A DNA stretch of 27,781 nucleotides, from the IMG/VR virus record IMGVR_UViG_3300033145_000531, positions 1 to 27,781 of that record; one strand, given 5' to 3'. Numbering within the stretch: position 1 is the first letter of the stretch; each line of letters starts with the position of its first letter. Below, in pieces: positions 1 to 27,781 of this stretch. The DNA comes from a virus. The notes below the pieces were generated by a model that saw only the letters and a program-made list of their open reading frames with translations, was not told the DNA's origin and did not search any database. Position numbers and translations under genes: made by a program.

Positions 1-77
1 TATTATCTATAATTTTATGATGTACTTTGACCATTTTTTCTTCTTTTCTATGCCCCCGCAGGGGCGGTTGATTTGGT

Positions 78-108
78 GCCGGGTGATTCCCGGCGTGATT
101 TTATTTAT
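78..108 (+). terminator. rho-independent-like terminator
   Basis: GCCGGG (78-83) and CCCGGC (89-94) form a perfect 6-bp GC stem with a 5-nt loop, followed by a T-rich run (GTGATTTTATTTAT). A second small GC hairpin lies just upstream (52-65). The T tract is interrupted, so termination strength is uncertain. It would separate an upstream unit, outside the window, from the packaging genes. Confidence 0.5.
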
Positions 109-227
109 ATTAGTTGCATTCTCTGTGCCAACTATCATACCCGCCCTGAAAATATTAAATAACATATTGATAATATTAATAATAAAAATTTAAAAAAATA
201 AAACGTGCAAAAAAGTAAATAAAAAAA

Positions 228-276
228 TTGGCTAGATTTAACCAAATCGATAACCAAATTGGCTAAATATAACCAA
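228..276. promoter_or_regulatory. pair of operator-like dyads
   Basis: Two 18-bp imperfect palindromes of the form TTGGCTA-N4-TAACCAA lie at 228-245 and 259-276. They differ at 2 of 18 positions and their starts are 31 bp apart, close to three helical turns. Extra TAACCAAAT half-sites at 239-247 and 251-259 fill the gap. Repeated dyads at this spacing are typical binding sites for dimeric repressors or activators. No cognate protein can be assigned; the helix-turn-helix-like protein at 3952-4398 is one candidate. Confidence 0.45.
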
Positions 277-381
277 TCAAGTCGATTCAAAGTGCTAAGC
301 TTTTTTACACTTGTGAGCGTCCGCAAATAAAAAGCTTATAAAGATTGCCGCTGTAAACTTACATGCCATGCGGGTTTAAAA

Positions 382-410
382 GTGTAAAATATTTTTGTAA
401 TGTGTAAAAT
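382..410 (+). repeat. direct repeat GTGTAAAAT, 20-bp period
   Basis: GTGTAAAAT occurs at 382-390 and again at 402-410, exactly 20 bp apart (about two helical turns). The reverse complement of its first eight bases (TTTTACAC) occurs at 303-310. The pair ends 26 bp before the -35 element of the promoter candidate, a position suited to an upstream activator or a DNA-bending protein. The role is inferred from position only. Confidence 0.4.
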
Positions 411-436
411 GTTTTTACATATTTTCAGAAAAATAC

Positions 437-465
437 TTGACTTGGTAAATAACAGGTGTTATGGA
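437..465 (+). promoter_or_regulatory. candidate sigma70-type promoter for the packaging genes
   Basis: TTGACT (437-442) is followed after 17 nt by TATGGA (460-465), with an extended -10 TG at 457-458. The -35 is close to consensus and the -10 is weak but helped by the TGn element. The predicted transcript would start about 90 nt before the small terminase ATG and carry the GATCGT repeats in its leader. Confidence 0.4.
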
Positions 466-505
466 AATAATAGGCTATTAATATATACATAGATAGTCGA
501 CTGAT

Positions 506-529
506 GATCGTGATCGTGATCGTGATCGT
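506..529. repeat. four tandem GATCGT hexamers
   Basis: Four perfect copies of GATCGT (506-511, 512-517, 518-523, 524-529) lie 36 bp before the small terminase start. Each carries a GATC, the recognition sequence of Dam-type methylases. Possible roles are a packaging-initiation or protein-binding site, or a slippage-prone simple repeat. Sequence alone does not decide. Confidence 0.6.
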
Positions 530-565
530 AATGGATAAATCATATAAAAAAATGAGGATATTAAT

Positions 566-1078
566 ATGAGCACTATAGACGATACAATTATAGTAGATGA
601 TCAATCGGATACCCCGAAACCCCCGAAACCCCCGAAACACGCAGGCGGACGCCCATTGAAATTCCCGGATCCCAAAGCTCTTGAAAAAAAAATAAATGAA
701 TATTTTGCCAAATGTGACGAGGGCGAGGATATTCTAATAAGAGACAGATTCGGGAAAAAAACAACAAAACATGTACGGATACCGTACACAATTGAGGATT
801 TAGCGATATGCCTGGATTGTGATCCGAAAACAATACGCAATTATGGGGTGCGAGACGAGTTTTTCCCGATAATTTCGCGAGTTAAGGCTCGCATTCATGC
901 GTCTTGGATACGAGGTGGCCTCACGAACGAGTACAATAACAAGATGGCAGCATTAATACTCGCTGCGAATGCGCCTGGTTACAACATCCACAAGAAGGTC
1001 GAACTCGGAAATCAGGATGGCGGTCCGCTTACGGTTGAAATTGTTCAGTTCGGGGAAAAGAAAAAGTCTAATGATTAA
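566..1078 (+). CDS. terminase small subunit, gp3-like DNA packaging protein
   Basis: This 170-residue protein resembles the phage DNA-packaging gp3 family. It has the typical AGGRPLKF opening (about 26-33), an amphipathic KKINEYF helix, and a helix-turn-helix-like segment at about 74-94 (TIEDLAICLDCDPKTIRNY), ending in a DEFFPII motif. In this family the small subunit recognises the packaging start site on the concatemer and hands DNA to the large subunit. A loop at 55-72 between the first helix and the HTH makes it slightly longer than usual. A Pro-Lys tract at 17-24 comes from a 9-bp DNA repeat. The ATG has GAGGA seven bases upstream. It is the first gene of the packaging cluster, and the large subunit follows about 500 bp downstream. 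Confidence 0.85.
   Translation: MSTIDDTIIVDDQSDTPKPPKPPKHAGGRPLKFPDPKALEKKINEYFAKCDEGEDILIRDRFGKKTTKHVRIPYTIEDLAICLDCDPKTIRNYGVRDEFFPIISRVKARIHASWIRGGLTNEYNNKMAALILAANAPGYNIHKKVELGNQDGGPLTVEIVQFGEKKKSND
612..638. repeat. three tandem CCCCGAAAC 9-mers inside the small terminase gene
   Basis: CCCCGAAAC occurs three times without interruption (612-620, 621-629, 630-638) and encodes the Pro-Lys-Pro tract at residues 17-24. The block is unusually C-rich for an AT-rich genome. In P22 the pac site lies inside the small terminase gene, so a repeat here could be a recognition element; this is inference by position. Confidence 0.6.
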
Positions 1079-1188
1079 GATTATAGCTATTGAGTGATAA
1101 CAATTCAGACGAGGTTGCATAATGTGTCTCATATTACATGTGATTAATTGTATAATTGACGCATACGTTAAGTGGTATATGTAAGTAG

Positions 1189-1214
1189 TTGATATTATAG
1201 CAACGTCGTATAAT
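1189..1214 (+). promoter_or_regulatory. weak promoter candidate between the terminase genes
   Basis: A perfect TATAAT (1209-1214) is preceded by TTGATA (1189-1194), but the spacer is only 14 nt, shorter than the usual 16-18. It would drive the micro-ORFs at 1270 and 1405 and the large terminase. The surrounding 1079-1269 is otherwise AT-rich and unassigned, apart from a 20-codon frame at 1122-1184 with a GAGG site seven bases ahead. Confidence 0.25.
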
Positions 1215-1269
1215 AATTAATCTGTAAACTCTTTTAATAAGTTATTATAATTATTAAGGATAAGTGGTA

Positions 1270-1401
1270 ATGTGTGAGAATATGAGAGCGGGAGAGAGAC
1301 GAGGTTTCCTTAGTCGGTTTATGAGAAAAAAAACCGTATATGCTGGCGGGGTCTATGGTCAGGAGGTTATAATATCTATACATAACCGAATCAAGATATA
1401 A
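1270..1401 (+). CDS. putative 43-residue protein between the terminase genes
   Basis: A short open frame begins at ATG 1270 with AAGGA at 1256-1260, nine bases upstream, which is a good ribosome binding site. The product starts MCENMRAGERRG, is basic (many Arg and Lys) and ends NRIKI. No family is recognised. The stop is three bases before the next micro-ORF at 1405, so the two look like a translationally coupled pair. An AGGAGG hexamer at 1360-1365 lies inside this frame with no start codon at a useful distance. Small basic proteins between the terminase genes occur in some phages as HNH enzymes or regulators, but nothing here shows such a motif. It may also be chance. Confidence 0.4.
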   Translation: MCENMRAGERRGFLSRFMRKKTVYAGGVYGQEVIISIHNRIKI

Positions 1402-1404
1402 AAA

Positions 1405-1563
1405 ATGAGTCAAAATCCTAAAAATATCAAAAATGGGATTTATAATATTGCCAACAAGTTAGTCAACTTCTCTTATAGAGTAGAGACTAATGATATAGGG
1501 GTTTCCTTTAATGTTCGGCATGGTTTTATTTGGAAAGTTTTCAATAAAGTAAAGTGGGTATAA
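1405..1563 (+). CDS. putative 52-residue protein just upstream of the large terminase
   Basis: An ATG at 1405 opens a 52-codon frame that ends 24 bp before the large terminase ATG. The product begins MSQNPKNIKNGIYN and continues with alternating hydrophobic and polar residues (for example VSFNVRHGFIWKV) before a Lys/Trp-rich end. The composition looks like a folded mixed alpha/beta peptide rather than random AT-rich translation. The ribosome binding site is weak (AAGA), but the start is three bases after the stop of the preceding frame, so coupled translation is possible. No family is recognised. Translation through this frame could also feed ribosomes towards the large terminase, whose own site is weak. 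Confidence 0.4.
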   Translation: MSQNPKNIKNGIYNIANKLVNFSYRVETNDIGVSFNVRHGFIWKVFNKVKWV

Positions 1564-1587
1564 TTTTAAAAAAAACGAGATTTTTAA

Positions 1588-3906
1588 ATGAGTCGATTAA
1601 GACTTCCCAATAACGGATGGACGCCACGTGATGACCAAATGCCCTTATGGATATATTTAGAAGGCGGGGGTAAGCGGGCTGTTGAGGTAGCTCATAGGCG
1701 TTGGGGTAAGGATGATATAGGATTGCATTTTACGGCTACTGCGGCAATGCGGCGGGTAGCGAATTACTGGCATATGCTTCCTCAGTATGGCCAAGCGAGA
1801 AAGGCTATTTGGGATGCTGTGAACCCCCGAACGGGTATGCGTCGAATTGACGAGGCGTTTCCCGAAAGAATACGTAAGAACACTCGTAAGCAGGACATGT
1901 TTATCGAGTTTATAAACGGGTCTACCTGGCAGTTAGTCGGGTCTGATAATTATGATGCAATTGTTGGGTCTTCCACTGGTGGTATTGTTTTTAGCGAATG
2001 GGCATTGGCCGATCCTATGGCTTGGGCGTATTTATCTCCCATTTTAGAGGAAAACAAGGGTTGGGCATTATGGATTTATACAAGTCGTGGAGCTAATCAT
2101 GGTAAGACCATGTTTGAGTCCGCACAAAGGACAAAGGGTTGGTTTGCCGAAAGGCTAACTGCTTTAGAGACTCCTGTTTTCACAAAAAAGCAATTAGATC
2201 AAATTCGATTAGAGTATATTAATATTTTTGGCCCGGAATTGGGCAACGCCTTATTTTCGCAAGAATATTATTGCAGTTTTGAAGGTGCTGTTATGGGTGC
2301 TTATTTTGCATCCGCATTAATTCAGGCGAAAACTGATGGCCGGATTACAAAAGTACCACATCATCCCGGTATAGAGGTTGATACTTTTTGGGACTTAGGT
2401 ATTGATGATTCAACTGCTATCTGGTTTTTACAACCAATGGGTCAGGCGTATCATTGGATTGATTACGAAGAGGGTGTCGGATTCGGTATGGGGCATTACG
2501 CTAAAATACTAAAAAATAAGCCGTATGTTTATGGCAATCATTATATGCCGCATGATGCTCGAAACCGGGTGCAAAGCGAGGGTATTTTAGCGGTATCGAC
2601 CAAAAAAATCGCGGAGAACGTGGGCATTAAACCAATTATTGTGGTAAATCGTCCTCGAAGTATGGATGTTATTATTAAACAACATATTCCCGCATGCCGA
2701 AACGCTATCGCTACAAGCTGGTTTGACGAAATCCGATGTAAACAAGGACTTGAAGCATTAGAGAATTATCGAGCCGATTATGATGAAAAAAGAAAGGTTT
2801 TGTCTGAACATCCTAAACATGATTGGTCGTGTCTTTCCGGGGAAACAAAAATAAGAACATTAAACGGATGGATAGCAATTCAAGATTTAGTTGGGAAAGA
2901 ATTTTATGTATGGGCATATAATATAAAACAACACAGATTGAAACCAGTTAAAGCATTAAAATGTTGGCAGGCAAAAATAGCAACAGAATTGGTTAAAATA
3001 ACTCTTGATGACGGACATATTATACAGTGCACTCCAGATCATAGATTTATGCTTCGGGATGAGTCGTGGATTGAAGCAAAAGATTTAACCATTAATTCTT
3101 CTTTAATGCCGTTTTATGAAACAAAAGACAGGAATTATATAAAAATTCATTTAAACGATGGAACACAGGCAGAAGAACATCAATTTGTTTATTCTGTTTT
3201 TAATGGATTGCTTGAAAATGGATACCATATTCATCATAAAGATTTTGATAAATGTAATAATAATCCCGAAAATTTAATAAAAATGAGTATTAGAGAACAT
3301 ATTTCTCTTCATTCTAAACAACCGGAACGTCTTAAAAAATTAAGAATTAATGCTAAAAAAAGCAATCATGCGGGGGGAACGATTCATCTTATTAAGATGA
3401 ATAAAAATAGAGCGGGAGAGGCTCATCACACAAGACAAAAAAATTATTGGACAGATGAGAAACGTAAAAAAATTGGCGATAGTTCTATTAGAAGTTTTAA
3501 ATCATCTGAAAAAGAAAAGATTTGTGCTGGGTGTGGAGGTATTTTTATTGGGAACTGGAAACGATTGTATTGTTGTAATGGCTGTAAAAGTTATTACCGA
3601 AACAAAACTCATTATTTTGATGAGCCGATACATAGCGAAGATTGTCGAATAATTTCAACAAAAATTAAAGCAAATAATCATAAAGTTATGTCCATAGAAT
3701 TTTTAACTGATGTAAATATTCCTGTTTATGATATTTATGTTTATGAAAATCATAATTTTGTAGCTGAGGGCGTTGTTGTTCATAACTCCCATAGTGCTGA
3801 TGCTTTTCGCACTTTTGTAGCAGGTTATCAACGTCATCGTGGGTCTATTCCTAATATAGCTCAGTATCGCAATAAAGGTCGAGCAAAATCATGGATGATA
3901 CAATAA
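1588..3906 (+). CDS. terminase large subunit, interrupted by an intein
   Basis: This is the ATPase-nuclease motor that pumps phage DNA into the prohead and cuts it to length. Residues 34-48 hold the adenine and Walker A region with the HRRWGKD signature seen in phage terminases. The Walker B motif is at 132-139 (GIVFSEWA). The C-terminal RNase H-like nuclease shows WDLGIDDST (268-276), a PHDA motif (321-324) and HDWS...HSADAFR (411-414 and 735-741). The reading frame is 772 residues, but 415-733 are an intein, so the mature protein would be 453 residues, a normal size. The ATG has only a weak CGAGA site upstream. The next gene begins 45 bp downstream. Without splicing, the intein would split the nuclease centre and probably abolish cutting. 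Confidence 0.96.
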   Translation: MSRLRLPNNGWTPRDDQMPLWIYLEGGGKRAVEVAHRRWGKDDIGLHFTATAAMRRVANYWHMLPQYGQARKAIWDAVNPRTGMRRIDEAFPERIRKNTRKQDMFIEFINGSTWQLVGSDNYDAIVGSSTGGIVFSEWALADPMAWAYLSPILEENKGWALWIYTSRGANHGKTMFESAQRTKGWFAERLTALETPVFTKKQLDQIRLEYINIFGPELGNALFSQEYYCSFEGAVMGAYFASALIQAKTDGRITKVPHHPGIEVDTFWDLGIDDSTAIWFLQPMGQAYHWIDYEEGVGFGMGHYAKILKNKPYVYGNHYMPHDARNRVQSEGILAVSTKKIAENVGIKPIIVVNRPRSMDVIIKQHIPACRNAIATSWFDEIRCKQGLEALENYRADYDEKRKVLSEHPKHDWSCLSGETKIRTLNGWIAIQDLVGKEFYVWAYNIKQHRLKPVKALKCWQAKIATELVKITLDDGHIIQCTPDHRFMLRDESWIEAKDLTINSSLMPFYETKDRNYIKIHLNDGTQAEEHQFVYSVFNGLLENGYHIHHKDFDKCNNNPENLIKMSIREHISLHSKQPERLKKLRINAKKSNHAGGTIHLIKMNKNRAGEAHHTRQKNYWTDEKRKKIGDSSIRSFKSSEKEKICAGCGGIFIGNWKRLYCCNGCKSYYRNKTHYFDEPIHSEDCRIISTKIKANNHKVMSIEFLTDVNIPVYDIYVYENHNFVAEGVVVHNSHSADAFRTFVAGYQRHRGSIPNIAQYRNKGRAKSWMIQ
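2830..3786 (+). other. intein with HNH homing endonuclease and zinc finger
   Basis: These 319 residues (415-733 of the precursor) form a self-splicing intein. Block A begins at Cys415 (CLSGETKI). Block B has TPDH with His485. The splice end shows VYDIYVYENHNF followed by VVVHN, with terminal His732-Asn733 and Ser734 as the +1 nucleophile. Between the splicing halves is an HNH endonuclease (HIHHKDFD from 547, NPENL at 559-563, His571 and His575), then a probable zinc finger (Cys646, Cys649, Cys662/663, Cys666). Hand counts of four 60-base blocks give 20-28% GC inside the intein and 45-57% in the flanking terminase code, which suggests a separate origin. All nucleophiles needed for splicing are present, so it should be active. 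Confidence 0.95.
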
Positions 3907-3951
3907 TAATAGAACAATTATTTTTTTAACACTTAAAACGAGGAGAAACAA

Positions 3952-4398
3952 ATGGCAATATTACACATTAATGACGTTGAAATTAAAATTTCCGATAAAG
4001 AATATGATCGATTTAAACGTAATGCGGAACGTAACCCTAGTTTAGGGCGGGTTGTGTTAAAAAGCGGTACGATTATTAATCTGCATAAATTTTCACATAT
4101 AACGCCATCACGATTGGACGGTATTGAAGAGAATGAGGATTTATCTCTGATTCCAGAAGAAATTGAAACCGAAAAAAAATCTTTAAAACAAGAAGAGTCA
4201 GAGTCAAGTGAGCCTGTTTTAACCGGAAAGCAGATAAGCGAAATTATAAAAAAGTCCAAATTAACCGGGCCGGAATTTGTGGAATCTTTGGGGTTCCCTA
4301 AAGCAACCTTAAGAATGGCGGTAAAAGAAAACAGAGTTAAACCGGAATTTTCCAATGCGATTAGGGAAAAATATTTAACGGAAGACAGCAAGGAATAA
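3952..4398 (+). CDS. small acidic protein with helix-turn-helix-like C-terminus
   Basis: This 148-residue protein has no assigned function. Residues 1-52 look like a small beta-rich domain (ILHINDVEIKISDKEYDRF). Residues 60-90 are an acidic, Glu/Ser-rich linker. Residues 90-142 read as a compact helical domain (ISEIIKKSKLTGPEFVESLG, then FPKATLRMAVKENR), whose pattern resembles a Cro/XRE-type helix-turn-helix with a recognition helix near 117-126. A DNA-binding or packaging-accessory role is inferred. It lies between the large terminase and the portal, four bases before the portal ATG. Its GAGGAG site and following bases (GGAGAAACAA) are the same as those before the genes at 9019 and 9805. 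A long opposite-strand frame over it lacks a site and was discarded. Confidence 0.6.
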   Translation: MAILHINDVEIKISDKEYDRFKRNAERNPSLGRVVLKSGTIINLHKFSHITPSRLDGIEENEDLSLIPEEIETEKKSLKQEESESSEPVLTGKQISEIIKKSKLTGPEFVESLGFPKATLRMAVKENRVKPEFSNAIREKYLTEDSKE

Positions 4399-4401
4399 CC
4401 A

Positions 4402-6534
4402 ATGCTTAATGGTGTTAGCAATCAATTCAAGCCTTTTTCTGAATTATCCAATGAGGAAAAGTTAAGGCGAGCCAGGAAGGATTATAACCAGGCTGTTTCT
4501 GCTGATTCCGTTTTTCAACGCAATGCAAGACTTGCCAATCAGTTTTATGCCGGAGATCAATACACCCGCGAGGAACGTTCTTTATTGGCACAAGAGGGCA
4601 GGCCGGATTTGACTTGTAATTTGATTAAACCAACTATTGAATTAATTAAAGGGGTAAACGAACAAAATCGAGTTGAGGTTAAAGCTAATGCCACAGAAAA
4701 GACCGATGGGTTTTTAGCTGATATTCTTAATAATTGTTATAATAAAATCAAGGAGATTGAAGATCTTGAAATGCAGGAAGATGATGCGTTGGAAAATTGC
4801 ATTATTACCGGCAGGGGTTTTTGCGCCGTGGATGTAGCTCCCGACCCTAAGCGACCCGGTGAGATTAAAATTCCTATTGTATCCATTCCGCCTAGTGAAA
4901 TTCGACTTGACCCATCTGGTAAAAAAAACGATTTAAGCGATCATCGTATGATATTTTGGCATAAATGGGTCACATTGGAAGATTTTGCCATTCAATACCC
5001 GGATGCAATCGAGGATATTGAAGCTATTATGGCCGGCGAATCCATTGGGGATTTAATGGAAGCTGATACCGATATTTTAAATGAATTTGGTGATTTACCG
5101 GTTGATACGCCGACAGAAGATGAATACAGTACCATTATGAACACAGGATATTATGACAAAGCTCGTGGTCATGTCCGGGTGGTACATGAAGAATATTGGG
5201 AAACTTATGACCGGTATTATGGATTTAACCCGACAACCAAGAAGCTTGAGGAATTTGAAAAGGATAAACTTAAGACTTTAAAACAACTTTTTCCAAATTT
5301 TCAATACCAGATTGTAAAAGATAAAAAGATTAAATGGTTTCAATTCACCGGTCATAAGATATTGTATGACGGTGATTCTCCTATCCCGTATGATGGATTT
5401 TCTATTGTAGCGGAATTTGCGTATAAGGATAAATCCAGAAGCAATATTACTCATTTTGGAGTCGTAAAGGATATGATTGATCCGCAGCGGGAGGCAAATA
5501 AACGATGGTCACAGACTTTAAATTTATATTTAAAGCAGACCCAAGGTGGTCATTTTGTTGAAGAATCCGCTATATTAGACGAAAAGCAATGGAAGGATTC
5601 GATTAACGCTCCCGGTGAGGACACTCTTGTAACTAATGGTGCATTATCAGAGGGTAAAATTAGAGAAAAAACAATTCCACAATTTCCAACCGGAGCGTTA
5701 CGGTTGCATGAAATGGCACAAGATTTAATCAAGAAGGTGTCCGGGGTAAATCCTGATTTACTTGGTATATCCGGGCAACGAGCCGAACCCGGTGTGGTAA
5801 TTCGTTTACGGCAGCAACAAGGGCTAACTGTATTAGCTAAATTATTTAAAAATCATCATCATATGCAGGAACAGTTAGGTAAGCGAATATTTGCTATTAT
5901 TATGAAATATATGCCTAATTCTCAAATACAACGAATTTTAGGAACTGGAGATAATTATATTTTTCGGGGCGAATTAATTGTTGATGTGCAAAATAAAATT
6001 GTTGCTCCTTTTCGTAATTTAAGAGATTTGAAATACAATATTGATACCAATGAGAGTAGTGCCAATACGACAAAGACAATGGGTCAATTGGCGATTTTTA
6101 TAGAAATGATGAGCAAAGGTTTCCCGGTTGATCCAAGAGCAGTTGTGAGCCGACTTGATTTACCTGAAAAGGACAAATTACAATGGATTCAATATATAAG
6201 CCAGATGCAACAGGGACAGCAACAGCAAGCACAAGCAGAGTTGCAGTTAAAAGCCCAAACTCAACAGGCAAAAGCAATGGGTGCAAAGGAAAGATTACAG
6301 TTGAATGCTCAACAGGCCGCAAGTGAATTATCAATGGAGCAAAAAGAATTAGAACAAAAGGAACTTGAAGATCGCCGAAATTTCTTTTTGGAACTGTCTA
6401 AATTGGATATGCAAAGTCAACAGCTTGTAATGGGTTTAATTACAAAATTAGCGAGTCAACCTATGCGGCTTCCAGCTTCGGGAATGGGCAAACCGAATTC
6501 GGAGATGATGGCTGCATCGAGTGAGGGTATGTAA
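4402..6534 (+). CDS. portal protein, P22-type
   Basis: This 710-residue protein forms the dodecameric ring at one capsid vertex through which DNA enters and leaves. It is close in length to P22 gp1 and carries family marks: an ANQFYAGDQYTREER segment near 45-58, a GRPDLTCNLIKPTIELIKG segment at 67-84, and a helical DDALENCIITGRGF stretch near 125-140. The C-terminal part (about 598-675) is a long Gln/Ala/Glu-rich helix resembling the portal barrel, followed by a Met/Ser-rich tail. It lies four bases after the preceding stop and directly abuts the next ATG, so it is part of one operon. The call is secure; the barrel assignment is inferred from composition. Confidence 0.95.
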   Translation: MLNGVSNQFKPFSELSNEEKLRRARKDYNQAVSADSVFQRNARLANQFYAGDQYTREERSLLAQEGRPDLTCNLIKPTIELIKGVNEQNRVEVKANATEKTDGFLADILNNCYNKIKEIEDLEMQEDDALENCIITGRGFCAVDVAPDPKRPGEIKIPIVSIPPSEIRLDPSGKKNDLSDHRMIFWHKWVTLEDFAIQYPDAIEDIEAIMAGESIGDLMEADTDILNEFGDLPVDTPTEDEYSTIMNTGYYDKARGHVRVVHEEYWETYDRYYGFNPTTKKLEEFEKDKLKTLKQLFPNFQYQIVKDKKIKWFQFTGHKILYDGDSPIPYDGFSIVAEFAYKDKSRSNITHFGVVKDMIDPQREANKRWSQTLNLYLKQTQGGHFVEESAILDEKQWKDSINAPGEDTLVTNGALSEGKIREKTIPQFPTGALRLHEMAQDLIKKVSGVNPDLLGISGQRAEPGVVIRLRQQQGLTVLAKLFKNHHHMQEQLGKRIFAIIMKYMPNSQIQRILGTGDNYIFRGELIVDVQNKIVAPFRNLRDLKYNIDTNESSANTTKTMGQLAIFIEMMSKGFPVDPRAVVSRLDLPEKDKLQWIQYISQMQQGQQQQAQAELQLKAQTQQAKAMGAKERLQLNAQQAASELSMEQKELEQKELEDRRNFFLELSKLDMQSQQLVMGLITKLASQPMRLPASGMGKPNSEMMAASSEGM

Positions 6535-6717
6535 ATGCCAAAACGTTTAAATCGTAAAAATTATGGATGGAGTTATACTTTTGGTATAAGCCACCGAACC
6601 CCATCTAAAAAATATAAAACTAATTATGATCTCATTAAATGGAACAATATCGACACGACCGAATGGGATGAAAAACAAATAAGGTTTGGTAAGGCAAAAA
6701 CGAAAATTTTTAGTTAA
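6535..6717 (+). CDS. 60-residue basic protein, function unknown
   Basis: The ATG follows the portal stop with no gap and has GAGGG eight to twelve bases upstream inside the portal gene, so translation is probably coupled. The product is basic and aromatic-rich (KNYGWSYTFGISHRTP, then three Trp in total), with no membrane segment and no recognised domain. A very small gene between portal and scaffold is common in phage head operons. It could be a minor head component or an assembly chaperone, but nothing in the sequence shows which. Confidence 0.55.
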   Translation: MPKRLNRKNYGWSYTFGISHRTPSKKYKTNYDLIKWNNIDTTEWDEKQIRFGKAKTKIFS

Positions 6718-6745
6718 TGGGACTTTTTTTATAGATAATCGTTGT

Positions 6746-6820
6746 CGTTTCGGACGCAGTAAACGAAACGCTTTTAAAACCGGCCATTGGCCGTAAACGT
6801 ATCGCCTACGCAAACAGGCG
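6746..6820 (+). promoter_or_regulatory. three-hairpin leader of the scaffold-capsid genes
   Basis: Three inverted repeats follow one another in the 123-bp gap before the scaffold gene: CGTTTCG (6746-6752) with CGAAACG (6764-6770), CGGCC (6781-6785) with GGCCG (6789-6793), and CGCCT (6803-6807) with AGGCG (6816-6820). The last ends seven bases before the AAGGAGG ribosome site. No clear T tract follows any of them, so mRNA processing, stability or translation control fits better than termination. Their role is inferred. Confidence 0.45.
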
Positions 6821-6840
6821 CAAATAAGGAGGAAAGTAAA

Positions 6841-7848
6841 ATGACAGAAGAAGAAAAAGACGTAATGGATGAAGTGATTGACGATAGCGTAGACCCTGAT
6901 GATCTTGAAGATTCAGTTGTTGACGAGTCGAAGGACGGTAACGATAAGTCTACCGATGACGATAAGTCTACCGATGACGTGCCGTCTCAAGAAATCCTTG
7001 AAAGCCTTAACTCAAAAATTGAGTCATTAAGTAAAGAAAAGGATGGCTTATACAAGGAAATGATAGCAGAGCGGCGTACTCGGCAGGAGTTAAAGGGTCG
7101 GGTTGACATGATTACTAACCTCATGGCGGAAGTTAAGAACAAGCAGGAAACACAGGGACAACCGGAGACAACTACTCCCAGCGGAATTCCGGTTAAATTC
7201 GATGATGAAGGTAATCCCTATGTTGATCCCGTAGATTTAAGTGGTTTATCTGCTCCTGAAGTGCAGACGATTAAAAATGATGTTGCTGCCATTAAAAATC
7301 AGGGGTTTGTGCAAGCCGTCACGTCCCAAAATAATGCCATAGTAGACAATGTATTGTCAAAGGATGAACGATATCCTGCAGCTCTTGGTGTTTTAAACAG
7401 GGCGTATCAATATCTTGAAGAAAAAACAGATATGATTATGCGGCAGCACGGGCTTACTCCCCAAACCACTACATTAAATGACGTTCTTGAATTATTAGAA
7501 GCTGAGTCGGGAAATGATTTTAGCACTCAGTTTCCCGGTCTGGACATCGATGTCGTTGTTGATGCTAGGACGCAGGCGCCTAACGGATTGTATAATTCCA
7601 GAAAAATCAAAAAGGCGTTGAAGTCCATTGTTGATTCATCCGGTAATGGCAAAAATGACAATCAGAAATTAAACAATCTTAAACTCATAGCCGGTAAACC
7701 GAGCAATCTTTCTGGTCAGCGAAATCAAAAAGGTGCAGCAGGCAAAACTCTAAATGATATTGCAGAAATGGATATCACTGATTTTGAAAATATGTCCGAT
7801 GCTGATTTTAAAAAGATTGAAAGGGTTTTAGACGGAATGGGGGCATAA
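6841..7848 (+). CDS. scaffold-like capsid assembly protein
   Basis: The gene lies between the portal and the major capsid protein, the usual place of the internal scaffold that guides prohead assembly. The ATG at 6841 is chosen because AAGGAGG (6827-6833) lies seven bases upstream; a longer frame from a TTG at 6787 has no such site. The 335-residue product has an Asp/Glu-rich start (1-47) with a duplicated DKSTDD unit, a long coiled-coil-like helix (about 48-102), a middle region with FDDEGNPYVDP, and a helical Lys/Asp-rich end. An acidic, helical protein with a coiled coil fits a scaffold, but sequence identity to a named scaffold was not recognised. Confidence 0.62.
   Translation: MTEEEKDVMDEVIDDSVDPDDLEDSVVDESKDGNDKSTDDDKSTDDVPSQEILESLNSKIESLSKEKDGLYKEMIAERRTRQELKGRVDMITNLMAEVKNKQETQGQPETTTPSGIPVKFDDEGNPYVDPVDLSGLSAPEVQTIKNDVAAIKNQGFVQAVTSQNNAIVDNVLSKDERYPAALGVLNRAYQYLEEKTDMIMRQHGLTPQTTTLNDVLELLEAESGNDFSTQFPGLDIDVVVDARTQAPNGLYNSRKIKKALKSIVDSSGNGKNDNQKLNNLKLIAGKPSNLSGQRNQKGAAGKTLNDIAEMDITDFENMSDADFKKIERVLDGMGA
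6943..6978. repeat. perfect 18-bp tandem duplication in the scaffold gene
   Basis: The 18 bases at 6943-6960 are repeated exactly at 6961-6978, giving DKSTDD twice in the acidic N-terminal region. Perfect identity at all codon positions points to a recent duplication, with no sign of selection against it. Confidence 0.8.
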
Positions 7849-7863
7849 TAAGGAGTATATAAA

Positions 7864-8934
7864 ATGGCACTAACAGAATTTGGTGTAAATGACAGTCAAG
7901 CAGTAAAACTTTTCAGTAAAATGACGTTTCGGGAAGCGATACGTGACACCCTGTTTTCTAAATTCATGGGGAAAACTAAACGGCACATCATTACTCGCTA
8001 TACTGATATGGAAAAGACTGCCGGGGATACGGTCAAGTATGATTTACTTGAACAAACCTCCGGTGCTGGCGTGACGGGCAATAACTGGATGAAGGGCAAT
8101 GAAGCGGCTTTAACCTATCATCAGGATAGTGTTGAAATCGATCAGCTTCGTCAGGCTCACCAGTTTGACCGAATGAGTCAGCAACGCACTATTCACAATA
8201 TGCGAGTAGATGCACGAGAAAATCTTAGTGATTGGTGGAGGAATACCCTGGACAATTATATGTTCAGGAGTCTTTGCGGAGATACCACGTTTGATTTTGC
8301 CGGTAATACAGGAGTAGCGCCGGATACCGCTCATTATATTATATGCGGTGACGTTACTCATACCGGCACAATTGCGACAGATGAATCCAGCCTCGGCAAT
8401 AATGACCAGATTGATCTTATGGATTTGGATTATGCCAAGGAAAAGGCCAGAACAATCTCCCCGATGATTCGACCAACCATAATTAACGGAGAAGAATATT
8501 ATGTTGCGGTGTTGCATGATTATTCCCTGACTGACTTGCGTGTGGCGACCAATTCCAGCGCAACGATCAAATGGAATGAGATTCAGCAGTACGCTAACGT
8601 GAGAGGGTTGAAAAATCCGATCTTTTCCGGGGCTAATGGAGTCTATAATAAAATCATCATTTATGATTCCAACCGAATTTATTCACCCGTAACTAATGTG
8701 CGCCGAAATCTCTTTTTAGGGGCGCAGGCAGGTGCCTTTGCCATAGGCAACGCTTATGACAATATTGGGCAAAAGAAATTCGGGAATTTACCGATGAGTT
8801 GGGTGGAAGACCTTGATGACTATCATGACAAGAAGGGTATAGCTGCCGGAATGATTTTCGGTATTAAAGCTACTCAGTATAATTCCAAGAATTACGGTGC
8901 AATGGTAATGACCGCTTATGCGGCAGCCCATTAA
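7864..8934 (+). CDS. major capsid protein, N4 gp56-like family
   Basis: This 356-residue protein builds the icosahedral shell. It reads as the N4-gp56-type capsid family: a TEFGVNDSQAVKLFSKMTFRE opening, the FSKFMGKT and ITRYTDMEKTAGDTVKYDLLE segments, the SVEIDQLRQAH motif, and a C-terminal GMIFGIKATQY motif. The ATG has AAGGAG nine bases ahead. Expression is expected to be high, and the gene is bracketed by hairpins at 6746-6820 and 8945-8998. Pairing this N4-type capsid with a P22-type portal is a mosaic arrangement known in several environmental phage groups. Confidence 0.92.
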   Translation: MALTEFGVNDSQAVKLFSKMTFREAIRDTLFSKFMGKTKRHIITRYTDMEKTAGDTVKYDLLEQTSGAGVTGNNWMKGNEAALTYHQDSVEIDQLRQAHQFDRMSQQRTIHNMRVDARENLSDWWRNTLDNYMFRSLCGDTTFDFAGNTGVAPDTAHYIICGDVTHTGTIATDESSLGNNDQIDLMDLDYAKEKARTISPMIRPTIINGEEYYVAVLHDYSLTDLRVATNSSATIKWNEIQQYANVRGLKNPIFSGANGVYNKIIIYDSNRIYSPVTNVRRNLFLGAQAGAFAIGNAYDNIGQKKFGNLPMSWVEDLDDYHDKKGIAAGMIFGIKATQYNSKNYGAMVMTAYAAAH

Positions 8935-8944
8935 ACCAAATTAA

Positions 8945-8998
8945 CCGGGGGCTAATCGTAATGTCCTCGGCTAATTAATAACAGGGGATCGTAACCCC
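8945..8998 (+). promoter_or_regulatory. two hairpins after the capsid gene
   Basis: CCGGGG (8945-8950) can pair with CCTCGG (8965-8970) using one G-T wobble and a 14-nt loop. GGGG (8984-8987) pairs with CCCC (8995-8998) across a 7-nt loop, eight bases before the GGAG site of the next gene. No T tract follows, so these are more likely mRNA-stabilising or attenuating elements than full terminators. Confidence 0.4.
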
Positions 8999-9018
8999 AT
9001 AAAAAGGAGAAACAAACA

Positions 9019-9684
9019 ATGGCACAAGTATCTTTTACGGCATCCAGCGCAACAACCTATGACTTGACCTCTGTTGCGACCAATGCTGATGCTACGGCAG
9101 AAGTAACCCCACGTGAAGGCGGGTTCGTGGCTCGAAACAGGATTAATTTCGGCAGTGTTACCGCACCGACTTTAACCAATGCAGTAATGAACGTTCTTAA
9201 ATTAGTGAAGATTCCTAAAAGAAGCGTAATAACCGATGTGTTTCTGATTGCTCCTAAAGGAACTGCGGGCGTAACTCATAATTGCAATAGTTTATCCATT
9301 ACTTCCGGTACTGCCGGGGTCGGTTTTATTGCTTACAAGAGTGCGTCTCATGTATCTACGTCATCTGACGCAGATGGGTTTGCACTTGCAACCTTGGCCA
9401 AAAGCAAGATCCATACGTCAAGCGTACTTGCTTTGCCGGGTGATCCTGAAACATCTCCGAAGGCGGCTATTCGTCACGTGGCGGCTGGTGTTGCCGGTGG
9501 TAATCAGGGTTGGGCTGACGGCGGTGGAGATCAGCAGAATGGACTTTATTTTCCGTATGGCGGGCATATAACATTTCAGGTTACGGCTGGTAAAGGACCA
9601 TCCGGTACAGCAGCTTCTTCTCTTGATGGTACTTTTTCAGGTGTACTTGAGGTTGCAGCCAAAGGTTTTAAAGTACCTGAATAA
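9019..9684 (+). CDS. putative capsid decoration or head structural protein
   Basis: The gene directly follows the major capsid protein. The 221-residue product is rich in Ala, Gly, Thr and Ser with alternating hydrophobic residues, as in beta-rich virion proteins. The middle part (KLVKIPKRSVITDVFLIAPKG, near 60-80) is a pattern seen in small phage surface proteins, where a strand pair follows an IPK/IPA turn. Gly-rich loops (GGNQGWADGGGDQQ) and a C-terminal FSGVLEVAAKGF strand complete it. No enzymatic motif is visible. The GGAG site with the GGAGAAACAA spacer gives a clear start. It may share an ancestor with the gene at 11134, which has a similar layout. Decoration is inferred from position and composition. 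Confidence 0.5.
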   Translation: MAQVSFTASSATTYDLTSVATNADATAEVTPREGGFVARNRINFGSVTAPTLTNAVMNVLKLVKIPKRSVITDVFLIAPKGTAGVTHNCNSLSITSGTAGVGFIAYKSASHVSTSSDADGFALATLAKSKIHTSSVLALPGDPETSPKAAIRHVAAGVAGGNQGWADGGGDQQNGLYFPYGGHITFQVTAGKGPSGTAASSLDGTFSGVLEVAAKGFKVPE

Positions 9685-9705
9685 TTAAACTATTAATTTA
9701 ATTTT

Positions 9706-9795
9706 CGCTGTCGGATAGGGATACAATCCCGACAAGCTGGTTCCTCGGCTGGCTTCCGGCAGCGTTACACCGAGGAAAAAATTAAATCCGAGGAG
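9706..9795 (+). promoter_or_regulatory. structured leader with alternative pairings over a ribosome binding site
   Basis: TTCCTCGG (9741-9748) is complementary to CCGAGGAA (9770-9777) over 8 bp. The same strand (9742-9748) can instead pair 7 bp with CCGAGGA (9788-9794), which contains the GAGGAG ribosome site of the next gene. The first pairing leaves the site free and the second hides it. Further helices are GGGAT/ATCCC (9718-9722 and 9726-9730) and CGCTG/CAGCG (9706-9710 and 9760-9764). This is the layout of a translational switch, but no ligand or protein can be named. Confidence 0.4.
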
Positions 9796-9804
9796 AAACA
9801 AAAT

Positions 9805-10791
9805 ATGAGTAATACATTATTGGATGTGGCCCCGGCGATTTATCGTAATCGTAACATTGAACCAAAATCTTATTACGGTGGATGTGTTAAGCAAGACATT
9901 CTCAGTACACTTCATCCGCTTTTAAAAAGGCAGGGATATTACCTTTCTTATGACGGTTGTTATAAACGAATGGCAATTGCTGTCGGGCTTGATACTCCGT
10001 GGCATCACGTTAAACATTTAAAAACGAAAAAATGTGGATTGGATCACGGGGTTAAATTTGAAGGGTTTGGGTATGTCCCGCCCCGGTGTCTTGAATGCTG
10101 GAAGGTAGTTGTTTATCCGAGAACCTTAAAGGAATTATTCGCCCTGCTTGATATTCAATCAGATTTGGGGAAACCCGCAAAGTGCGGTATTGATATTCGT
10201 TATTATTCCTCAACTTTATATGATGGGTTTTTTTATAATAATTCATTAGATGAAGGTAGGGTAAGATATCAGGAAGTTCGCAAAGCGGTTGATGAACATA
10301 TCGGCAAGGATGTTCGTGTTATTTTAAAACGTGGTTGTACCGAGTATGAAATGGTGCTTGGTCCTTCCGTGGGATGGGCCATGACGAACAGACAGCGGGA
10401 AATTGACGAACAAATTGAACAAATTGTGGATACCTATACCCCCAACGCCGAAGGACAAACTTCTGAATGTTTAGCTCAGGTACATACCCATTGGATTGAA
10501 TGGGCGTGGAAGTTTCAAGATCCAACTGTAAAGGAATATCTTGGAGAACTCCCGCTATATCCCCCTGCTGTAACTTACCATGAGGGTGATATTTCTCAGA
10601 TAAGGGGTGATATTATGAGAGCAAGGGCGAAGGTAAAATACAATATTGAACCTGAAGTAACGGATGCCGTTCATGCAGCGCTTAGAGGATTTGAAATGAC
10701 TAAAAAAGTGGGTTTGGGAAAAATGGGCGCTATTATTGGGTATGACGATATTAATCCATTATATGTTGGAGAAGGTGTTGAAATTGGATGA
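9805..10791 (+). CDS. Cys-rich phage protein of unknown function
   Basis: The 328-residue product has eight Cys (about 27, 52, 77, 95, 98, 127, 178, 222). Only 95 and 98 form a CxxC pair, in the segment PPRCLECWKVVVYPRTLKEL. Several His (67, 68, 71, 81, 227, 229) could also bind metal. A second motif is the KAKVKYNIEPEVTDAVHA-type helix near the C-terminus. I associate the RCLECWKVVV segment with uncharacterised environmental phage proteins but can give no function. It sits among structural genes yet does not look like a coat protein, which suggests an enzyme or metal protein. It overlaps the next, YkgJ-type cysteine-cluster gene by up to 29 bp, so the two are probably made together. The start ATG has GAGGAG at 9790-9795. 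Confidence 0.6.
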   Translation: MSNTLLDVAPAIYRNRNIEPKSYYGGCVKQDILSTLHPLLKRQGYYLSYDGCYKRMAIAVGLDTPWHHVKHLKTKKCGLDHGVKFEGFGYVPPRCLECWKVVVYPRTLKELFALLDIQSDLGKPAKCGIDIRYYSSTLYDGFFYNNSLDEGRVRYQEVRKAVDEHIGKDVRVILKRGCTEYEMVLGPSVGWAMTNRQREIDEQIEQIVDTYTPNAEGQTSECLAQVHTHWIEWAWKFQDPTVKEYLGELPLYPPAVTYHEGDISQIRGDIMRARAKVKYNIEPEVTDAVHAALRGFEMTKKVGLGKMGAIIGYDDINPLYVGEGVEIG

Positions 10792-11134
10792 ACAGCAAAA
10801 AAAATGTTTAGAGTGTCGGGAATGCTGCGAGTATGTAGAATATCCTATAACAATGCTTAGTATGGAAGTTGTCGAATATTTTTTAATGCGTGGCGAACAG
10901 ATGTATATCGACCCGAAAAACGGAGTGTTAAGCATTAGGGTATATCATCCCTGTATTCATTTAAAAAAAGCCGGATGTGATATTTATAATAATCGTCCGA
11001 AAACATGTCGGATTTATATGTGCTCGGAAAAAGATAAGTCCGTTAAAGATCATAAAAAACAGATATGTAAAGAATCAATGGCGCAAATCAAACAAGCAAT
11101 TGAAGATTACAAAAACAAACAGGCAGGTGGATAA
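10763..11134 (+). CDS. YkgJ-type cysteine-cluster protein (zinc- or iron-binding)
   Basis: From ATG 10763 the product is 123 residues. It has the family signature CxxCxxCC at 15-22 (CLECRECC), then Cys64, Cys72, Cys82 and Cys87 in the pattern PCIHL...GCDIY...RPKTCRIYMC. The seven positions after the cluster match the layout of YkgJ/FliB-like proteins, which bind zinc or an iron-sulphur centre; some relatives methylate lysines on flagellin. The start is uncertain: ATG 10763 or 10742 has no ribosome site, while TTG 10778 or 10784 follows GGAGAAGG at 10768-10775 and would fit better. The gene overlaps the Cys-rich gene before it and shares one base (TAATG) with the next. Its function in the phage is unknown; modification of a virion protein is a guess. 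Confidence 0.75.
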   Translation: MLEKVLKLDEQQKKCLECRECCEYVEYPITMLSMEVVEYFLMRGEQMYIDPKNGVLSIRVYHPCIHLKKAGCDIYNNRPKTCRIYMCSEKDKSVKDHKKQICKESMAQIKQAIEDYKNKQAGG

Positions 11135-11775
11135 TGACTACGTATGACACATTTTTGGGCGGTCCTAAAATGAGGGTATACCAGCGTGGGTTAATTTTAT
11201 TGGAAAAACGGGTACACCTCGGAGTACAGGGATTAGCGGCAAACGATGTACATCAGGCAATCCCCGTGTTGGAAAATGATGTGATATTAAACGCATGGGC
11301 GAAGGTAGAAAGTCGATGTGATGATGATGCAACGATTGATTTGGGATACGGAACCAACGTAAATTATTGGGGCAATAAATTATTGGTAGATTCAACCGGT
11401 CATTGCAAAACCCTTTTGCACGGCACCCTTACTTGGAATGCTTACGAGATTAATGATAAATCGGAACATACCAATGAGAAAGAAATCACCGGTGTACGAT
11501 TTGGAGATCATGTGACCGTATCGAGTGGTATGGATTTAGCGGACATGGCCTTATCCGGTGCGGTGATTCATAAAAATTGGGTTGCAGTAACATTGGTGAA
11601 TAACACGGGCGGGTGTCTTGATTTAGCTTCACAATCATTTGATATTGCGGTGAACAAAGCCCCACAAGCGACATCTCCGTTATTAATAGAATTATCCGAC
11701 ACAATTGATATTACGGCCAATAATGTCCTCACTAAAGGGGTTATTGTGGTATCAGCCCTTATTTTTAGGAAATAA
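11134..11775 (+). CDS. putative head decoration or structural protein
   Basis: The ATG overlaps the preceding stop by one base, with AGGTGG four to nine bases upstream. The 213-residue product is beta-rich, with the segment LENDVILNAWAKVESRCDDD near 46-65 followed by TIDLGYGTN. That is the common start of small phage surface proteins that begin with an endpoint-controlled strand pair. The middle holds repeated hydrophobic strands (VIHKNWVAVTLVNNTGG) and the end is GVIVVSALIFRK. No enzymatic motif is seen. Its general form resembles the gene at 9019, so the two may be related decoration proteins, one on either side of the Cys-rich pair. Confidence 0.48.
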   Translation: MTTYDTFLGGPKMRVYQRGLILLEKRVHLGVQGLAANDVHQAIPVLENDVILNAWAKVESRCDDDATIDLGYGTNVNYWGNKLLVDSTGHCKTLLHGTLTWNAYEINDKSEHTNEKEITGVRFGDHVTVSSGMDLADMALSGAVIHKNWVAVTLVNNTGGCLDLASQSFDIAVNKAPQATSPLLIELSDTIDITANNVLTKGVIVVSALIFRK

Positions 11776-11778
11776 GTT

Positions 11779-12393
11779 ATGGCGACTATTGATATTGTCA
11801 GAACCGATGCCCGGTATGATTTGCGTGATGTGGATACCACATTATATACCGATGCTGAATTGTTGGCATATGCGAATCGAGCATTGCGACAGTTGGATAA
11901 CGTGTTATCTGCTCTTAATTCGGATTGGGTGCTAAATGAAAAAGCCGATATATCCCTTGTGGCAGGGAATAATTCTGTGTCTTCGCCTACCGGGTCAATG
12001 GTGATTCGATCGGCTTGGATATCCTCAACTGAAATAATTAAGGTAGCGCCGCAAACCATTTACAATAAACGAAAATATATTTCAGGTACGGGTCAACCAA
12101 GATTTTTTTCTGAAGCCGGAACATCAATGATATTCGAGAAAACCGCCGATGATACATATACCATTAAGGGGTATTATGACAAACGAGCCACGGTGCTTAC
12201 AGATGGGGACGACATGCCGTATAATGACGAGTTTAATGACCCGATTCGTGAAATGATAGTGATATTAGGCCATAAACGAAACGAGAATGATGTGTTTACC
12301 GATACTCAGCTTTATAACTTTTTTATGGAGCGGGTAGTGGGGAATGTAGTTCGGCGTAATCACGTGCCTGCTCGTAAGAGGCTCGATTTTTAA
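11779..12393 (+). CDS. head-tail adaptor protein (gp4-like position)
   Basis: This 204-residue protein has the layout of phage adaptor proteins that sit under the portal: an opening strand followed by RYDLRDVDTTLYTDAELLAYANRALRQL (11-38), which is the typical adaptor N-terminal helix pair. A central beta region (ISLVAGNNSVSSPTG) and a C-terminal helix with DPIREMIVILGHKRNEND and a FFMERVVGNVVRR stretch follow. P22 has gp4 at this point in the gene order, between the capsid and the gp10 hub. It starts four bases after the preceding stop. The ATG is preceded by AGGAAATAAG. The adaptor role is inferred from both sequence pattern and synteny. Confidence 0.68.
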   Translation: MATIDIVRTDARYDLRDVDTTLYTDAELLAYANRALRQLDNVLSALNSDWVLNEKADISLVAGNNSVSSPTGSMVIRSAWISSTEIIKVAPQTIYNKRKYISGTGQPRFFSEAGTSMIFEKTADDTYTIKGYYDKRATVLTDGDDMPYNDEFNDPIREMIVILGHKRNENDVFTDTQLYNFFMERVVGNVVRRNHVPARKRLDF

Positions 12394-12414
12394 TATTTAT
12401 TTGGAGATTAAACA

Positions 12415-13077
12415 ATGTTTTATAATTTATTTGATAGAATGGGACAACAAGGCGGATATGGCGGGATAAGCGGATTATTAAATATTTTACGTGGAGGACA
12501 GCAACAAGCTTCTCCTGTTTTGCCTAATTACCCAATTCAGCAAAATGATTTACCTGCGAATCTAACAACATATCCTACATTTAAAGAATCGTTTTTACCG
12601 CAAGCAGGAATGCAACCAGGACCGGGTTATAATTCAACTCAACAAGGCCTTGGTGGTTTACTCGGAACTTTAATAAATATTTTCCGGGGTTCCCCCCCTA
12701 TTCCTCGGTATGGAATGCAACAGAACAATCCTGTTCCTATTCCTGGAAATAGCGAACAACCGGTGAGTAAATTTATTGAAGACGCCAGAAAAAACTTACT
12801 TTTAGACCCAAGGGTTCTTCCTCGGGATAGAATGCAACAGAACAATCTTGTTCCTAAACATGTTGTTTATGACCCAATTGCTTTACAGAGGTCAATGGGC
12901 GATCCGTTAAAAGGGATACGAGGAATGGGAGATATGGTTCAAACGGGGCAGGAGGGGTCATTCAACCCGGCAGGACTAGGGTTTGATAAGCCGGCAGGAA
13001 ATCAGGCGGGAATGGCGGAATTGGGTTTATCGAAAAAAGAAGCATATAAAAACCTGTTTAATCGTTTGTTACGGTAG
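12415..13077 (+). CDS. Gln/Gly/Pro-rich repeat protein, function unknown
   Basis: The 220-residue product is low in complexity, rich in Gln, Asn, Gly and Pro, with two short helical GGL(L)xxLxNIxRG segments (near 17-29 and 80-91). A repeated module RxxMQQNNxVP occurs near 100-108 and 140-148, and a weaker copy (YPIQQNDLP) near 39-47. The DNA repeat behind it is described at 12701-12855. The C-terminus has an amphipathic KEAYKNLFNRLLR helix. The ORF ends in two adjacent TAG codons. It lies between the adaptor and nozzle genes, so a virion or assembly role is likely, perhaps as a flexible linker; nothing confirms it. Confidence 0.5.
   Translation: MFYNLFDRMGQQGGYGGISGLLNILRGGQQQASPVLPNYPIQQNDLPANLTTYPTFKESFLPQAGMQPGPGYNSTQQGLGGLLGTLINIFRGSPPIPRYGMQQNNPVPIPGNSEQPVSKFIEDARKNLLLDPRVLPRDRMQQNNLVPKHVVYDPIALQRSMGDPLKGIRGMGDMVQTGQEGSFNPAGLGFDKPAGNQAGMAELGLSKKEAYKNLFNRLLR
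12701..12855. repeat. 38-bp direct repeat in the Gln-rich gene
   Basis: The 38 bases at 12701-12738 recur at 12818-12855 with three mismatches, 117 bp apart and in the same frame. They encode the PRYGMQQNNPVP and PRDRMQQNNLVP modules. A weaker third unit upstream in the gene (near 12530-12555) suggests expansion from an ancestral module. Confidence 0.75.
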
Positions 13078-13155
13078 TAGCAGATGTATTAATAAGCGCA
13101 ACAATTACAAATATATTGTACGAATTGGCACAATGGGAATGAGATAGGAATATAA

Positions 13156-15480
13156 ATGTTAAGAGGCATACAACCAAAAGAAAAACATCCTCGGCAGATG
13201 TTATCATTTATGGGGTTCCCGCACGGCTTAAATACTTCTATGCCTATATTTCAGATTGTTCCAACCGAATGTTCCGCTCTGATTAATTGGATTATTAAAA
13301 AAGGGGGTAAATTAGTTACTCGTGATCCCATATCGAAATATACCACGAGCGCCACAACTAACAGTAGCGCTGTTAAAACCATTGCACAGGTGAATATCGG
13401 TAGCACGACTTATATATTGATTCAAGATGCAGCCCATAAAATTTATTATTTAGATGCTGATCTTAAACCGGTTTTAATTGATACCTTGGCGGCTAATGCT
13501 CAAATTATCGGGTATAACGGTGTTGCTATTATAATGGATGGCAGTTTTTTAAAATATATTGATACGGTAGCATCCGGTATTAAAATCGCCTATGATGCCG
13601 GGACTGGGGCAACTGGGTTTCAATTTGACCATTCCGCTTTGACCAATGATACATATTTAGCATTGGGGAATGGTACAAATTTAGGTGTAGCTCAAAAATT
13701 TACCACCCAGGCATGGACAGCCGGATATACTATTCCACCCGTAACGGTTACGGCATATTTGAGTGAAGACGGATCTGCACCGACCGGGGCAATTACAGCA
13801 AAAATCAGAGCAACAAACGATTCTTCTACAGTGTTGGCATCTAAAACATTTGTTACGGATGCAGCAGATATCGGGGCGACTGCCGTAGAATTTTCAACCA
13901 CATTTACATCCGGGGATATTTCTACTGAATTATCTCCTTCCACAGCATACTTTATGTCATTAGAGTATTCTGCCGGGGATGCTACTAATTATGTCAAAGT
14001 GCATTGTAATAATATCGGTTCCGGTGGGTTATCGTATTACGGCATTACTGATTTAAATACAATCGGTAATTGGACAGCAGATACGGCTAAGCATTGTTTA
14101 ATGTCCTTATCGCCCGGTATGCCACCTAAAGGGTCGTTTGCAGCCATTAAAGATGCACGGTTATTCATGGCGGGTGATCCCGATAATCCCGGTTATGTAT
14201 GGTATAGTAACCTGACTCATCTTGATTGGTCAACTGCCTCCGGTGGTGGGTATATCGGAGCGGTGGACGATCATAAGAATAATTACAAAATAGGTGGTAT
14301 TAATATACTATACGGGGATTTATTGGTGTATGGTACAGAAGCTCAGCCTTATCTTTCTAAATTAACAGGAGCCAGTCCATCCGATTATGCTCTGCCTTTA
14401 TCGTTTCAGCGGGCATGGACGACCAGTAAAACTCTTGTAAGCGCCGCTAATGATTTATGGGCAGGGTCTGGTGATGGGGTTGACCCGGTATCCGGGGTTC
14501 AGGAATATGGGGACTTGCGAACATTTTCCGCATCTGATCCGATTGCAGACAGGTTGGATGATTATTGGGATTCGGATACGGCATTTGCAGCGTATTTTCC
14601 GAGAGACGGTCAATATTGGCTTGTTATGCCAAAGTATTATCGGGTATTGACCGCACACACGAAAAATCCAACGGTTGATCCGTCAGGCCAAGGGGTGCGG
14701 TATCCGTGGAGCGAACAGGAATTTTATCGGGATATTTTAACTTCCGGTTCTTATAAGTGGGTATCTACCGGTGCAGGCACTAATGAGTATGAATGCCAGG
14801 CGGCGGCAGGAGGCGATCCGAGTATCGGCACACAACCGGACTTTCTTATTTTAGACGGTGCGGTTATTACCGAAGGCACCGCAGGCAGTTTAAATGATCA
14901 TGAATGGGATTACGCATTAGACCAAACATCAACATTTTATACGGTTCATTTCAGGGATGAGTCCGGTGATCCCGATACAACTGGTGTAACCATCCGATCC
15001 GTATTGCTTCCAACCGCTTTAGCTTCCGCCGGGTCTTTATTTTTAATCGGCGGAAGTGATGGATTTGTATATCAAATTGATTCAAGTAAATATAAAGACC
15101 TCGGTTCTTATCAAATAAGTCCGAAGTTAGGTAGCGCATATATGGAAGTACCGTTTACCTATGCTAATTTTACACAATTTCAGCTTTTTAGTAGCTCTAT
15201 AGGCGGCGGGCAGGTAGGTCTTGATATTTATGTAGACGGTAAAAGGGTAACAGCGTCTGTTACCAATATACTTTCCACAGATGACGGTTTAACCGTGGAT
15301 CAGGCAATTATGGATGTGGATGATGCTTATTTCTCAATTGATATTAAACAGGCGCAATTGTTTAAATATATTAACGTAAACGCTCGGTCAATTATGTTTG
15401 TTGTTAAAGATGTTATATTGTCCGGGTATCCTATTTACTTATCCGGGACAATCTTTAAATACAGGGAGCTTAGCTATTAA
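13156..15480 (+). CDS. tail hub or nozzle-like protein with a jelly-roll-like insert
   Basis: This 774-residue beta-rich protein begins with a GFPHGLNTSMPIFQIVPTEC segment, then blade-like repeats (for example TIAQVNIGSTTYILIQDAAHK and YLDADLKPVLID). These fit a propeller-like hub such as P22 gp10 or the T7-type nozzle that extends the portal channel. Residues about 170-285 differ: a QKFTTQAW...YLSEDGSAPTGAITAKI...FSTTFTSGDISTELSPSTAYFMSLEYSAGD unit, like the beta-sandwich inserts found in carbohydrate-binding virion proteins. A second propeller-like part (about 300-520, with DARLFMAGDPDNPGYVWYSN) and a sandwich-like end follow. The start follows AGGAA, ten bases upstream. The hub call rests on synteny and pattern; the insert role is inferred. 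Confidence 0.55.
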   Translation: MLRGIQPKEKHPRQMLSFMGFPHGLNTSMPIFQIVPTECSALINWIIKKGGKLVTRDPISKYTTSATTNSSAVKTIAQVNIGSTTYILIQDAAHKIYYLDADLKPVLIDTLAANAQIIGYNGVAIIMDGSFLKYIDTVASGIKIAYDAGTGATGFQFDHSALTNDTYLALGNGTNLGVAQKFTTQAWTAGYTIPPVTVTAYLSEDGSAPTGAITAKIRATNDSSTVLASKTFVTDAADIGATAVEFSTTFTSGDISTELSPSTAYFMSLEYSAGDATNYVKVHCNNIGSGGLSYYGITDLNTIGNWTADTAKHCLMSLSPGMPPKGSFAAIKDARLFMAGDPDNPGYVWYSNLTHLDWSTASGGGYIGAVDDHKNNYKIGGINILYGDLLVYGTEAQPYLSKLTGASPSDYALPLSFQRAWTTSKTLVSAANDLWAGSGDGVDPVSGVQEYGDLRTFSASDPIADRLDDYWDSDTAFAAYFPRDGQYWLVMPKYYRVLTAHTKNPTVDPSGQGVRYPWSEQEFYRDILTSGSYKWVSTGAGTNEYECQAAAGGDPSIGTQPDFLILDGAVITEGTAGSLNDHEWDYALDQTSTFYTVHFRDESGDPDTTGVTIRSVLLPTALASAGSLFLIGGSDGFVYQIDSSKYKDLGSYQISPKLGSAYMEVPFTYANFTQFQLFSSSIGGGQVGLDIYVDGKRVTASVTNILSTDDGLTVDQAIMDVDDAYFSIDIKQAQLFKYINVNARSIMFVVKDVILSGYPIYLSGTIFKYRELSY

Positions 15481-15482
15481 TA

Positions 15483-16430
15483 ATGGCAACAGGTCAGGAT
15501 ATTATTATCGGCACCGATACAGTTAAGGATGCGCTGAAAACCAAAGTCAATGATGATTTGGCTGAATATTTTGTCACTAAGGCTGAAGTCGAAGCGGCAA
15601 GAGACGGTGAGGCATCTTTGCTTGATAAAGAGCAGGCGCAGGATGAAGCTATTCTTGCCGTGACCGGGGCAAATGGGTCGCTTATATCCACAAATGACAC
15701 CACGCCCGGTTTTCTCAATGGTAAACTGGTTGCGGGAGAAGGGGTTAATTTAACCGAAGGCAATGATGGCGGAGATGAAACATTAACAATTTCGGGTAAA
15801 GATGCGTCCACAACCGTTAAAGGCGTTACGAGTTTTAAAACTGCGGATTTTAATGTAGCCAGTGGAGCAACCGAATTAAAAGACACGGTGGTTAAATCTG
15901 TCACAACCGATTCCGGCGCATTAACCCCATCATCTCATAGTCTTTCCATTTTAGGCGGGGAGGGTATAAATGTAACCCATACCGGTACAACTGTTACCGT
16001 GGCTGGCGAAGATGCGTCATACTCAAATAAAGGAATAGCTTCTTTTGATAGTAATCATTTTGTCGTAACAGACGGCATAGCTCAAGTTAAACCCGTGAGG
16101 GTAATCAATAAAACCGCGAACTATTCTATAACAAGCGCAGAAGCGGCCGCCGGGAACATAATTTTTACAAATAGTGGTGCCACTGGACAGATTGAATTTC
16201 AATTACCAGACACGGCCAATAACAACAGAGTTAATTTTCTTGTTATGACATCTCAATATTTAAAAATTATCGCGCCTAGTGGTAAAAAAATTTACTGGAG
16301 ACCTGGTAAGGATACAGCAACAGACGGTTATGTCCGTACGAATACATCCAGGGCTCGCATTGAACTGGTTTCATCTGCCACTAATTATGTAGTTACATTA
16401 CTTCAGGGCACGTGGAAAGTAGACGAATAA
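15483..16430 (+). CDS. tail fibre-like protein
   Basis: This 315-residue protein begins with a helical, probably coiled-coil part (17-55) likely to trimerise or attach to the tail. Then come several GEGVNLTEGNDGGDETLTISGKDAS-type units and a repeated KGVTSFKTADFNVASG / KGIASFDSNHFVVTDG pattern, the hallmark of repeat-built tail-fibre shafts. The C-terminal 110 residues form a different beta domain (NYSITSAEAAAGNIIFTNSG ... VVTLLQGTWKVDE) that is probably the tip or receptor-binding head. The ATG comes two bases after the preceding stop. The family call is secure; the receptor is unknown. Confidence 0.7.
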   Translation: MATGQDIIIGTDTVKDALKTKVNDDLAEYFVTKAEVEAARDGEASLLDKEQAQDEAILAVTGANGSLISTNDTTPGFLNGKLVAGEGVNLTEGNDGGDETLTISGKDASTTVKGVTSFKTADFNVASGATELKDTVVKSVTTDSGALTPSSHSLSILGGEGINVTHTGTTVTVAGEDASYSNKGIASFDSNHFVVTDGIAQVKPVRVINKTANYSITSAEAAAGNIIFTNSGATGQIEFQLPDTANNNRVNFLVMTSQYLKIIAPSGKKIYWRPGKDTATDGYVRTNTSRARIELVSSATNYVVTLLQGTWKVDE

Positions 16431-16442
16431 AAGGAGAATATT

Positions 16443-16973
16443 ATGGCAATTTGGTCGAATGGGTCATTAATACGACCTACGGAAATGGGATATTCCAAAA
16501 ACTTAGTTCCGACAATCATCACCGGTCACGAACAAATTAGCGCAGCGGAGTATTTAGGCGATGGCACTTTAAATTCAGCAGTTGGTGCGGTTACGGATAT
16601 CACCGACCCGGCCGGGACGGGCGGGTGGACAAATCTTGTCAATATTACCGGCGGGCCGTTGATTATTTCAATTGTTGGGGCTAATCCGTGGGAAATGGAT
16701 ATAGCCAGTGTTGAGGATAACTCGGACGCATTGAGGCTACAAATGCTGGTGGACGGGAGAGTCATTCTCGATGGTTACGGTGACGGCGATAGTAGTAGTA
16801 CCGAAAAAATAATATGGGAACCAATCCAGGTTGATATTACAGCAACGGGTTCTTATCCAATTTATTGCGCGTCATCATTTACAATCCGCGCGGCAAGAGT
16901 AGGCGATATGACCAGCGCGAATACATATATTAAGCATGGCGAAATCAGGTACGAATACGTAGAACCTGCATAA
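16443..16973 (+). CDS. tail-associated protein of unknown function
   Basis: The 176-residue product is beta-rich and starts with a strong AAGGAG site. After a short start (IWSNGSLIRPTEMGYSKN) come strand-like segments with GGWTNLVNITGGPLIISIVGANP, a QMLVDGRVILDGYGDG motif and ITATGSYPIYCASSFTIRAARV. The pattern resembles small virion proteins that coat fibres or the tail. No enzymatic motif or named family was recognised. It lies directly behind the fibre gene (12 bases), so a tip or chaperone role is possible. Confidence 0.5.
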   Translation: MAIWSNGSLIRPTEMGYSKNLVPTIITGHEQISAAEYLGDGTLNSAVGAVTDITDPAGTGGWTNLVNITGGPLIISIVGANPWEMDIASVEDNSDALRLQMLVDGRVILDGYGDGDSSSTEKIIWEPIQVDITATGSYPIYCASSFTIRAARVGDMTSANTYIKHGEIRYEYVEPA

Positions 16974-16992
16974 AGCATAAAGGATAAAGGAA

Positions 16993-17394
16993 ATGGATAA
17001 ACAAGAAGTAACACGCACGGTTATCGTTGATGAAGAGAAAATGGATGTCACATATATTGTTGATGGCGATTACCCGGACGGTGAATACAAAAAACGGGTA
17101 AAAGAGAATGCCTGGACACTTAACGGCATTGATTACATCATCACCGGAGATTGGCCTGATGGTAGATATGTCCAGCATGTCAAGGAAAAGGGACATCCTA
17201 AAACCTTAGCCGAAATAGCGGCAGAAAAAAAACAGGTTAAAAAGGACAAACTTTTCAATGCTGTAAAAACAGTTGATATGTCAGCTTTAACATCAACAGA
17301 TATCGGCAAATGCCTGGTGGCAATTATGTGTAATTTGCTTGATATAGAAGAATCGGAATTAACACAAGGTATTACAAATATAAGCAAATTTTAA
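16993..17394 (+). CDS. 133-residue duplicated-module protein
   Basis: The N-terminal half carries two copies of one motif, YIVDGDYPDGEYKKRVKEN (21-39) and YIITGDWPDGRYVQHVKEK (48-66), 27 residues apart, which looks like a tandem beta-hairpin module. The C-terminal half is helical and Lys-rich (KTLAEIAAEKKQVKKDK) with a hydrophobic end. No family is recognised. The ATG follows AAGGA at a short distance. The position behind two fibre-related genes suggests a tail or assembly role. The duplication is what makes the gene stand out. Confidence 0.5.
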   Translation: MDKQEVTRTVIVDEEKMDVTYIVDGDYPDGEYKKRVKENAWTLNGIDYIITGDWPDGRYVQHVKEKGHPKTLAEIAAEKKQVKKDKLFNAVKTVDMSALTSTDIGKCLVAIMCNLLDIEESELTQGITNISKF

Positions 17395-17410
17395 AGTTTG
17401 AGGTGGAAAA

Positions 17411-18193
17411 ATGACAATTTTAGGTGATTATCAGAATTATTTTAAAAATACAGCACCAGGGACAACACGAAATTGGGCTGGTGGGATTTTAACTATGGGC
17501 GATAATAAGCAAGCAACATATACAGACCCGTATAATAATCAATTGTCCCTCAACGCCAATACGCCTCTTTCTACGCTATATCAAAATCCAAACATTGCAA
17601 ACGCTTGGGATACTCACTATGGAACGGATATTACGCAGGGATTGGCACCACCGCAGAGACAGGAATTTACCATCCCGACTGATTTATATCCTACATCAAC
17701 TTCAAAGCAAAGTAACTATTCTTCCGGGCATAGTCATTCGGGTATTAATTGGAACTCTCCGTTATCGAAAGGCTTGTTACCGAGCTTATTAAGTACCGGA
17801 CAGAATTTGCAGAGTCTAACCGAAAATATGGGTCAAACTTTACAAGATCAATATGCCAATTTAATGCAACGAGCTTTGCAGCCACAGGCTTTTCAAGGAA
17901 CATTGAATGATCTTGCTTCCAAAAGAATGTTAAATAGCACAGTGGCTAAAGATGCGTTGTCAAGTGCAGGTAAGGGAATTGCTAGAATGGTTGCAGATCA
18001 AGCGTTTAACTCTCAACTGGCACAGCAACAGGCTCAAATGCAAGTTCCACAAACTCTTGCAAATCTTATAAGTTTATCTCAGGAAACAAACCAAAGTAAC
18101 AAATCTTCAAGCAGCAGTTCGGCACGATCTTCAAATCCGCTTGAACCGTATGAATTAATGTCGCAAATGTTACGGTATCAACCATCAGTATAA
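17411..18193 (+). CDS. putative internal virion (ejection) protein, gp14/gp7 position
   Basis: The 260-residue product is rich in Gln, Asn, Ser and Leu. Residues about 115-215 form an amphipathic helical region: LPSLLSTGQNLQSLTENMGQ, then LASKRMLNSTVAKDALSSAG and VADQAFNSQLAQQQAQMQVP. I recognise this RxMLNS(T/S)VAxDAL pattern from phage tail-end assembly and ejection-related proteins, but no formal family is assigned. A serine tract (SSSSSSARSS) and a short helix end the protein. GAGGTGG lies a few bases before the ATG. In P22 the ejection proteins occupy this position; the ejection role is inferred from that and from the amphipathic helices. Confidence 0.5.
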   Translation: MTILGDYQNYFKNTAPGTTRNWAGGILTMGDNKQATYTDPYNNQLSLNANTPLSTLYQNPNIANAWDTHYGTDITQGLAPPQRQEFTIPTDLYPTSTSKQSNYSSGHSHSGINWNSPLSKGLLPSLLSTGQNLQSLTENMGQTLQDQYANLMQRALQPQAFQGTLNDLASKRMLNSTVAKDALSSAGKGIARMVADQAFNSQLAQQQAQMQVPQTLANLISLSQETNQSNKSSSSSSARSSNPLEPYELMSQMLRYQPSV

Positions 18194-18208
18194 AAAAAGG
18201 AAAAAAAA

Positions 18209-19273
18209 ATGGGATTTTTTTCAGATATAGGTCATGAACTTTTTGGTGGCGGTAAAACCAAAATCAAGACAAAACAAGCGCCGAGTCCACGAACACCGGA
18301 TCAGGAGAGGAGTTGGAACGATTTTATGGATTCTATTTACGGTGCTTTTGATCCTAAATATTATTTAAAAAATAATTCTGATGTTTTGGCATATTATAAC
18401 AATCGTGTCAGAAAGAAAAATGAACCAGTTGCTACGGTAGACAATTTAACCCCTGGTGCTCGTAAATTTGCCAATCAGCATTGGGAGGAATATGGGAAAG
18501 CCGAAGGCAGACAGAGTAATGATACAAATTATAAAAATCGACTTGCCGAAGATATCGCTTATCAAAAAGCGGCTGATACGGGATATGTTTCAGATGTTGG
18601 AAATTTAAGAGATACTTTTTTACAACAACTTGCCGGGACAACAACTGATAAAAATATCGCTAATACTGCTTATGGAAATCAAGAACAAGGTATTACCGAT
18701 ACATATACGAATCAACTTGCAAAAAATTTAGCCGAATATATGCCGGAAGCGCAGAAGTCGGCTATCGGACTTCAGGAGTTGGCTAATGCGTCTTATGAGC
18801 CTGCAACATCCGCTCCTATCACGGTTAGTTTGGGGGACTTTTCTACGCCGTTTACAACCGGAACACAGCAGGCGGCAAAAAATCAATATGGCAAAACACA
18901 AGAACAGCTTACTGATTTATATAATCAAATTTTTTCCAACCGGAATGCAACCGGAACGGAAATTTATGGGGCCAACACAACCCAGGCTAATTTATTAAAC
19001 ACCCTGGCTAATCAAAATGCCACTAATACGGAAGGATTAAATCAACGCCAATTAGAACAGCTTGGGGCGCAGGCACAAATGGAGAATCAACTTGCTAATA
19101 GGTTTACTCCTAATCAGGCAGCAAATGATTATCAAAAATGGTTACAAGATTTTGTGATGCAACAAGAAGCGCTTAGGTACGGAATACCGACAACAACCGA
19201 GCAAGAAAATATTCCCACCGATTATCTTGGCGGGATAGGAAAAACTGCTACTGCTCTTGCAGCACTACTTTAA
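18209..19273 (+). CDS. putative internal virion protein with a YYLxxNxDV motif
   Basis: The 354-residue product has three parts. Residues 1-45 are short and basic, with a Gly-rich patch. Residues 47-101 carry FDPKYYLKNNSDVLAYYN followed about 40 residues later by HWEEYGKAEGR, resembling the FDPxYYLxxNPDV...HYxxYGxxEGR repeat of many secreted and phage proteins. Residues from about 110 are helical, rich in Gln, Asn and Ala, with no membrane segment. The start has AAGGA. The arrangement suggests a virion or ejection protein with an adhesive-type module; the module match is by eye, so its function is uncertain. Confidence 0.5.
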   Translation: MGFFSDIGHELFGGGKTKIKTKQAPSPRTPDQERSWNDFMDSIYGAFDPKYYLKNNSDVLAYYNNRVRKKNEPVATVDNLTPGARKFANQHWEEYGKAEGRQSNDTNYKNRLAEDIAYQKAADTGYVSDVGNLRDTFLQQLAGTTTDKNIANTAYGNQEQGITDTYTNQLAKNLAEYMPEAQKSAIGLQELANASYEPATSAPITVSLGDFSTPFTTGTQQAAKNQYGKTQEQLTDLYNQIFSNRNATGTEIYGANTTQANLLNTLANQNATNTEGLNQRQLEQLGAQAQMENQLANRFTPNQAANDYQKWLQDFVMQQEALRYGIPTTTEQENIPTDYLGGIGKTATALAALL

Positions 19274-19339
19274 TAATAAAAATTTAAAAAAAATAGTAAT
19301 TTTTTTTAGTGAGCAAGATAATTTATAGGGAGATTAACA

Positions 19340-20323
19340 ATGTCTAATTTACAAACAATTATAGATTCTCGTCAGCAGGGGTTTCAAAATTTAATGGGCG
19401 GGATACAAAATATTAAAAATGTATTTAAAAAAAGAAAAATAGATAGCTTATTTAAGGATTTTGCGAATTATCCCAAAACGGCTCAAGGGATACAGACTTT
19501 TCATAAAAATCATCCTGAATTAACAATGGATGAACTTAATTTGTTTATAAAAAGCGTAAGCGCTTTTGAAAAATATCGCAATGAACAAGATCCGATGGTT
19601 ACAGTTACCGGTAAAAATCCAGATGGGTCAACATATGTTAAAAATACAAGACGAAGCCAAATAGAAAACAAAGAAATTATTACTGAGTTACCTGGTTTTA
19701 CAAACAGGATAAGTCAAGAGGGTAATGTTATATCTACACCAGATTACACCGAAGGCCAACCCACACCGGTGCCACCTGGTGTAGTCCCGGACAATGTTTA
19801 TAATGCACAACAAAATCGAATAGCAACAGCTCGTCAAAACGATCTTAATCGGCAACAAACAGCATCACAAAACGATCTTAATAGACAAAATCAAAAAGAA
19901 ATCGCTGATTTGAGGGTTGGTGCTGCTGCCGAGGCAGCACAGAAAAAAGAAATCGCTGCTGCCAAAAAACAAATGATTGATACATACAATTTTGTTAATA
20001 AGCAACTTTTCCCTCATGAAGAATCTATGCAAATTAATCAATATTTTTTAGATAGTCTCGAAAAGGGAACAGGCAATCAAGATATTATGGAGAGCATGTT
20101 GGATAAGTTAGAAAAAATGGCACAAGGACTAAATTCAAATAAAGCAAAACATGCTAAACAGCAACTTGAAAGATTTACTAAAATAACAGGGAACCAATTA
20201 AAAAAATCGTTGGTTGGCGATAATCAATTAACTCCTGATATTGCAGCAGACTATTTAAAGAGGTTTGGGAACAATCGGTTACAAGCCGAAGAAGCGGCTA
20301 AGGCTGATGGGTATATATGGTAA
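19340..20323 (+). CDS. putative ejection protein, gp20 position
   Basis: The 327-residue product is helical and charged. The start follows GGGAG nine bases ahead, after a 66-bp AT-rich gap. An N-terminal helix pair (NLMGGIQNIKNVFKKRKIDSLF) is followed by a region with two copies of QNDLNRQ (near 170-190) and an Ala/Lys-rich helix. A further helical region (ESMLDKLEKMAQGLNSNKAK) leads to a C-terminal PDIAADYLKRFGNNRLQAEEAAKADGY that reads like a small domain. The stop overlaps the giant gene's start region (20317 or TAATG at 20323), so the two are coupled. Ejection function is inferred by synteny with P22 gp20. Confidence 0.5.
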   Translation: MSNLQTIIDSRQQGFQNLMGGIQNIKNVFKKRKIDSLFKDFANYPKTAQGIQTFHKNHPELTMDELNLFIKSVSAFEKYRNEQDPMVTVTGKNPDGSTYVKNTRRSQIENKEIITELPGFTNRISQEGNVISTPDYTEGQPTPVPPGVVPDNVYNAQQNRIATARQNDLNRQQTASQNDLNRQNQKEIADLRVGAAAEAAQKKEIAAAKKQMIDTYNFVNKQLFPHEESMQINQYFLDSLEKGTGNQDIMESMLDKLEKMAQGLNSNKAKHAKQQLERFTKITGNQLKKSLVGDNQLTPDIAADYLKRFGNNRLQAEEAAKADGYIW

Positions 20324-23300
20324 TGAATCCATTTGATATAGCAGAGCAAAATTTAAATCAAAATCAAAATCCTTTTGATATAGCAGAGCAGTCTCGAAAT
20401 CCATTTGATATTGCCGAAGCTGGTTTATCTTCCGAAAATTCTCAACTGCCTTATGGTGGCGTTACTTCTTTGAGTGTCAGAGGACCGGAAACAACTCAAG
20501 ATCAATCTTTATTATCAAGGGTTGCTAATACTCTTGGGATACCTCAACAGCCCCTATCTGATGCTGATAAGGCGGCAGCAATAGTTGAATTGGTAAATAA
20601 TCAATCGGAGATTGTCCCTACAAATAATATAACCCAAAATCAATTAAAAAATAAAGAACCGAACAAGATTCTTAAAACTACAAAAAAGATTGGTTCAGTT
20701 GTTCCTTATATAGCCACAGAGACAATCAGGGGGTTGATGTCTCCGATTCTTCCCGCATTAAAAGCTGTCGGATTAGATACCGGAAAAACTCTTGATACCG
20801 CCATTGACTATTGGCGAGATAAAATCGGAGGTGGTTTTGCTATTCCTAATTATGGAATCGGTACCGATAAAACCGGAAGTTTAGAATTTCAACGATTAAA
20901 AGATATTCCCGCAACAGATATTCTGGGTCAAACAGCAGAAGCCTTCGGTTTTGTTGGTGGACCAGTGTCAGTTGCATCTAAAGCGGCCGGGTTGGTAACT
21001 GCTCAACTCGCTTCAAAAGCCAGACCGTTTTATCAAAGCATTGCAAGGGGCATGATTACCGGTGCATTGGTCGGGGAGGGAGACAAGGAAAAAACCCTTG
21101 AAAATGCAGCGTTATTCGGTATTTTTGAACCGATTGCGTATGCAATAGGTAAAACATCAGTTGTGCCGAAGATAATCAAAAATTCAGCCCCATGGCGAAA
21201 AATGACTATAAAAGAACGAGGCTTAGCTCTTCAAAGTCTTGACGAAATAATTATGAAAAACCCGACCATGACAGAAGGGGAGATATTAAGGAAATGGGAT
21301 AATCCGGCATGGAGATCCGAGGCATTAGCTCGCCGAATAGCCACAAAAAAAGAACCGATTCAGGCGGAGTCACCTTTTGATAAAATAATTAAAGACGAAA
21401 CAGCGGCACCAAAAGTTGAGCCGGAAAGTGAACCTTTGGGCGGTGCGTTAATGGCCGACAAAGCAAAAATCGTACCGGAAGTATCAACCGATTTAGCTGC
21501 ATTTGAATCCGTTCAAACCCCAAAGATTAAATTTAAGGCATTAATTGATACCGCAAAAGCAGAGGGTATTACTATTCCTACAGATAAAAATTTAAGCAAA
21601 GGTGCTTTATTTCGGCATATCCGGTTTGGATTAATAAAACAAAGAAAAATTGCTCCTGATATTGGAGCAGGAAAAAAGAATGCGCCATACAAGACAGAAG
21701 TTACCGCAAAAGGAGGAATTAAACTCCGAGGACTCACCGATATTTATGAGCCGGTTCAGGTAGAAGGTGGTTGGATAGGAAGGGCTAAAACTAAAATACA
21801 GGAAGAAAAGAGTGCCAAAGAACAACTTAAAAAAAGCGAACTCGATACCAAAGAAAAACTATCTGAAATAGCTAAATTATCTCAAGAGGAACAGGTTAAA
21901 CAAGGCAAGTTCCCCAATACCGAATTAACAGCCAAAAAATCCTTGCCGATTGAGACAAAAAAATCGGCCGCAAAGTCTGAAGTCGCTTCTAATGTTGTAG
22001 GAACTGCTGGGGAAATGGTTGAGGGGGAAGAAAAGATAAAGAGTGACGCTTTAAATAAGCCAATTTCTTCCGATAGGAATAATATTAGAGCATGGTTTGT
22101 TGAGCCTGAAAACTGGGAAAATAAACAGAGACTCACTTATAGGGGAGTGGCTGAGCAAATAGCTGGCGATAAAGACATTGAGCTTAAAGAAGAAAAAGTT
22201 CCGATTGATACAAATAAGCCTTTAGGGGAGACAAAGAATGCATATACAGCATACCTTGATGGGAAAAAGTTAAGATCTTTTCCGAAAGAAGTCTATGACT
22301 TAGTGCAGCAGTTAAAACCACAGCAACCCACCTCCGATGTCGAGCCAACTGTCAAGGAATTCGCAGAACAAGCCCAATCTGGATCATCTTCCGAAGAGAC
22401 GAATTTTAAACCTTATAAGGTCGAAGGTTTAAAAATTTATAAAACCCGGATAAAAGATAAAGAATATTTTGCGGTTCAATCCGTTGAAAATAAAGGGACT
22501 GATAGAATTTTTGGGGACACTCTACACAAAACAGAAGAGGAAGCGGTAAAACAAGCCAGGCTTGAAGTAAAACTTGCGAAGGAAAAGGCAGAAAGAAACG
22601 AAAAAATCGAGACAAAAGAAGCGGAAGAATTAGCTAAAAAACAAATTAAAGACGCTGATGATATCAATGGTTTTTTAAAAAATTCAAGCAACCGGCAAAA
22701 AGCACTGTCTAAAAAGGTTCTTAATAAACAATACCGATATTCAGATGGTACCACAATGTCTATCCGGGAGCATGTAGAAAAATTACACAAAAATGGAAAG
22801 CTGGAAATCCGCACCATTGAAGAACCAAAAATAAAACCAATGAGTCGACGCAAGTATAATCGAGCCAATCAGCAAGAACAAGATGCGCATGAAAGAAAAA
22901 TGGCAAAAGCCGGGAATAAAACAACATATCTTGTCAATGATTCCGAGCTTGGGAAAACCGCTTATGATTATGCCAAGTATCTGTTGATCGCAAAGCCAAA
23001 GGGAAAAGCTACTTCCAAATTTACCACTATAATAGAGGGCAAAGAAAAACCAAAATCCAAAGAACCGTGGGAGATGACGAGGGAGCAATTCAGAGATAAT
23101 CCCTTAAAGGGGTTTAAGATAGAAAAATTACCAATGGAGGATATTGCCAGAGCAAATTCAGACGGATCGATATCTTTAGATCCTGAAAAATTCTTCGGAC
23201 ATTCAGAAAAAATTCGTAAAGACATTATTGAACATGAAAAAGCTCATTTTCTTGAAGAAAAAATAACACCAGAACATAAAGCTCGATTAATGGATAATTC

Positions 23301-26300
23301 GACAATAATGGCTTATCGCGGGCGCAATATAAATGAAAAGCTTGCGAATATGATTCAAGACGGGACGTTGCCCTCTGAAGTCCTTGCCGAATATCCGGAA
23401 TTGAGTAAAACAGTTGTTTCCAAAAAGAAAATAGGTGATGCTCAAAAAATAAATAATACAAATTCTATAATTGCTAACGTGCAACGTATTGATGGCGTTG
23501 ATTATGAATTATATAATGCCAATAAATTAAAAGACAAACGAGGATTTATTCGTATCAAGGACGTAGATTCTGGTGAAACTATTAATATTCTTGAATACCC
23601 AACATTTTCTCAAGCTGAAACAAAATTCAATGATACAATCGCAAAAGCATCTAAGTCTATTATCAAAAAGGGAACGTCCAGAGCCCCGGAACCGACCCTG
23701 AAAGCCAAACCTGATACCCAAGCATTACCTACCAAAAAGAAAGCTGAAAAACTTTACCAAGGCGACAGGGTAGAGTATAAAAATACAGGCGGGCAAGTTT
23801 TTACAGGGGATGTTAAAAAAGTTTACGGAACCGGAGTTGTCGATATTGTCCCCGATGGTGTAAATAATCCAATCGGTGTATATCGTAAAAATATCGTTAA
23901 AATTATTCGCAAAAATGAACGGGTAAGAAAACAGGAAGCTCTCAAGGCAGAATGGGATAAAAAAACAAAACCATCCTTTCAAGCATCACCAACAATTAAA
24001 ACTAATTTTTCCGAAGCCCCTACGCCTGAATGGTACAAAGCCGCAGAGGAAGTCCTTGCCAATGCCGGGAAAAAGAAAGTTGTTTATTTAAAAAACGCCC
24101 CCTTCAAAGACGCGGTGGAGAAGTTCAGGAATCCGTCTCAACAAGAAGCTCTGGACAAAGAGGCTCTAACCGCTTTTTATTCTCCTAAAACCAATGAGAT
24201 TTATATCAACACCGATAAGGCGTCAAAAGATGCTATATTTCACGAATATACGCATCCGGTCTTAAATAACATAAAAGAAAACAATCCCAAATTGTACCAA
24301 CAGGGCATGAATTTAATAGAAGGAACGCCGTACCACAAGACAGCCGTTAAAGGAAAATATGGCGATAAAGCACTTGACGAAGCATTGACTCAGGCAATCG
24401 GGGAAAAAGGCGCTCAGATTCAAGAAAAAGTGCAAAGGGGTAAGTTTATATTTTGGTTGAATAAGATTTTTGCCAAGGCTAAAAAAATGTTCAACCAAAT
24501 GTTTAAAAGAAAAATAACATTGGATGATTTTGTTTATAACATTGCCAACGGGATGAGAAAGGGAAAAATTTACAATAAACCCGATAAGGTTGTCAATAAT
24601 TACGGGAAAGGTTTACAAACGACCATGCCCGCCTTCCCCATCACTCCGGGAATACGATCAAAGGCGCTGAGGGAAGGGATGCCGTTGTTTTCTCGGAAAA
24701 CATCCATTACTGAAGCAGAAGCAAAAACCAAAGAAGGGAAAAAAGAATTATCGTACAGGTTTACCGATGCTCAAGAAGCCATGCGCCGCCCGTTTAATGA
24801 CTTCATGTATTGGGTGGCAGACAAAAACAGACCATTTTTGACTATACAGGGAAAATTAAAAATCGTTAGGGACGAAATTGATACATTCTTAAAAGAAACG
24901 CAACGACCCAAGCGTACCGCAGCGGCGGTAAAAAAAGCATGGGATGAACTTGTTCAGCCGATGTTGCAACGAATGGCAAAAGACAAAATCAGTATTCCAG
25001 ACCTTGAAGAATACGCCCATGCGGTTCATGCGCCGGAAGCAAATAAGGCGCTCAGGGAAGCTAATGCTAAACGGTATCTTGAAGATATATTTGACGTATT
25101 AGCAACCAAAAACACCAAGCCCCTGCGAACGGAAATTAAAAAGGTTTTAGCGACTAAACAAAAAACTGTTTCCGATACTCGAAGTATCGGAATTACCCCG
25201 AAGGAATGGTTGGGATATCTTAACCGAGCGTTTGATTTATACAAGTCTAGCGCAAAAGTTACAGACATAAAAAAACAATGGGATGTGTTTTCGGAAAAGC
25301 CATCTGGCATGACCGATAAAGAGTCAACTGAGATTTTAAAAAAGTATAGCAACGACACGAAGATTGAAAATATTCGTTTACTATTAAGCAGTATTAATGA
25401 TGCACGACTCGATTTGTTGTATGATGCCGGGTTGATTACGACCGAGGAATATAATGCTTACAACAATAAATATAAACATTACGTTCCCCTCTATCGAGAA
25501 GGATTTGACGATTCTATTTTTGGCTCATCGAGAGGTTTGCGGCCTGCCGGAAGACCGGTTAAAGCGCGGGGCGGGTCGACTCGGAATGTGATTAATATTG
25601 TTGCCAACACAATCAGCAATTATGAAAAAGCCATAAATTTAGCCGAAAAAGCCAAATCGACGGCGGCATTAAAGGGATTAGTGGAAGAAAACCCCGACCC
25701 GGAATTTTGGAAATTAAAACGAGAGAAGCAGTCTCCCCGGTTCGATAAATATGGCAATATCAGAATGTATCCCGATATTTTTAACGTGAGCGATAGTGAG
25801 TTCAGATTCATGGTTGATGGAGAACAATATATTCTTGAGGTCAACCGGGACAATAAAGATGCTATGTTGATGCTAAGAACGCTAAAGGCGGTTGATTCTC
25901 AGCATGGGCCTATTCTGAACACCCTCGCCCGGCTTAATCGATGGTTGGCGCGGGTGAATACGTCCTGGTCGCCTGAGTTTATTATGTCTAATTTTATGCG
26001 AGATATTCAAACTGCTGGGATAAATATAAATGACACAGATATCGAAACTAAAAAATTTTTAACCGGCACATTAAAAGCTGTCAAAGCAATTTATCGCGTA
26101 GAACAAAAGAAACAAACCGGGGCGGAACTTGAAAAAATATACGACAGGTTTAAAACAGCCGGGGGTAAAATTGGATGGGCAGATGTTCACGGTTCTATTG
26201 AAAAATTATCCAAACAACTTGCCAGAGAATTAGAAACATTGGAAGGAAAACGACCTATACGTAAAACCGTTATGGATTGGTTGCATTGGGTGGAAACGGC

Positions 26301-27528
26301 GAATACTAGCATTGAAAATGGTGTTCGGTTGCACGTATTCAAGTTAGGAGTTGAGCAGGGCTTGACGGATGAGAGGGCGGCGCAAATTGCATCCGATATA
26401 ACGGTTGATTTTACCAAAAAGGGTGCTGCTGGCCCGATCATTAACAGTCTATACCTTTTTGCCAATGCTGGTATTCAAGGCTCATATCGTATTATGCGGG
26501 CAGTAAAAAATCCTAAAGTACGTAAAATTATGGTGGGTATTATTGGATTTGGGTTTGTAGCCGGGTTATTGAATAGTGCTTTCAGCAAGGCGGAGGATGA
26601 AGGTGAGGATTATTATAACAAGATTGATGATTTTGTTCGCGAACGTAATGCTATTTTTATGATTCCCAATAGCAAAGGTAGATATATTAAAATTCCTTTA
26701 CCGTGGGGATATAACTTTTTTTATAATTTAGGCGAGGAAGCAAGTCGGGCTTTCACAAAAGAAAATTATAAACCCCTGAACGGTGCGGCAAGGTTGGTTA
26801 GCACGTTTATCAATGCGTTTAATCCGGTTGCTTCTGGTACGTTACTTCAAACCATAGCTCCGACCGTGGCTGATCCGTTTGCACAAGTGGCTGAAAATAA
26901 AAATTGGTTTGGCGGGCCGCTTATGCCTGAAAAGGATAAATTTTCCAAAGTGCCAACTCCTGATTCACAACGGTATTGGAAATCTGCACGAATTGGATCA
27001 AAATGGGTATCGCATCAATTAAATAATTTAACGGGCGGGGATAAAATTAAAGGCGGTGTTATCGATGTTTCACCTGAAACTTTAGATTTAATTATAGATA
27101 TCTCCGGTGGATCAATGTTGCGATTTTTCACGGATATTGGCGGCATTCCGATAAACGCGATTACTAAAGAAAAACGTCAAATGAATCAATATCCGTTTGT
27201 CCGGAGAGTATTTGGGGAACAATCTGAATGGGCGGATTCAAAGATTTATTATAGCAATATTCAGGACATACTTACCGTTAAAGACCAATTAGACGCTTAT
27301 AGGGGAACAGAGTATTATGAGTACGTTTATAAAAATACCAAATCGCAACGATCGATGATTATGACCGCAACAGCAGTTGAAAATCGACTGAGTAAACTAA
27401 GAAAATTTAAACGATTTGCCGAAGCGCAAGGCAAGAAAAAAGCCGTTGTTAAGATAAATCGGGAAATTAAACAATTATACATTAAATTTAACCAAAAATA
27501 TCATAAGGCGATTAAAAAATATAAATAA
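20317..27528 (+). CDS. giant polyvalent ejection-type protein, LPD38-like, two zincin motifs
   Basis: This 2403-residue protein (2401 if ATG 20323, the TAATG overlap, is used) stands in the gp16 position and is probably injected into the host. In order: three NPFDIAE repeats (4-34); a hydrophobic amphipathic region (about 125-290); a possible SAP/HeH-like unit (405-438); Lys/Glu-rich helical linkers; HEKAH (973-977), an HExxH zinc-protease-like motif; an SH3/KOW-like beta domain near 1141-1200; a second zincin-like site HEYTH (1309-1313); a long helical part; and a C-terminal LPD38-like region (about 1460-2320) with the ITVDFTKKGAAGPIINSLYLFANA segment and a hydrophobic stretch at about 2071-2089. 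Large polyvalent proteins of phages carry such mixed domains. No methylase or helicase motif was seen. Protease activity is inferred. Confidence 0.85.
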   Translation: MVMNPFDIAEQNLNQNQNPFDIAEQSRNPFDIAEAGLSSENSQLPYGGVTSLSVRGPETTQDQSLLSRVANTLGIPQQPLSDADKAAAIVELVNNQSEIVPTNNITQNQLKNKEPNKILKTTKKIGSVVPYIATETIRGLMSPILPALKAVGLDTGKTLDTAIDYWRDKIGGGFAIPNYGIGTDKTGSLEFQRLKDIPATDILGQTAEAFGFVGGPVSVASKAAGLVTAQLASKARPFYQSIARGMITGALVGEGDKEKTLENAALFGIFEPIAYAIGKTSVVPKIIKNSAPWRKMTIKERGLALQSLDEIIMKNPTMTEGEILRKWDNPAWRSEALARRIATKKEPIQAESPFDKIIKDETAAPKVEPESEPLGGALMADKAKIVPEVSTDLAAFESVQTPKIKFKALIDTAKAEGITIPTDKNLSKGALFRHIRFGLIKQRKIAPDIGAGKKNAPYKTEVTAKGGIKLRGLTDIYEPVQVEGGWIGRAKTKIQEEKSAKEQLKKSELDTKEKLSEIAKLSQEEQVKQGKFPNTELTAKKSLPIETKKSAAKSEVASNVVGTAGEMVEGEEKIKSDALNKPISSDRNNIRAWFVEPENWENKQRLTYRGVAEQIAGDKDIELKEEKVPIDTNKPLGETKNAYTAYLDGKKLRSFPKEVYDLVQQLKPQQPTSDVEPTVKEFAEQAQSGSSSEETNFKPYKVEGLKIYKTRIKDKEYFAVQSVENKGTDRIFGDTLHKTEEEAVKQARLEVKLAKEKAERNEKIETKEAEELAKKQIKDADDINGFLKNSSNRQKALSKKVLNKQYRYSDGTTMSIREHVEKLHKNGKLEIRTIEEPKIKPMSRRKYNRANQQEQDAHERKMAKAGNKTTYLVNDSELGKTAYDYAKYLLIAKPKGKATSKFTTIIEGKEKPKSKEPWEMTREQFRDNPLKGFKIEKLPMEDIARANSDGSISLDPEKFFGHSEKIRKDIIEHEKAHFLEEKITPEHKARLMDNSTIMAYRGRNINEKLANMIQDGTLPSEVLAEYPELSKTVVSKKKIGDAQKINNTNSIIANVQRIDGVDYELYNANKLKDKRGFIRIKDVDSGETINILEYPTFSQAETKFNDTIAKASKSIIKKGTSRAPEPTLKAKPDTQALPTKKKAEKLYQGDRVEYKNTGGQVFTGDVKKVYGTGVVDIVPDGVNNPIGVYRKNIVKIIRKNERVRKQEALKAEWDKKTKPSFQASPTIKTNFSEAPTPEWYKAAEEVLANAGKKKVVYLKNAPFKDAVEKFRNPSQQEALDKEALTAFYSPKTNEIYINTDKASKDAIFHEYTHPVLNNIKENNPKLYQQGMNLIEGTPYHKTAVKGKYGDKALDEALTQAIGEKGAQIQEKVQRGKFIFWLNKIFAKAKKMFNQMFKRKITLDDFVYNIANGMRKGKIYNKPDKVVNNYGKGLQTTMPAFPITPGIRSKALREGMPLFSRKTSITEAEAKTKEGKKELSYRFTDAQEAMRRPFNDFMYWVADKNRPFLTIQGKLKIVRDEIDTFLKETQRPKRTAAAVKKAWDELVQPMLQRMAKDKISIPDLEEYAHAVHAPEANKALREANAKRYLEDIFDVLATKNTKPLRTEIKKVLATKQKTVSDTRSIGITPKEWLGYLNRAFDLYKSSAKVTDIKKQWDVFSEKPSGMTDKESTEILKKYSNDTKIENIRLLLSSINDARLDLLYDAGLITTEEYNAYNNKYKHYVPLYREGFDDSIFGSSRGLRPAGRPVKARGGSTRNVINIVANTISNYEKAINLAEKAKSTAALKGLVEENPDPEFWKLKREKQSPRFDKYGNIRMYPDIFNVSDSEFRFMVDGEQYILEVNRDNKDAMLMLRTLKAVDSQHGPILNTLARLNRWLARVNTSWSPEFIMSNFMRDIQTAGININDTDIETKKFLTGTLKAVKAIYRVEQKKQTGAELEKIYDRFKTAGGKIGWADVHGSIEKLSKQLARELETLEGKRPIRKTVMDWLHWVETANTSIENGVRLHVFKLGVEQGLTDERAAQIASDITVDFTKKGAAGPIINSLYLFANAGIQGSYRIMRAVKNPKVRKIMVGIIGFGFVAGLLNSAFSKAEDEGEDYYNKIDDFVRERNAIFMIPNSKGRYIKIPLPWGYNFFYNLGEEASRAFTKENYKPLNGAARLVSTFINAFNPVASGTLLQTIAPTVADPFAQVAENKNWFGGPLMPEKDKFSKVPTPDSQRYWKSARIGSKWVSHQLNNLTGGDKIKGGVIDVSPETLDLIIDISGGSMLRFFTDIGGIPINAITKEKRQMNQYPFVRRVFGEQSEWADSKIYYSNIQDILTVKDQLDAYRGTEYYEYVYKNTKSQRSMIMTATAVENRLSKLRKFKRFAEAQGKKKAVVKINREIKQLYIKFNQKYHKAIKKYK
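20326..20418. repeat. three NPFDIAE repeats at the giant protein's N-terminus
   Basis: The 21-base unit encoding NPFDIAE occurs at 20326-20346, 20368-20388 and 20398-20418, with the amino acids fully conserved and a few silent changes. The first copy follows the start codon almost directly. Silent differences show it is kept at protein level. I recall NPFD-type repeats at the N-termini of other giant phage proteins, but do not know their role. Confidence 0.85.
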
Positions 27529-27540
27529 AAAGGAGAAATC

Positions 27541-27781
27541 ATGGCGACAATAAGCATTGAATCGGGCAGGACATCATTGGACTTTGAAAAACTCACCATT
27601 GACGACACTTCAGGTGGGGTAGGATTTACAGCGACTAAAATACTCGGCACAGGCTCTACCTTTTCACCGATAAGATCGTGTCAGGAAGTCTTTTGCACAT
27701 TGGATGCCAGCACCGGGCCTATTAGATTTACCATAGACGGTACGATTCCTACTACCGCAAACGGGCATTTATTAAATGCTA
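27541..27781 (+). CDS. small structural protein, 3' end cut by the window
   Basis: An ATG with AAGGAG a few bases upstream opens a frame of 80 complete codons that runs off the right edge. The protein begins MATISIESGRTSLDFEKL and contains QEVFCTLDASTGPIRFTIDGTIPT followed by GHLLNA. That segment is typical of small beta-sandwich virion proteins of phages. It starts 12 bases after the giant gene, so it belongs to the same operon. Only the N-terminal part is seen, so size and function are undetermined. Confidence 0.6.
   Translation, partial: MATISIESGRTSLDFEKLTIDDTSGGVGFTATKILGTGSTFSPIRSCQEVFCTLDASTGPIRFTIDGTIPTTANGHLLNA

Follow-up and report, generated by a model that had tools for sequence, protein, structure and literature searches.

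A probable homing intein in the motif III region of a phage large terminase, with relatives of its HNH nuclease found in several reading frames

The window analysed here is the whole 27,781-nucleotide stretch (positions 1 to 27,781) of the IMG/VR virus record IMGVR_UViG_3300033145_000531. A 772-aa open reading frame (ORF) at positions 1588–3906 of the plus strand corresponded to a large terminase (TerL) gene interrupted by an intein. Profile matches showed that it was flanked by the genes of a P22 gp3-like small terminase and a P22-like portal protein. The features of the region were as follows:

566..1078, plus strand: small terminase subunit, P22 gp3-like (phrog_606, 7e-17; Pfam GP3_package, 3.3e-17)
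1588..2829, plus strand: N-extein, residues 1–414, with the ATPase domain and most of the nuclease domain (fold match of the homologue L002 to TerL structures; phrog_2 match of L002)
2830..3786, plus strand: complete class 1 intein, 319 aa, Cys1 to Asn319 (profiles; Hint fold at precursor residues 413–735)
2830..3105, plus strand: N-terminal splicing region, intein residues 1–92, with block B T68-P-D-H71 (TIGR01445, 7.3e-13 at residues 1–74)
3106..3324, plus strand: HNH_3 endonuclease domain, residues 93–165, with H136, N144 and H157 (Pfam HNH_3, 2.4e-9)
3514..3615, plus strand: Cys4 finger C232, C235, C248, C252 (invariant cysteines)
3676..3786, plus strand: C-terminal splicing region, ending in His318-Asn319 (TIGR01443, 1.1e-5 at residues 298–319)
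3787..3906, plus strand: C-extein with the +1 Ser734, H735 and D738 of nuclease motif III, C-terminal tail and stop (sequence; alignment of relatives)
4402..6534, plus strand: P22-like portal protein (PF16510, 2.2e-96; phrog_156)

The host gene was characterised through its intein-free homologue L002. A Pfam search of L002 gave no match; phrog_2 (terminase large subunit) matched it at 4e-20. The AlphaFold model of L002 (pLDDT 86.5) resembled the ATPase domain of the P74-26 TerL (Z 22.8) and the SPP1 G2P nuclease (Z 17.0), and in the structure comparison residues 236–430 approximately matched the nuclease domains of SPP1, P22, G20c and RB49. Searching PDB sequences with the TerL alignment gave a match to the P74-26 ATPase domain only. 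Both the P-loop ATPase and the RNase H-like nuclease domains of a TerL were found from the model and phrog_2. With the N-extein as query, 80 relatives were retrieved from IMG/VR, and 78 of the matches crossed the insertion site. Residues R37, R38, G40, K41 and D42 were kept in all 75 relatives covering these positions, and E137, D269 and D323 were present in 78/78. The H416xxD419-A segment of the spliced protein is what we take, from what is known of RuvC-like nucleases, to be the RuvC-type third motif. The first-pass annotation had assigned a catalytic role to the Asp of SHSADAFR (Asp738, D419 after splicing). This residue is Asp in 71 of the 78 relatives and Ser in the other 7, so that the Asp is not universal, and the catalytic assignment is reasonable but softer. 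The Ser-bearing relatives include L003, L009, L010, L011, L013 and L023 (SHGASAF, SHGSSAF), and the substitution suggests an altered nuclease site in these proteins.

The junction was located between S414 and S415 (spliced numbering), in the segment P-x-H-D-W-x^S-H-x-A-D-A. This point lies beyond the ATPase domain and inside the nuclease domain, at motif III; the empty-site relatives and the structure model both place it within the TerL nuclease motif, as had been proposed. No intein was present at the site in any of the 78 relatives spanning the junction, where the alignment reads straight through. The nearest relative, L002, is 72% identical, shows the same residues at the site and is intein-free. 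In 74 of these 78 proteins Ser already occupies the +1 position, so that invasion required no change of the extein. The TerL nuclease probably cannot work without splicing, as the insertion separates the final helix, which bears H416xxD419, from the remainder of the fold.

The boundaries given by the first-pass annotation were exact to the residue. The Cys415 codon starts at 2830, the Asn733 codon ends at 3786 and the Ser734 codon occupies 3787–3789, for a predicted ligated TerL of 414 + 39 = 453 residues. The splicing nucleophiles it had described as intact were all present, the class 1 set being complete with C1, T68-P-D-H71 (TxxH), H318-N319 and the +1 Ser734; C1, T68 and H71 were invariant among the intein relatives. 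The Pfam profile Intein_splicing (PF14890) matched at 6.5e-23 and, like TIGR01445 and TIGR01443, was above cut-off. The precursor model (pLDDT 80.6) matched the Hint fold of the DnaB (Z 21.9), RecA and DnaE inteins, with boundaries at approximately 413–735. The relative geometry of the HNH, finger and Hint parts is undefined in this model because residues 606–618, 630–637 and 674–694 are of low confidence; the HNH-finger linker is poorly modelled. The HNH motif and the Cys4 finger were also confirmed, as H136, N144, H157 and the four cysteines C232, C235, C248 and C252 were invariant among the in-frame inteins of the window, L095, L096 and L103. The AT-richness of the block held on average, with a GC content of 30.3% for the intein vs 43.2% for the N-extein (GC3 of 0.188 vs 0.365), but the values of 60-base lines overlapped (18–43% vs 30–57%) and did not separate into the 20–28% and 45–57% first reported. 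Downstream of the intein, no 957-nt stretch of the window was equally AT-rich.

When the intein alone was used as query, a scan of viral contigs confirmed no relative. Relatives were recovered instead by the junction pattern and then by an alignment scan. Three of the 19 junction-pattern hits (L086, L088 and L092), which lie in short frames, were rejected as fortuitous. L095, L096, L103, L105, L106 and L107 proved to carry an intein at exactly the codon junction used in the window, with the HNH in frame. At this junction L110 carries an intein whose HNH is partly lost, and L098 a 134-aa mini-intein. The inteins of L112 and L121 are inserted one codon upstream. L120 is a near copy of L110, and both L120 and L121 are on contigs of bacterial MAGs. 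That degenerate or mini forms occur, in L110 and L098 at the site used in the window and in L121 one codon before it, makes it conceivable that the window holds a splicing-competent intein which has lost its HNH activity and is passively inherited. We consider this unlikely, as none of H136, N144, H157 or the four finger cysteines is missing and the identity to relatives of the HNH domain (0.45–0.64) matches that of the N-terminal splicing half (0.46–0.57). Such similar values are as expected if the nuclease were still under selection; the sequences have diverged too far for a sound dN/dS test. The window intein is an ordinary, apparently intact member of the in-frame HNH group.

The identity to the window of the whole intein was compared, locus by locus, with that of the extein nuclease domain. 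The intein was clearly nearer to the window than its host TerL in L105 (48% vs 32%), L106 (45% vs 35%), L107 (38% vs 25%) and L103 (39% vs 26%), about equally near in L096 (36% vs 35%) and not nearer in L095 (37% vs 44%). In the TerL tree, the window TerL shared a clade with 18 rows that lack an intein (100/97), and grouped with L002 alone at 100/99. In the intein tree, the window intein fell in a separate clade (98/92) with inteins of TerLs that lie outside the TerL clade of the window. The conflict between the two trees supports a horizontal gain of the window intein. The forks within the intein clade were unsupported, and the donor and the direction of transfer are thus left unplaced by the tree. 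Because the intein is not closer than its host in L095 and about equally close in L096, the case for transfer depends chiefly on L105, L106, L107, L103 and the tree. The intein is sporadically present at a fixed, otherwise empty site and its history is unlike that of the host gene, as in homing elements.

It had also been proposed that splicing could act as a switch, in which case regulated splicing would delay the TerL nuclease until packaging. The position at motif III fits this idea, as the precursor should lack the nuclease while keeping its ATPase domain intact. Yet 78 relatives manage without the intein, its distribution is that of a mobile element which does not follow the host gene, and no sequence sign of a splicing cue was found. 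A redox trap, prompted by the Cys present at −1 in 13 of the 78 relatives, was ruled out since the window has Ser at −1, and no cysteine is found from −1 to −3. The switch is therefore left without support and appears very unlikely. Homing accounts for the data, and regulation is unnecessary.

In ShiLan, an HNH insertion with zinc fingers lies out of frame in a conserved phage gene, the frame of which is unbroken; it has no splicing domain, whereas the window shows a full intein with the HNH in frame (PMC11855218). That the window insertion is never spliced, being either an assembly artefact in what is a single metagenomic contig or an in-frame insert retained in the protein, like the ShiLan-type inserts, which lack splicing motifs yet do not interrupt the host frame (PMC11855218), is hardly credible when all the splicing blocks and nucleophiles are present, unlike in ShiLan, and the same junction recurs in several independent contigs.

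We propose that the window intein is, with high probability, a selfish homing element which combines class 1 splicing, HNH homing into intein-free TerL genes and horizontal spread. In this model, translation of the TerL gene would give a 772-residue precursor. The intein would excise itself by the class 1 route, with an acyl shift at Cys1, transfer to Ser734, cyclisation of Asn733 and ligation, and the product would be the 453-residue TerL with motif III restored. We infer that the HNH of the freed intein, probably guided by the Cys4 finger, would cut intein-free TerL alleles during co-infection, the conserved codons for HDWxSHxADA being the putative target. Repair of the cut allele would then copy the intein in.

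Inteins of phage TerL have been described by Kelley et al. 2016 in mycobacteriophages (TerL1-a to -e, TerL6-f and Pham3880-g), with all seven sites in the ATPase domain (PMC5050341). Like the window, these are inteins in a phage TerL; those tested spliced, five in all, and two cut the intein-less alleles (PMC5050341). The window differs from sites a to g by its location in nuclease motif III and by its other TerL family, and it thus represents a well-anchored member at a nuclease- rather than an ATPase-domain site. The motif III region is not unique to the window, because Acinetobacter phage Highwayman (OZ038341), Lactobacillus phage CL2 (NC_028835) and Vibrio phage 1.245.O (NC_055736) also carry there TerL inteins with a related HNH-Cys4 nuclease. 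Their junctions (HYIDA^C, HDH^C and HDDA^C, respectively) are unlike that of the window, and the HNH, in frame in the window, is out of frame in Highwayman and on separate reading frames between the intein halves in CL2 and 1.245.O. A search of the open-access literature, with most subscription papers outside its reach, returned no paper describing TerL inteins in the motif III region. In the cultured phage Highwayman (L082:936-3218, OZ038341.1), the TerL intein (HYIDA^C) measures 327 aa, and its +2 frame codes for an HNH carrying two Cys4 fingers; the ORF is annotated as terminase large subunit, nothing more. As TerL is a common phage marker gene, unrecognised inteins skew protein lengths, trees and annotation. 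In CL2 (L083:455-2774) and Vibrio 1.245.O (L085:92-3823), the TerL intein halves lie on separate frames near motif III with the HNH-Cys4 ORF between them, and these may be split inteins or broken ones. Split inteins with an intervening homing endonuclease are reportedly the 'fractured genes' of Dassa et al. 2009. Like the window, such genes join an intein and a homing nuclease at one gene; the window TerL differs from them in being one continuous ORF.

The scans showed that the motif III region holds in-frame HNH inteins, mini-inteins and a large group of inteins with an out-of-frame HNH. We think it rather likely that motif III of the TerL nuclease is a hot spot for inteins, at which one HNH-Cys4 family has been joined to inteins in frame, overprinted in the +2 frame or between intein halves. 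In L087, L090, L091, L093, L094, L097 and L099, frame 0 of the intein runs without a stop from Cys1 to Asn, yet the +2 frame reads as a clean HNH-Cys4 protein, related to the window HNH (hhalign 98.1%, E 6.4e-14). Conservation was higher in the +2 frame (0.49–0.69) than in the frame-0 spacer (0.21–0.47) in 21/21 pairs. Counted by codon position of the +2 frame, in pairs that are non-independent, substitutions numbered 1828 at the third, 1143 at the first and 935 at the second position. Under synonymous permutation of the +2 frame, frame 0 stayed open in 0 to 10.6% of the trials per locus. A scan with the +2-frame nuclease recovered 267 relatives, of which the best 80 loci were kept (L122–L201). 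Frame 0 was open across the whole HNH match in 80/80 of these best loci. Wherever the pattern located Cys1, it stood 59 codons before the HNH ATG, except in L197, where an internal Cys had been hit. Among the same 80 loci, 67 were bounded from Cys1 to Asn, it being understood that some automatic C-terminal boundaries are clearly internal (e.g., L132, L195, L199) and that several loci are near copies. The junctions of the overprinted group vary inside motif III (HDW^, HDWx^, HDWxSH^ and HDWxSHG^).

The spacer of the overprinted intein seems to stay open solely to let a second frame specify the putative homing nuclease. Unless it has already been described, the overprinted form would amount to a novel type of composite mobile element. 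The probable hot spot and its overprinted group are of greater interest than the window intein itself. At motif III, inteins are paired with members of one nuclease family in several reading frames, and this single insertion region lets one study how inteins gain, retain and lose homing nucleases.

Two TerL ORFs contained further insertions. L095:374-4561 is a single TerL ORF of 1396 aa with apparently three inteins, one at the P-loop, a second ahead of the Walker B region and a third at motif III, and both LAGLIDADG and HNH domains were detected in it. The TerL ORF of L090:8482-11862, on the minus strand, contains, besides its motif III intein, another intein-like insert further upstream.
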